DNA of 64,000 nucleotides from Oceanicaulis alexandrii DSM 11625 (GTDB lineage Bacteria > Pseudomonadota > Alphaproteobacteria > Caulobacterales > Maricaulaceae), in contig NZ_ATUP01000002.1 in NCBI RefSeq assembly GCF_000420265.1, forward strand, positions 188,501 through 252,500, written 5' to 3'. The stretch's first letter is position 1. Every line of letters starts with the position of its first letter. Of this stretch, positions 1 through 64,000 are shown in pieces. A program made the translations under genes and the position numbers. A model generated the notes under the pieces. That model had not been told where the DNA came from. It searched no databases and was given only the letters and a program-made list of their open reading frames with translations.

Positions 1-86
1 AGGCCCTGTGTGCGCAGGCGGAAGCGGCCGGGCTTTGGTGTCAGGCCACGCACTTTACCGGTGAAGCGCTGCCCGGTTAGGTCCAT
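1..86 (-). CDS. Possible 5' end of an unidentified divergent gene (edge fragment)
   Basis: On the minus strand an ATG at 86-84 has a purine-rich AAAGG six bases upstream and opens a frame that stays open to the window edge. Its 28 codons give a basic, unrecognised N-terminus. An alternative is the last 25 codons of a plus-strand gene ending in TAG at 78-80. Both frames have GC-rich third positions, so sequence alone does not decide between them. The ribosome-binding site tips me to the minus strand. No family is recognised. Confidence 0.3.
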   Translation of the reverse strand, partial: MDLTGQRFTGKVRGLTPKPGRFRLRTQG

Positions 87-155
87 AACAGACCTTTCGA
101 ATATCTGCGGAGCGTGCTAGCGCCGCAGGCAATAAGGGTTTGGGGAGTCGTAACC

Positions 156-1019
156 GTGTCTGCTGGCGCCGTTGAGTCACCAGGTCGCGCCGCTGAGGGC
201 GCGCATGTGATCGTGGTCGGAAATGAGAAGGGCGGCGCGGGCAAGTCCACCGTCGCTATTCATCTGGCCGTGGCTCTGATGCGCATGGGCCAAACGGTGG
301 GCGTGATCGATCTCGACCTGCGCCAGGCCAGCCTGACCCGACATCTGGATAATCGCCGCCGGTGGGCCGATGCCCGCGGCGTCACCCTGCCCATGCCGGT
401 CCAGGGGCGCTTGCCGATCTCTCAATCGCGCTCTCTTGATGATGTGGAATCCGAAGAACGGGCCGCCTGGGAGGAAACCCTGGGCCAGCTCAGACGCGGC
501 TGTGACTTCATCATTGTGGATTCACCCGGCGGCGACACGCATTACGCCCGGCTCGCCCATGCCAGCGCCGACACACTGATCACGCCCATCAATGACAGCT
601 TTGTGGACTTCGCCCTGCTGGCGGAGATTGACGGCGACAGCTTTGAAGTGGGCCGCCCCAGCGTCTATTCCGAAATGGTCTGGGAATGCCGCAAGCGCAA
701 AGCCATGCGCGAGCGCAAATCCATAGACTGGCTGGTCATGCGCAACCGCATCTCCAATCTGGATTCCCGCAACAAGCGCCGTGTGGGCAAAGGTCTGAAA
801 GCCCTGTCAGAGCGCGTCGGTTTCCGCCTCGCGCCGGGCTTTTCCGAGCGTGTGATCTATCGCGAGCTGTTTCCGGCCGGGTTGACCTTGCTGGATCTGA
901 CCGAAGCGGGATCGTCCATGACCTTCACCATGAGCCATGTGGCCGCGCGCCAGGAATTGCGCGAGCTGCTGATCGTGCTCAAACTGCCCGGACTGAGCGG
1001 AAAGCCGTTTCCGTTCTGA
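156..1019 (+). CDS. mipZ: MipZ, ParA-family division-site positioning ATPase
   Basis: MipZ is a MinD/ParA-type ATPase that binds ParB at the chromosome ends, forms a polar gradient and blocks FtsZ assembly away from midcell. The 287-residue product has the deviant Walker A GNEKGGAGKST at about residues 22-32, with both signature lysines. It also has a Walker B-like SPGGD segment and the MipZ-typical blocks NDSFVDF and VIYRELFPAGLTLLDL. The length is close to the Caulobacter protein. I chose the GTG at 156 because GGGGAG lies 8 bases upstream; an earlier in-frame GTG at 114 has no ribosome-binding site and would add 14 odd residues. A DnaJ-like gene follows after 20 bases on the same strand. 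A chromosomal ParA is the alternative, but the C-terminal blocks are specific to MipZ. Confidence 0.93.
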   Translation: MSAGAVESPGRAAEGAHVIVVGNEKGGAGKSTVAIHLAVALMRMGQTVGVIDLDLRQASLTRHLDNRRRWADARGVTLPMPVQGRLPISQSRSLDDVESEERAAWEETLGQLRRGCDFIIVDSPGGDTHYARLAHASADTLITPINDSFVDFALLAEIDGDSFEVGRPSVYSEMVWECRKRKAMRERKSIDWLVMRNRISNLDSRNKRRVGKGLKALSERVGFRLAPGFSERVIYRELFPAGLTLLDLTEAGSSMTFTMSHVAARQELRELLIVLKLPGLSGKPFPF

Positions 1020-1039
1020 TGGTGATCTGAGGACGATTG

Positions 1040-1489
1040 ATGATCCTTTACGGACTTTTGGCGCTGGCGGCCCTGGCGATCGTGTTCCTCGTGGTGATGA
1101 CGCGCCTGCCGTCGAAAGATGCGGCGCGGCTGCTGCGTTGGGTTCTGGGAATTGGTGGTGTTGTGCTGGGGGCCTTGCTGACCGTGCGCGGCCTGGCGGT
1201 GGCGGGCGTGCCGCTGATCGGGGCGTCCCTGGGCTTTCTGGGCGTCGCCATGCGCGGCGGGAAGCCGGGCCAGGGCGGTGGCGATGGCAACACAGGCTCC
1301 GCGCCTTCGCGAACTGGCATGAGTATGGAGGAGGCGCGCGCCATTCTGGGTGTTGGCCCCGACGCGGATGAAGCCGAAATCCGCAAGGCGCACCGCGCCA
1401 TGATGAAGAAGGTCCATCCCGATCAGGGCGGTACAGATGCGCTCGCCGCCAAGGTCCAGCAAGCGCGCGACGTTCTGTTGGACGATTAA
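1040..1489 (+). CDS. Membrane-anchored DnaJ-domain protein
   Basis: The 149-residue protein begins with two or three hydrophobic segments (about residues 2-20 and 32-68). A glycine-rich linker follows, then a C-terminal J domain whose HPD tripeptide is at 126-128 (KKVHPDQGG). This layout matches Pam18/Tim14-like and other short membrane-bound J proteins that stimulate Hsp70 (DnaK) at the membrane. Its client is unknown. An in-frame TTG lies one codon upstream, but the ATG at 1040 sits behind CTGAGGA and is preferred. It probably shares a transcript with mipZ. Its TAA overlaps the stop codon of the convergent carboxypeptidase gene, which leaves no room for an intergenic terminator. Confidence 0.82.
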   Translation: MILYGLLALAALAIVFLVVMTRLPSKDAARLLRWVLGIGGVVLGALLTVRGLAVAGVPLIGASLGFLGVAMRGGKPGQGGGDGNTGSAPSRTGMSMEEARAILGVGPDADEAEIRKAHRAMMKKVHPDQGGTDALAAKVQQARDVLLDD

Positions 1490-2733
1490 GCGGCCGGGGG
1501 GACGGCGAAACAGGATTCCCCGCTCGCTTCCAGGCGCTGGCAGATGGATTGCGCGCGAGAGCCGTCAAGGCCGGCATAGCGCGCCCGCCAGAGCTGGCGG
1601 CCATTGCGCTGCATCGGCTCCACACGCGCTTGCGCATCGCCCAGCAAGGTATGCAGTCCCATCATCGCAACGCTTTCAAGGCGAGCGGAGGCGGCGGCTT
1701 GTGACGTGTAGGCGCCAACTTGCACAGCCCAGCCTGAAGGCGTTTCAGGCGCGCTGAAGGTGCGCAGACCGTCGAGCGGCTCAAGCTCGACCCGCGCCGC
1801 CGGGACGCCAGGCGCGGAGCCCTGCGCCGTCTGGGCGGGTAGCGTGGTGAGTTCGGCCGTCAGAATTTCCTGCTCCCGCACGGGGTTGAGCCGCGGCATG
1901 TTCAACGCCGCCAGCATCCGGCTCTCAGAGCGGGCGTTGATAGCGGAATACGCGGCTTCGATCAGCTCGCGCGCATGGGCGTCGCGCACAGAGGCGGAGG
2001 CCCCGCCCATCACCACAGCGATGATGCGATGACCGTCACGCTCGGCGCTGGCGGCCAGATTGAAGCCTGAAGCGCGGATATAGCCGGTTTTCAGGCCGTC
2101 CACGCCGGGTTGGTCGCCCACCAGCGTATTGTGGGTGCGATGGGTGACGCCGTTCCATCGGAACCGGGTCTCGCTGAAGTACGCGTAATACTGAGGAAAA
2201 TCACGGTGAAGCGCATAGGCCAGGCGGGCGATGTCGCGCGCCGTGGTCTGCTGTCGCGCATCGGGCAGTCCTGATGCGTTGCGAAACACGGTGTTCGCCA
2301 TGCCCAGCTCTCGGGCGCGCGCTGTCATCACTGCGGCGAATTGGGCTTCGTCGCCCTCCAGATGTTCAGCCACGGCGACCGCCACGTCATTGGCGCTCTG
2401 GATGATCAGGGCGCGGATCGCGGTTTCTACGGTCAGCGTCTGTCCCGCCTGCAGGCCCAGCCGGGAGGCCGGACGGCTGGCGGCTTCAGTCGACGCAGTG
2501 ATCGGGTCATCCAGGGCGAGCTCGCCGCGCTCCAGCGCGTCAAACAGCATGTAGAGGGTCATCATCTTGGTCAGCGAGGCGGGATACCGTAACGCATCCG
2601 CCCGCCGGGCGTGCAGAATCTCACCCGTCTGCATATCCGCCACGAAAGCGGCGTAACGCTCGCTCGCCTCGGCGCGGGGGGCGAGGGCGATGACGGCGCT
2701 GAAGCAAAGCAAGACGAGGAAAATGCGTGCCAT
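1486..2733 (-). CDS. D-alanyl-D-alanine carboxypeptidase (family S11) with C-terminal SPOR domain
   Basis: This periplasmic penicillin-binding protein is predicted to trim the terminal D-Ala from peptidoglycan pentapeptides. A signal peptide covers about residues 1-23. The three active-site motifs are SLTK (Ser53, Lys56), SAN (113-115) and KTG (215-217), all with normal spacing. A Pro/Ala-rich linker leads to a SPOR domain at about 333-411. SPOR domains bind denuded glycan at division sites, so the enzyme may act at the septum. The ATG at 2733 was chosen because the signal peptide starts there; the open frame extends upstream without a plausible leader. The total of 415 residues is normal for S11 plus SPOR. 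Confidence 0.9.
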   Translation of the reverse strand: MARIFLVLLCFSAVIALAPRAEASERYAAFVADMQTGEILHARRADALRYPASLTKMMTLYMLFDALERGELALDDPITASTEAASRPASRLGLQAGQTLTVETAIRALIIQSANDVAVAVAEHLEGDEAQFAAVMTARARELGMANTVFRNASGLPDARQQTTARDIARLAYALHRDFPQYYAYFSETRFRWNGVTHRTHNTLVGDQPGVDGLKTGYIRASGFNLAASAERDGHRIIAVVMGGASASVRDAHARELIEAAYSAINARSESRMLAALNMPRLNPVREQEILTAELTTLPAQTAQGSAPGVPAARVELEPLDGLRTFSAPETPSGWAVQVGAYTSQAAASARLESVAMMGLHTLLGDAQARVEPMQRNGRQLWRARYAGLDGSRAQSICQRLEASGESCFAVPPAA

Positions 2734-2832
2734 AGGGGCAGTGTCGCCGCTAACCCCTTGCTCGAGCGTTAACTGTGCCGGATTCTCTGTCTGTGCAGGG
2801 GTGCGACGTTTTGTGCAGCGCACAATAAATGC

Positions 2833-2861
2833 TTGACGGGGCGCTGTTCAGGGGGCATATA
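2833..2861 (+). promoter_or_regulatory. Sigma-70-like promoter of the phasin gene
   Basis: TTGACG at 2833-2838 and CATATA at 2856-2861 are separated by 17 bases, close to the housekeeping consensus. A start site near 2868 would give a leader of about 23 bases that carries AGGAAA just before the ATG at 2892. Confidence 0.5.
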
Positions 2862-2891
2862 TGCTGCACCTGCTAACACAACAGGAAACGC

Positions 2892-3587
2892 ATGGAGCCC
2901 AAAATGGCGAACGCGACTCCGAATTCTACTGCGTCAGAGACGCTTCAAACGGACGCTGAGACAGCGAAAACCGGCGAGGCGGCTCAATCGGAAGCGAAGT
3001 CTGTGGCTGCTGCCGAGCCGGCCAAGCAATCGGCTCAACCCGCAAAACCGGTCGCAAAAGCGCCGGCGAAACGGGCCGCCAAGAAGACGACGGGTCAAAG
3101 CAAAGCCCGAAAACCCTCGCCCCCGCGCAAATATTCTGGAGACAAGTCGATGACCGCAACGAAAAACACCGCCAAAGACACGATCGAAACCATGACCACC
3201 GCGTCCAACGAAGCCCTGAAAGACGGCTTTGAAAAGTCCATGAACGCGGTGAACGAATTCAGCGCGTTCCACAAGGACAGCGTGGACGCCGTGATCGCGT
3301 CGAGCACCACCGCCGCCAAATCCATCGAAGAACTGAACGCCGCCAATCTGGCCTTCGCCAAGAAAACCATGGAAGACGGCATGACCGCCGCCAAATCCAT
3401 GGCTGGCGCGAAATCGGTTCAGGAACTGATCGAGATCCAGTCCGACTACACCAAGTCGTCCATGGACGCTCTGCTGGCTGAGATGAACAAGAGTTCCGAC
3501 CTGATGTCGAGCCTGTTCAAGGACTCCTTCAAGCCGATCAACGAGCGCTTCTCCGCCGCCCTGGAACTGATGCAGTCCCAGCGCTAG
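2892..3587 (+). CDS. Phasin with lysine/alanine/proline-rich N-terminal extension
   Basis: Phasins coat polyhydroxyalkanoate granules. Residues from about 90 to 231 form the helical phasin domain (NEFSAFHKDSVDA, QELIEIQSDYTKSSMDALL). The first 85 or so residues are low-complexity, rich in Ala, Lys and Pro (PAKPVAKAPAKRAAKK) and resemble histone H1-like tails. An internal ATG at 3150 (residue 87) has GGAG 8 bases upstream and starts a 145-residue protein of normal phasin length, so two products are possible. The outer start has AGGAAA before the ATG at 2892; another ATG lies at 2904. The gene has its own promoter and a strong terminator, so it looks monocistronic. No PHA synthase is in the window. 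Confidence 0.85.
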   Translation: MEPKMANATPNSTASETLQTDAETAKTGEAAQSEAKSVAAAEPAKQSAQPAKPVAKAPAKRAAKKTTGQSKARKPSPPRKYSGDKSMTATKNTAKDTIETMTTASNEALKDGFEKSMNAVNEFSAFHKDSVDAVIASSTTAAKSIEELNAANLAFAKKTMEDGMTAAKSMAGAKSVQELIEIQSDYTKSSMDALLAEMNKSSDLMSSLFKDSFKPINERFSAALELMQSQR

Positions 3588-3599
3588 GCGCACCTTATC

Positions 3600-3629
3600 G
3601 CCGGGCGTCGCCTCGACGCGTCGCCCGGC
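3600..3629 (+). other. Hairpin after the phasin stop codon
   Basis: GCCGGGCG (3600-3607) pairs with CGCCCGGC (3622-3629), an 8-bp perfect stem 12 bases after the stop codon. It has no T tract. It may protect the 3' end of the phasin message ahead of the true terminator. Confidence 0.5.
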
Positions 3630-3646
3630 CCCAAGTCCTCCCTGAC

Positions 3647-3677
3647 TGGTCCGGCGTCCGCGTCGGACCATTTTTTT
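3647..3677 (+). terminator. Rho-independent terminator of the phasin gene
   Basis: TGGTCCG (3647-3653) pairs with CGGACCA (3664-3670), directly followed by seven T residues at 3671-3677. Confidence 0.88.
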
Positions 3678-3835
3678 GTCCGCTTTCCACGGACATTTGG
3701 GCTGCGAACTGTCTTGTGATCAGTTGAGGGGGTTCTCTGTAACCTTCCTGCGCTTATTTAATATCAAGACTGATTGCCGCGGCTGAAAAACCGGATCAAG
3801 CTGGGGCGTAACGCTAGCGAGACGCCAGACTGCCC

Positions 3836-4162
3836 ATGAGTGAGCCGAACAAGCCAGACCTGCCCGATCAGGAGACCGGCGTAACAGTAAAGCCGCGCGC
3901 TCGGACCAAGCGTCCGTCGATGTACAAGGTTTTGCTGCTCAATGACGACTACACCCCCATGGAGTTCGTCATCGAGGTTCTGGTGCGTATTTTTCACAAG
4001 GGGCAAGAAGACGCGACTCGCATCATGCTCCATGTGCACCAACATGGAGTCGGCGTGTGTGGCGTTTTCACATACGAGGTCGCCGAAACCAAGGTGGCCC
4101 AGGTCATAGACGCTGCGCGCCGTGCTCAGCACCCGTTACAGTGCACGATGGAAAAGGATTAG
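3836..4162 (+). CDS. clpS: ClpS, adaptor for ClpAP (N-end rule)
   Basis: ClpS binds proteins with N-degron residues and delivers them to ClpA. The 108-residue product has a variable N-terminus and the family core: [16 protein letters not shown] at about residues 30-45 (the DD contacts the substrate N-terminus), then [15 protein letters not shown] and YEVAETK. Its position three bases upstream of clpA is the classical arrangement and supports co-translation. The leader 3678-3835 contains AT-rich stretches, but no promoter there can be named with confidence. Confidence 0.95.
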
Positions 4163-4165
4163 GCC

Positions 4166-6499
4166 TTGCCCTCTTTCTCACCCACTCTCGAACGTTCCCT
4201 GCATCGCGCCCTGACGGCCGCGACCGAACGCAAGCACGAATACGCAACTCTGGAGCATCTGCTGCTCTCGCTGTGTGAAGACGTGGATGCGTCCGCGGTG
4301 ATGCGCGCCTGCGACGTGGATGTGGACGAACTTCGCGACACGCTCAACGAGTATGTGGACGAAGAACTGGCGAGTCTCATCGTGGACGATGGCGAGGACG
4401 CCAAGCCCACAGCCGGCTTCCAGCGCGTCATCCAGCGCGCGGTCATCCACGTCCAGAATTCCGGTCGCGATGAAGTGACAGGCGCAAACGTGCTGGTCGC
4501 GCTGTTCGCCGAGCGTGAAAGCCACGCCGCCTATTTCCTCGCTGAACGCGACATGACCCGCTATGACGCGGTCAATTACATCTCCCACGGCATCTCCAAG
4601 AAGCCCGGCGAATCCGAAGCGCGACCCGCCAGGGGCGCGGACGAGGACGCCGCCGAGCTGGGCGAGGGCGCCGAGGAGAAGGATGACGCGCTGTCGGCTT
4701 ATTGTGTGGATCTGAACGAAAAGGCTCGCGAGGGCGGCGTCGATCCGCTGATCGGGCGTGAGCATGAAGTCGAGCGCTGCATTCAGGTTCTGTGCCGTCG
4801 CCGCAAGAACAACCCGCTTCTGGTGGGCGATCCCGGCGTTGGCAAGACCGCCATCGCTGAAGGTCTGGCGCGCAAGATCGTCGAGCACCAGGTGCCTGAG
4901 GTTCTGGCGGAAGCCACGATCTATTCGCTCGACATGGGCGCTCTGCTGGCGGGCACCCGCTATCGCGGCGACTTTGAAGAGCGCGTCAAACAGGTGGTCA
5001 AGGCGCTCGAAGCGCGCCCGAACGCGGTGCTCTTCATCGACGAGATCCACACAGTCATCGGCGCCGGCGCCACGTCTGGCGGCGCGATGGATGCGTCCAA
5101 TCTTTTGAAGCCGGCCCTTCAACAAGGCGGCCTGCGCTGCATGGGCTCGACCACCTACAAGGAATACCGTCAGCATTTCGAGAAAGACCGCGCCCTGGCG
5201 CGTCGCTTCCAGAAGATCGACGTGAAAGAGCCGTCTGTTCCTGACGCCATCAAAATTCTGGCGGGTTTGAAGCCTTATTTCGAGGATTTCCACGATATTC
5301 GCTTCACCGCCGAGGCGCTGAAAACCGCCGTTGAGTTGTCAGATCGCTATATCGGCGACCGGAAACTGCCCGATAAAGCGATCGACGTGATCGACGAGGC
5401 GGGCGCCTCCATGCGTCTGGTGCCGCAGTCCAAACGCAAGAAAACGATCGGCGTCAAAGAGATCGAAGCGGTGGTCGCCAAAATCGCCCGCATCCCTCCG
5501 AAGTCGGTCTCCAAGTCCGATGAGTCCGTGCTGCGCGATCTTGAAACCTCATTGAAGCGCGTGGTGTTTGGCCAGGACGACGCCATCGAGAAGCTGGCGA
5601 GCGCCATCAAGCTGGCGCGCGCCGGCTTGCGTGAACCCAACAAGCCCATCGGCTCTTACCTGTTCTCCGGCCCGACCGGGGTGGGCAAGACCGAAGTGGC
5701 CCGACAGCTGGCGGACACGCTGGGCGTGGAGCTGCTGCGCTTTGACATGTCCGAATACATGGAACGTCACACGGTGAGCCGCCTTCTGGGCGCGCCTCCG
5801 GGCTATGTGGGCTATGATCAGGGCGGCCAGTTGACGGACGCTATCGACCAGCATCCGCACTCGGTGCTGCTGCTTGATGAGATCGAGAAGGCGCACCCGG
5901 ATATCTTCAACATCCTGTTGCAGGTGATGGATAATGGTCAGCTGACCGACGCCAACGGCAAGTCCGTGGACTGCCGCAACGTCATCCTGATTATGACCTC
6001 GAACGCGGGCGCCGCCGACGCCGCCAAGGAAGCCATCGGCTTTGGCCGCGGCAAGCGCGATGGCGAGGATCAGGCCGCCATCGAGCGTCTGTTCACGCCG
6101 GAATTCCGCAACCGTCTGGACGCCATCATTCCGTTCGCGGGGCTCAAGCTCGATGTGATCGGCCGCGTGGTCGAGAAGTTCGTCCTGCAGCTTGAGGCGC
6201 AACTGGCCGATCGCGGTGTCACGTTCGAGCTGACCGAGGCCGCCAATCGCTGGCTCGGCGAGCGCGGCTATGACGAGAAGTTCGGCGCCCGTCCGCTGGG
6301 CCGGGTCATCCAGGATCATATCAAGAAGCCGCTGGCGGAAGAGATCCTGTTTGGTCAGCTCAAAAAGGGCGGCGTGGTGAAGGTCGATGTGGATGCGGCG
6401 GATCCTGAACGTCTCGATTTCGAGATCATTCCGGGCGACCGTCTCAATGACGCCAAACCCAAGCGCAAAAAGAAAAAGACCGAAGAGCCGGTCAAGTGA
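4166..6499 (+). CDS. clpA: ClpA, AAA+ unfoldase of ClpAP protease
   Basis: ClpA unfolds substrates for the ClpP peptidase. The 777-residue protein has the Clp N-domain (about 1-150), a first AAA+ module with Walker A GDPGVGKT near residue 222, and a second with GPTGVGKT near residue 501. A D2-small C-terminal domain and a basic tail (KPKRKKKK) follow. It lacks the long coiled coil of ClpB, and its company with clpS confirms ClpA. The start is a TTG at 4166, three bases after the clpS stop; its N-terminus aligns with other ClpA proteins and no better start exists. The last codons overlap the next gene. Confidence 0.95.
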
Positions 6500-7734
6500 A
6501 GCGCTTAAGCCTTCTGAACGCGCCGCTGGTTCTCAGCGGCGCGTTTTTTCTGGGGGCGAGCGCGTCTGCGCAAACGCCCGATTATCGCGCTGACGCAATC
6601 CATCTGCTTGAGCTGATCGATACTGAGTACGCCTATGCGCATCGCTTTGACGGGCGAAACCCGGCGCGTGGCGCGCAGGGCGTCGACCCTGACAGCGTCA
6701 CCGATGCGGCCAGCCTGTTACGCTTTGCGGAATGCGCGGTGAATGCGCTGCAAGACCATCACGCCATTCTGGGCGTCTCTTCGCCGCGCTCTTACGGGCT
6801 GACGCCCAGCTATAATGATCTCTGGGTCGAGGTGCGCGAGGGCGCCTATGTGGTCACAGATGTGCGCGCCGGTTCTCCCGCCCAGGCAGCGGGTGTGCAG
6901 CCGGGGTGGCGGATCGCCTCTGTCGCGGGTCAATCCCTGGATGAGGCGGTCACAGGCCTCTGTGGCGGCCCTTTCGAGACTGACGCCGCAAAAGGCTTCG
7001 CCGCCCGCGTGCTCGCGGCGGGACCGCGCGATCAGGCGCGCGAATTCGTCTTTTTTGACGCTGAGGGCCAGACGCAAGCGCTGACCTTGCCCAATCTCTA
7101 TCAGGTCGAGACACCGGAACGCCCCCTGATCAACGTCACAGATCGTGACGGCGTGCGCGTGCTGCGGTTTAACGACTCGCTGGGCGATGAGGGGCTGATC
7201 GCCGCCATTGATGAGGCCTTGTCCGGCCCACGCCCGGATGGGTTAATCATCGATCTGCGCGACACCCCGAGCGGCGGCGATACGCTCTACGCCCGCGCCC
7301 TGATGGGGCGCCTGGTGGATGAGACCAAACCCTATCAGCGTCATGCCTTGCCCCAGATCGAGCGCGACACCGGCGTTGCCCGGCAATGGGTCGAAGAGGT
7401 CCTGCCGCGCGGCGACAGCCTGGCGGGCGTTCCGGTCGTGGTTTTGGCGGGACGTTGGACCGGGTCCATGGGCGAAGGCTTGACCCTGGGCCTCGACGCC
7501 GTCGCGGACGCCGTGACGATCGCCGCACCGATGGCAGGGCTACTGGGGGCGATTTACGACTATGACCTGCCGCAAACCGGCTGGACGGTGAAGCTGCCGA
7601 CCGAAACGCTGTATCATGTGGACGGCACGCCGCGTGAAGCCTATCGCGCCGACATCGTGCTCGACAGCGCGGACAGGCGCGGCCCGAACGGCGAGGATCT
7701 GGCGCTTGAACGGGCTTTGGAGCTGCTGAGATAG
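6496..7734 (+). CDS. Exported S41-family (C-terminal processing) peptidase-like protein
   Basis: The 412-residue product starts with a signal peptide (predicted cleavage after ASA at residue 25). It continues with a PDZ-like segment (about 105-160: VTDVRAGSPAQAAGVQPGW) and a C-terminal S41 catalytic fold. The presumed nucleophile is Ser324 in TGSMGEG, and LIIDLRDTPSGGD is the typical preceding strand. The GTG start overlaps the clpA stop as GTGA, so its translation is probably coupled to clpA. The substrate is unknown. The Ser is clear, but the Lys or Glu partner cannot be assigned by eye, so activity is likely rather than certain. Confidence 0.78.
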   Translation: MKRLSLLNAPLVLSGAFFLGASASAQTPDYRADAIHLLELIDTEYAYAHRFDGRNPARGAQGVDPDSVTDAASLLRFAECAVNALQDHHAILGVSSPRSYGLTPSYNDLWVEVREGAYVVTDVRAGSPAQAAGVQPGWRIASVAGQSLDEAVTGLCGGPFETDAAKGFAARVLAAGPRDQAREFVFFDAEGQTQALTLPNLYQVETPERPLINVTDRDGVRVLRFNDSLGDEGLIAAIDEALSGPRPDGLIIDLRDTPSGGDTLYARALMGRLVDETKPYQRHALPQIERDTGVARQWVEEVLPRGDSLAGVPVVVLAGRWTGSMGEGLTLGLDAVADAVTIAAPMAGLLGAIYDYDLPQTGWTVKLPTETLYHVDGTPREAYRADIVLDSADRRGPNGEDLALERALELLR

Positions 7735-7745
7735 GGCGGGCGGCT

Positions 7746-8576
7746 TCAGTCCTTCTGACCCGCAGACAGAAAAGGCAGAACCCGCTCGATCACCCGCGGA
7801 TCGCGCAACACGCCGCGATGGCCGATGCCGTCAAAGACGTCCCATTGCGCGCCCGGCCAGGAGGCGGCGATGCGCTCGGCGGCTTCTGGCGGGGCGATCT
7901 GGTCATTGGCGCCGTGCAGGATCAGGGCGGGCGTGTCAAAATTCGGCGCATCCAGCGTGATGTCGAGATTGGCGGCCGGTTCGCCAAATTGCTCGCTGAC
8001 GGACTCCAGCATCAGGCGGACGGCGCGCTTTGACAGCCCCATCGCCTGGCTTTGGAACTCCACATTGCGGGGCAGGGCGTCTGGCGCGCCCAGCCCGATC
8101 ACGCGGCCCGGATCCAGCCCGTGGCGCGCCTTGGCGAGGACGGTCGCTGGCAGACCCATGGAATGGGCCAGAATGGCGTAAGGCTGGCCCAGCTGGGCGG
8201 CCGCCGCGCCAAGGCCTTCGGCGAAGAGCAGGATATGGGCTTTACGGCCCTCGCTCTGGCCATGCGCCGGCCCGTCGATCATGGCGACCGAGTAGCCGGC
8301 TTCCATCACCGCTTGCCCCAACGTTGAAAGGTCCGCGCTGTCCGCCTCCCAGCCATGCTGGAAGAACACCAGCGGGCCGTCGCCGCCGCGATAGACCCGC
8401 TGGGCGCCTTGCGGCCCGTCAAATGTCGCCTTGTCGAGGCTCTCCAGCCAGTCGCGACCGCGATCGGTTTGCTGTTTCACCCGCGGACGCGTGAACTGGC
8501 GAGCCACGGACGCCTTGAAGGTGCGCGGAAAGAGCGCGGCGGTCGAGTTGGCGGTGAACGCGAAGGCGGAGGTCAT
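7746..8576 (-). CDS. Alpha/beta hydrolase
   Basis: The 276-residue protein has the alpha/beta hydrolase fold: an oxyanion-region FFQHGWEADS, nucleophile Ser139 in an AHSMG elbow (Ala replaces the first Gly of GxSxG), acid Asp225 in HGANDQIAP, and His253 in GIGHRG. The triad is therefore complete. The substrate is unknown. It is transcribed towards the S41-type gene, with an 11-base gap. Confidence 0.8.
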   Translation of the reverse strand: MTSAFAFTANSTAALFPRTFKASVARQFTRPRVKQQTDRGRDWLESLDKATFDGPQGAQRVYRGGDGPLVFFQHGWEADSADLSTLGQAVMEAGYSVAMIDGPAHGQSEGRKAHILLFAEGLGAAAAQLGQPYAILAHSMGLPATVLAKARHGLDPGRVIGLGAPDALPRNVEFQSQAMGLSKRAVRLMLESVSEQFGEPAANLDITLDAPNFDTPALILHGANDQIAPPEAAERIAASWPGAQWDVFDGIGHRGVLRDPRVIERVLPFLSAGQKD

Positions 8577-8699
8577 GCGTCAAATCTCAATTGGAAAATT
8601 TTTTCCACGCTAGGGCGATTGGTCTTGAGCGTGAAGCCAAGGTTATGCATGGCTTGCATCCTGAATTGATTGACCGCTGATCAGACTGGGAGAATTCAG

Positions 8700-9149
8700 A
8701 TGAGCCTCTTAACGACCGCAAGCGTGCTGACGGCCATGCTGGCTCATCCGGTGTCTCAGAGCGCGGTGACCGGCCGCGTGGTGGCGGTCGATTTCACGCA
8801 AGAGCCCGCGCACGTTGAGGCGTTTGGCGGTCGGCGTTTTTATATCGAAGACGATATGGGCGCGCCGCATTCCCGGCTTGAGTGGATCGCCTATGATTGT
8901 CAGGGCGAGGTTATGGCGCGCACCTATCCGTTCGATCCGCGCTGGAGCAGCGGCGGCCATGAAACGGTGGATGAAAGCGGCGTCCTGGGGCCGCGGACCG
9001 GCGGCGGGCTGGGTGATGAGCCGCTTGAAGACGCCGATGCGATCCTGCCGGTGGATACGGCGCAGTTTGAAATTCTGGAGCGTGACCCGGAGGGAGCGAC
9101 CGCCGCCCGGCATGGTCCCTATGACATGCCGGGCGTGTGGTGCGAATAA
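8700..9149 (+). CDS. Small exported protein of unknown function
   Basis: The 149-residue product begins with a short hydrophobic signal-like segment (about 1-20). The rest is acidic and soluble and carries no motif I recognise. It contains FYIEDDMGAPHSRLEW and a glycine-rich GPRTGGGLGDEP stretch. The ATG at 8700 is preferred because GGGAG lies 7 bases upstream; an in-frame TTG at 8670 has none. It converges on the HIT gene with a 3-base gap. Confidence 0.65.
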   Translation: MSLLTTASVLTAMLAHPVSQSAVTGRVVAVDFTQEPAHVEAFGGRRFYIEDDMGAPHSRLEWIAYDCQGEVMARTYPFDPRWSSGGHETVDESGVLGPRTGGGLGDEPLEDADAILPVDTAQFEILERDPEGATAARHGPYDMPGVWCE

Positions 9150-9152
9150 GGC

Positions 9153-9584
9153 CTAGAGCGCGGCCTTGATCTTGTCCGCCAGCGCGTTCAGCTCATCCAT
9201 ATCCGCTTGTCCGGCACTGCCATGGCCGGCGATGTCCTGGCCTTCCCAGCGGGGAATGATGTGAAAATGGATGTGGTAGACGGTCTGGCCCGCCGGCGCG
9301 CCGTTGAACTGGGCGATGGTGACGCCGTCAGGCTTGAGCGCGCTTTCAACGGCTTTCGCGACTTTTTTGACGCGCTTGATCGCCTCGGCGGCGCCGTCGT
9401 CTGACATTTCCAGCAGGTTGCGCGCGGCTTCCTTGGGGATGACCAGCGTGTGGCCTTTGCTTTGCGGGAAAATATCCATGAAGGACAGCACGTGCTCGTC
9501 TTCATAGAGCTTCACGCACGGCGCTTCCCCGCGCAGGATCTTGGCGAAGATGTTCTGGTCGTCATAGGTCCCGTGAAGGCTCAT
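9153..9584 (-). CDS. HIT-family nucleotide hydrolase
   Basis: The 143-residue protein is a canonical Hint/HinT-type member. The histidine triad HIHFH (His104, His106, His108) is followed by IIPRWEGQ, and an upstream GHTLVIPKEA strand is present. The family hydrolyses nucleoside phosphoramidates and similar adenylated compounds in the cytoplasm. A 65-base gap separates it from the gene behind it, so it may share that gene's transcript. Confidence 0.92.
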   Translation of the reverse strand: MSLHGTYDDQNIFAKILRGEAPCVKLYEDEHVLSFMDIFPQSKGHTLVIPKEAARNLLEMSDDGAAEAIKRVKKVAKAVESALKPDGVTIAQFNGAPAGQTVYHIHFHIIPRWEGQDIAGHGSAGQADMDELNALADKIKAAL

Positions 9585-9649
9585 GGATCGCGCTCCTGCT
9601 CAGCTTTATTCCCTGAAGTCCTAGACCAGACCTTCAACGGGTCCAAGGG

Positions 9650-10795
9650 CTAACCGTCCTTGCGATAGGGAGACTCCGCATCCAGCGCCAGACGCTCCGT
9701 CTCCACCGCCCGGCGTTCCGAGCGCAGGAAACGGTCCACCGCGCCGCTCAGGCCTTCATGCAGGATGTCATGGGCGGAATAGACCAGTTGGGGCCGGTAG
9801 CCGCGCGCCAGCTTGTGCCCGCCCTGGGCGCCGGCCTCGACGCGTTTGAGCCCGCAGCTCAGCGCATAGTCGATCGCCTGATGATAACAGAGCTCGAAAT
9901 GAAGCTGGTCTGAGAAGGCGAGCGCGCCCCAATACCGGCCATAGAGCGTGTCAGAGCCGATGAAGTTCAGGGCGGCGGCGATATACTGGTCGCCGTCTTT
10001 CGCCATCACCAGCAAGACCTTGTCCGCCATCCGTTCGTGGATCAGTGCGAAGAACTCACGATTGAGATAGGGCGTGCCCCATTTTCGCTCTCCCGTGTCC
10101 TGATAACAGGCGAAGAACACGTCCCAATGATGCTCGGTCAGCGCCTCGCCGGTGAGCGGTTCGATCACGACGCCCGATTGCGCCGCCTTGCGTTCCTTGC
10201 GCAGCGCCTTGCGCTTGCGAGAGGAGAGGGCGGCGAGGAAGCCCTCATAATCGCCATACCCGTCATCCTCCCAGATGAACTGGATGTCCTGCCGGGCGAG
10301 CAAACCCGCTTCGGTCAATTCAGAGTGGGTCTGCGGATCGGGGAAGAGCACATGCCAGCTCGAGACGCCCAGCTCTCGCGCGGCGTGACGGGCGGCGTTG
10401 ATCAGCGCCTGTCGGACAGCGGGATCATTTGAGAGAACGCGCCGACCTGTCGCTGGTGTGAACGGCACGCCGGTCAGCAGCTTGGGATAATACTGTCCGC
10501 CCGCCCGCTCCAGCGCATCCGCCCAGGCATGGTCGAAGACGTATTCGCCGTAGGAATGGCCTTTGAGATAGAGCGGCAGGACGCCGATGACCTGACCGGC
10601 CTGATCTTCGGCGATCAGATGACGCGGCCCCCAGCCGGTCTCTTCAACAGCGCTGCCGGAGCTTTCCAGCGCGTCGAGAAAATCCCAGCTCAGAAACGGG
10701 TCATAAGGCTGACCCGCCGGATTGGCGCAGGCATCCCATTGGCCGGGATCAATCTGCGCCATCCGGCTGATCATGCGCACGGAAATCTCGGTCAT
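9650..10795 (-). CDS. GNAT/FemAB-like protein (DUF482, COG3146)
   Basis: The 381-residue protein matches the DUF482 family: WDFLDALESSGS near the start, a central GVPFTPATGRR block, KRKALRKERKAA, and a C-terminal VEAGAQGGHKLARGYRP motif. These proteins have a doubled GNAT-type fold like the FemAB peptidoglycan transferases, but their substrate is not established. The gene lies 64 bases downstream of a RidA gene on the same strand, so the two probably form an operon. Confidence 0.85.
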   Translation of the reverse strand: MTEISVRMISRMAQIDPGQWDACANPAGQPYDPFLSWDFLDALESSGSAVEETGWGPRHLIAEDQAGQVIGVLPLYLKGHSYGEYVFDHAWADALERAGGQYYPKLLTGVPFTPATGRRVLSNDPAVRQALINAARHAARELGVSSWHVLFPDPQTHSELTEAGLLARQDIQFIWEDDGYGDYEGFLAALSSRKRKALRKERKAAQSGVVIEPLTGEALTEHHWDVFFACYQDTGERKWGTPYLNREFFALIHERMADKVLLVMAKDGDQYIAAALNFIGSDTLYGRYWGALAFSDQLHFELCYHQAIDYALSCGLKRVEAGAQGGHKLARGYRPQLVYSAHDILHEGLSGAVDRFLRSERRAVETERLALDAESPYRKDG

Positions 10796-10859
10796 GCCCT
10801 GTCCAGACGACTCAGCTGAGCCGGGATATAGGGTGGGGTGGACTGATCTGCGAGCCCGA

Positions 10860-11321
10860 TCACGCGATCTCGACGACGGCGTCCACTTCGACCGCTGCGT
10901 TCAGCGGCAAGACCGCGACGCCCACGGCGGATCGCGCGTGCCGGCCGGCGTCGCCGAACACCTCGACCATCAGGTCGGACGCGCCATTGATGACTTTGGG
11001 AATGTCGTAAAAGTCAGGATGCGCGTTCACGAAACCGCCCAGCTTGACGATGCGTTTGACCTTCCCCAGATCGCCGCCGCAGGCCGCCTTGATCTGCGCG
11101 ATCAGGTTCAGCGCACACAGCCGCGCCGCCGCCTGGCCGTCTTCCAGAGAGACGCCGTCGCCGAGCCGTCCGGTCACGAGGCCGTCCGGGCCCAGAGAGA
11201 TCTGTCCGGAAATATGCACGGTCTGTCCGCTCTGGGCGTAGGGGACGTAATTGGCCACGGGGGCGGCGGCTTCAGGCAGGGTCAGGCCCAGGTCTTTCAG
11301 CCGGGATTCGATATCAGCCAT
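10860..11321 (-). CDS. RidA-family (YjgF/YER057c/UK114) protein
   Basis: The 153-residue protein has the long-form RidA layout: VHISGQISLGPDG, then an AARLCALNLIAQIKAA helix and a C-terminal GRHARSAVGVAVLPLNAAVEVDA. RidA proteins hydrolyse reactive enamine/imine intermediates released by PLP enzymes. The arginine that usually binds the substrate carboxylate appears in the RSAVGV segment. The gene is divergent from the hydrolase at 11450; the 128-base gap between them must hold both promoters, but none is distinctive. Confidence 0.88.
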   Translation of the reverse strand: MADIESRLKDLGLTLPEAAAPVANYVPYAQSGQTVHISGQISLGPDGLVTGRLGDGVSLEDGQAAARLCALNLIAQIKAACGGDLGKVKRIVKLGGFVNAHPDFYDIPKVINGASDLMVEVFGDAGRHARSAVGVAVLPLNAAVEVDAVVEIA

Positions 11322-11449
11322 GTGGGGCGCTCCGTTGGGGAAAATCAGACTGTCAGTTAGGCGCTTGAGGCCCGGTCTGGCAATGAGGCGGGCGGGTTGA
11401 ATTCAGTGGGGCCGGCCTGCATGGTGCGCATTGGCGACAAGGTGAACAC

Positions 11450-12352
11450 ATGGCGCGCGACGCAGCCAGCATGACAAGTCTCAGACCGGTCCGGTTGCGG
11501 ACGGCGGACGGCAAATTGCTGTCGGCCTGTTTCACCGTGCCTGACGACCCGCGCGCCGTCATGGTGGTGAACCCGGCCACGGGCTATCGCAGGGATTTTT
11601 ATGCGCCTTTCGCCCAGGCCGCCGCAGAGAACGGCTGGGCGGTGCTGACGTTTGACTATCGCGGACAGGGAGACTCCGCGCGTTGCCATCCCAGGCGCGA
11701 AACCGCCCGCATGCTCGACTGGGCGGTCTATGACATTCCCGCCGCCGCCGACGCCGCCTGTCAGGCCTTTCCCGGCTTGCCTCTGGATATTGTCGGCCAT
11801 TCCATCGGCGGGCAGTTCGCAGCCCTGGTCGATCCGGCGCTGCCCGTGCGCCGACTGGCCATGCTCTCGGCCTCGTCAGGATACTGGGGGGATCAGTCCG
11901 CGCCGCTGAAATATTTCGCCTGGGCGTTCTGGCGCCTGTTCGGCCCGGCTTATCTGTTGCTGCGCGGGCATATTCCCAAGGGCGTGCTCTGGCGGGGCGA
12001 ACCGCTGCCGCCGCGTGTGTTTGCGGACTGGCGCGAGTTTGGGGTGAACCCTGAATGCTTCCGAGACGCCATCGCCGAGCTGGGCCTGACCTCGCGCTAT
12101 GAAGGCTTTACGGCTCCGGTCCGCGCCTGGACGCCCGATGACGACCCGATCGCCAATCCCCAGACCGTGCGCTGGCTGCTGGAGCGGTATGAAAATGCGC
12201 CGACCGAGATGAAGCTGGTGCGTCATGAGGATACCGGGCTCGGCGCCCTGGGCCATGACGGCTTGTTCCGCTCGAAAATGGCGGATGTGTTCTGGCCGCA
12301 AGTGTTTCGCTGGTTGTCTCTGGATGCGGATCTGGCGCAACGCCGAGACTAA
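11450..12352 (+). CDS. Alpha/beta hydrolase (COG4757-like)
   Basis: The 300-residue protein has NPATGYRRDFY near the oxyanion site, FDYRGQGDSA, a nucleophile elbow GHSIGG (Ser118) and a C-terminal GALGHDGLF providing the histidine. It resembles the predicted hydrolases of COG4757. The substrate is unknown. AAGGTG precedes the ATG at 11450; a second ATG lies at 11471. Its TAA overlaps the stop of the convergent dinB in the four bases CTAA. Confidence 0.8.
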   Translation: MARDAASMTSLRPVRLRTADGKLLSACFTVPDDPRAVMVVNPATGYRRDFYAPFAQAAAENGWAVLTFDYRGQGDSARCHPRRETARMLDWAVYDIPAAADAACQAFPGLPLDIVGHSIGGQFAALVDPALPVRRLAMLSASSGYWGDQSAPLKYFAWAFWRLFGPAYLLLRGHIPKGVLWRGEPLPPRVFADWREFGVNPECFRDAIAELGLTSRYEGFTAPVRAWTPDDDPIANPQTVRWLLERYENAPTEMKLVRHEDTGLGALGHDGLFRSKMADVFWPQVFRWLSLDADLAQRRD

Positions 12353-13626
12353 TCGCGGTCCTTTTTCAACATGCGGCCCTTGATGATGGCGGCGTCGCCG
12401 AATTTCGCCCGCGCTGCGTCCATGGCGCGTTCCGCCGCGGCGCGTTTGAGCGCATTGGGATCCAGCAAATCACCCGCATCCGCGATCGCGGTTTCCAGCA
12501 CTGAATAGCCTGCGCCAATCAGGCGGTAGCGCACACCTTCAGGTTCCTTGTCCAGCATGTCAGCGCTGAGCCGAAAGAGCGTGTCCGCGAGCTGGGCTGC
12601 GTCGGTCAGGGTGCGCCGCCGGGTGATCGTCTTGAAGCGGTCGGTCTTGATCTTCAGCGTCACCACACGCCCCGCTACGCCCTGGGCTTTCATCCGGTCG
12701 GCGACCTTCACGCACAGCGGCCAGAGCCGGTCTTTGAGAACCGCCTTGTCAGACACATCGTCATTGAACGTGGTCTCCGCCGACACCGATTTGCGTTCAC
12801 GGGCCGGGCTGACCTTGCGCGTATCCTCTCCGCGCGCCAGTCGGGCGAGGCGCAATCCGGACTCGCCGTATTTTCGCGCCAGATCGCCGTCTGAGCGTTT
12901 GAGCACGTCTGACAAGGTATAGAGCCCGTCGGCGTTGAGCTTTTTACCCAGGACCGGCCCGACGCCATAGACATCACCCACTTTCATCTGCGCCAGAAAG
13001 GCGGTCGCGTCCTGCCGGCCCAGCACCGAGAAGCCGTTGGGTTTGTCGAGATCAGACGCGGTCTTGGCGAGGAACTTGTTAAAGCTCAGCCCCACTGAAA
13101 CCGTGACGCCCACCTCGTTGAGAATGCGCCGTTGCAGCTTGAGCAAGGTCAGCGCGGGGGAAGCATTGTGGAGTTTTTCAGTCCCTGACAGGTCCAGAAA
13201 AGCTTCGTCGATGGACAGCGGCTCCACCAGCGGGGTGACATCCTCCATCATTTCGCGGATGCGCTTGCCGTCGGCGGCATAGACCGCCATGCGGGGACGG
13301 ACGACCACTGCGTCGGGGCAGGCTTTCAGCGCCTTGAACATCGGCATGGCCGAGCGGACGCCATACAGACGCGCGATATAGCAGGCGGTGGACACCACGC
13401 CGCGTTGGCCGCCGCCAATGATGACGGGCTGGTCCTCAAGCTCGGGATTGTCGCGCTTTTCCACCGAGGCGAAAAACGCGTCGCAGTCGATATGGGCGAT
13501 CGACAGGGCGTCAAGCTCTGGATGGCTGAGCACCGGCCCGCCGCCGCATGGCCGGCATTGCGCGCCGGGCGCGGCGGGATTGAGACAGCTGCGGCAATAG
13601 CTTTGAGACGAGGCGAGCGCGGTCAT
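12349..13626 (-). CDS. dinB: DNA polymerase IV (DinB) with N-terminal Cys4 finger
   Basis: This Y-family polymerase carries out error-prone lesion bypass. In the 425-residue protein the palm acidic residues appear in HIDCDAFF (Asp47, Asp49) and SIDEAF (Asp140, Glu141). The fingers, thumb and little-finger regions follow. Ahead of the catalytic core lies an extra segment of about 40 residues with a CxxC-x9-CxxC pattern (Cys11, 14, 24, 27), a likely zinc finger as seen in other alphaproteobacterial DinB proteins. The ATG at 13626 overlaps the upstream stop as ATGA, so translation is coupled to mak. I see no LexA-like operator immediately upstream. Confidence 0.93.
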   Translation of the reverse strand: MTALASSQSYCRSCLNPAAPGAQCRPCGGGPVLSHPELDALSIAHIDCDAFFASVEKRDNPELEDQPVIIGGGQRGVVSTACYIARLYGVRSAMPMFKALKACPDAVVVRPRMAVYAADGKRIREMMEDVTPLVEPLSIDEAFLDLSGTEKLHNASPALTLLKLQRRILNEVGVTVSVGLSFNKFLAKTASDLDKPNGFSVLGRQDATAFLAQMKVGDVYGVGPVLGKKLNADGLYTLSDVLKRSDGDLARKYGESGLRLARLARGEDTRKVSPARERKSVSAETTFNDDVSDKAVLKDRLWPLCVKVADRMKAQGVAGRVVTLKIKTDRFKTITRRRTLTDAAQLADTLFRLSADMLDKEPEGVRYRLIGAGYSVLETAIADAGDLLDPNALKRAAAERAMDAARAKFGDAAIIKGRMLKKDRD

Positions 13627-14558
13627 GGCCATAACCACGCCGCGCCGCGTACCCCTGAACTGTCGCCATGCACGGCGGGGCGCACCTGCGTCACCAGCTC
13701 GTCGGTGAAGGCCCAGTGCTGAAGATAGGTTTCAAGTTTTGAGGCGAAGCCGGGCATGTTCGACAGGCCGCCGCCCAGAACGATCATTTGCGGGTCAACG
13801 ATATTGACCACGCTCGCCAGCGCGCGGGCGAAGCGCTGGGCGTGGCGCTCAAGACTTGCCTGACACGCCTCATCGCCTTCAGCGGAGGCGTTTGCGATCT
13901 GCTGGGCGCTCAAATCCTCGCCTGTGTTTCGCCGATGATCAGCGGACAGGGCCGGGCCCGAGCACCAGGCCTCGACGCAATTGGTCTGACCGCAATAGCA
14001 CTGCGGGCTGACCGCCAGTTCATCGGCGGTGAGCCAGGGCAGGGCGGTATGCCCCCACTCGCCGGCATTGCCGTCCGCGCCCGTCATCAGCGCACCGTTG
14101 ACCACCAGGCCGCCGCCCACGCCAGTGCCGGCGATGACGCCGAACACGCTTGAACAGCCTGCGCCGGCGCCGTCGCGCGCTTCGGACAGCGCAAAGCAAT
14201 TGGCGTCATTGGCGCAGCGCACCGGGCGTCGCAGCCGGGCGGCGAGGTCCTGATCAAGCGGATGGCTATTGAGCGCGGTGGAGTTGGCGTTGCGCATCAG
14301 GCCCGTGCGCGGATTGAGCGAGCCGGGATGGCCGACTCCTGCGGGCAAGGGAGATGGAACGTCTGCCTCGCGCTCGACCTGCGCCACCAGTTCGGCAATC
14401 GCGTCCAGCTTGGCGTCATAGGCCGCAGGCGTCGGCGTGCGGAGCCGAATCAGGCAGTCGCCTGTCTCATCCACCAGGGCGGCCTCGATTTTCGTACCGC
14501 CGAGATCCACGCCTAACCGCAACACGGACCGCCTCTTTTCTCCGCTTTCAACGTTCAT
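13623..14558 (-). CDS. mak: ROK-family fructokinase (Mak-like)
   Basis: The 311-residue sugar kinase has the ATP-binding DLGGTKIEAA at the N-terminus and the sugar-binding GxGxPGS-type segment GVGHPGSLNP. NANSTALNSHPLDQDL, NDANCFALSEA and the GEWGHTALPW ... CYCGQTNCVE zinc motif follow. The C-terminal HGDSSGVRGAAWLW is nearly identical in pattern to E. coli Mak. It should phosphorylate fructose, possibly also mannose or glucose. It forms a two-gene unit with dinB. The pairing seems to be one of position only. Confidence 0.87.
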   Translation of the reverse strand: MNVESGEKRRSVLRLGVDLGGTKIEAALVDETGDCLIRLRTPTPAAYDAKLDAIAELVAQVEREADVPSPLPAGVGHPGSLNPRTGLMRNANSTALNSHPLDQDLAARLRRPVRCANDANCFALSEARDGAGAGCSSVFGVIAGTGVGGGLVVNGALMTGADGNAGEWGHTALPWLTADELAVSPQCYCGQTNCVEAWCSGPALSADHRRNTGEDLSAQQIANASAEGDEACQASLERHAQRFARALASVVNIVDPQMIVLGGGLSNMPGFASKLETYLQHWAFTDELVTQVRPAVHGDSSGVRGAAWLWP

Positions 14559-14702
14559 ATCTTGTTCTAATCGCCATGCGAAGGCGGGGACTCACTGTTG
14601 ATTAAGGAAACTGGGGTTAAATGCATTGTGGATGGTCAAAACGCTCACGTTGCAAAGACGGCGGAGCGAATTGGGGAAAGCGCGGTTATAATGCTGCAGG
14701 TC

Positions 14703-15068
14703 ATGTCCAAAAAAGTTCTGATCGTTGAAGACAACGAGCTGAACATGAAGTTATTTCGTGATCTGCTCGAAGCGCACGGCTATGAGACCGTGCAAACCAG
14801 TGAGGGCCTCAAGGCGCTGGATATGGCGCGTGAGCACAAGCCTGATCTGATCCTTATGGATATTCAGCTGCCTGAAGTGTCCGGTCTTGATGTCACCAAG
14901 TGGATCAAGAACGACACCGAGCTGTCCGCCATTCCTGTGGTCGCGGTGACGGCCTTCGCCATGAAAGGCGATGAGGAACGTATCCGTGAAGGCGGATGCG
15001 AAGGGTATCTGTCCAAACCCATCACGGTTGCGTCCTTCATCAAAACCGTTCGGGATTTTCTCGAATAG
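14703..15068 (+). CDS. divK: DivK, single-domain response regulator of the cell cycle
   Basis: DivK is phosphorylated by DivJ, dephosphorylated by PleC and controls DivL-CckA-CtrA signalling at the poles. The 121-residue receiver has [16 protein letters not shown], phospho-acceptor Asp53 in [10 protein letters not shown], and the conserved [16 protein letters not shown] followed by CEGYLSKP (Lys105). The match to Caulobacter DivK is close along the full length. The ATG at 14703 is chosen because the receiver starts there; upstream in-frame codons lack any conserved look. The next gene is pleD, 12 bases downstream, the arrangement known from Caulobacter. Confidence 0.96.
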
Positions 15069-15080
15069 AAGGAGCCTTCG

Positions 15081-16433
15081 GTGAGTGCACGCATACTGGT
15101 TGTCGACGACATCGAAACGAACCGGCGTTTGCTGGAAGCGCGGCTGACGGCCGAGTATTTCGATGTTCTGATGGCGGAGGACGGGCCAAGCTGTCTCGAA
15201 CTCGCCCGCAGCCAGAAGCCTGACGTGATCTTGCTGGATGTGATGATGCCGCGCATGGACGGGTTCGAAACCTGTCGCCGGCTGAAAGCGGACCCGCTGA
15301 CCCGGCATATCCCTGTGGTGATGGTGACGGCGCTGGACCAGCGCTCGGACCGGATTCGCGGTCTTGAGGCCGGCGCTGACGAATTTCTGACCAAACCTGT
15401 GGACGATGTCGCCCTGTTTGCCCGGGTGCGCTCGCTATTGCGCCTGACCAGCGTCATGGACGAGTTGCGCCAGCGCGAAAGCAGCGGCGTTGAAATGTCC
15501 TCTTTCGAGCCGGCCAATGGCGGCGGGCGCGTGATTGTCGCCGCCGCGGACCAGAACGCCGCTCAGCGCATCGTCAAGGCCTTGCCTGACACCGTTGACG
15601 CTCAAGGCTATGGCGATCCGCGACTGGCGATCTCCCAGGCTGAACATGCAGACCTGATCATTGTGGATCTCAGCGCTCCGCGCTTTGACGGCTTGCGGCT
15701 GTGCGCGCGCATCCGCTCGGATGTGGATACGCGCCAGGTGCCGCTTCTGGGCGTTGTGGACGAGATGGACAAGCGCACCATGGTGCGCGCGCTCGATTTG
15801 GGCGTGAATGATGTGATTTGCCGGCCGCTGGACCCCGGCGAGCTGTCCGCGCGCAGCTCCACCCAGCTCAAGCGCAAGCGCTATGCGGACGCCCTGCGCG
15901 ACCGTCTGGATGAAAGCCTTGAAATGTCGGTGCGGGATGCGCTGACCGGCCTGTTCAACCGCCGCTACACGGTGTCTCGCCTGCGTCAGGCGCTGGATGG
16001 GCTGAACGCCTCCCATGAGCCGCTTGCGGTGGGCCTTATCGACATCGACCACTTCAAGCGCATCAACGACACCTGGGGCCATAACGCCGGCGATCAGGTG
16101 CTGCAGGAGATCTGCACGCGTCTGGGTGAGCAATTGCGCGCCATCGACGTGGCGGGCCGTTATGGCGGTGAGGAGTTCCTGGTGGTGTTTTCAAACACGA
16201 CCGCGAAGGATGCGTCCGACGCCATGGAGCGTGCGCGTCTGGCGGTCTGCGCCACGCCGGTGACCTTGCGGGAAACGGGCGATGTGGTGGACGTGACCAT
16301 GAGCGCCGGCATCGCTGAAGCCTTCATGGACGACACTGTGGAAGCCCTGATCGAGCGCGCGGATACGGCGCTCTATGAAGCCAAGCGCTCGGGCCGGAAC
16401 CGGGTGATAGAGGCCAAACGAAAAGCCGCCTGA
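15081..16433 (+). CDS. pleD: PleD, response-regulator diguanylate cyclase
   Basis: PleD makes c-di-GMP at the stalked pole and drives the swarmer-to-stalked transition. The 450-residue protein has receiver 1 (about 1-125, Asp53 in LLDVMMPRMDG), receiver-like domain 2 (about 148-265) and a GGDEF domain with active GGEEF at 362-366. RAID, five residues before GGEEF, is the inhibitory I-site (RxxD), so product inhibition is expected. The GTG start at 15081 lies behind AAGGAG. It forms a two-gene operon with divK. Its stop codon lies inside the terminator hairpin. Confidence 0.96.
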   Translation: MSARILVVDDIETNRRLLEARLTAEYFDVLMAEDGPSCLELARSQKPDVILLDVMMPRMDGFETCRRLKADPLTRHIPVVMVTALDQRSDRIRGLEAGADEFLTKPVDDVALFARVRSLLRLTSVMDELRQRESSGVEMSSFEPANGGGRVIVAAADQNAAQRIVKALPDTVDAQGYGDPRLAISQAEHADLIIVDLSAPRFDGLRLCARIRSDVDTRQVPLLGVVDEMDKRTMVRALDLGVNDVICRPLDPGELSARSSTQLKRKRYADALRDRLDESLEMSVRDALTGLFNRRYTVSRLRQALDGLNASHEPLAVGLIDIDHFKRINDTWGHNAGDQVLQEICTRLGEQLRAIDVAGRYGGEEFLVVFSNTTAKDASDAMERARLAVCATPVTLRETGDVVDVTMSAGIAEAFMDDTVEALIERADTALYEAKRSGRNRVIEAKRKAA

Positions 16434-16450
16434 ACAAACAGGCGGCTTTT
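16421..16450. terminator. Bidirectional terminator between pleD and rpmG
   Basis: AAAAGCCGCCTG (16421-16432) pairs with CAGGCGGCTTTT (16439-16450), a 12-bp perfect stem with A and T tracts on both sides. It can end both pleD and the convergent rpmG transcript. The pleD TGA is part of the stem. Confidence 0.88.
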
Positions 16451-16494
16451 CTTATTCCAGTCAGACTTTGATCAAGTCGCGCTTTGGCGCAGAC

Positions 16495-16662
16495 CTACTT
16501 GATCTTGCCTTCTTTGAATTCGACGTGCTTGCGCGCGACCGGGTCGTACTTTTTCAGTACGAGTTTCTCGGTCATCGTGCGGGCGTTTTTCTTGGTCACG
16601 TAGAAATAGCCCGTGCCCGCCGTCGAATTCAGGCGGATTTTGATGGTAGTCGGCTTGGCCAT
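16495..16662 (-). CDS. rpmG: 50S ribosomal protein L33
   Basis: The 55-residue protein begins [11 protein letters not shown] and contains [15 protein letters not shown] and [14 protein letters not shown], the normal L33 sequence. It lacks the CxxC pairs of the zinc-binding form, so it is the cysteine-free type. The start at 16662 gives the usual length; the frame runs further upstream without support. Confidence 0.95.
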
Positions 16663-16750
16663 AGTCGCGCACCCGTACACATAAACTTGGCGCGCCAGAC
16701 AAACGGTCCGGCGCTGCGAGCCGCGGAACATACCCGCGCACGCGACGCTG

Positions 16751-17926
16751 TCAATGCCTCGAACGGCCTTTGCTCACAAGTGACAGCGTAAAGTACAGTC
16801 CGGCCATGGCGGCGAAGGCGACCATCAGGCCCCAGGGGTCTGCAATGTCCATGGAGACGCCGCCCAGGGCCGGTCCCAGAAGCGAGCCCAGACCATAAGC
16901 GAAGATGAAGGCGGCGTTCGCCGAGGCGAGGGCGCCGGGCTGCACGCGCTCGCCGATCATCGCCAGACCGATGGTGTAAAATGCGCTGCTGGCGCCCACG
17001 AAGAAAAACACCATCGGGATCAGCAGCCACAGATTCGCGCCCGCCAGCCCCATGGCGACCGACAGAATCACCGCGCTGAGCGCGACGCCCGACAAGGTGC
17101 GGTCGCGGCCTGTCCGGTCCGCCAGCTTGCCCAGGGGGATCTGCAAGGCGATCGCGCCCAGTGCGCCGATAGCGACCAGCAGGCCGACGCCGCGCTCTGC
17201 AATGCCGATTCGCTCGGCATAGACCGGCATCAGCGCGAAGACATTGGTCTCAAGGCCTCCGAACACCAATCCCGCCAGCAAGGCCAGGGGCGCCAGCCTG
17301 GCCGCCGACAGCAGGGCTTTGAGCCCGGATTCCTCCATGGAGGGCGGTGTGATGGGCGGGCCGCGCAAGATCATGATCGGCAGGGCGCCGAGCGCGTAGA
17401 TCACGCCGCCCGCGATCCAGGGCGTCCAGCCTTGCGACCCCAGCACCGAGAGCAGCAAGCCGCCCGAGCCGAATCCGCCCGCAAGCACGGTGGCGTAGAC
17501 GGCGAGCAGGCTGGCGCGGCTTTCAGGTTTGGCGAGCTGATTGATCCAGGTCTCGCTGGCGACGAAGATGATCGTCACTGACAAGCCCATGACAAAACGC
17601 AGCACGAACCAGATCACAGGGTCGGGCATGGCGGGAAACAGCACAAAGCCCGCCGCCGTGATCATCGCGCAGATGATCACGGTCTGGCGCGGCGCGGTGC
17701 GCGCCATCAGCGCGGGGATGAGCGGCGTCGCCAGAAGGGTCGAGAGCGCTGCGGCTGCAGCGTTTGCGCCCACCACGGCGGCGGAGCCGGTCATGGCCTC
17801 CAGATTGAGCGCGACGAGCGGCATCAACAGGCCGAACCCGCACCCGGCGAGCGCGGCGCAGCTTATCGCGGCGATCAGGGACCGCGTCCGCGCTTTGTCA
17901 GGAGAGGAAAGGAAGCTGGCGATCAT
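16751..17926 (-). CDS. Major facilitator superfamily transporter
   Basis: The 391-residue protein has about twelve hydrophobic helices in two halves, with the MFS loop signature [15 protein letters not shown] between helices 8 and 9. The general look ([30 protein letters not shown]) resembles YcaD/UMF-type sugar or drug carriers. The substrate is unknown. It lies 8 bases downstream of the NUDIX-like gene, so it likely belongs to the rnr-NUDIX operon. Confidence 0.85.
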
Positions 17927-17934
17927 CGACCGGG

Positions 17935-18543
17935 CTATAGCCGGACTTGCTGCCTGTGTCCCGCCCGGAATGACACCAAAAGAGGCCGGGGCCGTCCGCC
18001 CAGAGAGGCGAGGGCGGTTTCCCCAAAGACATTCAGCGCCGGGTCTTGCAACAGATCAGGCAGTTTTTCAGGGCTGACCCAGGCCACGCGCTCGCCGCTG
18101 CGGCGTTTGACCGAGTTGGAGATCCGCGCGACCGGCGCGGTGAACACGCGCACATGCCGGCGCATATTGGCGTCCGCCGGATCCAGCGCACGGCCCAGAT
18201 ACGTCAGCGAGTCCCGGTCCGGCTGCAGGTGGTGCCGCGCCAGCCGCGCCCAGGGATTGCTCATGGGCGGCCGCACATCAGGATGCAGGGGGCGCGCCAG
18301 CAATTGCCCCAGCTCTTCTGACAAGGCCCGGATCGCGGCGTCCATGAAGGCGCCGGACTGCGCTTCAGGCGCACCCAGGCGCTTGCGTGAGATCACCGGA
18401 CCGCCGAACGCCGCCAGGCCATCCCCGCGCACGGGGCGAGCCTGCGGGGCGCGATAGCCGGTCTCGGTGCGCACCAGGGCGATCTGACGCGAATGCGGGT
18501 CCGCCAGAAATAGCGCCGCCATGTTGATCGGGCGCGCGTTCAT
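17935..18543 (-). CDS. Degenerate NUDIX-like protein
   Basis: The 202-residue protein follows a true NUDIX gene with a 4-base ATGA overlap and looks like a diverged relative. It keeps a helix resembling the NUDIX box (AAIRALSEELGQLL), but the canonical REUxEExGU reads RALSEELG, losing the first Glu. The upstream GGxxExGE part is also not preserved. Hydrolase activity is therefore doubtful. It may be a binding or structural protein. The function is unknown. Confidence 0.6.
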   Translation of the reverse strand: MNARPINMAALFLADPHSRQIALVRTETGYRAPQARPVRGDGLAAFGGPVISRKRLGAPEAQSGAFMDAAIRALSEELGQLLARPLHPDVRPPMSNPWARLARHHLQPDRDSLTYLGRALDPADANMRRHVRVFTAPVARISNSVKRRSGERVAWVSPEKLPDLLQDPALNVFGETALASLGGRPRPLLVSFRAGHRQQVRL

Positions 18544-19235
18544 AGGGTTTCCACCTGCGGTCCGCTTCGTGTGCTCTTGAGAAAGCGGATCGGGCGTGCG
18601 GGGTCCTTGAGCCAGGTTTCCAGCTCGCCGATGACATATTGGGTGGCGATGGGCAGGTCGAGCGTGCCGCGGTCGTCAAGGCTGACCCATTTGAGGTCTT
18701 CCAGCTCGCCATTGCTGGTCAGGTCGGTCGAGCCATGGACATGTTCAGCGTCACAGGTGAAGAACCAGGCGTCAAAGCGGCGCGGGCGCTTGGGCGGCGT
18801 GATGGCGCGCGTGATCACCTCCAGCGGCGCGGCGTTCGGCGCGGCCCCAGCCGCTTCAAAGGGCGCCCAGGGTGCTTTGAATTTACAGGCGTCTTCGGCG
18901 GGCTTACCCAGGATCAATCCGGTTTCTTCTGCCGTTTCCCGCAGCGCGGCGGCGGCGGCGGCGCGCGCGCGGCGTTCGGTCAGAACACGCGTCATCACCG
19001 ACCGTGTTTTATCGTTCAGCTCTTCAGCCAGTGGTGCAAAGCCGTCCGTGGGGTCCACGCGCCCGCCTGGAAAGACGTATTTTTTCGGCATGAAGACATG
19101 CCCGGTCGAGCGCCGACCAAACAGAAGCTCTATCTCTCCGTTCGCGCGTTTGCGGCGCAAGAGAAGCGAGGAGGCGAGTTTGGGGCGGGGGCTGGTCTTG
19201 GGCGTCGTCTTCTTATCGTTTTTTGCGTCGGGCAT
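18540..19235 (-). CDS. NUDIX hydrolase
   Basis: The 231-residue protein has the NUDIX loop: FPGGRVDPTDG, then AAAAALRETAEETGL, which contains the RExxEExG box. It should hydrolyse a nucleoside diphosphate linked to another group; the substrate is unknown. The N-terminus is basic and low in complexity. The ATG at 19235 lies within the last 23 bases of rnr. The rnr-NUDIX order is conserved in many alphaproteobacteria. Confidence 0.88.
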   Translation of the reverse strand: MPDAKNDKKTTPKTSPRPKLASSLLLRRKRANGEIELLFGRRSTGHVFMPKKYVFPGGRVDPTDGFAPLAEELNDKTRSVMTRVLTERRARAAAAAALRETAEETGLILGKPAEDACKFKAPWAPFEAAGAAPNAAPLEVITRAITPPKRPRRFDAWFFTCDAEHVHGSTDLTSNGELEDLKWVSLDDRGTLDLPIATQYVIGELETWLKDPARPIRFLKSTRSGPQVETL

Positions 19236-21471
19236 TGTGTTTCTTTGCGCGCGGGGAGCCGCGGCGCTCGTATTTGTCGCGCGGTCGACCGTGACCTTTT
19301 AGCGGTTTTCCAGGTTCAGGAGGCGTAAGAATGTCGAATAACAGCCCGCCCGTCACGGGGGTGGCTTCATCCAGACGCACCGTCACGGCCATGCCCAGCC
19401 GATAGCGCCCGCCCGAGCTTTGGCCCACAAGGGCGTGGGCCGCCTCGTCATGGACATAGTATTCCTGCCCCAGGCGAGAGACCGGGCACAGTCCGTCCGC
19501 GCCGGTTTCATGCAGGCGCACGAACAGGCCAAAGCGGGTGACGCCGGTGATCCGGCCCGCGAATTCCGTCCCGACCCGGTCCGCCAGCCAGGCGGCGATG
19601 AAACGGTCTGTCGCATCGCGCTCGGCGGCCATGGCGCGGCGTTCGTTCTGGGTGGTGTCTTCAGCGATGCGTTGCAGCTGGCTGCGTTCTGAATCGCTTT
19701 GCCCGTCCGATCCGAGGTTATAGGCGCGGATCAGCGCGCGGTGCACGGTCAGGTCGGCATAGCGCCGGATGGGCGAGGTGAAGTGCGCGTATTTGGCGAG
19801 GTTCAGGCCAAAGTGCCCGATATTATCGGTGTCATAGACGGCCTGCGACTGGCTGCGGAGCACCACCTCATTGACCGTTTCATAGTGGTCTGTGGGCTGG
19901 GAGGCTTTGAGCAGGGTGTTGAAACGCGCCGCCGTCGGGCGCTCGCCGCGGGTCCATTTCAGGCCCACATGGGGTAGAAAATCGGCGAGATTGTCGAGCT
20001 TCTCAGAGCCAGGCTCGTCGTGGATGCGATAGATCAGAGGCGTGTTCTTGGCTTCCAGCGCCGTCGCCGCCGCGACATTGGCCTGGATCATCATCTCTTC
20101 GATCAGCTTGTGCGCATCAAAGCGTTCGCGCAGGCGCACGCCCTGAACCCGGCCATCCTCGCCCACGATCACCTTGCGCTCGGGCGCATCGATTTCCAGC
20201 GGTTCGCGGCGCTTGCGGGCCTGACGCAGCACCTCATAGGCGCCCCAGAGCGGCTTGAGCACGTCTTCCAGAAGCGTTTCCGCCTTGCCGGTCCCGGCGC
20301 CGTCTATGGCGGCCTGAGCGTCTTCATAGGCCAGCTTGGCGGCGGATTTCATCCAGCCGCGGATAAAGCGATGGCCGATCTGATTGCCGTTGCGGTCAAA
20401 GACCATGCGGACGGCCAGGCACGGCCGCTCTTCGCCCTCGCGCAGCGAGCACAGATCATTGGACAGCCGTTCGGGCAGCATCGGCACGACCCGGTCAGGC
20501 AGATACACCGAGACGCCGCGGGCGCGCGCGCCCTTGTCGAGCGGGCTGTCGGCGGTGACATAGGCGGCCACGTCAGCGATGGCGACCATCACGATCCAAC
20601 CATCCTTGTTCTTTGGATCGTCATCGGGCGCGGCCCAGACGGCGTCGTCATGGTCGCGGGCGTCCACCGGGTCGATGGTGACCAGAGGGATGTCGCGCAG
20701 GTCTTCGCGATCACCCATGGTGACGGGCTTGATGGCGTCGACCTGTTTGAGCTCGCTGTCGAGGAAGCCGTCGGGCACGCCATGTTCAGCCATGGCGATG
20801 ATCGAGCCGGCGCGGGCGCTGTCCGCCCGGCCGATGACCTCGTCGATCAGGGCGGTTTTCAAGCCATGCCGGCGTTCAGAGGCGATGCGCACCACGACCA
20901 GATCGCCGTCTTCGGCCTTGCCGGTTTCACCGCGCGCAGGGACCAGTTCATGCCGCGACCGACGGTCGACCGGGACCAGCCGGGCGGGGCCGCGGGTGTT
21001 GTCGCGCAGCACGCAGAGTATCTTGTGTGCGGACTGGCCGAGTTTCTTGATGACGCTGGCTTCATAGCCGTCTTCATCGGTCATGGGCGTCAGGCGCGCC
21101 AGCACCTTGTCGCCAATCCCCGCCGCCGGGCCGCGCGTGCGCTCACCGGGCTTGAGGATGATCTTCGGCCCTTGCAGCTCGGGTTTGACGGGCTGGCAGA
21201 TGAACTCGCCGTCCACATCGCGGTCGATCACTTCGACCACGGTCACCGTCGGCAGCTGGTCGGCCAGCTCATAGGCTTTTTGCTCATTCTTGCGGATCTC
21301 GCCGCCATCTTCGAGCTCACGCAGGGCGAGTTTCAGGCCGGAACGCTGATCCCCCTTCAGTCTCAGAGCCTTGGCGAGCTCGCGCTTGGTGAAGCGCCCT
21401 TCGCCCAGACGGATCGCCTCTAGCAGGGCGTCCTTGGTGAAACCGTGTTGGGCGTAGGGATCGTCGTTCAA
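19213..21471 (-). CDS. rnr: Ribonuclease R
   Basis: RNase R is a processive 3'-5' exoribonuclease that degrades structured RNA. The 752-residue protein has an N-terminal winged-helix region, cold-shock domains, an RNB catalytic domain with DPVDARDHDDAVW (metal-binding Asp residues) and a C-terminal S1 domain (about 630-715). A basic tail (ARRKKR) ends it. The start is a TTG at 21471 that overlaps the topA stop as TTGA; any earlier start would lie deep in topA. Translation is therefore coupled to topA. Confidence 0.94.
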   Translation of the reverse strand: MNDDPYAQHGFTKDALLEAIRLGEGRFTKRELAKALRLKGDQRSGLKLALRELEDGGEIRKNEQKAYELADQLPTVTVVEVIDRDVDGEFICQPVKPELQGPKIILKPGERTRGPAAGIGDKVLARLTPMTDEDGYEASVIKKLGQSAHKILCVLRDNTRGPARLVPVDRRSRHELVPARGETGKAEDGDLVVVRIASERRHGLKTALIDEVIGRADSARAGSIIAMAEHGVPDGFLDSELKQVDAIKPVTMGDREDLRDIPLVTIDPVDARDHDDAVWAAPDDDPKNKDGWIVMVAIADVAAYVTADSPLDKGARARGVSVYLPDRVVPMLPERLSNDLCSLREGEERPCLAVRMVFDRNGNQIGHRFIRGWMKSAAKLAYEDAQAAIDGAGTGKAETLLEDVLKPLWGAYEVLRQARKRREPLEIDAPERKVIVGEDGRVQGVRLRERFDAHKLIEEMMIQANVAAATALEAKNTPLIYRIHDEPGSEKLDNLADFLPHVGLKWTRGERPTAARFNTLLKASQPTDHYETVNEVVLRSQSQAVYDTDNIGHFGLNLAKYAHFTSPIRRYADLTVHRALIRAYNLGSDGQSDSERSQLQRIAEDTTQNERRAMAAERDATDRFIAAWLADRVGTEFAGRITGVTRFGLFVRLHETGADGLCPVSRLGQEYYVHDEAAHALVGQSSGGRYRLGMAVTVRLDEATPVTGGLLFDILTPPEPGKPLKGHGRPRDKYERRGSPRAKKHNARRKKR

Positions 21472-24134
21472 GATTTAGCCTTTGTGCTTTTGGTCGCGGG
21501 TTTCTTGGCGGCAGGTTTTTTCGCCGGCGCTTTCTTCGCGGCGGTCTTGGTCTCGCCGTCGGTCTTTTTCGCGGCTGGCTTTTTGGCCGCCGCTTTCTTG
21601 GCGGGCGCTTTTTTCTTCGCCGGCGCTTTCTTGGCAGGCGATTTAGCCGCTTTTGCGGCGATCAGCTCCAGCGCCTGCTCCAGGGTGACGGTTTCAGGCG
21701 TCATGTCCTTGGGCAGGGTGGCGTTGATCTTGCCGAATTTCACATAAGGACCATAACGGCCGCTCATCACATTGATCGCGCCGCCTTCTTGCGGGTGCTC
21801 GCCCAGTTCCTTGAGCGGAGCCGCCGCAGCGCCGCCGCGACCGCGCGGATTGGCCTTCTTCTGTTCGATCAGGTCCACGGCGCGGTTGAGCCCGACTTCA
21901 AACACCTCTTCGGCGCTCGACAGGTTCGCATAGGTCTTGCCGTGCTTGACGAAGGGACCATAGCGGCCGATCCCGGCCTCGATGATCTCGCCGTCTTCGG
22001 GGTGGACGCCCACCTTGCGCGGCAGATCGATCAGCGCGACCGCCTTTTCCAGCGTCACGTCGGCCGGGTTCCAGCCCTTGGGGATGGAGCCGCGGCGCGG
22101 TTTGTCCTCGTCCTCGACCTGCATTTCCAGATAGGGACCGAAGCGGCCGTCCTTCAGCACGATCATCGCGCCGGTTTCAGGATGCTCGCCCAGCTCGCCA
22201 TCACCCTCGACCGCATCCAGATCGCCGCCGCCCAGCGGGCGCGTATAGCGGCAGTCAGGATAGTTCGAGCAGCCCACGAAGGCGCCATGCTTGCCCAGGC
22301 GCAGCGATAGCGCGCCCTCATTGCATTTGGGGCAGATCTTGGGATCCGAGCCGTCTTCGCGCGGCGGGAAGATCAGCGGCGCCAGCGCGATGTTCATGGC
22401 GTCGATCACATCGCCGATGCGCAGATCCGCGATGTCCTCGATGGAGGCGTGGAAATCCTTCCAGAAGTCGCGCAGCAGCTGCTTGTATTCCAGATCGCCC
22501 GCCGACACCTTGTCGAGCTGGTCTTCCAGCGACGCGGTGAAGTCGTACTGGACATAGCGCTGGAAGAAGTTCTCCAGGAAGGCGATGACCACGCGGCCCT
22601 TGTCTTCGGGGATGAAGCGCTTGTCTTCCATGCGCACATAGTCGCGATCGCGCAGCACTGACAGGGTCGAGGCGTAGGTCGAGGGGCGGCCAATGCCCAG
22701 CTCTTCCATCTTCTTGACCAGCGAGGCCTCGGTGAAGCGGGGCGGGGGCTGGGTGAAATGCTGCTCGGCCAGCGTCTTCTCGGCCTTGGCCTTGGCGCCT
22801 TGCGTCACTTGCGGCAGGCGGTTTTCGCCTTCGTCTTCCTCGTCGTCGCGGCCTTCCTGATAGAGCGCGAAGAAGCCGGGGAAGGTGACGACCGAGCCCG
22901 TGGCGCGCAGGGCGAGGGACTGATCGGCGTTTTCAAAGTCGATGGTGGTGCGCTCAAGACGCGCCGCTTCCATCTGGCTGGCCACAGCGCGCTTCCAGAT
23001 CAGGGCGTAGAGCCGCGCCTGGTCGGCGTCGAGACGCAGATCATCGGGGTGGCGGGTGAAGCTGGTGGGGCGGATCGCTTCGTGCGCTTCCTGGGCGTTC
23101 TTGGCCTTGGAGGAGTAAAAGCGCGGCTTTTCAGGCACGAAGTCGGCGCCATGACGCTCGCCGATGACGTCGCGGGCCTGCATCATCGCGCCCATATCCA
23201 TGGAGACGCCGTCGGTCCGCATATAGGTGATCAGACCGACCGTCTCACCGCCCAGCTCCACGCCTTCATACAGACGCTGCGCGGTGCGCATGGTGCGTTG
23301 GGCGTCAAAGCCCAGCTTGCGCGCGGCCTCTTGCTGCAGCGTCGAGGTGGTGAAGGGCGGCGGCGGATTGCGCTTGGTCGGCTTGGCTTCGACCGAGGCG
23401 ACGGTGAAGTCCGCCGCCTTGATCGCAGCTTCTGCGGCGCGCGCGCGTTTTTCCTCGCCAATGGTCAGGCGGGTGATCTTCTCGCCTTCAAACCGGGTCA
23501 GTTTCGACGCGATCAGCTGATCGGCGCCGTCGGTGCGCACATCCGCGTCCACCGACCAGTATTCCTGGGTGACGAAGCGTTCGATCTCGGTTTCGCGCTC
23601 GGTGATCAGACGCAGGGCGACTGATTGCACGCGGCCGGCAGAGCGGGCGCCGGGCAGCTTGCGCCACAGCACCGGCGACAGGGTGAAGCCCACCAGATAG
23701 TCGAGCGCCCGGCGCGCCAGATACGCTTCCACAAGCTCCATATCGAGCTCGCGCGGATTGGCGATGGCGTCGGTGACAGCTTTTTTGGTGATGGCGTTGA
23801 ACGCTACCCGCTGAACTTGCTTGTCCTTGAGCACCCGGCGCTTTTGCAGCGCTTCGAGCAGGTGCCAGGAAATCGCTTCACCCTCGCGATCCGGGTCAGT
23901 GGCCAGGATCAGGGTGTCGGCGTCTTTCAACGCGTCAGCAATGGCCTTGATGCGCTCTTTCGCCTTGCCTTCGATGGTCCAGTCCATCGCAAAGTCTTCG
24001 TCCGGGCGCACCGACCCATCCTTGGGCGGCAGGTCGCGCACATGGCCGAAACTGGCGAGCACGGTGTAATCGCTCCCCAGATATTTGTTGATGGTTTTGG
24101 CCTTGGCCGGGGATTCGACGACAACGACGTTCAT
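21468..24134 (-). CDS. topA: DNA topoisomerase I
   Basis: TopA relaxes negative supercoils. The 888-residue protein begins MNVVVVESPAKAK (Toprim). It has ATDPDREGEAISWHL with the metal-binding acidic residues and GLITYMRTDG with the active-site tyrosine. A Cys4 zinc ribbon (CPKCNEGAL ... CSNYPDC) and several TopA C-terminal repeats follow. The last 70 or so residues are an AKKAPAKK-type lysine/alanine/proline tail that should bind DNA. The ATG at 24134 is the family start; upstream codons are spurious. It heads the topA-rnr-NUDIX operon. Confidence 0.96.
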   Translation of the reverse strand: MNVVVVESPAKAKTINKYLGSDYTVLASFGHVRDLPPKDGSVRPDEDFAMDWTIEGKAKERIKAIADALKDADTLILATDPDREGEAISWHLLEALQKRRVLKDKQVQRVAFNAITKKAVTDAIANPRELDMELVEAYLARRALDYLVGFTLSPVLWRKLPGARSAGRVQSVALRLITERETEIERFVTQEYWSVDADVRTDGADQLIASKLTRFEGEKITRLTIGEEKRARAAEAAIKAADFTVASVEAKPTKRNPPPPFTTSTLQQEAARKLGFDAQRTMRTAQRLYEGVELGGETVGLITYMRTDGVSMDMGAMMQARDVIGERHGADFVPEKPRFYSSKAKNAQEAHEAIRPTSFTRHPDDLRLDADQARLYALIWKRAVASQMEAARLERTTIDFENADQSLALRATGSVVTFPGFFALYQEGRDDEEDEGENRLPQVTQGAKAKAEKTLAEQHFTQPPPRFTEASLVKKMEELGIGRPSTYASTLSVLRDRDYVRMEDKRFIPEDKGRVVIAFLENFFQRYVQYDFTASLEDQLDKVSAGDLEYKQLLRDFWKDFHASIEDIADLRIGDVIDAMNIALAPLIFPPREDGSDPKICPKCNEGALSLRLGKHGAFVGCSNYPDCRYTRPLGGGDLDAVEGDGELGEHPETGAMIVLKDGRFGPYLEMQVEDEDKPRRGSIPKGWNPADVTLEKAVALIDLPRKVGVHPEDGEIIEAGIGRYGPFVKHGKTYANLSSAEEVFEVGLNRAVDLIEQKKANPRGRGGAAAAPLKELGEHPQEGGAINVMSGRYGPYVKFGKINATLPKDMTPETVTLEQALELIAAKAAKSPAKKAPAKKKAPAKKAAAKKPAAKKTDGETKTAAKKAPAKKPAAKKPATKSTKAKS

Positions 24135-24306
24135 AGGAGCACTGATATCAGGACAGGGGCGACCGGCGTCAAGCAAGCCCGGACAATGGCGGCGGAAGGT
24201 GGGGTTAGTTCCCCAACCTGTCAACATGGCGCTTCCGCTTGCCTTGGCGCGAGCACAGGTATACGGCTCGCCATTAAGTTGTTTCACGGGCAATCAAAGC
24301 GCGCGC

Positions 24307-24588
24307 ATGACCCAATCTCCCTCGCAAAACTCATCCAAGAGTGACGAGACGCAGCCCGAATCCGCCAAGACCGAAGAAGCGGCGGGCTATCTCATCGAAA
24401 TGCTCTCCGCCTTGTCTCATGTGGCGCACCGGGCGGATCTGAACAATTCCTCGGTCATGCTGGCGACCGCCGCGCATGTGATCGAGCAAGAGTGCAGACA
24501 TCTGACGCAGAACCCGCCCAAGGCGACCCCGGGCGTTGATGCGGATACGCTGTTTCCCTTACATCCCGACGGCAGCCCGCGCGATTAG
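24307..24588 (+). CDS. Small conserved-looking protein of unknown function
   Basis: The 93-residue product has a polar Ser/Glu-rich start and a helical middle with a hydrophobic pattern (GYLIEMLSALSHVAHRADLNNSSVMLATAAHVIEQE). The end is Pro-rich. I do not recognise a family. The gene is divergent from topA (172 bases between starts) and ends 6 bases from the convergent dprA stop. Codon use resembles its neighbours, which supports a real gene. An ATG is available only at 24307; longer versions would cross the topA promoter. Confidence 0.65.
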   Translation: MTQSPSQNSSKSDETQPESAKTEEAAGYLIEMLSALSHVAHRADLNNSSVMLATAAHVIEQECRHLTQNPPKATPGVDADTLFPLHPDGSPRD

Positions 24589-24594
24589 GGCGCG

Positions 24595-25722
24595 TCAGGG
24601 CTGATAGGCGCTGCAGACCATGCCGTTGGGCCAGATCTCGCACCGGCCCGCCAGCTCCAGCTCCACTAGGGCGGCCAGAACCACGCGGGCGGGCGATTGC
24701 GTCAGGCGCGCCAGTTCATCGCGTGAGACCGGCGTGGGCGACAGCAGGGCGGCGATGCGTTCGCGGATATCCTCGACAGCGTCATTGAGCGCGTCCGCAT
24801 CGTCAAATTCGTCTTCAAACTCCGACCCGCCCGGTTCCTGAAGGCTGGAGCGGCGCGCGCCGGACAGCACCGCCAGCACATCCTCCACCCCCTGCACCAG
24901 CGCGGCGCCGTCCTGCAGCAGGCGGTTCGAGCCCCGGGCGCGCGGATCCATGGGAGAGCCGGGCACGGCCATGACTTCGCGATTTTGCTCCAGCCCGTAA
25001 CGAGCCGTGATCAGAGAGCCGGAGCGCTCGGCGGCCTCAACCACCAGAACGCCCAGAGAGAGCCCTGAAATCAGCCGGTTCCGGCGCGGAAAATCGCGCG
25101 CTTGTGGGGAATAGCGCAGCGGCGTTTCGCTCACCAGAAGGCCCTGGTCGGCGATGGCGTGATAGAGCGCTTCGTGCTCGGGCGGATAGATCGAGGTCAG
25201 CCCGCCCGCCAGAACGGCGACGGTTCCGGTCTCAAGGCTGGCGGCATGGGCGGCGCCGTCAATGCCGCGCGCCAGTCCTGACGCCACGATCACGCCCCGC
25301 TCGCCCAGACCCCGCGCCAGATCGCCTGCAAAGCGCAAGCTCGCCGCAGACGCGTTGCGGGCGCCGACCATGGCGCAGATCAGACGGTCTTTCAGGTCCA
25401 GCTCGCCTTTGACGCTGATGACCGGCGGCGGCGGATCAATGGCGGCGAGGTCAGCGGGGAAGTCCGGCTCGCACGCGCACAGCAAACGCGCGCCGAGCTG
25501 GTCGTGATCTTCAAGCTCGGCTTCGGCCTGCTCGCGAGAGAGGGCTTTCAGCGGCTTTGAGCGTCCGCCGCGTTTTGACAGATCGGCGAGATTGTCGATG
25601 GCGTCCGAGGCGGTCCCGAACCGTTCGATCAGTTTGGCGAAGGTGACAGGTCCGACCCCCGATGTGCGCGACAGGCGAAGCCAGTCCACACGCTCTTTCG
25701 GGGAGAGGGCCTGTCGCTTCAC
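24595..25722 (-). CDS. dprA: DprA, DNA-processing protein
   Basis: DprA loads RecA on incoming single-stranded DNA during transformation. The 375-residue protein has an N-terminal SAM-like domain (LSRTSGVGPVTFAKLIERFG), the Rossmann-fold core (MVGARNASAASLRFA, VIVASGLARGIDGAAH, GGLTSIYPPEH, VPGSPMDPRARGSN) and a C-terminal DML1-like winged helix (about 310-370). The GTG start overlaps the plsY stop as GTGA. No com genes are in the window, so competence is not shown. Confidence 0.94.
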   Translation of the reverse strand: MKRQALSPKERVDWLRLSRTSGVGPVTFAKLIERFGTASDAIDNLADLSKRGGRSKPLKALSREQAEAELEDHDQLGARLLCACEPDFPADLAAIDPPPPVISVKGELDLKDRLICAMVGARNASAASLRFAGDLARGLGERGVIVASGLARGIDGAAHAASLETGTVAVLAGGLTSIYPPEHEALYHAIADQGLLVSETPLRYSPQARDFPRRNRLISGLSLGVLVVEAAERSGSLITARYGLEQNREVMAVPGSPMDPRARGSNRLLQDGAALVQGVEDVLAVLSGARRSSLQEPGGSEFEDEFDDADALNDAVEDIRERIAALLSPTPVSRDELARLTQSPARVVLAALVELELAGRCEIWPNGMVCSAYQP

Positions 25723-26315
25723 GCCTTCTTCGCCCCGATCTTGGGTTCATCCCCTGTGAGGATGCGGCCGATATTGTCCTTGTGTCGCCAGTACAGCAGC
25801 ACGGCCAGGAACAGCGCGAGCACCGCAACGGCCTCCTGGCCGAAGGCGTAGGCCAGAACTGGCGCGGCCAGGGCGGATGTGAGCGCTGCGAGCGAGGACA
25901 TGCGCATCATGAGCGCCATGCCCAGCCAGACCAGACAGGTCAGAACGCCGACCGGCCAGAAGGCCGCCAGCAGCACGCCGAGGAAGGTCGCGACGCCCTT
26001 GCCGCCCTGAAACTTCAGCCAGACCGGGAAACAATGGCCGAAAAATGCTGCGCCGCCGGCGATCAAACCCGCTGTGGGCGAGGCGAGGGCGGTGAACAAC
26101 AGACACGCGAAACCGGCCTTGCCGGAATCCAGTATCAACGTGGCGAGCGCCAGATCCTTGCGTCCGGTGCGCAGCACATTGGTCGCGCCGATATTGCCAG
26201 ACCCCACGGCGCGAATATCCCCGAGCCCCGCCAGCCGGGTCAGCAGCAGGCCGAACGGGATCGAACCGAACACATAGCCGACGACCAGCGCCGCCGCGAA
26301 CCAGGGATCAAACAT
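25719..26315 (-). CDS. plsY: PlsY, acyl-phosphate:glycerol-3-phosphate acyltransferase
   Basis: PlsY makes lysophosphatidate in the membrane. The 198-residue protein has five or so hydrophobic helices and three conserved loops: GSGNIGATNVLR (about 38-49), FPVWLKFQGGKGVAT with the glycine-lysine loop at 104-107, and YWRHKDNIGRI near the end. The ATG at 26315 follows the pyrC-like stop by two bases. Confidence 0.94.
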   Translation of the reverse strand: MFDPWFAAALVVGYVFGSIPFGLLLTRLAGLGDIRAVGSGNIGATNVLRTGRKDLALATLILDSGKAGFACLLFTALASPTAGLIAGGAAFFGHCFPVWLKFQGGKGVATFLGVLLAAFWPVGVLTCLVWLGMALMMRMSSLAALTSALAAPVLAYAFGQEAVAVLALFLAVLLYWRHKDNIGRILTGDEPKIGAKKA

Positions 26316-26317
26316 GA

Positions 26318-27583
26318 CTACTCGTCTTCCAGTTGATAGATAATCGCGCCTTCCGCGATCGTGATCAAGGCCTTGCCGAACAATCGGCGGCCGGAGAAGG
26401 CGCTTGGGGCGCGGCACTGCATGGGGCCGCGGCCATAAACAAAGGGGGCGTTGGGGTTGAACACCACCAGATCAGCGGGGGCGCCATCCTCCAGTCGGCC
26501 CTGGTCCAGCCCCAGAATGTCCGCAGGGCCGCAAGTGACCGGACGCAGCGCGTCCGCAAGGCTCATCTGGCCGTCCTGCACCAGCGTGCACAGAACCGGC
26601 AGCAAGGCTTCCAGGCTGGCCGAGCCGGGCGCGGCTTCGGGGAAGGGGTGGGCTTTGGACTCATTCGTGCAGGCCACATGGTCCGAGACGATGGCGTCGA
26701 TCCGGCCTTCGGCGAGGGCTGTAATCAGCGCTTCACGATCGGCTTCGCTGCGCAGGGGCGGCTCCAACCGATAGCGCGGATCGAGCCCGCCGGTGTCCAT
26801 GTCGTTGAAGCTGAGATGGGTGAGCGGCGCGGTCACCGCGACTTCCAGACCGCTGGCGCGGGCGTCCGCCGCCGCTTTCAGAGCATCTTGCGTGGTGACC
26901 CGGTCAAAGATCAGCCTGGCGCCGGTGAGCGCGGCCAGCGCCGCATCGCGCTTCAGCGCCATGGCTTCTGATTGCGCAGGCCGCGAGAGCAGACCCAGGC
27001 GCATGGACAGATCGCTTTCCGTCGCCATTGTGCCGCGGCTGAGCCCGGCGTCCTCGGGACGCAGGCTGACCCAGGCGTCAAAGCCCGCCGTGTAGGCGAG
27101 CACCCGGCGCGCCAGACGCGTGTCGAGGATCGGCTGGCCGCCATCGCCCAGATAGAGCGCGCCGGCGCGCAGCATCAGGCCGATCTCCGCCATGTCTTCT
27201 TGAGAGCTGACGCACAACCCCGCTGCATAAAGGCGCACCGCGCTCGTCAGCGCCGCAGCGTCCACCGCCGCAATGTCTTCAGGGCGTTTGAAGCCGTCAC
27301 CGCTCTCCGGGGACAGCACAAGCGTCGCCACGCCGCCCGCCGCCGCCGCGCGCGCTGCAGCGTCAACGCCCCGCGCCCCCGTGGAGGCGGGATCGGCCGT
27401 GCAGCGCATGTCGATCAGCGCCGGGGCGAGAGCGGCGCCCTTGAGGTCAATCACACCTTCATCGTCCATCGCGGTGAGCGCGGGGCCGCTCTCCATAATC
27501 AGGCCGTCGCGAATGCGCAGAGACCCCAATTCGTCCCGCCCGGTGGCGGGGTCGATCAGGCGGGCGTTTTCAAAGAGCATCAT
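26318..27583 (-). CDS. Pseudo-dihydroorotase (PyrC/PyrX-like, metal site lost)
   Basis: The 421-residue protein has the full amidohydrolase fold of class I dihydroorotase and sits directly behind pyrB with an ATGA overlap. The metal-binding HxH after the PxLID strand is replaced (Arg60 and Thr62 in LIDMRCTADP), so catalysis as a dihydroorotase is unlikely. Non-catalytic homologues beside pyrB are known (PyrC'/PyrX in Pseudomonas) and are needed to assemble aspartate transcarbamoylase; the same role is inferred here. A functional pyrC must lie elsewhere. Confidence 0.85.
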   Translation of the reverse strand: MMLFENARLIDPATGRDELGSLRIRDGLIMESGPALTAMDDEGVIDLKGAALAPALIDMRCTADPASTGARGVDAAARAAAAGGVATLVLSPESGDGFKRPEDIAAVDAAALTSAVRLYAAGLCVSSQEDMAEIGLMLRAGALYLGDGGQPILDTRLARRVLAYTAGFDAWVSLRPEDAGLSRGTMATESDLSMRLGLLSRPAQSEAMALKRDAALAALTGARLIFDRVTTQDALKAAADARASGLEVAVTAPLTHLSFNDMDTGGLDPRYRLEPPLRSEADREALITALAEGRIDAIVSDHVACTNESKAHPFPEAAPGSASLEALLPVLCTLVQDGQMSLADALRPVTCGPADILGLDQGRLEDGAPADLVVFNPNAPFVYGRGPMQCRAPSAFSGRRLFGKALITIAEGAIIYQLEDE

Positions 27584-28584
27584 GCGCCGTCTCCCAGCCC
27601 GTCCATGTCATGAGCGCGCATGTCGGCGATGGCGCCGTTGGGCGCGCGCCCGGTGATCAGTTCGAGAATGGCGGAGCGCACGGCGACGCCGCTTTCCACC
27701 TGATCAAGGATGACTGCGCGGTCGGGATCATCCGCCAGCGCGCCGTCGATCTCCACGCCTCGATTCATCGGGCCGGGATGCATTACCAGGCAATCAGGGC
27801 TGGCGCGTTCGAGCCGTGCTTCATTGAGCCCCCAGAGCGCCGCATATTCACGGTCCGACGGGATCAGCCCGCCGGTCATGCGTTCTTTCTGGATGCGCAG
27901 CGCCATCACCGCGTCGCAGCCTTCAAGCGCTTCCTCAAGATCATGAAACACCGTGACGCCCCAGCGATCGGCGTCCGCAGGCAACAAGGTGGCGGGGCCG
28001 CACAGGCGCACCTCGGCGTTCAGAAGGTTCAAAAGCGACACGTTCGAGCGCGCGACGCGAGAATGCAGGATGTCGCCGACGATCAGGATGCGGCGACCGC
28101 CAACCTCGCCCCAGCGCCGGGTCAGGGTGAAGGCGTCCAGCAGGGCCTGGGTGGGGTGTTCATGGGCGCCGTCGCCGGCGTTCACCGTCGGCACGCCGGT
28201 GACGCGGGCGAAATGCGCGGCGGCGCCGGCTGATTTGTGGCGCACGACCAGCACGTCGGGACGCATGGCGGCGAGGGTGAGGGCGGTGTCGTCGAGACTT
28301 TCGCCCTTGGAGATCGAGGCGCTGCCCGCCGCGAAGTTCACCACGTCCGCACCGAGGCGCTTGGCGGCGATTTCGAAACTCGCCAGCGTCCGGGTGGAGT
28401 TCTCAAAGAAGAGATTGATCTGGGTGAGGCCCTTGAGGGTGTCGCCCTGTTTGTCGCCGCGGCGCGCGGCGTCGAAATGATGCCGGGCGCGCTCGAAAAT
28501 CATCTGCACGTCGAGCGGGTTGAGATCCCCGACGCTCAACAGGCTGTCATGGGGGAAATCATAAGCGAAGCCTGTGCGCTCCAT
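27580..28584 (-). CDS. pyrB: Aspartate carbamoyltransferase catalytic chain
   Basis: PyrB joins carbamoyl phosphate and aspartate in pyrimidine synthesis. The 334-residue protein has the carbamoyl-phosphate loop STRT (FENSTRTLASFE), the SISKGESLDDT loop, HPTQALLDAFT, and a C-terminal MHPGPMNRGVEID. It has the length of class B ATCases that work with a dihydroorotase-like partner. No pyrI is nearby, in line with that class. Confidence 0.95.
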   Translation of the reverse strand: MERTGFAYDFPHDSLLSVGDLNPLDVQMIFERARHHFDAARRGDKQGDTLKGLTQINLFFENSTRTLASFEIAAKRLGADVVNFAAGSASISKGESLDDTALTLAAMRPDVLVVRHKSAGAAAHFARVTGVPTVNAGDGAHEHPTQALLDAFTLTRRWGEVGGRRILIVGDILHSRVARSNVSLLNLLNAEVRLCGPATLLPADADRWGVTVFHDLEEALEGCDAVMALRIQKERMTGGLIPSDREYAALWGLNEARLERASPDCLVMHPGPMNRGVEIDGALADDPDRAVILDQVESGVAVRSAILELITGRAPNGAIADMRAHDMDGLGDGA

Positions 28585-28670
28585 GAAGGCGTCTCCCGAT
28601 AAGCGTTCGCGGGGGTATAGGCGCGCACACGGGTTCGGGCAAGCTGGCCCGTGTCAGAAATCAGAGCCTG

Positions 28671-29585
28671 TCAGAGCGACAGGGCGATCGCGGCCGCAAC
28701 GGGAAGCGTGATCAGGCTGGTCAGAACGGTGAGGGTGATCATGCCCGCGGTCAGTCCGGCCTCGCCGTCAAAATCGGCGGCGACGGCGTAGATGAACGCG
28801 GCGGCGGGGGCCGCGCCGGCAATCGCCATCAGCACCGCCAGATCCCCGGTCAGGCCAAAGCCGAGCGCCAGTCCCAGATACACGACCGGGCCGATGACTG
28901 TGCGCAGCACGGCGGCGGACAGCAGGACCTTGATGCGGCCCTTGAGCGTCTTGAAGTCGAGTCCGGCGCCCATGGAGAGAAGGATCACCGCCATGGAGCC
29001 GGCGCCGATCATCTCGATGGGCGCTGTGAGGAACGTGACCCGTCCCAGACCGGACAGATTGGCGAGGAGCCCCAGCACGCAGGCGAGCACCACGGGATCG
29101 CGCGCGGTTTTGGACAGCGCTGCGTTCAGGCCGCGCCCCGAAGTCAGCGCGAAACCCGCCACTGAGGCCGCAGCGCCGATAATCACGCCGGTCGCCGACA
29201 CGGCTGCGCCTGCGCTGGCGATGGCGTCGCCCAGCAGCCGGTCTGCGAGCGCCAGCGTCAGGACGATATTCCACATGACGGCGGAGGCGATCATCGGCGC
29301 GGTGATCCGGCCGGAATTGCTGACCAGACGGCCCAATCCCAGGGCCAGAACGATCATGATGGCGGACCCCAGGGCGGACACGCCCCCGATCATCAGAGAA
29401 GCGCCGCCGTCAAATCGCGCCTGCGCCAGCAGGGTGAAGAGAAAACTCGGCAGCAACAGGCGATGGTTCAGCGCATTCACGCCCCGCCACAGTTCGCGCG
29501 GGATATAGCCGCTGGCGCGCACGCCATAACCGAGCGCGATGACGATAAAGACCGGCAGAAAGGCGGACAGGATGATCTGCGTCAT
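28671..29585 (-). CDS. AEC-family (auxin efflux carrier type) transporter, copy 1
   Basis: The 304-residue protein has about ten hydrophobic helices in two five-helix halves. The N-terminus ILSAFLPVFIVIALGYGVR and ALNHRLLLPSFLF are typical of AEC carriers, a family that exports malonate, malate or other anions. The substrate is unknown. It starts inside the stop of copy 2 with an ATGA overlap. The two products are similar in length and layout and likely arose by duplication. Confidence 0.82.
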   Translation of the reverse strand: MTQIILSAFLPVFIVIALGYGVRASGYIPRELWRGVNALNHRLLLPSFLFTLLAQARFDGGASLMIGGVSALGSAIMIVLALGLGRLVSNSGRITAPMIASAVMWNIVLTLALADRLLGDAIASAGAAVSATGVIIGAAASVAGFALTSGRGLNAALSKTARDPVVLACVLGLLANLSGLGRVTFLTAPIEMIGAGSMAVILLSMGAGLDFKTLKGRIKVLLSAAVLRTVIGPVVYLGLALGFGLTGDLAVLMAIAGAAPAAAFIYAVAADFDGEAGLTAGMITLTVLTSLITLPVAAAIALSL

Positions 29586-30499
29586 AATCCGGCGACCCAG
29601 ATCCAGAAGGGCATGGCGAGAAAGGCCAGAAGCGTGGTCGCGGTCACATGGCCCGCCATCAGCCGCGTATCCCCGCCCAGTTCTGACGCCAGCACATAGG
29701 ACGCCGCCGCGCCCGGCGTCGAACCGATGGCCGCCAGCAGCATCAAGGGCACGCCCTCCACCCCGAACAACCGTCCCAGCACGATGAAGACGAGTGGAGC
29801 GAGGATCAGCTTGAGACTGATCGACAGCGACAACAATTGCGGGCGCGCCTTGAGGGCGGAGAAATCAAGCCCGGCCCCGATCGCCATCAGGATCAGCGGC
29901 AGGGCGGCGCGTCCGGCCAGGGCGGCGGTGTCCGCGACGGGGCCGGTTTGAAACAGGCCCAGCGCATTGGCCAGGGCGCCCAGAAGACAGGCGATGATCA
30001 GCGGATTGGTGACGATGCGCATGGCCACGCGCCGGGCGTCAGGTTTCACGTCGCTGGCGCCCCACAGGGTCAGCACCACCACGCACATCACATTGATCAA
30101 AGGCACGGTGGGTGCGAAGACCAGAGCGGCGAGGGCGCCGCCTTCCGTGCCGAAGGCTGAGGCGGCCAGCGCCAGCAGGACAAATCCGTTCCAGCGCACC
30201 CCGCCCTGAAACAGGCTGGTATAGGCGGGGCCGTCAACGGGCAGGGGTTTGAGCGCCAGGCAGATCACGCCCATCACCAGAAAGCCCAGGGTGACCGCGA
30301 TCAGAAAGGGCCCGGCGGGCAGACCGGCGTAATCAGCGCGCGAAATGGTCGAGAACAGCAAGGCGGGCAGCAGCGCCTGGTAGCTGAGCGTGTTGACCCC
30401 CAGCCAGAGCTCCTTGCGCACCAGACCGGACCGGCGCAGGGCCCAGCCCAGCACGATGACGCCAAAAATCGGGATCAGAGCGCTGGCGACCGCATTCAT
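29582..30499 (-). CDS. AEC-family transporter, copy 2
   Basis: The 305-residue protein has the same layout as its downstream neighbour: ALIPIFGVIVLGWALRRSG, NTLSYQALLPALLFSTI, and a C-terminal half with LPLILMAIGAGLDFSALK. In copy 1 the matching stretch is MAVILLSMGAGLDFKTLK. Its start overlaps the ruvX stop by four bases. Substrate unknown. A heteromeric carrier made of both copies is possible but not shown. Confidence 0.82.
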   Translation of the reverse strand: MNAVASALIPIFGVIVLGWALRRSGLVRKELWLGVNTLSYQALLPALLFSTISRADYAGLPAGPFLIAVTLGFLVMGVICLALKPLPVDGPAYTSLFQGGVRWNGFVLLALAASAFGTEGGALAALVFAPTVPLINVMCVVVLTLWGASDVKPDARRVAMRIVTNPLIIACLLGALANALGLFQTGPVADTAALAGRAALPLILMAIGAGLDFSALKARPQLLSLSISLKLILAPLVFIVLGRLFGVEGVPLMLLAAIGSTPGAAASYVLASELGGDTRLMAGHVTATTLLAFLAMPFWIWVAGL

Positions 30500-30984
30500 G
30501 ACAAGGGATCGTCCGGCGAGGGCAGAGGCTGGCTCAGCCCTTCATTGATCCGGGCGATGGCGCTTTCCAGAATCACGGCCGCCGCCTGGGCGTCCACAAA
30601 ATCCTTGTGCTGGGCGTGTTTCACGCCGGCCTCGAGCAGGGATTCGGTCGCCGCGAAGGTGCTCAGCCGTTCATCCTGGAAGCACACCGGAAGATCGCGC
30701 AGGCGCAGAAGGTTCGTCACGAAGGAGCGCGAGGACTGCGCCCGGCGGCCATCCCCGCCATCCATGTGCAAGGGCAGCCCCACGATCAGACCGGCGCATT
30801 TGCGTTCGTCATAGAGCGCCAGCAGCGCCTGGGCGTCCGGGGTGAACTTGACGCGCTGGATGGTGGTCAGCGGCGTGACCAGCGTGCGGTCGGTGTTGGA
30901 GACGGCGACGCCCAGCGTTTTCGTGCCGGGATCGACCGCCATCAGCGGCCCTTTGGGAAGGAGCGCGGGTTCTAGAAACAACAT
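30496..30984 (-). CDS. ruvX: RuvX/YqgF, RNase H-like resolvase family
   Basis: The 162-residue protein has MAVDPGTKTLGVAVSN, with the first catalytic Asp of the RNase H-like fold, GLIVGLPLHMDGGDG, and CFQDERLSTFAA with the second acidic group. The family processes 16S rRNA precursors and was proposed as a Holliday junction resolvase. The start at 30984 adds about 14 residues before the core. A shorter start at the internal Met (PLMAVDPG) is possible. Confidence 0.92.
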   Translation of the reverse strand: MLFLEPALLPKGPLMAVDPGTKTLGVAVSNTDRTLVTPLTTIQRVKFTPDAQALLALYDERKCAGLIVGLPLHMDGGDGRRAQSSRSFVTNLLRLRDLPVCFQDERLSTFAATESLLEAGVKHAQHKDFVDAQAAAVILESAIARINEGLSQPLPSPDDPLS

Positions 30985-31107
30985 GCGCCCGGTTTAGGCC
31001 GGTCGGCCTGTCTTTGGAAGAGGCTGACTCCGTCACAATCTTGCGCCGCAGCACCGGCGTTGGTACGCAGAGCGCTTAGTCTTGCCCTCCCATCCGGAGA
31101 CCTGCCC

Positions 31108-31395
31108 ATGTCTGTGACCCAAGACGATGTCCGGCGCATTGCGCGTCTGGCCCGCATCGCCGAGCCGAGCGACCGTCTCGATTCGCTCACCAATGAACTC
31201 AACGGCATTCTCGACTGGGTCGAGCAGCTTGATGAAGTGGACGTCACAGGCGTCGAGCCGATGACCACCCCGGTGCAGACCCCGCTGCCCCTGCGCGCGG
31301 ACGAGATCACCGATGGCGGCAAGCGCGACGACATTCTGGCCAACGCCCCGAAAGCCGAAGAAGGCTTCTTCGTGGTGCCCAAGAGCGTGGAGTAA
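31108..31395 (+). CDS. gatC: Glu/Asp-tRNA amidotransferase subunit C
   Basis: The 95-residue GatC wraps GatA and GatB in the tRNA-dependent amidotransferase that makes Gln-tRNA and Asn-tRNA. The family pattern is clear: [37 protein letters not shown] and FFVVPKSVE at the end. The ATG at 31108 lies behind CGGAGA. gatA starts 5 bases after its stop. Confidence 0.95.
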
Positions 31396-31400
31396 GCGCG

Positions 31401-32882
31401 ATGACCGAGTTTACCCAGCTCTCCCTGTTTGACGTGCTCGACGGTCTTGAGAAGAAAGACTTCTCGGCTGTGGAAGTCGCTGACGCGACCGTGAAGGCGG
31501 CGGAAGCGGCGCAAGGCGCGCTCAACTGCTTCACCTCGATCGACGGCGACAAGGCGCGTGAGATGGCGCAGGCCTCTGACGCGCGCCGCGCTGCAGGCAA
31601 GGCGGGCGCCCTCGACGGCGCGCCCATCGCGATCAAGGATCTGTTCGGCGTGTATGGCGTGGAGACGACCGCCAGCTCCAACATCCTCAAGGGCTTCAAG
31701 CCGCGCTATGAATCCACCGTCACCCAGAACCTCTGGGATGCAGGCGCGGTGTTCTTCGGCAAGACCTCCATGGACGAATTCGCCATGGGCTCGTCCAACG
31801 AAACTTCGGCCACCGGCCCGGTGGTGAACCCCTGGCGCGCCAAGGGCTCTGACGACAAGCTGGTTCCGGGCGGCAGCTCGGGCGGCTCGGCCGCGGCGCT
31901 GGCCGCGGGCATTTCCTATGGCGCGACCGGCACCGACACCGGCGGCTCGATCCGTCAGCCGGCGGCGTTCACCGGCCTTGTGGGCGCGAAACCCACCTAT
32001 GGCCGCTGTTCGCGCTGGGGCGTGGTGGCGTTCGCCAGCTCGCTCGACCATCCCGGTCCGTTCGGCAAGACGGTGAAGGACACGGCGCTGCTCACGCAAG
32101 TGATGTCAGGCCATGATCCCAAGGATTCCACCTCCTATCCCGGTCCTGTGCCGGACATGGTCTCCGCGGTCAGCCGCGGCGTGAAGGGCCTGCGCATCGG
32201 CATCCCCAAAGAGTATCGCGTCGACGGCATGCCGTCCGACATTGATGCGCTCTGGGAGAAGGGCGCCCAATGGCTGAAAGAGCAGGGCGCGGAGATCGTC
32301 GAGATTTCCCTGCCGATGACCAAATACGCCCTGCCGGCGTACTACATCATCGCGCCGGCGGAGGCCTCGTCCAACCTCGCGCGCTATGACGGCATGCGTT
32401 ACGGACAGCGGGTCGAGGGCGACGACCTGACCGACACCTATGAGAAGACGCGCGGTCAGGGCTTTGGTGATGAAGTCCAGCGCCGCATCCTGATCGGCAC
32501 CTATGTGCTGAGCGCGGGCTATTATGACGCCTATTACCTCAAGGCGCTGAAAGTTCGCCGGAAAATCCTCGAAGACTTCAATACCGCCTTTGAGGGCGTG
32601 GACGCCATCCTGACGCCCACAACGCCGAGCGCCGCTTTCGGCATTGGGTCGAAAGCGGACGCCGATCCGATCGAGATGTATCTCAACGACATCTTCACCG
32701 TGACCGCCAATATCGCCGGCATCCCGGCGATGAGCGTTCCGGCGGGGCTCGACAAATCTGGCCTGCCGCTGGGCCTTCAGGTCATCACCAAGGCGCTGGA
32801 CGAGGAAACCATGTTCGCCGTCGGCGGCGCGCTGGAACAGGCCGCAGGCTTCACCGCGAAGCCGGAGAAGTGGTGGGGGTGA
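31401..32882 (+). CDS. gatA: Glu/Asp-tRNA amidotransferase subunit A
   Basis: GatA is the amidase subunit that releases ammonia from glutamine. The 493-residue protein has the amidase-signature triad: Lys79 in PIAIKDLF, and the two serines in the loop [11 protein letters not shown] and in [11 protein letters not shown]. Its length is normal. A small membrane-protein gene and a quinone-reductase-like gene lie between gatA and gatB, so the gatCAB operon is interrupted but still on one strand. Confidence 0.96.
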
Positions 32883-33121
32883 TGCCGCTTCCCCGCCTCC
32901 TCATGATCGGCTTCGGGCTGGTCGCCATTTTCGGCGCGCTTCTCGCGTCCGGGCGACTGGGCGAGGGCGGCGTGCAGATGGCGGTGGGGATCACTTTGCT
33001 GGTGACCGGCGGCATCGGGGTGATGAACACCATTTTCTTCACCCGGCTCAAACGCTCGCTCGATGAGATGGCGAAAAACCCGCCCGACGTCGCGCCCGAG
33101 CCGGATGGGGAGCCGGATTGA
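32882..33121 (+). CDS. Small two-helix membrane protein
   Basis: The 79-residue product has two hydrophobic helices (about 4-22 and 32-51) and a polar, acidic, Pro-rich C-terminus. No family is recognised. Its ATG shares one base with the gatA stop (TGATG), and its own stop shares one base with the next start, so it is translated within the gat operon. Confidence 0.65.
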   Translation: MPLPRLLMIGFGLVAIFGALLASGRLGEGGVQMAVGITLLVTGGIGVMNTIFFTRLKRSLDEMAKNPPDVAPEPDGEPD

Positions 33122-34107
33122 TGCGCGCGATCTGGTATGAGGATCAGGGCGCAGCCGAAGACGTTCTGACGCTGGGCGAACGCCCTGAACCTGCGCCCGG
33201 CCCCGGCGAGGTGGCGGTGTTCATCAAGGCGTCCAGCGTCAATCCGTCAGACGTGAAATCGCGCGCCGGGCTTCGCGGCCCGATGAGCGTCGCGCGGCAG
33301 ATCCCGCATTCAGACGGCGCGGGCGTCATCAAGGCGGTGGGCGAGGGCGTCGACCCGGCCCGCATCGGCGAGCGGGTATTTGTGTTCAACGCGGCGTTCA
33401 AGCGCGCGGGCGGAACCTGCGCCGAGATATGCGTCGTGCCTGTCGAGTTCACCGGCGCGTTGCCGGACGCCGTGAGTTTTGAAGACGGCGCGAGCCTGGG
33501 CATTCCGGCTTTGACCGCCCATCGCGCGCTGACGGCCAATGGTCCGGTGCAGGGCAAGACGGTGCTGGTCACCGGCGGCGCCGGGGCTGTGGGGCTGCAG
33601 GCGATCCAGCTGGCGAAATGGATGGGCGCGCGTTTTGTCATCGCGACGACCTCTGGCCCTGAAAAGGCGGAAGCGGCGCTCGAGGCCGGCGCGGATGATG
33701 TGATCAATTACCGCCACCAGGACGTGGTCGAAGCGGTCGAGGCCGCCACAGACGGCGAGGGCGTGGACCATATCGTCGAGGTCGAGTTTGGCGGCAATCT
33801 GGCGGCGTCGGTCGCGCTGATCCGTCCGCACGGCCTGATCGCGAGCTATGGCAGCGAGGGCGAGAAGACGCCCGAACTGCCGTTTTACGATCTGATGTTC
33901 AAGAACGCCGGATTTCACAGCGTATTCGTCTACACCCTGACCCCGGCCCAAAGGGCGGGCGCAGTGGCCGATGTCAGCCGTGCGCTGTCTGAAGGCGCGC
34001 TGAAACCGCGCATCGACAGCTGTTACGCCTTGGAAGAGTGCGCCGACGCCCATAAACGGGTGGAAGCCGGAGAGAAAATCGGAAGCGTCATCGTCACGCC
34101 TGTGTGA
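33121..34107 (+). CDS. NADPH:quinone reductase-like medium-chain dehydrogenase
   Basis: The 328-residue protein is of the zinc-free zeta-crystallin/quinone oxidoreductase type. It has SSVNPSDVKSRAG, IPHSDGAGVIKAVGEGV, the cofactor loop VLVTGGAGAVGLQAIQLAK (about 143-161) and a C-terminal EKIGSVIVTP. No zinc-ligand cysteines are seen. It should reduce quinones or enones with NADPH. The exact substrate is unknown. It starts by a 1-base TGATG overlap with the small membrane-protein gene. Confidence 0.88.
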   Translation: MRAIWYEDQGAAEDVLTLGERPEPAPGPGEVAVFIKASSVNPSDVKSRAGLRGPMSVARQIPHSDGAGVIKAVGEGVDPARIGERVFVFNAAFKRAGGTCAEICVVPVEFTGALPDAVSFEDGASLGIPALTAHRALTANGPVQGKTVLVTGGAGAVGLQAIQLAKWMGARFVIATTSGPEKAEAALEAGADDVINYRHQDVVEAVEAATDGEGVDHIVEVEFGGNLAASVALIRPHGLIASYGSEGEKTPELPFYDLMFKNAGFHSVFVYTLTPAQRAGAVADVSRALSEGALKPRIDSCYALEECADAHKRVEAGEKIGSVIVTPV

Positions 34108-34143
34108 GGATGATCCTTGTTAGTTGAGATAGAGAAGACCGCC

Positions 34144-35640
34144 ATGAGCAGCGAGCACACCTACGTCATCAACGGCGCCACGGGCGATTGGGAAATCGTC
34201 ATGGGGCTTGAGGTGCACGCCCAGGTCAAATCCAACGCCAAACTGTTTTCCGGCGCGGCGACGGCCTTTGGCGCGGAACCCAACACGCAAGTGAGCCTGG
34301 TCGACGCCGCCATGCCGGGCATGTTGCCGGTGATCAATGAGGCCTGCGTCGCGCAAGCCGTGCGCACGGGTCTGGGTCTGAACGCCCAGATCAATAATTT
34401 CTCGCGCTTTGACCGGAAGAATTATTTCTATCCGGATTTGCCCCAGGGCTATCAGATCAGCCAGTTCGCGCATCCGATCGTGGGCGAAGGAGAGATCGAG
34501 TGCGAACGCGATGACAGCTCGCTGTTCACCGTGGGGATCGAACGCCTGCACCTGGAACAGGACGCCGGTAAATCCATCCACGACCTTGATCCCAATGCGA
34601 CCTATGTGGATCTGAACCGGTCCGGCGTTGCGCTGATGGAGATCGTCTCGCGTCCGCATTTGCGCACCCCCGCCGATGCGGCGGCCTATGTGCGCACCCT
34701 GCGCACGATCCTGCGCTATCTCGACACCTGCGGCGGCGATATGGAAAAGGGCCAGATGCGCGCCGATGTGAACGTGTCGGTCTGCCGCCCCGGCCAGTAC
34801 GAAAAATTCATCGAGACCGGCTCGTTCGAGCATCTGGGCACGCGCTGCGAGATCAAGAACGTCAATTCGCTGCGCTTCATAATGCAGGCCATCGAGTACG
34901 AGGCCCGGCGTCAGGTCGATATCCTGGAAGAGGGCGGCACGATCGATCAGGAAACGCGCCTGTTTGACGCCAACGCCGGGGTGACCCGCTCCATGCGCTC
35001 GAAAGAAGAAGCGCATGACTATCGCTATTTCCCTGATCCCGACCTGCTGCCGCTGGTGCTCGAGCAGAGCTTTATCGACGATCTTAAGGCGAACCTGCCC
35101 GAACTGCCCGCCGACAAGCGCAAGCGCTTTGTCGAGGAGCTGGGCCTGTCGGAATACGATGCGTCTGTGCTGGCCGCCGACAAGGATCGCGCGGACTATT
35201 TCGAGAAGGTGCTTGAAGGTCGCGATCCCAAGCTCGCCGCCAACTGGGTGAATAACGAGCTGTTCGGCCGTCTCAACAAAGAGGGCCTCGGGATTACCGA
35301 AAGCCCGATCAGCCCTGAACAGCTGGGCGGCATCGTCTCGCTAATCAGCGACAAGACCATTTCAGGCAAGATCGCCAAGGACGTGTTCGAGATCGTCTGG
35401 GCGGAAGGCGGCGACCCGGCCAAGATCGTTGACGATCGCGGCATGAAACAGGTCACCGACACCGGCGCCATCGAGAAAGTCATCGACGACCTGATCGCGG
35501 CGAACCCCGAACAGGCCGAAAAGGTCAAGGACAAGCCCAAGACCATGGGCTGGTTCGTGGGCCAGGTGATGAAGGCAATGGGCGGCAAGGCGAACCCGCA
35601 AGCCGTCAACGAAATCCTCGCCAAGAAACTTCTGGGTTAG
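34144..35640 (+). CDS. gatB: Glu/Asp-tRNA amidotransferase subunit B
   Basis: GatB binds the misacylated tRNA and activates it for amidation. The 498-residue protein has [61 protein letters not shown] and the C-terminal YqeY-like tail domain ending NEILAKKLL. The ATG at 34144 lies behind GAGAAG and is preferred over the TTG at 34117. A strong terminator follows. Confidence 0.96.
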
Positions 35641-35659
35641 GCCTATCGTCTTCCAGATC

Positions 35660-35692
35660 AAAACCCCGGAGCCAGGCTCCGGGGTTTTTTGT
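35660..35692 (+). terminator. Rho-independent terminator of the gat operon
   Basis: AAACCCCGGAG pairs with CTCCGGGGTTT around a 5-base loop (stem about 35661-35687) and runs into a T tract ending near 35691. Confidence 0.88.
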
Positions 35693-35704
35693 TTGGGCTT
35701 TAAA

Positions 35705-35784
35705 ATGGGTCCCCGGATCAAGTCCGAGGACCGAGAGGATAGAGCCTCACCCTCTCGGCCTTCGGACTTGATCCGGAGGCCCAT
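35705..35784. repeat. Large imperfect palindromic repeat element
   Basis: The arms at about 35705-35738 and 35752-35784 mirror each other: ATGGGTCCCCGGATCAAGTC on the left and, on the right, a segment containing GGACTTGATCCGG and ending GGCCCAT. Inner arms CCGAGAGG and CCTCTCGG surround an 11-base loop. The core CCGGATCAAGTCCG is of a kind often scattered between genes in alphaproteobacteria. It follows the gat terminator and has no T tract, so it looks like a REP/palindromic unit rather than a terminator. Confidence 0.7.
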
Positions 35785-35833
35785 GCGCCTACAGCCCCGC
35801 GCGCAAACGCAGGGGAGAACCAAATGACGGGTC

Positions 35834-35897
35834 GCGCGGGAGCGGGCCGTTTGTGTTGATGGTGTTCAGTCTTGAGAGCCAAACCCGGCTCCCGCGC
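35834..35897. other. Long stem-loop in a gene-free stretch
   Basis: The arm at 35834-35853 pairs with the arm at 35880-35897: GCGCGGGAGC with GCTCCCGCGC (10 bp perfect), continued by GGCC/GTTTG with CAAAC/CCGG. The loop is 26 bases. It lies in the 560-base stretch 35641-36200 between gatB and the channel gene. Apart from this, the palindrome and the terminator, I see no convincing gene there; the short frames present are Arg-rich and look random. It could be part of a non-coding RNA or of the channel gene's leader. Confidence 0.45.
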
Positions 35898-36200
35898 TGG
35901 AGATGTTTTGTCGGGACCACCGCACGGAGACTTCTGCGCTGTCGCGCCGCCGGTGCAGTCGCCGCCTCATCAGACGTCGCTGCCCTGGACCGCCCGGTAA
36001 GAGCCCGCCTTTTCGCATGGAGCGCGCGTCACACGCTCTATGCTCGGGACATCCCGTCCCTCCCAGCCTGAACGCGCCGGCCGCCCGTCATGGAAGGAAC
36101 GAGACGCAGTATGGCTCACGATCCGGAGGGGGCGGATAAGTTCGCGGCTGTCCGCACGCGCTCTAGTGACACGTCATGCGAACGCGCTAACCTTGGCGGC

Positions 36201-37559
36201 ATGACCCAACAGCCTGAATCCGCCCTGTCTGACATCGTTCCGGTCGATGAAATCCGCACGCGCGCTGAAGCCTTGCTCGATTGGGTGCAGGTCTCTGTGC
36301 TCAATGTCGACAACGCCGTGCAATTGGGATTGATCCTGGCGGCGTTTATTCCGGCGCTGCTGTTCGGGCCGCGTTTGCGTCATCTGGTCCACGAAGCCAC
36401 AAAAACCCGGATCAAGTCCGGTCTCTGGCGTCGGCTGCTGACGGCGGCCCTGGCGCTGATGACCCCGCTGGCGCTGTATCTGGTGCTGACCATGATCCGG
36501 GTCGGCCTGGGGGCGCTGGATCGTCCGGTCGCCATCGTCAGCGCGGCGATCAGCCTGATGAGCGCCTGGCTGTTGATCCGGGCGGTGACCCTGGTCATCC
36601 GCTCGCAGTTCTGGTCCCGGCTGGCCTTCTACATCATCTGGCCCATCGCGGCGCTGGATGTGTTTGGTCTTCTGGACGATGTGATTGCGCAGCTTGAGGC
36701 GCTGTCCATTCCGCTGGGCGAGACGTCCGAGGGCGAACCGGTCTCGCTGAGCCTGTTCGATGTTCTGCGGACCATGATCTATTTCGGTCTGCTGTTCTCG
36801 ATCGCGAGCTTTGCGGGGCGCACGCTCGACAAGCAATTGCAGAAGTCCGACGAGATTTCCCCGGCGCTCAGCGCGCTGATCTCGAAGGTTCTGGGCGTGC
36901 TCCTGCCGATCCTGGCGCTGCTGATCGCACTGCAGATGACGGGCTTCAATCTCGCCACCCTGGCGATTTTCTCCGGCGCCGTCGGTATCGGCGTCGGTTT
37001 GGGCCTGCAAAAGACGGTCTCGAACTTCGCCGCCGGTTTCACGCTTCTGGCGGACAAATCCATCAAACCCGGCGACGCCATCGAGGTGGACGGCCAGTTC
37101 GGCTGGGTGACGGGGATGCAGGCGCGCTATGTGTCGATCCGCACGCGCGACGGCACCGAAATGCTGTTGCCGAACGACCATTTCATCAATAACGGCGTCA
37201 CCAACTGGTCGAAATCCGACCATATCGTGCGCATGCACGCGCCGTTTGGCGTGTCTTACAATACGCGCGATCTTAAGGCGGTGCAGACCCTCGCCATCGA
37301 AGCCGCGAAGACCGTGAACCGGGTGGTCTCGGAACGCGAGCCGGTCTGCAATGTGATGGAGTTTGGCGATTCTTCGGTGAATTTCGATCTGCGTTTCTGG
37401 ATCAGCGATCCCCAGAACGGGCAGGCGAATGTGCGCTCGGACGTGTATCTCGCCCTGTGGGAGCGTCTGCATGAAGAGGGCGTCGAGATCCCGTTCCCGC
37501 AGATGGATTTGCACGTGAAAGCCCTGCCGGATCGCGCCGAGCCGTCAGACGACGCTTAG
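36201..37559 (+). CDS. MscS-family mechanosensitive channel
   Basis: The 452-residue protein has about five to six hydrophobic helices. The MscS pore helix and beta domain follow: ATLAIFSGAVGIGVGLGLQKTVSNFAAGF (given in part), then LADKSIKPGDAIEVDG, VTGMQARYVSIRTRDGTEMLLPN and a cytoplasmic alpha/beta end. It should open under membrane tension and release solutes. The start is uncertain: ATG at 36201 is chosen because the preceding 37 residues look random. ATGs at 36090 and 36111 are in frame, the latter with AAGGAA upstream. Its stop overlaps the convergent radical SAM gene in TTAG. Confidence 0.88.
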   Translation: MTQQPESALSDIVPVDEIRTRAEALLDWVQVSVLNVDNAVQLGLILAAFIPALLFGPRLRHLVHEATKTRIKSGLWRRLLTAALALMTPLALYLVLTMIRVGLGALDRPVAIVSAAISLMSAWLLIRAVTLVIRSQFWSRLAFYIIWPIAALDVFGLLDDVIAQLEALSIPLGETSEGEPVSLSLFDVLRTMIYFGLLFSIASFAGRTLDKQLQKSDEISPALSALISKVLGVLLPILALLIALQMTGFNLATLAIFSGAVGIGVGLGLQKTVSNFAAGFTLLADKSIKPGDAIEVDGQFGWVTGMQARYVSIRTRDGTEMLLPNDHFINNGVTNWSKSDHIVRMHAPFGVSYNTRDLKAVQTLAIEAAKTVNRVVSEREPVCNVMEFGDSSVNFDLRFWISDPQNGQANVRSDVYLALWERLHEEGVEIPFPQMDLHVKALPDRAEPSDDA

Positions 37560-38500
37560 GCCGAGCAGCTCGCCCCGCCCAGAACGCAGAACTGGGCGCA
37601 GTATTTATGGTTCAGGCGCACCGGTTTGAGGCTGTCTTCCAGCGTTTGCGCCAGCTCGAATTCGTCTTCATAGGGCAGCAGGGTGCAGGCGACGACGCTG
37701 GCGCGCGTCGCACCCCGACGGCGGATCACCATGCGCTGGCTGGCGCACATGATGTCGTCAGGATTCTTGTTCAGAATGCCCCAGCAATCCACCGTGATCT
37801 CTGGCGGATCGCCGCTTTCGTCCATCTCGGGGAAAATCACCAGGCGGGACGGATCCTCGCTCGGGATGTCCGCGCCGACTGTATCAAACAGCGCCTTGAA
37901 GCCGTCCCGCGCTTCGGCGTCGGTCTCATTCCACAATGAGCGTCCGGCGGCGCTGAGGGTGAAACCGTGATCTGAGAGCCATTTCAGACCCTCCAGCGTG
38001 GCGTCAAACCCGCCGGCGCCGCGTTCTTCGTCATGATAGGCGCGGGTGTAATGATCCAGGCTCAGCCGCATTTCAATCTGGTCGCCGAAACGCGCCTGAA
38101 GGTCCAGAAGGCCAGCCTGCACGCGCGGGCGCATCATCGGCTTCATGGCGTTGGTCAGGACCAGAACGTCATGCCCGCGTTTCAGCGAGAGCTCCATCAA
38201 CCGGATCATCTCCGGGTTCATGAAGGGCTCTCCGCCCGTAAAGCCGATCTCGATCGGGCCGAAGCCAAGCGCGTCGATCTCATCGAGATAGGAGACCACG
38301 TCCGCCTCGGTCAGGTAGACCAGCGCATCATTGGTGGGCGAGCTGAGGATGTAGCAGTTCTTGCACTCGATATTGCACAGCGTGCCGGTGTTGAACCACA
38401 GCGTCTTGAGCGTATCAAACCCCACGCTGGCGCGGGTTTCGCCCTTGGCGGTGACAAGGGGGTCTGAGAATTTGATCAGCGGCGCTGAGGCGTCGGGCAT
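37556..38500 (-). CDS. Radical SAM protein with C-terminal cysteine cluster
   Basis: The 314-residue enzyme has the [4Fe-4S] motif CNIECKNC (Cys42, 46, 49), then IGFTGGEPFMNPEM (the GGEP SAM contact). The C-terminal third carries six further Cys residues (VDCWG, IMCAS, VACTL, YCAQFC, ASCS), suggesting SPASM-like auxiliary clusters. The substrate is unknown. No small cysteine- or glycine-rich precursor peptide is evident next to it. The gene stands alone between the channel gene and the regulator gene. Confidence 0.82.
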   Translation of the reverse strand: MPDASAPLIKFSDPLVTAKGETRASVGFDTLKTLWFNTGTLCNIECKNCYILSSPTNDALVYLTEADVVSYLDEIDALGFGPIEIGFTGGEPFMNPEMIRLMELSLKRGHDVLVLTNAMKPMMRPRVQAGLLDLQARFGDQIEMRLSLDHYTRAYHDEERGAGGFDATLEGLKWLSDHGFTLSAAGRSLWNETDAEARDGFKALFDTVGADIPSEDPSRLVIFPEMDESGDPPEITVDCWGILNKNPDDIMCASQRMVIRRRGATRASVVACTLLPYEDEFELAQTLEDSLKPVRLNHKYCAQFCVLGGASCSA

Positions 38501-38601
38501 GAGGCGTATCCAGGTCAGAAGAGCGAGCTGCTTGTGAAGCTAGGGCAGGGCCCGGCGTGCAGCAATCGCGCTCAAGCGGATGTGTTCACACGATACAGTG
38601 T

Positions 38602-38826
38602 TCAGCTGTTGTCGGACTCGTCTTGAATCCAGAACACATTTTCGACCTTTTGCCCCAAGGCGCGGGCGATTTTCAGCGCCAGCAGGGCGGAGGGGATGAA
38701 AACCCCGTTCTCCACCGTGTTGATCGTCTTGCGCGTCACGCCCACCTGCAAGGCCAGCTCGGCTTGGGTCAGGCCGGCTTCGGCGCGCAGGCTCTTCATG
38801 GCGTTGCCGAGCGCTGCGTCATTCAT
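38602..38826 (-). CDS. XRE-family transcriptional regulator
   Basis: The 74-residue protein is a single helix-turn-helix domain of the Cro/CI type: SLRAEAGLTQAELALQVGVTR, then TINTVENGVFIPSALLALKIARAL. It belongs to the small YozG-like group often paired with a membrane protein. It overlaps the upstream membrane-protein gene by four bases (ATGA), so the two are co-expressed. The inverted GTNAC boxes in front of the operon are a likely target. Confidence 0.9.
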   Translation of the reverse strand: MNDAALGNAMKSLRAEAGLTQAELALQVGVTRKTINTVENGVFIPSALLALKIARALGQKVENVFWIQDESDNS

Positions 38827-39269
38827 TCTTCAGCCCCGGTTTCGCCCCGGCGGTCATAATGGACGACCGCGACAAAGAAGCTGGAGACCGACAGGCCGGT
38901 GAGGACCTTGAGCAGAAGGCCACCATCAAGACCGAATTGATTGATCGTCATGGCGAGCACCGTCGAGACCGTCATGACCCAGAACGCGGCTTCTGCGGCG
39001 CGGCGGCGGACATCACGCGCCCACTCATCATTGACGATGTCATAGCCGACGGTCTTGTAGGCGCGGAATGCGTCGCCAAAATACAAGATGATCGTGACCA
39101 GCCAGAGCCCGAACCCGATTCCGCTGATCACAAGGCCCGGTCCCATCCAGCTGTCAGGCGTCTGGTGCGAAGATCCAATGCCGTCCGCCGCCTGCCAGGC
39201 GAAGAAGCCTGCGGCCTGGCACAACAGGAAGGCGCGCATGCGCAGATTGATCTTTTCAAGCTCGTCCAT
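38823..39269 (-). CDS. Four-helix membrane protein paired with XRE regulator
   Basis: The 148-residue protein has four hydrophobic segments (about 12-27, 44-64, 92-110 and 118-137) with short polar links, and no enzymatic motif. Its first place in a two-gene operon with a tiny XRE regulator suggests a sensing or effector role, which is inference. The family is not recognised. Confidence 0.75.
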   Translation of the reverse strand: MDELEKINLRMRAFLLCQAAGFFAWQAADGIGSSHQTPDSWMGPGLVISGIGFGLWLVTIILYFGDAFRAYKTVGYDIVNDEWARDVRRRAAEAAFWVMTVSTVLAMTINQFGLDGGLLLKVLTGLSVSSFFVAVVHYDRRGETGAEE

Positions 39270-39278
39270 GGAAGACTC

Positions 39279-39344
39279 CGATACGCCATGTCACCTTGAG
39301 GTAACATGGCGTATCGGGAATGTAACGTCAAGGTGACGCTTACA
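39279..39344. promoter_or_regulatory. Four-box GTNAC operator array
   Basis: Two near-identical 16-mers face each other: GTAACGTCAAGGTGAC at 39322-39337 (plus) and GTTACCTCAAGGTGAC read from the minus strand at 39305-39290. Each is GTNAC-N6-GTNAC. The four boxes start at 39290, 39301, 39322 and 39333, spaced 11, 21 and 11 bases, i.e. one and two helix turns. The left copy sits within a 17-bp-arm palindrome (39279-39316, one mismatch). The array precedes the membrane protein-XRE operon and touches the end of the oxygenase gene. Confidence 0.65.
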
Positions 39345-40293
39345 TCAGTCCGATCTCACGCAGACGCTCGAGCAGGTAGGCGTGCGCGGTCATCGGTTCG
39401 GGATACCGGTTCGGATTGTCGTCGCTGATGCAGCCAGGCAGGGTCTCGATCAGGAAATCAGGATTGAAGTGCAGGAAGAAGGGCGTGGAATAGCGCGAGA
39501 ACGCCATGCGCTCTTTGGACGGGTTTACCACGCGGTGGGTGGTCGACGGATACACATGGTTGGTCAGGCGTTGCAGCATGTCGCCGATATTGACCACCAG
39601 CGCGCCTTCGGGCGGCTGCACCGGCAACCAGGCGCCGGTCTTGGTCTTCACCTGCAGACCGGCTTCTTCCGCGCCCAGCAACAAGGTGATCACGTTGATG
39701 TCTTCATGCGCGCCCGCGCGCACGCCTGACGGATCGCCGTCGATCGGCGGATAGTGCAGTAGCCGCAGGATCGAGTTGCCGTCATTGACGGTTCTGGAGA
39801 ACCAACTTTCTTCAAGCCCCAGATCTTTCGCCAGCGCCTGAAGCAGCACAGCGCCCATCTCGTCGAGCGCCGCGAACAGCGCCTGCACGCTGTCGTCAAA
39901 GCGTGCAATGTCGCTCACCGGCACATTGGGAGGCATGACGTCAGAATAGGGATGGCCATCGGGCAGGTTCCGGCCATGGTGCCAGAATTCCTTGAGGTCC
40001 TTCTGCGCCATGCCCTTGGCGTTCTCTGTGCCGAACGGCGTATAGCCGCGCTGCCCGCCGCCGTTTTCCACCACATAGCTTTGCTTGGCGGCTTCAGGCA
40101 GGGCGAAAAACGCTTTGGCGTCCTCCAGCGCGCGATCAATCACACCCTGATCGACAGGATGGTCGCTGATGACGGCGAAGCCGGTTTCACGAAAACTCGC
40201 GCCCAGTGCGCGGGCGAAAGCTGCGGGATCCTTACCGGCGAGTGTGAACGACACCGGTTCGAGGGTCTGGTCAGTCAAAATGATATCGGTCAT
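39340..40293 (-). CDS. 2-oxoglutarate/Fe(II)-dependent oxygenase, isopenicillin N synthase family
   Basis: The 317-residue protein has the facial triad His196-x-Asp198 (GAHEDINVITLL) and His253 (STTHRVVNP), plus Arg267-x-Ser269 (RMAFSRYS) for 2-oxoglutarate. The N-terminal region DPAAFARALGASFRETGFAV is typical of the family. The substrate is unknown. The ATG at 40293 starts the family-like N-terminus; the frame continues upstream over the divergent GST promoter without support. Confidence 0.9.
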   Translation of the reverse strand: MTDIILTDQTLEPVSFTLAGKDPAAFARALGASFRETGFAVISDHPVDQGVIDRALEDAKAFFALPEAAKQSYVVENGGGQRGYTPFGTENAKGMAQKDLKEFWHHGRNLPDGHPYSDVMPPNVPVSDIARFDDSVQALFAALDEMGAVLLQALAKDLGLEESWFSRTVNDGNSILRLLHYPPIDGDPSGVRAGAHEDINVITLLLGAEEAGLQVKTKTGAWLPVQPPEGALVVNIGDMLQRLTNHVYPSTTHRVVNPSKERMAFSRYSTPFFLHFNPDFLIETLPGCISDDNPNRYPEPMTAHAYLLERLREIGLM

Positions 40294-40407
40294 GGCGCGC
40301 TCTTTAGCCTTCCCTCGCGAGCTCGTGAAGCCGCAATGTCTTGCACGAATGGTCGCAGACGCCGACATATGTCGTTCAAAGCTGTTGTACAGGGCATGGA
40401 GAACTGA

Positions 40408-41133
40408 ATGACCCAGCCGATCGAGCTCTATTACTGGCCGACCCCGAACGGATGGAAAGTGACCATCGCGCTTGAGGAGATGGGCCTTCCCTATGAGATC
40501 AAGCCGGTCAATATCGGCCTGGGCGAACAGTTCGAACCGGACTTTCTGAAGATCAGTCCCAATAATCGCATGCCGGCCATTGTTGATCCGGACGGGCCTG
40601 ACGGTGAACCCATCTCGATCTTTGAGAGCGGCGCGATCTTGCAATACCTCGCCCGCAAGACGGGGCAGTTCTATGGCTCGAACCCGCGTGAGCAGGCGGC
40701 GGTCGAGGAATGGCTGTTCTGGCAGATGGGCGGACTGGGTCCGATGTGCGGCCAGGCGCACCATTTCCGCACCTACGCCAAGAAGATCGAGCCCGACGAA
40801 AGCAAGCTCGAATACGGCAAGAACCGCTACACCAATGAAGTGCACCGTCTGTATGGCGTGATCGAGCGGGCGCTTGAGGGGCGCGACTATCTGGCGGGCG
40901 ACTTTTATTCCATCGCCGACATGGCCGCCTGGCCCTGGATCCTGCCAGAAGGTCAGGGCCAGGATCTGGACGAATTCCCGCGGCTGAAAGCCTGGGTCGA
41001 GCGCGTCGGCGCTCGCGAGGCGGTGAAAACCGGACGGAGAGTGGGCAAGGATCTGTTCAAACCCCTCGATGAAGACAGCGAAGACATGAAAAAGGCGCGC
41101 GCCGTGCTGTTTGGTCAGCGCGCCAAGTCTTAA
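40408..41133 (+). CDS. YfcG-like glutathione S-transferase / disulfide-bond oxidoreductase
   Basis: The 241-residue protein follows E. coli YfcG closely in pattern: PTPNGWKVTIALEEMGL, FLKISPNNRMPAIVD, ESGAILQYLARKTG, then EEWLFWQMGGLGPMCGQAHHF and YSIADMAAWPW. This Nu-class group binds two glutathione molecules and reduces disulfides. It extends about 25 residues past YfcG with an acidic/basic tail. It is divergent from the oxygenase gene, with 114 bases between starts. Confidence 0.88.
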   Translation: MTQPIELYYWPTPNGWKVTIALEEMGLPYEIKPVNIGLGEQFEPDFLKISPNNRMPAIVDPDGPDGEPISIFESGAILQYLARKTGQFYGSNPREQAAVEEWLFWQMGGLGPMCGQAHHFRTYAKKIEPDESKLEYGKNRYTNEVHRLYGVIERALEGRDYLAGDFYSIADMAAWPWILPEGQGQDLDEFPRLKAWVERVGAREAVKTGRRVGKDLFKPLDEDSEDMKKARAVLFGQRAKS

Positions 41134-41205
41134 CGCTTTGTAAATTCGGCTTCCCCTTGTCCTTCATCCCGCTTATTTTGGGTGCGAGGGGCAGGGGGAT
41201 TTCCA

Positions 41206-42705
41206 ATGTGGGCGCAGACAAACCGGTCTCGCACCTATAGCGAGCGCTATGGCGCCCGCTCGCCTTGGTTGGCGGGGCCTGTGCGGGCCAGTGTGTACCT
41301 GGTCTGGCGCGGCCTTTTCGCGGCCTTGCGCCCCGTCCTGTTTCTGGCGCTGCTGATTGCTGCGGGCTGGTTCGCCTATCGAGGGTTGGAGGCGGCGCCT
41401 GATGGCGCGTTGTCATTTCCGCCGAGCGTGCGCGATCAGTTTGACGCTGCGTTTCATGATGCGGCGCGCTCTGAGGACGCCGGGCCTGTGCTTCCGCGTT
41501 GGAATACGGAGCTGGCTCAGTCCTTGCGGCCCGGCCCTGCAGGCGGCCCTGACCTTCTTCGCGCGCAGTCCTTCGCCGCCAGCCTGCCCGCCATGATGGG
41601 AGAGGAGACGCTGGCGCTTCACCTCATGCGTCATGAGCGTCGCCCTGACATGATGCAGGTGGATCTGGTCGCCATGCCGGCCTGGCGGCGCAAGCAGATC
41701 GTCGCTGGCGTTCTGGACGCCCGCAGCGAAGACGCGCAGCGACAGGGAATTGATCCGGTCTGGCTGATCGAAAGCAGCAGCGACGTGCAACAGCGCTATG
41801 CTCGCGCACAGCGCCTGTATGGCGCCAGCCTGCAGGCGGCGGAGCACTGGTTCGTTCGCCCCGGGTCACAGGCCCTGAACCTTGCAGCGTTCGCGGATCT
41901 CGCCTCAGCACAGGCAACCGACCCGGTCATTCTGCCCGATGCGCGAGAGGTGGTTGCGCTCGGATGCGCGCTTGCGCGGTCGTATGGCCAAACTGTGCCG
42001 GCCTGCGCCCGGGCGCGGCCCGCACCTGTCTCAGCAGACCCGGTGCGCACGGCTTTGGCCTTGTCTGTATTTGATCGAGAGCTGGAAACGCCTGCTGTGC
42101 GTCTGGCGCTGGCGGCGCGTGCAGCCGGGCGACTGGACGGAGACTGGATTGAAACCCTGTTGTTGGGGCCGGCGGCGCCGGAGCGTGACTTGCGGCTTCT
42201 GACCGCGCTGATGCCGGTGTTGGCTGAGGCCGATCAGTATTACGCCCAGCCTGAGGCCTGCCACTTGGCGTGTACGCGCGCCATGGCGGAGTTTGCGTCA
42301 CGCGCCGGCTATGACGCCGCCGCCCGGCGAGACTGGTTCGCGGCTTATGATCAGGTGCGCCGCCAGGACGGCGCGCTGGTCACGATCCGGGTGTCACACG
42401 CGTTGACGGGGATTGAGGCGGTCCAGACGCTGGTGCGGATCAGCGCGATCAGCGAGGGGCGTTTGCTCGCCGCCAGCGTGCTTCTTGGAGACGAGCTGAC
42501 GGTGCTGGACCGCGCTGAAAATTATTTTTGGCCCGATGGCGAGGATCTGAACCTCATCCTGGCGGCCGCGCTTGCGGGATTGGCGCTGATGCTTCTGGGA
42601 ATCGTTTTGATTTCAGGGCGCTTACGTCGATCCGGAGGCGCACCGAGCGCGCTGGAACGCTTCGACGGACAGGTCAGCCGGTTAATTTTGGGTAGGAATG
42701 TCTAA
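41206..42705 (+). CDS. Two-helix envelope protein of unknown function
   Basis: The 499-residue protein has one hydrophobic helix near residues 42-60 and a second near 454-474, with a large Ala/Arg-rich helical region between them. It probably spans the membrane twice with a long periplasmic domain. No family motif is recognised. Cys residues in ACAR and CHLACTR may be paired in the periplasm. The ATG at 41206 follows an AGGGGGA box; a GTG at 41182 is an alternative. It lies 72 bases after the GST stop, and the topology resembles polysaccharide co-polymerases, but the sequence does not show that motif. Confidence 0.65.
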   Translation: MWAQTNRSRTYSERYGARSPWLAGPVRASVYLVWRGLFAALRPVLFLALLIAAGWFAYRGLEAAPDGALSFPPSVRDQFDAAFHDAARSEDAGPVLPRWNTELAQSLRPGPAGGPDLLRAQSFAASLPAMMGEETLALHLMRHERRPDMMQVDLVAMPAWRRKQIVAGVLDARSEDAQRQGIDPVWLIESSSDVQQRYARAQRLYGASLQAAEHWFVRPGSQALNLAAFADLASAQATDPVILPDAREVVALGCALARSYGQTVPACARARPAPVSADPVRTALALSVFDRELETPAVRLALAARAAGRLDGDWIETLLLGPAAPERDLRLLTALMPVLAEADQYYAQPEACHLACTRAMAEFASRAGYDAAARRDWFAAYDQVRRQDGALVTIRVSHALTGIEAVQTLVRISAISEGRLLAASVLLGDELTVLDRAENYFWPDGEDLNLILAAALAGLALMLLGIVLISGRLRRSGGAPSALERFDGQVSRLILGRNV

Positions 42706-42792
42706 CGGAATTAAAGGGTTAATCAGCGTTATTCTTGAGACTCTTTAACCCTGTGGTCACCCATCACACGCATTCTGATCTTGCACAACGGG

Positions 42793-42860
42793 CCACCGAA
42801 AAGGCTTCGGGTGCATGGTGGGATGTGGAGGCGACACGGACGAAAAGTCCGGCCCTCCGC
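42793..42860 (+). ncRNA. Candidate structured leader RNA of the Sel1-like gene
   Basis: Two hairpins lie directly before the ribosome-binding site. In the first, CACCGAA near 42794 pairs with TTCGG-TG ending at 42813, with one bulge. In the second, GTGGAGG (42825-42831) pairs with CCTCCGC (42854-42860), an internal loop follows, and CGGAC/GTCCG closes a GAAAA loop at 42842-42846. The region is non-coding for its neighbour and ends 5 bases before the GGGAAG box. No known riboswitch is recognised. Confidence 0.45.
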
Positions 42861-42879
42861 CAACGATGGGAAGACGAAG

Positions 42880-43152
42880 ATGGCTTTCACTGACGTGGAA
42901 ACGGCGCAAGTGCACGATGCGGTCAAGATGGACCCGACCGGCGAAGATCTGTGCAAGCTGGGCCTTTTGTATTCGACCGGCCAGTGCGGCGTGATCGATT
43001 ACGTTGAGGCGCACAAATGGTTCAACCTGGCCTCTCTGATGGGCTCGGACACCGCAAAATACTATCGCAGCGAAGTCGCTGCCGAGATGGATGGCGATCA
43101 GCTCGCAGCGGCTCTGACTGCAGCGCGCGAATGGCTCTCCACGCGGCACTAG
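42880..43152 (+). CDS. Small Sel1-like repeat protein
   Basis: The 90-residue product contains one Sel1/TPR-like unit (LCKLGLLYSTGQCGVIDYVEAHKWFNLASLMGS, given in part), which is a pair of alpha helices used for protein binding. The ATG at 42880 follows GGGAAG; the frame continues upstream through the structured leader, but without protein-like sequence. It lies between the unknown envelope protein and the polysaccharide export gene. A role with c-di-GMP or envelope signalling is possible but not shown. Confidence 0.8.
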   Translation: MAFTDVETAQVHDAVKMDPTGEDLCKLGLLYSTGQCGVIDYVEAHKWFNLASLMGSDTAKYYRSEVAAEMDGDQLAAALTAAREWLSTRH

Positions 43153-43209
43153 GACTGATCGAGCCATGATCGCCGTCAGAAGCGACAGGCTCGATCCGTC
43201 TGCATCCCT

Positions 43210-43941
43210 TTAGTTCGAATTGAACACCTGATCGGCCAACGCGTATGCGAACGCGTTGTCGAGCGGCAGGATGTTTCGAATGTAAAGCTCTGTAAAATCG
43301 TTGATTTCAGCGATTGCAGTGCGCGGTGCGAAGACGATGTCATGCCGGGCGAGCGGAATGGTGTCCGCCGGCGCGCCTTGTTGGGCGTCACGCACATTGA
43401 CCGTCCGCATCATGACGCCGCCGTTTTCCGCGCGGCGCAGAACGACCACCTGACGCAGCCGCGCGCGATTATTGGCGCCGCCGGCGAGAGTCAGGGCTTC
43501 CAGCACGCCCATGCGTGCGCTGATCATCTCATAAACGCCGGGGCTGCGCACTTCGCCGCCCACCAGGATCTGCTGCGCGCCATAGCTGACGGGCCGCACT
43601 TCCACGATCGGGTCACGCAGAACACGCACATACCGATCCGCAATGGCGCGCGCCGCTTCGGGGCCCGTCATCTGCGCCACCATCACCGATCCCGCCAACG
43701 GCAGGCTGACGCGGCCATCGGGACCGACGGGCAGGGTGCGATTGAGTTCTTCTGCCGTGTGGACCACCACCTCCACCTCGTCGCCCGGAAACAGGCGATA
43801 GGCGGGCGCGGTCTCGTCCCAGCTCTGAAACCGGTTCGGTTCAAAGCCGGCTTGCGGCGTTTGACGCGGGGATCCCGCGCACGCGCCCAGCATCAAAACG
43901 CCCAGACCGGACAAGACAGACCGTCGTGTTGGCGAATTCAT
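43210..43941 (-). CDS. hfsD: Polysaccharide export lipoprotein, Wza/HfsD-like
   Basis: The 243-residue protein has a lipoprotein signal with a twin-arginine look (TRRSVLSGLGVLMLGAC, lipid Cys21). The poly_export domain follows (YRLFPGDEVEVVVHTAEELN, VGPDGRVSLPLAG) and then a SLBB domain (QQILVGGEVRSPGVYEM). It should form the outer-membrane pore. It is divergent from the co-polymerase gene, as hfsD and hfsA belong together in Caulobacter. The ATG at 43941 follows GGGGAG. The symbol rests on context. Confidence 0.82.
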   Translation of the reverse strand: MNSPTRRSVLSGLGVLMLGACAGSPRQTPQAGFEPNRFQSWDETAPAYRLFPGDEVEVVVHTAEELNRTLPVGPDGRVSLPLAGSVMVAQMTGPEAARAIADRYVRVLRDPIVEVRPVSYGAQQILVGGEVRSPGVYEMISARMGVLEALTLAGGANNRARLRQVVVLRRAENGGVMMRTVNVRDAQQGAPADTIPLARHDIVFAPRTAIAEINDFTELYIRNILPLDNAFAYALADQVFNSN

Positions 43942-43985
43942 GCTCGCGACTCCCCTAATCAGATCTTCACCATGATTGGCGGCGG

Positions 43986-44000
43986 CTAAGGAAAAATTAA
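43986..44000. promoter_or_regulatory. Possible CtrA-binding site between hfsD and hfsA
   Basis: On the minus strand the sequence reads TTAA-N7-TTAG, one base away from the CtrA consensus TTAA-N7-TTAA. It sits in the 82-base gap between the divergent hfsD and hfsA starts. One such match can arise by chance, though a master cell-cycle regulator acting on adhesion genes would be sensible in this lineage. Confidence 0.3.
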
Positions 44001-44023
44001 GCGCAATCACGCCAGATGCACCT

Positions 44024-45508
44024 ATGACGTCAATGTCTTCTGACTCCACCGCCCAGAGGCGGGCGCGGCGCGAGCTGGATCTTGTGGATCTGGTCGCGAT
44101 TGCATGGACGCAGCGCCTGTTCATCATCCTGATTACGCTCATTGTTTTCATCCCGCTGGCGGTGATGGCGTATCTGAGCCTGACCCCGACCTATACGGCG
44201 GGCAGCCGTTTGCTGGTGATCATGGATGACGAGGACCTGACGCCTGGCGCCGCCGGCGCCGGCGGTGAATTCATGTTTGACCAGATCATGCAGTCTGAAG
44301 CCGATCTTCTGGCGTCCGAGGAAGTGCGTCGCCGCATGCTGATCGAGCTGACAGGATTTGCAGATCCTGAACAACTGAAAAGCCTGGGCGAGGGGTTCGG
44401 CGTCAGCCGTGCGCCGAACGCGAGTTTTCTGATCGCGACCTTCAGGAATGAAGACGCTGACGTGGCCGCCAATACGGTCAACGCCATTGTCGACGCTTAT
44501 TTGCGGTATCGGGTGGAGCTTCTGACCGGCGGGTTCGAGGGCGGAGTGCAAGCCCGCCTCGACGCCGCCGAGCGCGATGCGCTGAGCGCCCAGCAAAGCC
44601 TGCAGGCGTTTCGGGCTGAGAACGGCATCGCTGATTTTGAGACCGAGATGAATTCCGCCCTGGGGCGGCTGGCCGATCTCCAGGGGCGCAAACTGGCGGC
44701 GGAAGCGGATGCGTCCCAGGCCCGCGCCCTGGCGCGTGCGCTTGAAGACCGGTTGGCGAATATCCCGCAAACGATTGAGCTTTATGTCGAGAACTCCGTG
44801 ACGGGGCGGCTCCTGGATTTGCAGGTGCGTCAGGCGGACTTGCTGGCGCGTTACCAGCCTGACGCCCCGCCGGTCCAAGCGGTCGAGCGTGAAATCGAGG
44901 CGCTGGAGCGGTTCGTGCGAGAGGGCCGCGCCAATGGCCAGGGCCAGCGTCGGACCGGTGTGAACCCGATCTGGCAGGAGCTGGAATCATCGCGGCTGCA
45001 ACAAGAATCAAACGCCGCCGGGCAAGCCCGGCTGGCCGCGTCATTGGCGGCACAGCTCAATGCCGCTCGCGCGGATGTGGAGCGCTTGCGGGCGCTTCAG
45101 CCAGAGTATGAGCGCCTGACACGAGCCGTGCAGGCGCGCTCCACGGCGGCGGAGCTGCTTTCGGTGCAGGCGGCGGACGCCATGGCGCGACGCGACATGC
45201 CGCCGGGCGGCGCGGACGCCATTCGCATCGTGTCGCGCGCAACGCCGCCGGTGCAGGCGCAATCGAAACGCAAGCTGGCCGTGATGGCGGTGGGCGTGCT
45301 GGCGGGGGGGATCGCGCTGCTGCTGGGGTTGATCCGCGGTTATGTCGCGGCGGTGCGTGATGACACGCCGCCGCAGCGCCCTGTGCCGCCTGAAGACCGT
45401 CCGCAACCCGATGAAGACCCTGAGCCGCAACAGACAGCTCATCGTGCTGAAACCGCGCCTCGTCGCAAGCCCTTGCCCGTACTGGCGCGGGTCAGCGACG
45501 CGCCCTGA
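44024..45508 (+). CDS. hfsA: Polysaccharide co-polymerase, Wzc/HfsA-like without kinase domain
   Basis: The 494-residue inner-membrane protein has a helix at about 31-53, a Wzz-type N-terminal domain (PTYTAGSRLLVIMDDEDL) and a long periplasmic coiled-coil region (about 165-395, rich in Ala, Leu, Arg, Glu). A second helix lies at about 410-430, followed by a Pro/Glu/Arg-rich cytoplasmic tail. There is no Walker motif; the separate HfsB-like protein fills that place. It should set chain length and link polymerase to export pore. The ATG at 44024 is chosen; ATG 44033 and TTG 43976 are alternatives. Confidence 0.8.
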   Translation: MTSMSSDSTAQRRARRELDLVDLVAIAWTQRLFIILITLIVFIPLAVMAYLSLTPTYTAGSRLLVIMDDEDLTPGAAGAGGEFMFDQIMQSEADLLASEEVRRRMLIELTGFADPEQLKSLGEGFGVSRAPNASFLIATFRNEDADVAANTVNAIVDAYLRYRVELLTGGFEGGVQARLDAAERDALSAQQSLQAFRAENGIADFETEMNSALGRLADLQGRKLAAEADASQARALARALEDRLANIPQTIELYVENSVTGRLLDLQVRQADLLARYQPDAPPVQAVEREIEALERFVREGRANGQGQRRTGVNPIWQELESSRLQQESNAAGQARLAASLAAQLNAARADVERLRALQPEYERLTRAVQARSTAAELLSVQAADAMARRDMPPGGADAIRIVSRATPPVQAQSKRKLAVMAVGVLAGGIALLLGLIRGYVAAVRDDTPPQRPVPPEDRPQPDEDPEPQQTAHRAETAPRRKPLPVLARVSDAP

Positions 45509-45577
45509 CGCGGAAGCGCTCCGTTAACCATTCGCGCATACATCTGTCTGTTGAGTAAACAGGCGTGGTCGTCGCGT

Positions 45578-46192
45578 ATGAGCATCGAGCGTGAACTTGA
45601 GGGGCTGGCCCGGCGGTTGTCACCGCAGGGGATGAGCTCGCGCGCCGTCATGGTCGCGCCCGTCAGCGCCTCGGCCGGCGCTTCCACCATTGCGGCGGGT
45701 TTGGCGCGCGCCGCTGTGGCGCAAGGCGTCAAGCCGGTCTGGCTCTATGATCTCGATTTCAAGAACAACCCCCAGTCAGACGCTTTCCGGCTGAACGGGC
45801 AGGCGTATTCCGGGGCTTTGTCGGGGCGGCGCTTCTGGCGGACGGTTCCAGACAATGCCGGGCGTGTGGCGCTGCGGCGGGTCGAGGATCAGCCGATCTA
45901 TGTCAGCCGGTTCGAACGCGCGCCCGGACAGGTTCGCAGCCTGACATTCCTCGACAATCCTGACTATTGGGACCGCGCACGCCACAGCGCCGGCCTGACC
46001 GTCGTTGACGCGTCCTATCAAAGCGCTGCGATCGCGCTGATCGCGCCGAACATGGACGGGGTCATTCTGGTCGCCGATGCGCGCACCGATAGTCGGGCGG
46101 CGACGGAAGCCGCCGCCGACCACTTGCGAGCGCAGGGAGCGCAGGTCTGGGGCGTGGTCGTCAACCGCGCCCGGACAGCGGCGCGGGCGTGA
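45578..46192 (+). CDS. hfsB: HfsB-like CpsD/ParA-fold protein with lost Walker A lysine
   Basis: The 204-residue protein has the fold pattern of the cytoplasmic ATPase that partners Wzc-type co-polymerases: VMVAPVSASAGASTIAAGLARA, then VWLYDLDFKNNP and GVILVADARTDSRAA. The P-loop GxGKST is changed to SxGAST, so the ATP-binding lysine is missing. There is also no tyrosine-rich tail. It is therefore probably a non-catalytic partner of HfsA. The start is ATG 45578; a TTG at 45551 is possible. Its stop overlaps the next start as GTGA. Confidence 0.75.
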   Translation: MSIERELEGLARRLSPQGMSSRAVMVAPVSASAGASTIAAGLARAAVAQGVKPVWLYDLDFKNNPQSDAFRLNGQAYSGALSGRRFWRTVPDNAGRVALRRVEDQPIYVSRFERAPGQVRSLTFLDNPDYWDRARHSAGLTVVDASYQSAAIALIAPNMDGVILVADARTDSRAATEAAADHLRAQGAQVWGVVVNRARTAARA

Positions 46193-47439
46193 GCGCGTTT
46201 GCGCTGGCGGATCGCTGGCGCGAATCCCTACCGCGATTTCGCTTTGCGCTGGCGCTTGAGACCGGGCTCGCGGTCTTTCTGATCTTCATGTTTTCAAGCG
46301 CCCTGTTCTCGCTGATCTTTGGCGGGGATGAAGAGGGCAGTCCGATCCTGCGGCTGATCTGGCCGCCGGTCTATCTTCTGACCTTGATCCTTGTGGTGGT
46401 GCGTCCGATGCCGGTGCTCGGCCTGATGGTGCGCGCCTGGCCGCTTCTGATCCTCGCTGCTTTGCCCATGATTTCAGCCTTCTGGTCGCTGGACGCCGGG
46501 TTGAGCCTGCGGCGGGGTTTGGGCGTTCTGATGCCGGCGGTGTTCGGGATGTGGCTGGCGAGCCGGTATTGCTGGACCGACCTGATCCGCCTGCTGGCGC
46601 TGTCGCTGGGCGTGCTGGCGGTCGGCTCTCTGATCATGGCCGTGGCGTTTCCTGCCTATGGCGTGATGAGCGAGGTCCACCCTGGCGCCTGGGCGGGCCT
46701 GTGGGAGCAGAAAAACCGGCTGGGCGCGGTGATGGCGATCGCCACAATGGGCGGCATGGCGGCCGCTTTGACGACGCCGTATCGCACCGAGGTTCGATAT
46801 TGGGGCGCTCTGGTGATCCTGGCGGTCTTCCTGGTGCTGATGTCGACCTCCAGGACGGCGTTGATGGCTTGCATGATCGGCTTTGGCGGGCCGCTGATGA
46901 TCTATTTCGCGCGCCAGGGCTTCGTTATGGCCGCGCTTGCGGTGTTCAGCGGTTTGGCGGGCGTGTTTGCGCTGACGCTTGTGATCGCGATCGGGCCGGG
47001 CGTCATTCTCGAAGCGCTCGGGCGCGACCCGACCCTGACCGGCCGCACGGACATCTGGGCGGGGCTGATCGGCGCCGTGGCCGAGAAACCCTGGACAGGG
47101 TTTGGCTGGGGCGTGTTCTGGCTGGAAGAGGAAGGTCCGGTTTACTGGGTGCGTCAGGCGACCCAGTGGGAGGTGCCGTCCGCGCACAATTCCTGGCTGG
47201 AGATCGCGCTCGGCCTGGGCGTTCCGGGGGCGGCTCTGGCGTTCGGCGTGTATCTTCTGGGGCTGGGCGCGTCTCTGAAACGCCTGTTTTCCGGCGTCGA
47301 GACCTATTGGGCGCTGCCCGGCATGGCGATCTGGGGGCTGACCAGCATGTCGGAAAGCATTTTCATGACCACGAACGGCTTCACCTGGCTGCTGTTCTGC
47401 CTCACCTTCAGCAAGCTCTGCGCCCGCCGGGAAGACTAG
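46189..47439 (+). CDS. hfsC: O-antigen ligase/polymerase family protein, HfsC-like
   Basis: The 416-residue membrane protein has about ten helices. The Wzy/O-antigen ligase core is seen as TGRTDIWAGLIGAVAEKPWTGFGWG followed by the large periplasmic loop and VPSAHNSWLEIALGLGVPG with the conserved His. It should join repeat units of the polysaccharide in the periplasm. It is the last gene of hfsA-hfsB-hfsC and overlaps the stop of the convergent glycosyltransferase in CTAG. Symbol from context. Confidence 0.8.
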   Translation: MSAFALADRWRESLPRFRFALALETGLAVFLIFMFSSALFSLIFGGDEEGSPILRLIWPPVYLLTLILVVVRPMPVLGLMVRAWPLLILAALPMISAFWSLDAGLSLRRGLGVLMPAVFGMWLASRYCWTDLIRLLALSLGVLAVGSLIMAVAFPAYGVMSEVHPGAWAGLWEQKNRLGAVMAIATMGGMAAALTTPYRTEVRYWGALVILAVFLVLMSTSRTALMACMIGFGGPLMIYFARQGFVMAALAVFSGLAGVFALTLVIAIGPGVILEALGRDPTLTGRTDIWAGLIGAVAEKPWTGFGWGVFWLEEEGPVYWVRQATQWEVPSAHNSWLEIALGLGVPGAALAFGVYLLGLGASLKRLFSGVETYWALPGMAIWGLTSMSESIFMTTNGFTWLLFCLTFSKLCARRED

Positions 47440-48347
47440 GCGTTTGCGCCGTACAGACGCGGCGAGCAGGCTTCAAACCAGATCAGCTTGCCCAGGCCCT
47501 GCGCGGCCTTGTCCAGACATTCGGCGGCAGCCTTCGCTGAGATCAGCCGGGCCAGCGGCGCACAGGCGCCGAAGACCAGCACTTGCGCCGCGCCGACGCC
47601 CATCCAGAACGCGACTCCCGCCCAGTTGCCTGGGCTCTGCGCGCTGGTTTGCGTTGGCCCCTGACCATAGGCGAAGCTGCGTTGCAAAAGCTTGCCCCAG
47701 CTTTGCCGCGGGGCCTGAACATGCTCATAGACATCTGCTTGCGCCGCCCAGCCAAAGCGGACGCTCTGAGCCTGCAGTTTCTGAAACAGCATGTCGTCCT
47801 CGCCGCCGATTTCATTGGCGGCCTGGTCAAAGACGGGCGAGGGCAGATCCAGCGCTTCGCGGTCAAACAGGGCGTTGCCGCAGCCATGGGGCTTGTCGAT
47901 CACTTGAGTGTCTGATGAGCCCAGCCTTGAATAGAGCCGCTGCGTGTAGGCGGCGCGGACGCCGCGGGTCAGCGGGTCGGGCAGCTGTGCGATGACGGGG
48001 CCGAACACCACGGGCGCATTCAGCGTTTTGCGAGCGTCCAGAAGGCTTGCGAGCCAGTGCGGGCTGGCGGTTTCGTCATCATCCAGCTGGGCGATGAAAC
48101 GCGCCCGGGTGTGTGCAAACCCGGTATTGCGGGCATTGGAGACGCCCGGATTGGGTTCATGCACATAGGACAAACGCACCGGAGCGCCGTCAGCCAGCTG
48201 GTTGACGGCCTCTTGCGCGCCGGCCTGCGGGTCATTGTCGACGATGACGATTTCATCGGGCAGGCGGGTTTGCGCAAAGACGCTGCGCACAGCGTCCGCC
48301 AGCGCGTCATTGCGCCGATAGGTGGGGATCAGGACGGCGACGCTCAT
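47436..48347 (-). CDS. Family 2 glycosyltransferase, second in the cluster
   Basis: The 303-residue GT-A enzyme begins MSVAVLIPTYRRNDALADAV. It has nucleotide-binding VIVDNDPQ, the metal site AQLDDDETASP (DDD in place of DxD), and EIGGEDDMLFQ (catalytic-base region). It ends with a hydrophobic segment (about 250-275) that may hold it to the membrane. It starts by an ATGA overlap with hfsH. In Caulobacter, glycosyltransferases HfsG, HfsL and HfsJ extend the holdfast unit. This one may correspond to HfsL, but that is a guess. Confidence 0.82.
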   Translation of the reverse strand: MSVAVLIPTYRRNDALADAVRSVFAQTRLPDEIVIVDNDPQAGAQEAVNQLADGAPVRLSYVHEPNPGVSNARNTGFAHTRARFIAQLDDDETASPHWLASLLDARKTLNAPVVFGPVIAQLPDPLTRGVRAAYTQRLYSRLGSSDTQVIDKPHGCGNALFDREALDLPSPVFDQAANEIGGEDDMLFQKLQAQSVRFGWAAQADVYEHVQAPRQSWGKLLQRSFAYGQGPTQTSAQSPGNWAGVAFWMGVGAAQVLVFGACAPLARLISAKAAAECLDKAAQGLGKLIWFEACSPRLYGANA

Positions 48348-49135
48348 GCGCGCGCCTCGATCGCGGCGAGGGCGTCTGATTGCGTCATCACCTGGGCGCC
48401 CGATTGTTCGACGGCGTGCAGGACTACGTCCAGAAACTCCGGCGTACAGCCCCATTCAGAGGGCTGTTTCTGGATGTCGTGGCCATAAAAGATAAGCCAG
48501 CCCGGATTGCGGGCCGCATCCTTGACCGCGGCGACGGCGCGTTTCAGTCCCTCCTCACCGCCATCCAGCGGCACGGATCTGAGCAGACCGCGATCCGCGA
48601 CTCCGCGATTGATGCCGGGTTGCACGCCGCGCAGGCTTGAGTAGGTCTCAAGCAAACGCTTCTTGGCGTGCGGCGTCGCTTCCCCATAGGCGAAAGCGTA
48701 GCTTGTCGGCGCGTCATCAAGGCCGGCCGCCTTCAGATAGGCGCGATTGCGCGCGGCGTCCGCCGCCACGGCTTCCGCGGGCAGACGCGACGCATCGAGA
48801 TGACTGTAGCCGTGACAGGCGATCTCATGACCGTCGGATTTGAGGCTCAGAAGGTCCTCGGCATCAAAAAGTTCGCCATGATGATTGGTGATCCCTGCGA
48901 GCCCCCCGCTCACATAGAATGTTCCGCGCCAGCCACGTGCTTTCAGCCGCACGGCGCCCAGCTCCAGTGCGGAGCGCGGAAAATCGTCAAAGGTGAAGGT
49001 GACGACAGGACGGTCGAGATTGATCCTGAGCGGCGTCACGCCCAGTCGGCGGGCGATCTGTTGTTGAACACGGCCCGCTAATCCACCGCGCGGGCGGTAG
49101 ACGACGTCATCGGGATTATAATCAGTCTGGGTCAT
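48344..49135 (-). CDS. hfsH: Polysaccharide deacetylase, HfsH-like
   Basis: The 263-residue NodB-fold (CE4) enzyme has TFTFDDFPRSA with catalytic Asp50 and metal-binding Asp51, and CHGYSHLDAS with metal ligands His108 and His112. It also has a late motif LIFYGHDIQKQPSEWG with the second catalytic His. It should remove acetyl groups from N-acetylglucosamine in the polysaccharide, which is needed for adhesion and cohesion in Caulobacter. The start overlaps the next glycosyltransferase stop by four bases. No signal peptide is seen, consistent with cytoplasmic action. Confidence 0.85.
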   Translation of the reverse strand: MTQTDYNPDDVVYRPRGGLAGRVQQQIARRLGVTPLRINLDRPVVTFTFDDFPRSALELGAVRLKARGWRGTFYVSGGLAGITNHHGELFDAEDLLSLKSDGHEIACHGYSHLDASRLPAEAVAADAARNRAYLKAAGLDDAPTSYAFAYGEATPHAKKRLLETYSSLRGVQPGINRGVADRGLLRSVPLDGGEEGLKRAVAAVKDAARNPGWLIFYGHDIQKQPSEWGCTPEFLDVVLHAVEQSGAQVMTQSDALAAIEARA

Positions 49136-50070
49136 GTGCGCCCCTTGGGCAGATCGCGGGCGGCGGCGCCCGCTCGGTAGAGTTTCAACGCCAGAACGCG
49201 GATCTTCAGCGGCGCCCAGGCGGTTTTCGCCAGCGCCTTGCCCATTAGACGGGCGAGCTTGGCCAATCCCGTCGCTTGCACTTTACGGGCCAGCCGCGCG
49301 CCGGGACGGCTCTCATAGTCGGGATGACGGATGAGGAGCCGCGCGAAATTGGCGCCCGCGCGGTCAAACTTGTCGAGCAAGGTTGAAACGTCCTGAAGGC
49401 CGCCATGGGCGGCGGGAGCGTCCACATGGCCCAGTTCGCCGCGTTTGGACGCGCTGAGCGCCCAGTCCACATCTTCCCAGCCCCATCCTGTATAGCCTTC
49501 GTCAAAGCGGCATTGGGCGAACAGGCTGGCGCGAACTGCGAGATTTGAGGAGCAGACCGCCGCCGCGCCCAAGGCCGATCGCGTGGCCGCGTCTGGCGCG
49601 TCAGACGCATGGGCGAGCGCGGCGTGGACTGTTTCATGAGCAGACCGGGGCGTGCTTGGCGCATATCCGCCGAACAGGGCGTCACAGCTTGTCTCGGCGA
49701 GATGGTGACGCCAGCGCGCGAGAAATCCGGGCTCGACCTCCATGTCGGCGTCCAGAAACAGCAGCCACGCGCCCTGGGCCGCGTCGCCGAGCTGATTGCG
49801 GGCGGCAGAGCGACCCAGATTTTTCGGGCTGGTGATCAGCCTGATTGCAGCCTCGGACCCCAGCACGGCGTTTTTCACACAGTTAGAGAGGGCCGGGTCC
49901 GGAACACCGTCGTCAAACAGGATAATCTCGGTTTGCAGATCCGTCTGACGGCTAAGAGCCTCAAGCAAGGGGCGGGGATCATCGCCATAAAACGGGATCA
50001 GCACCGACAGGGCGACCGCATGAGTGTCAGCGGCGGATGAGCGCGTCATCTGGAGATCCTGAACGGTCAT
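49132..50070 (-). CDS. hfsG: Family 2 glycosyltransferase, HfsG-like by position
   Basis: The 312-residue GT-A enzyme has VALSVLIPFYGDDPRPLLEAL, ILFDDG, KNLGRSAARNQLGDAA, LFLDADMEVEPGF (the DxD metal site) and GYTGWGWEDVDWALSA (the catalytic-base ED). The position between flippase and deacetylase matches hfsG in Caulobacter. The ATG at 50070 overlaps the flippase stop as ATGA. The symbol is based on order, not on a measured match. Confidence 0.75.
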   Translation of the reverse strand: MTVQDLQMTRSSAADTHAVALSVLIPFYGDDPRPLLEALSRQTDLQTEIILFDDGVPDPALSNCVKNAVLGSEAAIRLITSPKNLGRSAARNQLGDAAQGAWLLFLDADMEVEPGFLARWRHHLAETSCDALFGGYAPSTPRSAHETVHAALAHASDAPDAATRSALGAAAVCSSNLAVRASLFAQCRFDEGYTGWGWEDVDWALSASKRGELGHVDAPAAHGGLQDVSTLLDKFDRAGANFARLLIRHPDYESRPGARLARKVQATGLAKLARLMGKALAKTAWAPLKIRVLALKLYRAGAAARDLPKGRT

Positions 50071-51524
50071 GCCGCAGCCCTCCGCCCCAGACGGGTTGCG
50101 ATCCTCGCGCCCAGCCAACGTCGCGCACCGAGCCCGTCCAGCGCCAGCAAGATCACAGCATAGATAAGCGCCCCAAATGCGACGTGCACGGCGAGATCGG
50201 TGATCACCAATCCGGTCGGGGGCGCGTAGGCCAGAGCGACGGCCATGCCCGCCGTGGCGAGCGCGGCCTTGCTCCATTCGCGCAACGGAATTGGCATGGG
50301 GAAAATGCTCCGTCCGTGAATGGCGCAGGCGACAAGCGCGATGGCGTAGGCGGCGACGGTCGCCCAGGCGGCGCCATATAGCCCCAGAAGCGGGATCAGG
50401 AGCGCGTTCAGAGCCAGGTTGAGCACGGCGGAACCGGTCATGATGAACGCCATGGAGCCGGTGCGGCGGCCCAGCGTGTAGGCGGTATGAAAGTAGTGGG
50501 TCATGATGCCGTTCATCAGCCCTGACAAGGCGATCAGCGGCACGATGGAGGCCGCGCTTTCGGCCAGCTCTTCCCCGATCATCAGCCGCGCCAGATCGGG
50601 CGAAACGAGCGCCAGCCCGGCGGCGGCGGGAAAGCCGATGGCGCCCATCAGCGCGCCGGTGCGGCGGGCGACGTCTTGCGCCGCCTTGCGGCCGTCATGT
50701 TCCAGCGCGGAGATCAGCAAGGGCCCGGTTGTCATGCCCAGCCACAAGAACACGATGCTGAGCGAACGGTCCGCCAGCGCATAACCCGCCGCATAGGCGC
50801 CGGTGGCGGCTTCACCCAGATAGGCGGCGATCAGGAACCGGTCGCCGCTGGTCAGAAGCTGTTCGAAGATCAAGGAAAAGGCGATGGGTCCGCCATAGGC
50901 GAAAAAGGCGGTGATGCGGACGCTATGGGCGCGGTCGCGTTTGGCTTTGCGCGCCAGGGCGGGCAGGTCAAAGACCAGCGCCAGACCCGACGCCAGAGCG
51001 AGACCGGCCAGCGGACCCGCCGAACCCAGATCGGTCAAAAGCGTCAACGCGGCGCCAAAGGCGAACCCGCCCGCCAGCGAGAACGTTTCAAGCGCCGAAT
51101 ACCGCCAGGCTTCGCCGGCGGCGCGGCGTGTTTCGAGCGCGATCATGACGCCGGCGCGCAACAGCAGATAGGCGAGCGCATAAGCGCTGGCGGTCTTCAA
51201 TGCGGGCGGCAGGTCGAGCGCCAGCAAGAGAAGGCCGCCCAGAATGGCGACCGGCGCGGCGATCAGTGCAAACAGGGTGAGGGCGGTGAACAAATGCCCG
51301 CCCAACCGGCCGCGGGCGCTGGCGCGGGCGTGATAACGCGCCACGGCGGCGTCCAGCCAGGTGAAGATCAGGGTGCTGATCAGCGCCGAGCCCGTCAGCA
51401 CCAGCATGTACTGGCCATAGGCGTCCGGCGTCAGCAGTCGGGTGAACACGACCACGCTGCCAAAGCCCACAAGAGCCTGGGCCAGATAGACCGGCAGGTA
51501 AGCCAGAAGATGACGGTTCAACAT
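50067..51524 (-). CDS. hfsF: Lipopolysaccharide flippase (Wzx/MOP family), HfsF-like
   Basis: The 485-residue protein has about fourteen hydrophobic helices. It begins MLNRHLLAYLPVYLAQALVGFGSVVVFTRLL (in part) and keeps the MOP pattern TPDAYGQYMLV. It should flip undecaprenyl-linked repeat units across the inner membrane. It is first in the minus-strand operon flippase-GT-deacetylase-GT, all joined by 4-base overlaps. The ATG at 51524 is chosen since the hydrophobic start fits the family. The 191-base gap to the divergent acyltransferase gene shows no clear promoter. Confidence 0.83.
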   Translation of the reverse strand: MLNRHLLAYLPVYLAQALVGFGSVVVFTRLLTPDAYGQYMLVLTGSALISTLIFTWLDAAVARYHARASARGRLGGHLFTALTLFALIAAPVAILGGLLLLALDLPPALKTASAYALAYLLLRAGVMIALETRRAAGEAWRYSALETFSLAGGFAFGAALTLLTDLGSAGPLAGLALASGLALVFDLPALARKAKRDRAHSVRITAFFAYGGPIAFSLIFEQLLTSGDRFLIAAYLGEAATGAYAAGYALADRSLSIVFLWLGMTTGPLLISALEHDGRKAAQDVARRTGALMGAIGFPAAAGLALVSPDLARLMIGEELAESAASIVPLIALSGLMNGIMTHYFHTAYTLGRRTGSMAFIMTGSAVLNLALNALLIPLLGLYGAAWATVAAYAIALVACAIHGRSIFPMPIPLREWSKAALATAGMAVALAYAPPTGLVITDLAVHVAFGALIYAVILLALDGLGARRWLGARIATRLGRRAAA

Positions 51525-51715
51525 GGGCGGTTCAGAATCCGGATCAGCATGTGGCGCGCCATGCAAGAGCGCGACCGGTCCCAAGCTTGCCTCACAACAC
51601 TGAAAAACGGCTAAACGCGCGTGATTTTGTGCCGAAGCGGGCCAGATCGGGCGTTCGCCAAGCCTTTGTTCAGTCTTGTCTGTCAGGACTGTCGCAGAAT
51701 GAAACGGGGACCGGG

Positions 51716-52801
51716 ATGCAGATGCTGAGCGTGGACGTGACAACACCTCAAGAGCTGAGCGCCACCGAGCGTAACGCCTGGCGCGCCATGACGGCGGTCA
51801 ATCCGCTCCTGAAAAGTCCGTATCAAACGCTGGGCTATCTTGACGCCATCTCGGCGGCGCGACCCGATATCCGTGTTGCGGTGATCCGCAAGAGCGCGCG
51901 CATTGCGGGCTTCTTCGCTTTCCAGAAAGGCCCGATGGGTCACGCTCGCGCCCCGGGCGGCGTCGTCAATGATTGCCATGGGATCATCTGCGCGCCCGAT
52001 GAAGACATCGCGCTGACGCATGTTCTGGCCCAGGCGAATATTGCGGTGTTCGACTTCCGCGACAGCCTTGCGGCGCAGGCGCCTTTCCGCCGTCATGCCG
52101 ACAGCGTTGAAGGCGGTTGGGTGATCGATGTGTCCGAGGGCTTTGACGCCTATGTGGCGAGCCGCAAGAAGCTGGGCGGCAATACGTTTCGCAGCGCCAT
52201 CGGCGCGCCGAAGAAGCTCGCCAAGGAAGGCGCGCTGACGTTCCGCTTTGATGATCGCCGACCCGAAACGCTTGAGGCGCTGTATGCGTGGAAGTCCGCG
52301 CAGTATCGCGAGTCCGGCTTTCCGGATCTGTTTGCGCTGAAATGGGTGCGCGATCTTCTGGAGCAACTCTGGCGGCAGGACCGCGCAGAGGGCGCAGGCC
52401 TGATGTCCACGCTGGAACTCGACGGCCGTCTGGCGGCGGTGCACTTCGGCCTGATTGGTCCTGAGGTGCTGCATTCGTGGTTTCCGGCCTATGACCCGGA
52501 CTTCGTCAAACTGACGCCCGGCAACGCCTTGTTGATCGAAATGCTTAAAGCGGGCGCCGAAGCGGGCGTGCATGAAGTGCATATGGGACCGGGCGAGGGG
52601 CGTCAGAAACAAGCCATGGGCTCGTTTCAGGAAGGCCTCGCCACCGGCTGCATAACCCAGCCCGGGCTTGTGGGCTGGACCCGCCAGATGGCGGGACGGA
52701 TCGAGAAGACGGCCGAGCCCTTGCCGCTGGGGCCGCTGGCGCGGGCGCCAGGCAAGGCGTTTCGCAAGATTGACCGGATCGCGGCGCTTTACGGCGTTTG
52801 A
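51716..52801 (+). CDS. GNAT/FemAB-like acyltransferase, HfsK-like
   Basis: The 361-residue protein has the doubled GNAT layout seen in BioF2/FemAB-like acyltransferases: NPLLKSPYQTLGYLDAI, an Arg-rich middle (KKLGGNTFRSAIGAPKKL), LYAWKSAQYRESG, and HFGLIGPEVLHSWFPAYDPDF ahead of TPGNALLIEML and MGPGEGRQKQAMGSF (segments given in part). In Caulobacter, HfsK of this fold modifies the holdfast polysaccharide and responds to c-di-GMP. That role is inferred here from place and fold. The start is ATG 51716 behind GGGGA; ATG 51722 is possible. Confidence 0.75.
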   Translation: MQMLSVDVTTPQELSATERNAWRAMTAVNPLLKSPYQTLGYLDAISAARPDIRVAVIRKSARIAGFFAFQKGPMGHARAPGGVVNDCHGIICAPDEDIALTHVLAQANIAVFDFRDSLAAQAPFRRHADSVEGGWVIDVSEGFDAYVASRKKLGGNTFRSAIGAPKKLAKEGALTFRFDDRRPETLEALYAWKSAQYRESGFPDLFALKWVRDLLEQLWRQDRAEGAGLMSTLELDGRLAAVHFGLIGPEVLHSWFPAYDPDFVKLTPGNALLIEMLKAGAEAGVHEVHMGPGEGRQKQAMGSFQEGLATGCITQPGLVGWTRQMAGRIEKTAEPLPLGPLARAPGKAFRKIDRIAALYGV

Positions 52802-52916
52802 TCGGGCCGGATCGCAGCCTGCGCTTCGGGTTGTGATTGCCCGTCTTGTGCGGATCGCGCTAAACCGCTGGCATCAGACCGCGCGTCTTGCGGTCGGCTT
52901 TGCCAGATGAGCGTCC

Positions 52917-53669
52917 ATGAGCATCCCAGCCCTGTCCATCGTCATTCCCGCCTTTAACGAAGCGGCCAGCATCGAAGAGGTGGTCAAGGAGGCGATCTCG
53001 GTCTTCTCTGAAGGGCTGGAGAGCTTTGAGATCATCGTGGTCGATGACGGCAGCGATGATGACACCGCTGGTGCGCTTGGCCCGCTCTCTGAGGCCGATC
53101 CGCGCGTGCGCGTCATCCGTCATCCCAACCGCTCCGGAAAAAGCGCCGGGCTGCGCACAGGATTCCTGGCGGCGCGCGCGATCTGGGTCGCGACCATGGA
53201 TGGCGACGGACAGGATGATCCGCGGTCGGTTCTGGAAATGAGCAAGGCGATTGATCTGTCGACCGTGGACACGGTGGGCGTGGTGGCCGGGTGCCGGCAA
53301 AACCGCACGGACGGGGCCAATCGCAAATTCGCGTCGCGCTTCGCCAATGGTCTGCGCCGCTCGCTCCTCAATGATGACTGTCCGGATACGGCCTGCGGCC
53401 TGAAAATCCTGCCGCGTGATCTGTTCCTTGTGATGCCCTTCTTTGACGCCATTCACCGCTATCTGCCCGCTCTGGCCGGGCATCTGGGCTTTGAAACGCT
53501 CAATGTCACCGTGGTGAACCGGCCGCGGGCGGCGGGCGAGAGCAAATACACCAATCTCGGCCGCGCGGCGGCGGGTCTGTTTGACCTGTTGGGCGTCATC
53601 TGGCTGATGCGTCGTACGCATTATCCGGATCCGCACATGCTGCTGGGCGCTCGGGGTGGAGATCGCTGA
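52917..53669 (+). CDS. Polyprenyl-phosphate glycosyltransferase (DPM1/ArnC-like GT2)
   Basis: The 250-residue GT-A enzyme has SIVIPAFNEAASIEEVV, VVDDGSDDDT, VATMDGDGQDDPRSV (metal site) and NRPRAAGESKYTNLGRA, the signature of dolichyl/undecaprenyl-phosphate sugar synthases. It has no C-terminal membrane helices. It should make a lipid-phosphate sugar for the GT-C enzyme encoded 2 bases downstream. The gap to the acyltransferase stop is 115 bases, with no terminator seen. Confidence 0.87.
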   Translation: MSIPALSIVIPAFNEAASIEEVVKEAISVFSEGLESFEIIVVDDGSDDDTAGALGPLSEADPRVRVIRHPNRSGKSAGLRTGFLAARAIWVATMDGDGQDDPRSVLEMSKAIDLSTVDTVGVVAGCRQNRTDGANRKFASRFANGLRRSLLNDDCPDTACGLKILPRDLFLVMPFFDAIHRYLPALAGHLGFETLNVTVVNRPRAAGESKYTNLGRAAAGLFDLLGVIWLMRRTHYPDPHMLLGARGGDR

Positions 53670-53671
53670 CC

Positions 53672-55372
53672 ATGACCGGTTTTATTTCATCACTGACTGA
53701 GCCGGGCCAAAGCGGCGGGCTGTCTCGCCGCGCCTGGATTGTGGTGATGTTGCTGGCGGTGATCGCGCACTTCCCCGGATTGTTCTCGATCCCGGCCATG
53801 GATCGCGATGAAGCGCGCTACGCCCAGGCCAGCCGGCAGATGATGGAAACCGGCGACTTCGTCGATATCCGCTTTCAGGACGATCCGCGCCACGTCAAAC
53901 CCAGCGGCATTTACTGGCTGCAGGTGATCACCACCCAGCCTTTCGGCGGTGAGACCGCCCCCATTGGCGCGCACCGCCTCCCCAGTTTTTTCGGGTCCCT
54001 GATCGCTGTGGCGCTGACCGCCTGGCTGGGCGCGCGATTGTTCTCGCCATCGGTGGGGCTGGTAGCCGGGATCGTGATGGGGCTCGGCCTCGCCATGCAG
54101 ATCGAGGCGCGCACCGCCAAGACTGACGCCGCCTTGCTGGCGGCGGGCATGTTCGCCCAGGTCGCGTTGGCCATGCTGATGCTGAAAGTGCAGGAGGCGA
54201 AGCCGAAGTTCTGGGGCTGGCCTGCAGTGCTTTGGGCGGGGACCGGAGCTGCGATCGCCATCAAGGGGCCGATCATCTTCATGGTCACGGCGCTGACCCT
54301 GATCGGGTTTGTCGCGCTGAAGCGTGATCTGAAACTTCTGCTTAAAATCAGGCCTTTGCCGGGTCTTCTTCTGGCTTGTGCGATCTTCCTGCCCTGGCTC
54401 ATCGCGATCAATATCCAGACCGACTGGGGCTTTTTCCAGGAAGCGGTGGGCCATGCCTTGTTCGGCAAGGTGGGCGTGGCGGACGACAGCCATGGCGGCC
54501 CGTTCGGCTATCATACCTTGCTGATGCCGGTGACGCTCTGGCCGGCGTCCGCGCTATTGGGGCTGGCAGGGCTGGCGGCCTGGGCGCGGCGCGGCGAGGC
54601 GGCGGTCCAGTTCCTTCTGGTGTGGATTTTGCCGTCCTGGCTAGTGTTTGAGTTGATCCAGACCAAGCTGCCTCATTATGTCTCGCCCATGTTCCCGGCC
54701 ATCGCCATTCTGATCGGTCTGGGTCTGGTGAACGCGAAGGCGCTGCTCAGCGGCTGGAAGCAATGGACGCTGTTTGGCGTCATCGCAGCGCTGGCCATTG
54801 TGGTGGGCGCGCTCGTGGGGCTGGTGCCCTGGATCGGCCAGATCGAGTTTGGCGAACCCGTCAGCCTCGCCAGCAAGGTCACGGCCGTGATGGGCGCTCT
54901 GGCGGTGATCAGCCTGGTCTGGCTGGCGTTCAAACCTGATCTGACGCGGCTTCTGGCGGTCAGCGTGGCCAGCGCGTCGGTCTATGTGGTCGCTTTTGGC
55001 GTCGCCATTCCCGGCGTCCACAAGCTGTGGCCGTCCTATAACGCCGCCCGCATCGCGGAGACCTTCACGGGCTGTGAGACGCTTAATGTGGCCACAGCAG
55101 GCTATCGCGAGCCGTCCAACGTCTTCAATTTCAGCACCGATGTCCTCTTGGGGCGCGATGGCGCGGAAACGGCGGCGTTCCTGCTGGCGCACCCGCAATG
55201 CGGTCTCGCTGTTGTGGACCAGTCTGAGCAGGCCGCTTTCGAGGCCGGACTCGAGGGCGCGGGTGTCCGTCAGCTCGCCGCGCTTGAGGGCTATAACGCG
55301 GTGAAGGGGCGGGATCTGACCTTGCGCTTTTACACGCTTGAAAACTCCGCTCTTCAGGCGCCGGCCCAATAG
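53672..55372 (+). CDS. GT-C glycosyltransferase, ArnT/PMT family
   Basis: The 566-residue membrane protein has about eleven to twelve hydrophobic helices. The first periplasmic loop carries the catalytic MDRDEARYA (Asp44, Glu47), followed by DDPRHVKPSGIYWLQ, both typical of ArnT. A periplasmic C-terminal domain follows. It uses a lipid-phosphate sugar made by its neighbour to glycosylate a periplasmic target, either lipid A or a polysaccharide. The acceptor cannot be told from sequence. No arnA/arnB genes are present here, so aminoarabinose is not indicated. Confidence 0.87.
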   Translation: MTGFISSLTEPGQSGGLSRRAWIVVMLLAVIAHFPGLFSIPAMDRDEARYAQASRQMMETGDFVDIRFQDDPRHVKPSGIYWLQVITTQPFGGETAPIGAHRLPSFFGSLIAVALTAWLGARLFSPSVGLVAGIVMGLGLAMQIEARTAKTDAALLAAGMFAQVALAMLMLKVQEAKPKFWGWPAVLWAGTGAAIAIKGPIIFMVTALTLIGFVALKRDLKLLLKIRPLPGLLLACAIFLPWLIAINIQTDWGFFQEAVGHALFGKVGVADDSHGGPFGYHTLLMPVTLWPASALLGLAGLAAWARRGEAAVQFLLVWILPSWLVFELIQTKLPHYVSPMFPAIAILIGLGLVNAKALLSGWKQWTLFGVIAALAIVVGALVGLVPWIGQIEFGEPVSLASKVTAVMGALAVISLVWLAFKPDLTRLLAVSVASASVYVVAFGVAIPGVHKLWPSYNAARIAETFTGCETLNVATAGYREPSNVFNFSTDVLLGRDGAETAAFLLAHPQCGLAVVDQSEQAAFEAGLEGAGVRQLAALEGYNAVKGRDLTLRFYTLENSALQAPAQ

Positions 55373-55428
55373 GACTTGTCTGTGCGTCAGTGCTGACCGA
55401 CCCTGATGAGAATTCAGGGAGGACAGTC

Positions 55429-56193
55429 ATGAGCGTTCAGTACGAAACGCGCGGCGCCGTCGCCATCATCACCATCAACCGGCCGGATCGGCGCAACGCC
55501 GTGGACGGTCCCACCGCTGACCATCTGGCCGAGGCGTTCCGGCGTTTTGACGCCGACGAAAGCTTGAGCGTCGCCATCCTCACCGGGGCTGGCGGCACGT
55601 TCTGCGCCGGCGCGGATCTGAAAGCGGTCAGTACGGGCGAGGGGCGCAACCGGGTCGAAGAGACCGGCGACGGCCCCATGGGGCCTTCTCGGCTCAGATT
55701 GAGCAAACCAGTCATCGCCGCGATTGAAGGCCACGCGGTCGCGGGCGGGCTGGAGCTGGCGCTGTGGTGTGATCTGCGGGTCATGGCCGAAGACGCCGTG
55801 TTCGGCGTCTATTGCCGACGCTTCGGCGTGCCGTTGATTGATGGCGGCACGGTACGCCTGCCACGCCTGATCGGTCAGTCGCGCGCTATGGACATGATTC
55901 TGACGGGGCGCACGGTTGAGTCAGGCGAAGCGCTCTCAATCGGTTTGGCGAACCGGGTGTCCGGGCCCGGTCAGGCGCTCAAGACGGCGCTTGAGCTTGC
56001 CGATCAGATTGCGGCTTTCCCCCAGCTCTGCCTGCGCCATGACCGACAGTCCGTGCTGGAGCAATGGGGACTGGATGAAGCGGACGCCATGCTCAACGAG
56101 GTTCGGCTCGGGATCAAAACCCTGACCAGCGGTGAAACGGTGGAAGGCGCGACCCGCTTCGTAAAAGGCGAGGGCCGGCACGGCCAGTTCTGA
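55429..56193 (+). CDS. Enoyl-CoA hydratase/isomerase family protein
   Basis: The 254-residue crotonase-fold protein has RPDRRNAVDG, the oxyanion-hole strand GAGGTFCAGADLKA and GHAVAGGLELALWCD. The usual second glutamate position lies in the FGVYCRRFGVPLIDGG region and is not clear, so hydratase versus isomerase or other crotonase activity is open. The ATG at 55429 follows GGAGG. The gene is 56 bases downstream of the ArnT-like gene and may share its transcript. Confidence 0.85.
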   Translation: MSVQYETRGAVAIITINRPDRRNAVDGPTADHLAEAFRRFDADESLSVAILTGAGGTFCAGADLKAVSTGEGRNRVEETGDGPMGPSRLRLSKPVIAAIEGHAVAGGLELALWCDLRVMAEDAVFGVYCRRFGVPLIDGGTVRLPRLIGQSRAMDMILTGRTVESGEALSIGLANRVSGPGQALKTALELADQIAAFPQLCLRHDRQSVLEQWGLDEADAMLNEVRLGIKTLTSGETVEGATRFVKGEGRHGQF

Positions 56194-56202
56194 GCGCCCA
56201 TT

Positions 56203-56237
56203 AAAAAAGCGCCCCGCCAGATTGCTGGCGGGGCGCT
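56203..56237 (-). terminator. Terminator between the enoyl-CoA hydratase and M14 peptidase genes
   Basis: AGCGCCCCGCCAG (56208-56220) pairs with CTGGCGGGGCGCT (56225-56237) around ATTG, a 13-bp perfect stem. Six A residues at 56203-56208 give a T tract on the minus strand, so it ends the peptidase transcript. For the plus strand it is a stem without T tract. Confidence 0.85.
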
Positions 56238-56258
56238 CTCAGTCAGTGATCCAGCGTC

Positions 56259-58865
56259 TTACTCTTCTTCGTATTCGCCGCGGGCGCGGTCGATCATGGG
56301 GGAGAAGAAAATCGCGTTCATCAGCAGACGCTCCGAACCGGGGAAGGTGGCCCGGAAGACGGGATTGTCCGCCATCATGATCACCGAGCCGCGGCCCAGA
56401 CGCTGGGCGACGACGGCAGGCGTGCCTGCGATCTCGTCCTGGCGCATCTGCGACGCGTAACCGCTCAAGAGCGGATCGTCGGTGTATTGCAGCGGCACCG
56501 CATAGGGATCGTCCTCGGGACGGATCAGAACGTCGGTGATGTTGCGCTGAACCGCCAGCGTGCGATCCCCAAAGCCGAAGCCCAGCGGGTGAGACGTGTC
56601 GAGATCCGTCTCAAACAACGCGCCGCCGATAATATGCTCGGCTTCACGCACCGCCATATCGGCGACGTTGAGACGCGTCATGGCTTCGGCGTCGGCCTCT
56701 GAGCCGTTCGCCTCGTCCTCATCGTCAGCCTTGCGGTCAAAGAAGGCCTCCTGCGCCCAGACGGCCGCCTGGCGAGTGGCGATCAGCGTGCCGCCATCGC
56801 CGCGGATCCAGTCGTCAACCTCTTCCTGAATGCTGTCTGACAGGCGAGCATTGCCGCCGACCAGAATGAGGTGGGTGTATTCGCTCCAGTCCACGCCGCC
56901 GAGATCATCCTTGCGCACAAGGGTGACTTCCATGTTGTGACGGAAATCGAGGGTCCACCACATCTCACCCGAGTCATAGCGCGTCAGGCCGTCATCGAAG
57001 GCCAGCAGCACCTTGGGCGTCTCAACCGAACGGAACACGCGCGCTGCGCCGAAATCCGCGCCTTCATTAGGGGTCAGGCCCGAGGTGAGGGCGTGGACGG
57101 TGACGCCATCCTCAGACGCGATGGTCTCCATCAGCGCGTGAATGTCTTCACGGCTCATATCCTGACGGGCATAGGGGATGAAGATCGCGCCACGACCCAG
57201 CTCAACCCGGCCACGCGTGGTTTCGGCGGTCACAGGTTCCGTACCCGTCCGCGCCAGCAGCTCGGCGGACAGGATCCGGTTCAGCGCGCGCGGGGCGAAG
57301 GTGTGCGACCATTCCAGCGCATAGCCATAGGGCGCCACATCCGGGGCGGGAGCGGCCTCAAAGGCGCCATCCGCCAGCTCATCTGACATGGAGACCGAGC
57401 GCAGACCGCCGGTCAGGGCGGAATACTCAAGGTCATAGGCCAGCGGCAGGGTCCAGCCCGAGACGTCATAGAAGATGTTTTCGGGGAACTCGGTGACCTG
57501 GTCAAAAACGCCCCGGATCATCCGGTGCTGGTCCTGGTTCATCGGCACTACAAAGGATTCGCCCGCTGCATAGGTGCGGCCATCGGCGCGTACGTCGCCC
57601 TCAAGCGTGTAGACGTCGATATCGTGCATGCGCAGAAGACGCACGAAACGGTTCGCCCGTTCAGGGTCGCCGGCCGCGGTGAACACATAGGCGCGGCGAT
57701 TGTCGCGGCTCGCCATCTGGGCGGATTCCGCAAAATAGCTGGTCTGATACTCGATCAGCTCGTCGCGAATATTGCGCGCGCCTTCCACTGTGGTCAGGGC
57801 GGTGCGGAATTGGGTGCGCACATTGTCGGCATGGGTGACAAGACCGCGATCGGTCTCGATTTCACCGCCGCGCGCGGCGCCGATCTCGAACAGAATGCCC
57901 AGGGATCCATTGATCTGGGGATAGGTCGAGCCCTTGCCGATATAGAAATTATCAAAGCCTTCCTGGGTGGTGTAGAGCCGCGCTTCGGGATCCAGGAAGT
58001 CGGTGGTGTGCTGCTGAGCGATCCGGTAGGTCAGATCGCGCGCCCGCTCCGGGATCAGCGGATTGCGACGCAGCGCTTCACCGGGGTGGAAGTAGAACGG
58101 GCTGGATGAGCCCATTTCGTGATAGTCCGCCGAGACCATCGGCTTCCATTCATGCCATTTGCCGATCCAGGCTTGGGCTTCAGGCTGGGTCAGCAACAGC
58201 CACTGCCGGTTCAGGTCGAACCAATAGTGATTGGTGCGCGCTTCCACCCACAGATTATGGATGATGTCGGCGGGATCGGTGTTCTGCGCCTGGGAGAAGA
58301 AGGTCTCCACATGGTTCACCCGGCGCGAATGGCCGTCGGGATTGAACACGGCGGTGAACAGCAAAACCGTATCGTCGAGCGTGTCGCCGATATCGGCTTC
58401 GCTGGCGGCCGCGAAGTGGTAAAGAACCGGAATGGCGGCGTCCATGCCCGAGGATTCCGCGCCGTGAACGCCGAAATTGATCCACAGGACCAGCGGCGTG
58501 TCCGCCGGGGCGTCTTCGCCGCGCATGCGCGCCAGATGCGCGTCACGAATCGAGTCGATCCGCTGCTGGTTCTCAGACGAGGTGACGGTGAAGAACAGGA
58601 TCGGGCGGTGTTCGTGGGTGTAGCCGATCGTCTCGACCGAGATGCGGTCAGACTGGCCCGCGATCTCGCGCAGATAGGCGACCATGTCGGCGTGACGCAC
58701 GGGGCGAGCGCCGACTTCATAGCCGAAACTGTCTTCAGGCGCCGTGATGGAAGCGTCATAGCTGACGTCTTCGGGCATGAAGAAGGAAATGGGTTCTGCG
58801 ACGGCCGCAGAGCTGGTCAGTGCGGCGCCAAGCGCGAGTAATCCCGCACGCAAAAGGCTCTTCAT
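56259..58865 (-). CDS. Large exported M14-family zinc carboxypeptidase
   Basis: The 868-residue protein has a signal peptide (cleavage near AVAEP, residue 23) and an N-terminal M14 domain. Zinc ligands are His134 and Glu137 in GVHGAESSG and His249 in SADYHEMGS; substrate-binding FDLNRQW is at 216-222. The length is about twice a simple carboxypeptidase. The C-terminal half (about 450-868) contains an acidic insert and a glutamine-amidotransferase-like look (LILVGGNARLSDSIQEEVDDWI). It is likely periplasmic and degrades peptides for growth. The gene stands alone with its own terminator. Confidence 0.88.
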   Translation of the reverse strand: MKSLLRAGLLALGAALTSSAAVAEPISFFMPEDVSYDASITAPEDSFGYEVGARPVRHADMVAYLREIAGQSDRISVETIGYTHEHRPILFFTVTSSENQQRIDSIRDAHLARMRGEDAPADTPLVLWINFGVHGAESSGMDAAIPVLYHFAAASEADIGDTLDDTVLLFTAVFNPDGHSRRVNHVETFFSQAQNTDPADIIHNLWVEARTNHYWFDLNRQWLLLTQPEAQAWIGKWHEWKPMVSADYHEMGSSSPFYFHPGEALRRNPLIPERARDLTYRIAQQHTTDFLDPEARLYTTQEGFDNFYIGKGSTYPQINGSLGILFEIGAARGGEIETDRGLVTHADNVRTQFRTALTTVEGARNIRDELIEYQTSYFAESAQMASRDNRRAYVFTAAGDPERANRFVRLLRMHDIDVYTLEGDVRADGRTYAAGESFVVPMNQDQHRMIRGVFDQVTEFPENIFYDVSGWTLPLAYDLEYSALTGGLRSVSMSDELADGAFEAAPAPDVAPYGYALEWSHTFAPRALNRILSAELLARTGTEPVTAETTRGRVELGRGAIFIPYARQDMSREDIHALMETIASEDGVTVHALTSGLTPNEGADFGAARVFRSVETPKVLLAFDDGLTRYDSGEMWWTLDFRHNMEVTLVRKDDLGGVDWSEYTHLILVGGNARLSDSIQEEVDDWIRGDGGTLIATRQAAVWAQEAFFDRKADDEDEANGSEADAEAMTRLNVADMAVREAEHIIGGALFETDLDTSHPLGFGFGDRTLAVQRNITDVLIRPEDDPYAVPLQYTDDPLLSGYASQMRQDEIAGTPAVVAQRLGRGSVIMMADNPVFRATFPGSERLLMNAIFFSPMIDRARGEYEEE

Positions 58866-58998
58866 AATGTCTCCCCATGAGCCGTTTATCGGCCCGTCTT
58901 TGTCTCGATGGTGAAGTGTTCAGCAACCTAGGCCGCAAAACTTGCGGCGACCAGTGCTAGCCGAATTCAATTTCGCCCTGTATGAGAGCCGCAAAGAG

Positions 58999-59017
58999 CG
59001 CAGGTTTTGCACCTGCG
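58999..59017 (+). other. Hairpin in the typA leader
   Basis: CGCAGGT (58999-59005) pairs with ACCTGCG (59011-59017) around TTTGC, 35 bases before the typA start. A second 7-bp stem (GCCGCAA/TTGCGGC) lies at 58932-58948. No T tract follows either, so they are not terminators. A regulatory role is only possible. Confidence 0.35.
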
Positions 59018-59052
59018 AACACATCGAGATCTGCGAGATTAAGGACTGATCT

Positions 59053-60882
<1,830 letters not shown>

Positions 60883-60901
60883 GCGATCCGCCAGACGCAT
60901 G

Positions 60902-60930
60902 AAAGGCCGGGCTCATCGCCCGGCCTTTTT
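60902..60930 (+). terminator. Rho-independent terminator of typA
   Basis: AAAGGCCGGGC (60902-60912) pairs with GCCCGGCCTTT (60918-60928), loop TCATC, with a T tract at 60926-60930. The A tract on the other side lets it act for the convergent hydrolase gene as well. Confidence 0.88.
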
Positions 60931-60941
60931 GTTGTGGAGTG

Positions 60942-61808
60942 TCAGAGGCCGGCGTTCTCTGCGGCCTTGCCGAGCCAGCTCGCAACGATGGATGGAGCCT
61001 CCATCGGGATCAGATGGCCGCCCTCCACAGACTCCAGACGCACCCCGCGAGCGACAAGGCCGCTGGCGTTGATCACCGTGGACCCCTTGTTGGCCTTGAG
61101 CACTTGTACTGTGTCGCCGATCCGGCGCGCCGCCCTGAGCAGGTCATGGGCCTGGCCTTCGAAATTGGCGGCCTCCCAGTTCGGGTCGCAAGCCAGTCTG
61201 ACGCCGTCATCAAGCTCTACAAGACCGTCTTCCAGATAGTCCTCCAGCACGCCGTCCGACCAGCGGGCGAAGGTGGGGCGCGATTGATACCGGCTGATCA
61301 CCGCATCGCGATCCGGCCAGCCGTTCGAGCGTTTGCGCGCCGTTGCGGCAGGCTTGATCGCAGCCCCCTTCATGAAGGGCCAGAGCGGCGAGCGCGCCAT
61401 CAGATAGAGTGCGGGCGGCAACACCACAGGCTCGACCAGCGCCAGCGGCGGCGCGTCCCGCATTTGCGCCGCGGCGAGCAGCGTGCTCGATCCGCCCATG
61501 GAATGCCCGGCCAGCAAGGCCGGGCGGCGGTCCAGCCGGTCATAAAGCGCAAGAAGATCCTTGGCGTAAACGTTCCAGCTTTTATGGGTGGCGGGGTCGG
61601 CGGGCAGGGTGGTGCGGCCATGGCCGCGCAGATCGGGCGCGATGATCTCGAACCGATCGGCCACTTTCCCCAGCATCTGGCGATAGGCCCCGCCGTTAAA
61701 CCCGTTGGCGTGAGCGAACACCAAAATCGGCGCGCCGGGATTGGGCCAGCGCCAGGCCGCCATCATCCCATCTTCAAACTCATAGTGTGCGCGTTCAGGC
61801 TCGATCAT
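60942..61808 (-). CDS. Alpha/beta hydrolase
   Basis: The 288-residue protein has FAHANGFNGGAYRQML, PDLRGHGRTTLPAD and the nucleophile elbow AGHSMGGSS (Ser103). A C-terminal GGHLIPMEAP supplies the histidine. It is a lipase/esterase-like fold of unknown substrate. It is divergent from the DUF547 gene (118 bases between starts). Confidence 0.85.
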   Translation of the reverse strand: MIEPERAHYEFEDGMMAAWRWPNPGAPILVFAHANGFNGGAYRQMLGKVADRFEIIAPDLRGHGRTTLPADPATHKSWNVYAKDLLALYDRLDRRPALLAGHSMGGSSTLLAAAQMRDAPPLALVEPVVLPPALYLMARSPLWPFMKGAAIKPAATARKRSNGWPDRDAVISRYQSRPTFARWSDGVLEDYLEDGLVELDDGVRLACDPNWEAANFEGQAHDLLRAARRIGDTVQVLKANKGSTVINASGLVARGVRLESVEGGHLIPMEAPSIVASWLGKAAENAGL

Positions 61809-61926
61809 GGCGGGCTTTCATTCACAGGCGGTCACAAGCGGTTGAGCTTGCCCGATTCTCACCGGGGCGTGACTGGTTTTCGGTCATGGCGGGTCTAGTC
61901 TACTGATCAGCCGCAAGGAGGGTGGA

Positions 61927-62703
61927 ATGAAACCATTCATCATCGCAATCGCCTGTCTCGCCAGCCTGGCCGGCATGCCCCTCTCACACGCCCAGACCGA
62001 TCTGCACACGCCTTGGGATCAGGTGCTTGGCGCCTATGTCGTCGAAAGCGATGACGGGGTGAACCGGTTTGATTATGCCGGTTTGCGCGCAAACCCGGAC
62101 GATCGCGCAGTCTTGTCCGCCTATATCGAAGACCTTGAGGCCACGCAGGTCAGTGCTCTGACCGATGATGCGCGCTTCGCCTTCTGGGCCAATCTCTACA
62201 ACGCCGTCACGGTGCGCCTGATCGTGGATGAAGCGCCCGAAAACTCCATTCGTCAGATTCGGCCTCGCCCCTGGTCTATCGGTCCCTGGGGCGTGAACCG
62301 GGTTGAGGTGGAAGGCCGCGCGCTGTCGCTGGACGATATCGAACATGGGATCATGCGCGTGGAATTTGACGCGCCTCTGGTCCATTACGCCGTCAATTGC
62401 GCCTCTATCGGTTGTCCTAATCTGATGGCGCGCGCCTGGCGCAGCGATAGCTTGGATGCGGATCTTGAAGCGGGCGCCCGCGCCTACATCAACCATCCCC
62501 GCGGCGTAACGGTCACTGAAGACGGGCTCGTGGTTTCGCGAATCTATGACTGGTTCAATGAGGATTTCGGCGGCTCCGATGCGGGTGTGATCGCCCACGT
62601 GTTGAGATATGCCGAGCCCGGTCTGGCGCAGCGCATGGATGGCGATACTCGCATTGTTTCATATGCCTACGACTGGTCCCTCAACCGGGTTGTGAGCCCG
62701 TAA
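61927..62703 (+). CDS. Exported DUF547 protein
   Basis: The 258-residue protein has a signal peptide (cleavage after SHA, about residue 22). The DUF547 motifs follow: FDYAGLRAN, FWANLYNAVTVRLI, and HYAVNCASIGCPNL with its cysteine. The family may have a papain-like fold, but its role is unknown. A strong AAGGAGG lies just ahead of the ATG at 61927. The neighbour downstream is a lytic transglycosylase, 48 bases away. Confidence 0.88.
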   Translation: MKPFIIAIACLASLAGMPLSHAQTDLHTPWDQVLGAYVVESDDGVNRFDYAGLRANPDDRAVLSAYIEDLEATQVSALTDDARFAFWANLYNAVTVRLIVDEAPENSIRQIRPRPWSIGPWGVNRVEVEGRALSLDDIEHGIMRVEFDAPLVHYAVNCASIGCPNLMARAWRSDSLDADLEAGARAYINHPRGVTVTEDGLVVSRIYDWFNEDFGGSDAGVIAHVLRYAEPGLAQRMDGDTRIVSYAYDWSLNRVVSP

Positions 62704-62751
62704 TCGTCGCCGGATTTGGTATGCGGCCTTTGAGCGCCTATCTTTGTCGCC

Positions 62752-64000
62752 ATGGGGTTGTGGACAAAATCCGTACGCAATGCGTGCGTCGCAGCGCTGG
62801 CGCTCGCCGGCGCCGTGTCCTGTGGGCGCGCTGATCCGCCTGGTGTGGAAACGCTGGACGAGATCCGCGAGCGTGGAGAGCTGATCGTTCTCACGCTTGA
62901 AAGCCCGACCACCTATCATCTGGACGAGGATGGCGAGCCTGAGGGCTATGAGGTCGCTCTGGTCCAGAACTTCGCGCAGGATCTGGGCGTCAGCGTTCGC
63001 TTCGAACCCCAGCGCGATCTGGGCCAGCTGATGGCCAATATCGAGGCCGGCCAGGGCCATCTGGCGGCTGGCGGCGTGACGATAACCGAGGCGCGCCAGG
63101 AGGCGAACACATTCGGCCCCGCCTATAAAACCGTCACCGAGCAGCTGGTCTGTCGCCGCGGCGGCCCCCAGGTCCGCACGATCGAGGATATGGCGGATGT
63201 CGAGATCGCGGTGCTTGAAGGCTCAAGCTATATCGAGACCCTGCAGGCGCTGAAAGTTGACCATCCCGGCATTGAATGGCGGACGGTGAACGCCGCTTCC
63301 GCCTTGCCTTTGTTGGAACAGGTGCAGGCTGAGCAGGTGGATTGCACGGTTTCGGATTCCACGATTGTCGCTCATGCCCGGCTGCGGTTTCCTGAGTTGC
63401 TGACACCCCTTGTGCTGAGCGAAGAACGCTCGCTGGCTTTCGTCCTGCCTCTGGGGTCAGAGTTGTTGCAGCCCTTGAACCGCTGGTCCGAAGCGCGCCA
63501 CGAAGGCGGCTTTCTGGAGCGGCTGGATCAGCGCTGGTTCGGGGTGACTCATCAGTTTGATTACGTGGACACGGCTCGCTTCATTCGACGCATTGACGAG
63601 CGTTTGCCGGCCTTGCGCCCTCATTTCGAAGCGGCGGCCGAGGAGAGCGGCATCGACTGGCGCTGGCTCGCCGCTCAGGCCTATCAGGAATCCCATTGGG
63701 ACCCGGATGCGGTCAGCGCGACCGGGGTGCGCGGCATCATGATGCTGACCCTGCCCACCGCCAACGAGCTGGGGGTGGAGGACCGCACCGATCCTGCTCA
63801 GTCGATCGCGGGCGGCGCGCGCTATCTCGCTAATCTGATGGAGCGCTTGCCCGAAGAGGTGCAAGGCCGCGACCGGCTGTTCCTGGCGCTGTCTGCGTAC
63901 AATGTGGGCATGGGCCATCTTTACGACGCACGCCGGCTCGCCGAGCGTCAGTCGCTGGAGAAAAATCGCTGGGGCGATATCCGGAAAGTTCTGCCGCTCT
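62752..64000 (+). CDS. mltF: MltF-like membrane-bound lytic transglycosylase (3' end outside window)
   Basis: The first 416 codons are present and open to the window end. A signal or lipoprotein-like start (ALAGAVSCGRA) is followed by a solute-binding-type domain (about residues 35-260: LDEIRERGELIVLTLESPTTYH in part). An SLT lytic domain follows with catalytic Glu313 in AAQAYQESHWDP, GVRGIMMLTLPTANELGV, and LFLALSAYNVGMGH. This two-domain plan is MltF, which cleaves peptidoglycan strands. No clear ribosome-binding site precedes the ATG at 62752. Confidence 0.9.
   Translation, partial: MGLWTKSVRNACVAALALAGAVSCGRADPPGVETLDEIRERGELIVLTLESPTTYHLDEDGEPEGYEVALVQNFAQDLGVSVRFEPQRDLGQLMANIEAGQGHLAAGGVTITEARQEANTFGPAYKTVTEQLVCRRGGPQVRTIEDMADVEIAVLEGSSYIETLQALKVDHPGIEWRTVNAASALPLLEQVQAEQVDCTVSDSTIVAHARLRFPELLTPLVLSEERSLAFVLPLGSELLQPLNRWSEARHEGGFLERLDQRWFGVTHQFDYVDTARFIRRIDERLPALRPHFEAAAEESGIDWRWLAAQAYQESHWDPDAVSATGVRGIMMLTLPTANELGVEDRTDPAQSIAGGARYLANLMERLPEEVQGRDRLFLALSAYNVGMGHLYDARRLAERQSLEKNRWGDIRKVLPL

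Follow-up and report, generated by a model that had tools for sequence, protein, structure and literature searches.

A probable standard holdfast polysaccharide locus in Oceanicaulis whose additional glycosyltransferase is best read as HfsL

The nine hfs-type genes at positions 43210-52801 of the window (the whole 64,000-nucleotide stretch of Oceanicaulis alexandrii DSM 11625 DNA analysed here, C2:188501-252500) very probably constitute a standard holdfast polysaccharide locus of a member of the genus Oceanicaulis (Maricaulaceae), in which the seemingly extra glycosyltransferase (GT) is HfsL. All nine genes recur in identical order and on identical strands in Maricaulis maris (G171) and Glycocaulis abyssi (L075), and given this recurrence the arrangement is far beyond chance. 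The locus falls within a known, widespread layout and no extra sugar needs to be postulated, which removes a false lead; the remaining point of use is a testable question about the regulation of holdfast modification.

An open reading frame check places all nine genes at the positions given here. hfsD (43210..43941, minus strand) encodes a 243-residue outer-membrane polysaccharide export lipoprotein with Poly_export and SLBB matches above the Pfam cut-offs, a lipobox (LMLGAC) and a place conserved among relatives; it lies back-to-back with hfsA and not, as the earlier note had it, facing hfsABC. The plus strand carries hfsA (43976..45508; start TTG 43976 or ATG 44024), a Wzz-type co-polymerase with Wzz above the Pfam cut-off; hfsB (45551..46192), an AAA-fold accessory protein whose AAA_26 match of 30.9 bits is barely above the Pfam cut-off of 27 and in which a search for a Walker A motif (GxxxxGK[ST]) found none; and hfsC (46189..47439), a Wzy-type polymerase with Wzy_C above the Pfam cut-off. 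Convergent with these is a minus-strand operon composed of hfsF (50067..51524, likely start ATG 51524), a Wzx-type flippase; hfsG (49132..50070), a GT2 glycosyltransferase; hfsH (48344..49135), a CE4 polysaccharide deacetylase with the motifs TFDD and CHG; and the GT2 gene in question (47436..48347), with DDD at residues 89-91. The operon thus reads F-G-H-GT, which agrees with the earlier placement of the GT after hfsH but not with the order F-G-GT-H that was also given. With the starts chosen here its successive genes overlap by 4 bp (48344-48347, 49132-49135 and 50067-50070), and the GT gene likewise overlaps the convergent end of hfsC by 4 bp (47436-47439). The ninth gene, encoding an HfsK-type GNAT/FemAB acyltransferase of 361 residues (51716..52801, plus strand; likely start 51716, not 51551), stands outside the operon, back-to-back with hfsF. 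The 191-bp divergent intergenic region read between the two (51525..51715) is probably the promoter region of both the hfsF operon and the acyltransferase gene. TTAA-N7-TTAA is a CtrA-like motif, of which the window holds no exact match (0.03 expected).

The assignment of the locus to the holdfast, already made in the earlier note, is borne out by protein family models and by partner genes. The products of hfsF, hfsG and hfsH score highest in NCBIfam against the models of those names (411.6, 237.2 and 200.4 bits), all below the curated cut-offs of 700, 500 and 400; the HfsF cut-off is passed by none of 137 genomes of the window’s family and by 8 of 120 genomes sampled across the order. The export and polymerase set hfsD-A-B-C accompanies hfsF-G-H, and the genome carries the anchor genes hfaA-hfaB-hfaD at C1:2616.7-2619.3 kb, all above the NCBIfam cut-offs (HfaA 81.7 bits against 50, HfaB 424.4 against 300, HfaD 143.6 against 100).

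An HfsK-like acyltransferase does lie inside the locus, as had been noted, but its presence there is not new: passages of PMC5362036 reported it in 2017 for Maricaulis, Oceanicaulis and Woodsholea and termed such genes HfsK orthologues. The protein matches Acetyltransf_6 (Pfam), and in the NCBIfam search no HfsK model matched, the sole match being a weak “exception” model. In-locus acyltransferases and Caulobacter-type HfsK occupy two separate branches of a tree, with supports of 98/93 and 100/100; the tree is rooted at its midpoint, and another root could alter their standing as sisters. The tree program flags as unsure the long branch that bears one in-locus sequence (L295, G123). In eleven relatives an in-locus acyltransferase coexists with a distal one of the Caulobacter type, and the two kinds fall on separate branches. 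Arg112 is absent from 57 of 57 in-locus copies (a lower bound of at least 57, two further listed copies, G158:C610 and G173:C39, standing outside the count) and present in 26 of 26 of the other branch, a group labelled partly by its Arg112 state and then recovered by the tree as one side of a branch. The window protein has Val at this position. Sequence comparison assigns the in-locus acyltransferase to a paralogous HfsK branch, HfsK-B, for which we found no published report.

The strongest competing view, that this protein is strictly orthologous to Caulobacter HfsK (CC3689) and that c-di-GMP likewise detaches it from the membrane and switches it off, is unlikely, though several features speak for it. 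The two proteins are similar in length and in their C-terminal tails (..EPLPLGPLARAPGKAFRKIDRIAALYGV in the window protein, ..EALPLGRISELPGKAMRRIDLLRGLH in Caulobacter HfsK), the short C-terminal extension being conserved with Arg352 kept and Arg353 replaced by Lys (RK). Furthermore, a first tree, thinned for redundancy by dropping 46 of 122 acyltransferase rows (hfsL-linked copies at named loci), separates both HfsK kinds from the other paralogues by a 100/99 branch; and the passages that name such genes orthologues also describe the R112A exchange as merely weakening c-di-GMP binding by Caulobacter HfsK, with tail arginines contributing too (PMC5362036). Against strict orthology stand the coexistence of both kinds on separate branches in eleven relatives, the uniform lack of Arg112 among the in-locus copies counted, and scores that bring the window protein only slightly nearer to Caulobacter HfsK (138-155 bits for two proteins, 27-29% identity) than to the CC2278-type (127-148 bits) or CC1244-type (104-136 bits) proteins. 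A different origin, in which the in-locus gene is a CC2278 gene carried along with hfsL, was rejected because one genome (G009) holds an HfsK-type gene at hfsF (L064) as well as a distal hfsL beside a CC2278-type gene (L051), the two acyltransferases lying on different branches.

We tentatively propose, as a reading that falls a little short of even chances, that HfsK comprises two ancient paralogues and that the Maricaulaceae in-locus HfsK-B, lacking Arg112, would be unresponsive to c-di-GMP, so that holdfast modification would follow the expression of the locus rather than the second messenger. If true, the proteins named HfsK orthologues in Maricaulis and Oceanicaulis would not be equivalent to Caulobacter’s c-di-GMP effector. 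Since the in-locus branch resembles CC2278 at the Arg112 position, relatives such as Maricaulis maris may already provide naturally varied forms of the control that c-di-GMP exerts on an adhesin-modifying enzyme.

The GT at 47436-48347 had been regarded as an extra enzyme that might make the repeat unit differ from that of Caulobacter, a claim that is not supported: the GT and the Caulobacter transferase taken as HfsL are each other’s best hit, and from its sequence relationships the GT is best read as HfsL. As Caulobacter references, genomes recorded under C. vibrioides and further Caulobacter titles took the place of C. crescentus CB15/NA1000. In one of these (G101, T5M6) the best hit of the window GT is C95:174615 (E 3e-68, runner-up 2.6e-26), the reverse search of the window’s genome matched the window GT alone (E 3.7e-69), and the two proteins share 45% identity across nearly their full length (alignment A1). 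The Caulobacter homologue adjoins an HfsK-family gene (L089, L103), a CC2278-type paralogue, and we take CCNA_02360 (HfsL) to be CC2277, the gene beside CC2278. Passages of PMC5362036 state that cc2278 and a holdfast GT adjoin each other in Caulobacter, and those of PMC6372794 describe HfsL (CCNA_02360), in 2019, as the fourth holdfast GT, required for holdfast in C. crescentus. Among 120 genomes of the order, hfsL is present in 69 of the 70 that bear hfsF and in none of the other 50, at a line of at least 180 bits for both genes that was chosen after the score gaps were known; the sole exception (G041) has a fragmentary hfsF. Within this sample, hfsL lies less than 10 kb from hfsF in 21 of 23 hfsF genomes of the window’s family. 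Its neighbours in 19 named loci checked (80 fetched) are hfs genes in 4, including Peiella sedimenti (L164), Brevundimonas diminuta (L160) and a Ponticaulis MAG (L161), an HfsK-family gene in 9 and neither in 6.

That the GT instead contributes a fifth sugar or a branch and thereby makes the repeat unit unlike Caulobacter’s is very improbable: sequence cannot reveal sugar specificity, and the GT and hfsF lie on different contigs in four Caulobacter genomes (G066, G091, G101 and G116), but a clear copy accompanies hfsF in all but one genome, its reciprocal partner adjoins an HfsK paralogue, and the window’s genome has no separate HfsL candidate, the Caulobacter protein matching this gene alone. 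An additional transferase was rejected on these reciprocal best hits.

The description of the locus as complete needs amending, in that the initiating (HfsE-type) and WecG/TagA (HfsJ-type) transferases are represented by unlinked candidates. Neither an initiating sugar-phosphate transferase (PF02397) nor a transferase of the WecG/TagA type (PF03808) is encoded in the window; elsewhere in the genome PF02397 is matched at C1:1.037 Mb and at C1:1.843 Mb, and PF03808 only at C1:1.103 Mb. The HfsJ-type candidate is weakly similar to its Caulobacter match (28% identity, E 9e-11), and the larger initiating transferase scores 355 bits with WbaP, itself below cut-off, against 107 bits with HfsE. A second Poly_export gene (C1:1.828 Mb) and the second PF02397 gene make the E and J assignments non-unique. 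With these candidates, together with G and L, the types E, J, G and L would match Caulobacter’s four; the set gives no reason to assume an extra sugar.

A capsule or O-antigen locus, which would share the common Wza/Wzz/Wzy/Wzx domain architecture and to which the sub-threshold HfsF, HfsG and HfsH scores lend something, was rejected as the least probable reading of all, given an HfsF score of 411.6 bits where the next Wzx model reaches 24.5, the co-conservation of HfsF with HfsG, HfsH and HfsL, and hfaABD above cut-off in the same genome.

Gene families, layout, recurrence and partner genes observed here, combined with the C. crescentus and H. baltica literature for each enzymatic step, suggest a holdfast pathway. 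HfsE-type and HfsJ-type transferases (both unlinked), HfsG and HfsL would build an oligosaccharide on undecaprenyl phosphate; HfsH would deacetylate and the HfsK-type enzyme acylate the oligosaccharide (or polymer); HfsF would flip the unit and HfsC polymerise it; HfsA, HfsB and HfsD would export the product, and HfaA, HfaB and HfaD, encoded elsewhere in the genome, would anchor it.

In Caulobacter crescentus, hfsE-F-G-H lie with hfsC-B-A-D, and hfsJ, hfsL and hfsK lie elsewhere. The pathway parts are the same in the window’s genome, with candidates for transferase types E, J, G and L as well as hfaABD. The layouts differ in that the window locus includes hfsL (beside the CC2278-type HfsK paralogue in Caulobacter), its HfsK-type gene is back-to-back with hfsF, and its E-type gene lies outside, whereas in Caulobacter G101 and G116 a PF02397-type match adjoins hfsF. 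Between the locus of Maricaulis maris (the one compared of the three named strains) and the window locus no difference was seen, and passages of PMC5362036 likewise describe the HfsK-type gene as clustered with hfs genes in Maricaulis, Oceanicaulis and Woodsholea. Caulobacter HfsL (CCNA_02360; PMC6372794) is a GT2 like the window GT, which is 45% identical to its presumed homologue in G101, and the difference seen is genomic place alone. The window acyltransferase shares with Caulobacter HfsK (CC3689; PMC5362036) the Acetyltransf_6/GNAT family, the length and the C-terminal tail, and differs from it in its separate, apparently paralogous branch, its Val for Arg112 and an identity of 27-29%.

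All nine genes of the locus proposed in the earlier note are present at the coordinates claimed, with the expected domains in a domain search. The minus-strand operon runs hfsF-hfsG-hfsH-glycosyltransferase (GT) with genes overlapping by 4 bp, the end of the GT (47436-48347, minus strand) overlaps the convergent hfsC by 4 bp, and 191 bp separate hfsF from the back-to-back HfsK-type acyltransferase gene (51716-52801, plus strand). The HfsF, HfsG and HfsH models are the best NCBIfam matches for hfsF, hfsG and hfsH, with scores below their cut-offs (411.6 bits vs 700, 237.2 vs 500 and 200.4 vs 400, respectively); the HfsF cut-off is probably too strict for the Maricaulaceae, the family of this strain, since none of 137 genomes from this family reaches it. 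The window occupies positions 188501-252500 of C2, one of four contigs in a 3.02 Mb genome. On contig C1, an NCBIfam search identified adjacent hfaA, hfaB and hfaD genes scoring above the cut-offs of models named holdfast anchoring protein (81.7 bits vs 50, 424.4 vs 300 and 143.6 vs 100). The best models and these anchor genes uphold the holdfast reading: judged by sequence, this is a holdfast locus.

Candidates for the initiating and HfsJ-type transferases also lie on C1. Both PF02397 matches of the genome are found there, one in a shorter frame and the other in a 496-aa frame of HfsE size that is closer to WbaP than to HfsE (NCBIfam), as is the single match to PF03808 (HfsJ-type), whose resemblance to the Caulobacter match is weak (28% identity, E 9e-11). 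A Wzy_C/O-antigen-ligase-like gene precedes the HfsE-size initiating transferase (L208:5219-7962). Elsewhere on this contig, the genome's second Poly_export gene and its second sugar-phosphate transferase gene are separated by ~15 kb (C1:1827762-1843160; L210, L211), which suggests a further exopolysaccharide locus.

The GT had been taken for an addition to the Caulobacter set, but no additional transferase is needed: it and a Caulobacter GT are reciprocal best matches (genome G101, E 3e-68 with the second match at 2.6e-26; in reverse, the window GT alone, E 3.7e-69, 45% identity), and 69 of the 70 genomes with hfsF among 120 of the order carry it, as do none of the 50 genomes without hfsF, at a presence line of 180 bits for both genes. 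We read it as hfsL. HfsL is described as a GT2 needed for holdfast, the fourth transferase beside HfsE, HfsJ and HfsG (accessible text of PMC6372794). The G101 match adjoins a CC2278-type HfsK paralogue (L044/L089), and cc2278 is reported to share an operon with a transferase needed for holdfast (accessible text of PMC5362036). In the order sample, 21 of the 23 Maricaulaceae genomes with hfsF have hfsL less than 10 kb away from it; the corresponding fractions in three other families (f3, f4 and f2) are 11/19, 6/17 and 0/10. In five of six f2 genomes inspected (L052, L054, L055, L057, L062), hfsL is accompanied by hfsG, hfsH and further hfs genes, with hfsF elsewhere; the sixth is represented by a 7.4-kb contig (L058) where the GT alone was seen. 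Among 19 named loci inspected out of 80 fetched, hfsL sits amid hfs genes in four (Peiella sedimenti, Brevundimonas diminuta, a Ponticaulis MAG and a Hyphomonadaceae MAG), adjoins an HfsK-family gene in nine and has neither seen nearby in six. Because these neighbours vary across families and named loci, the Caulobacter arrangement is one among several. One Maricaulaceae genome (G009) has hfsL away from the locus, adjoining a CC2278-type gene as in Caulobacter (L064, L051).

The acyltransferase lies at hfsF in 13 of the 23 hfsF genomes of the family in the order sample, and in at least 57 genomes in a family search that found an HfsF match in 125 of 137. Clustering of such an HfsK-type gene with hfs genes is already reported for Maricaulis, Oceanicaulis and Woodsholea (PMC5362036). 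To place it, we take as HfsK the Caulobacter protein L171 (genome G116), a putative assignment: it has Arg at 102, 112, 151, 240, 267 and 352-353 (numbering of PMC5362036) and, with a free offset allowed, is alone among 122 acyltransferases in having all five core arginines. A tree of 76 acyltransferases separates the window protein and HfsK from CC2278-type and other paralogues (100/99), and one of 102 places in-locus and HfsK copies on two distinct branches (98/93 and 100/100); both are midpoint-rooted, and which branches are closest depends on the root. Eleven genomes contain an in-locus copy at hfsF together with an HfsK copy elsewhere, so the in-locus gene would most simply be a paralogue of HfsK, not a strict orthologue. 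The window's genome has one other acyltransferase-family match at E 0.001 (C1:2129633), on a paralogue branch. In genomes from the genus of Maricaulis maris, a second acyltransferase of the in-locus branch lies away from the hfs locus (L178, L180, L182, L184, L312). In Hirschia baltica, where hfsK is outside the locus, its deletion is described as having no holdfast phenotype (accessible text of PMC8449245).

Directly after the acyltransferase, a polyprenyl-phosphate-type GT2 and a PMT-family protein (52917-55372, plus strand) probably form a separate pair that modifies lipid or LPS; this GT2 also follows the acyltransferase in three other genus members (L073, L314 and L319; 73%, 69% and 95% identity), but in a fourth (L316) the 3.5 kb downstream of the acyltransferase does not contain it. 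Two genomes have hfsF twice: in one the copies are separated by 18 kb (G078:C40:128952 and 147379), and in the other each has an in-frame stop (G073).

The in-locus branch differs from HfsK at residue 112. Arg112 is present in 26/26 HfsK-branch rows; none of 57 in-locus copies has it (Val 38, Leu 14, Ile 3, Ala 1, Met 1), nor do eight more rows of that branch. Arg in both CC1244-type rows (labelled by elimination) and Leu or Val in both Caulobacter CC2278-type rows match the description in the accessible text of PMC5362036, which supports the alignment at this column. There, R112A is reported to weaken c-di-GMP binding, with HfsK staying on the membrane and able to substitute for the wild type; the tail arginines 352-353 are also held to matter for binding. 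Arg352 in 54/57 in-locus copies and Arg or Lys at 353 in 57/57 argue against a total loss of binding. The Arg112 counts are not independent and a single ancestral change accounts for them, so that loss of the c-di-GMP response in the in-locus branch is a prediction only. The openly accessible papers searched yielded no mention of this Arg112 loss.

The nine-gene layout is identical in Maricaulis maris and Glycocaulis abyssi; the locus is an ordinary holdfast locus of known layout, plus one small regulatory lead.
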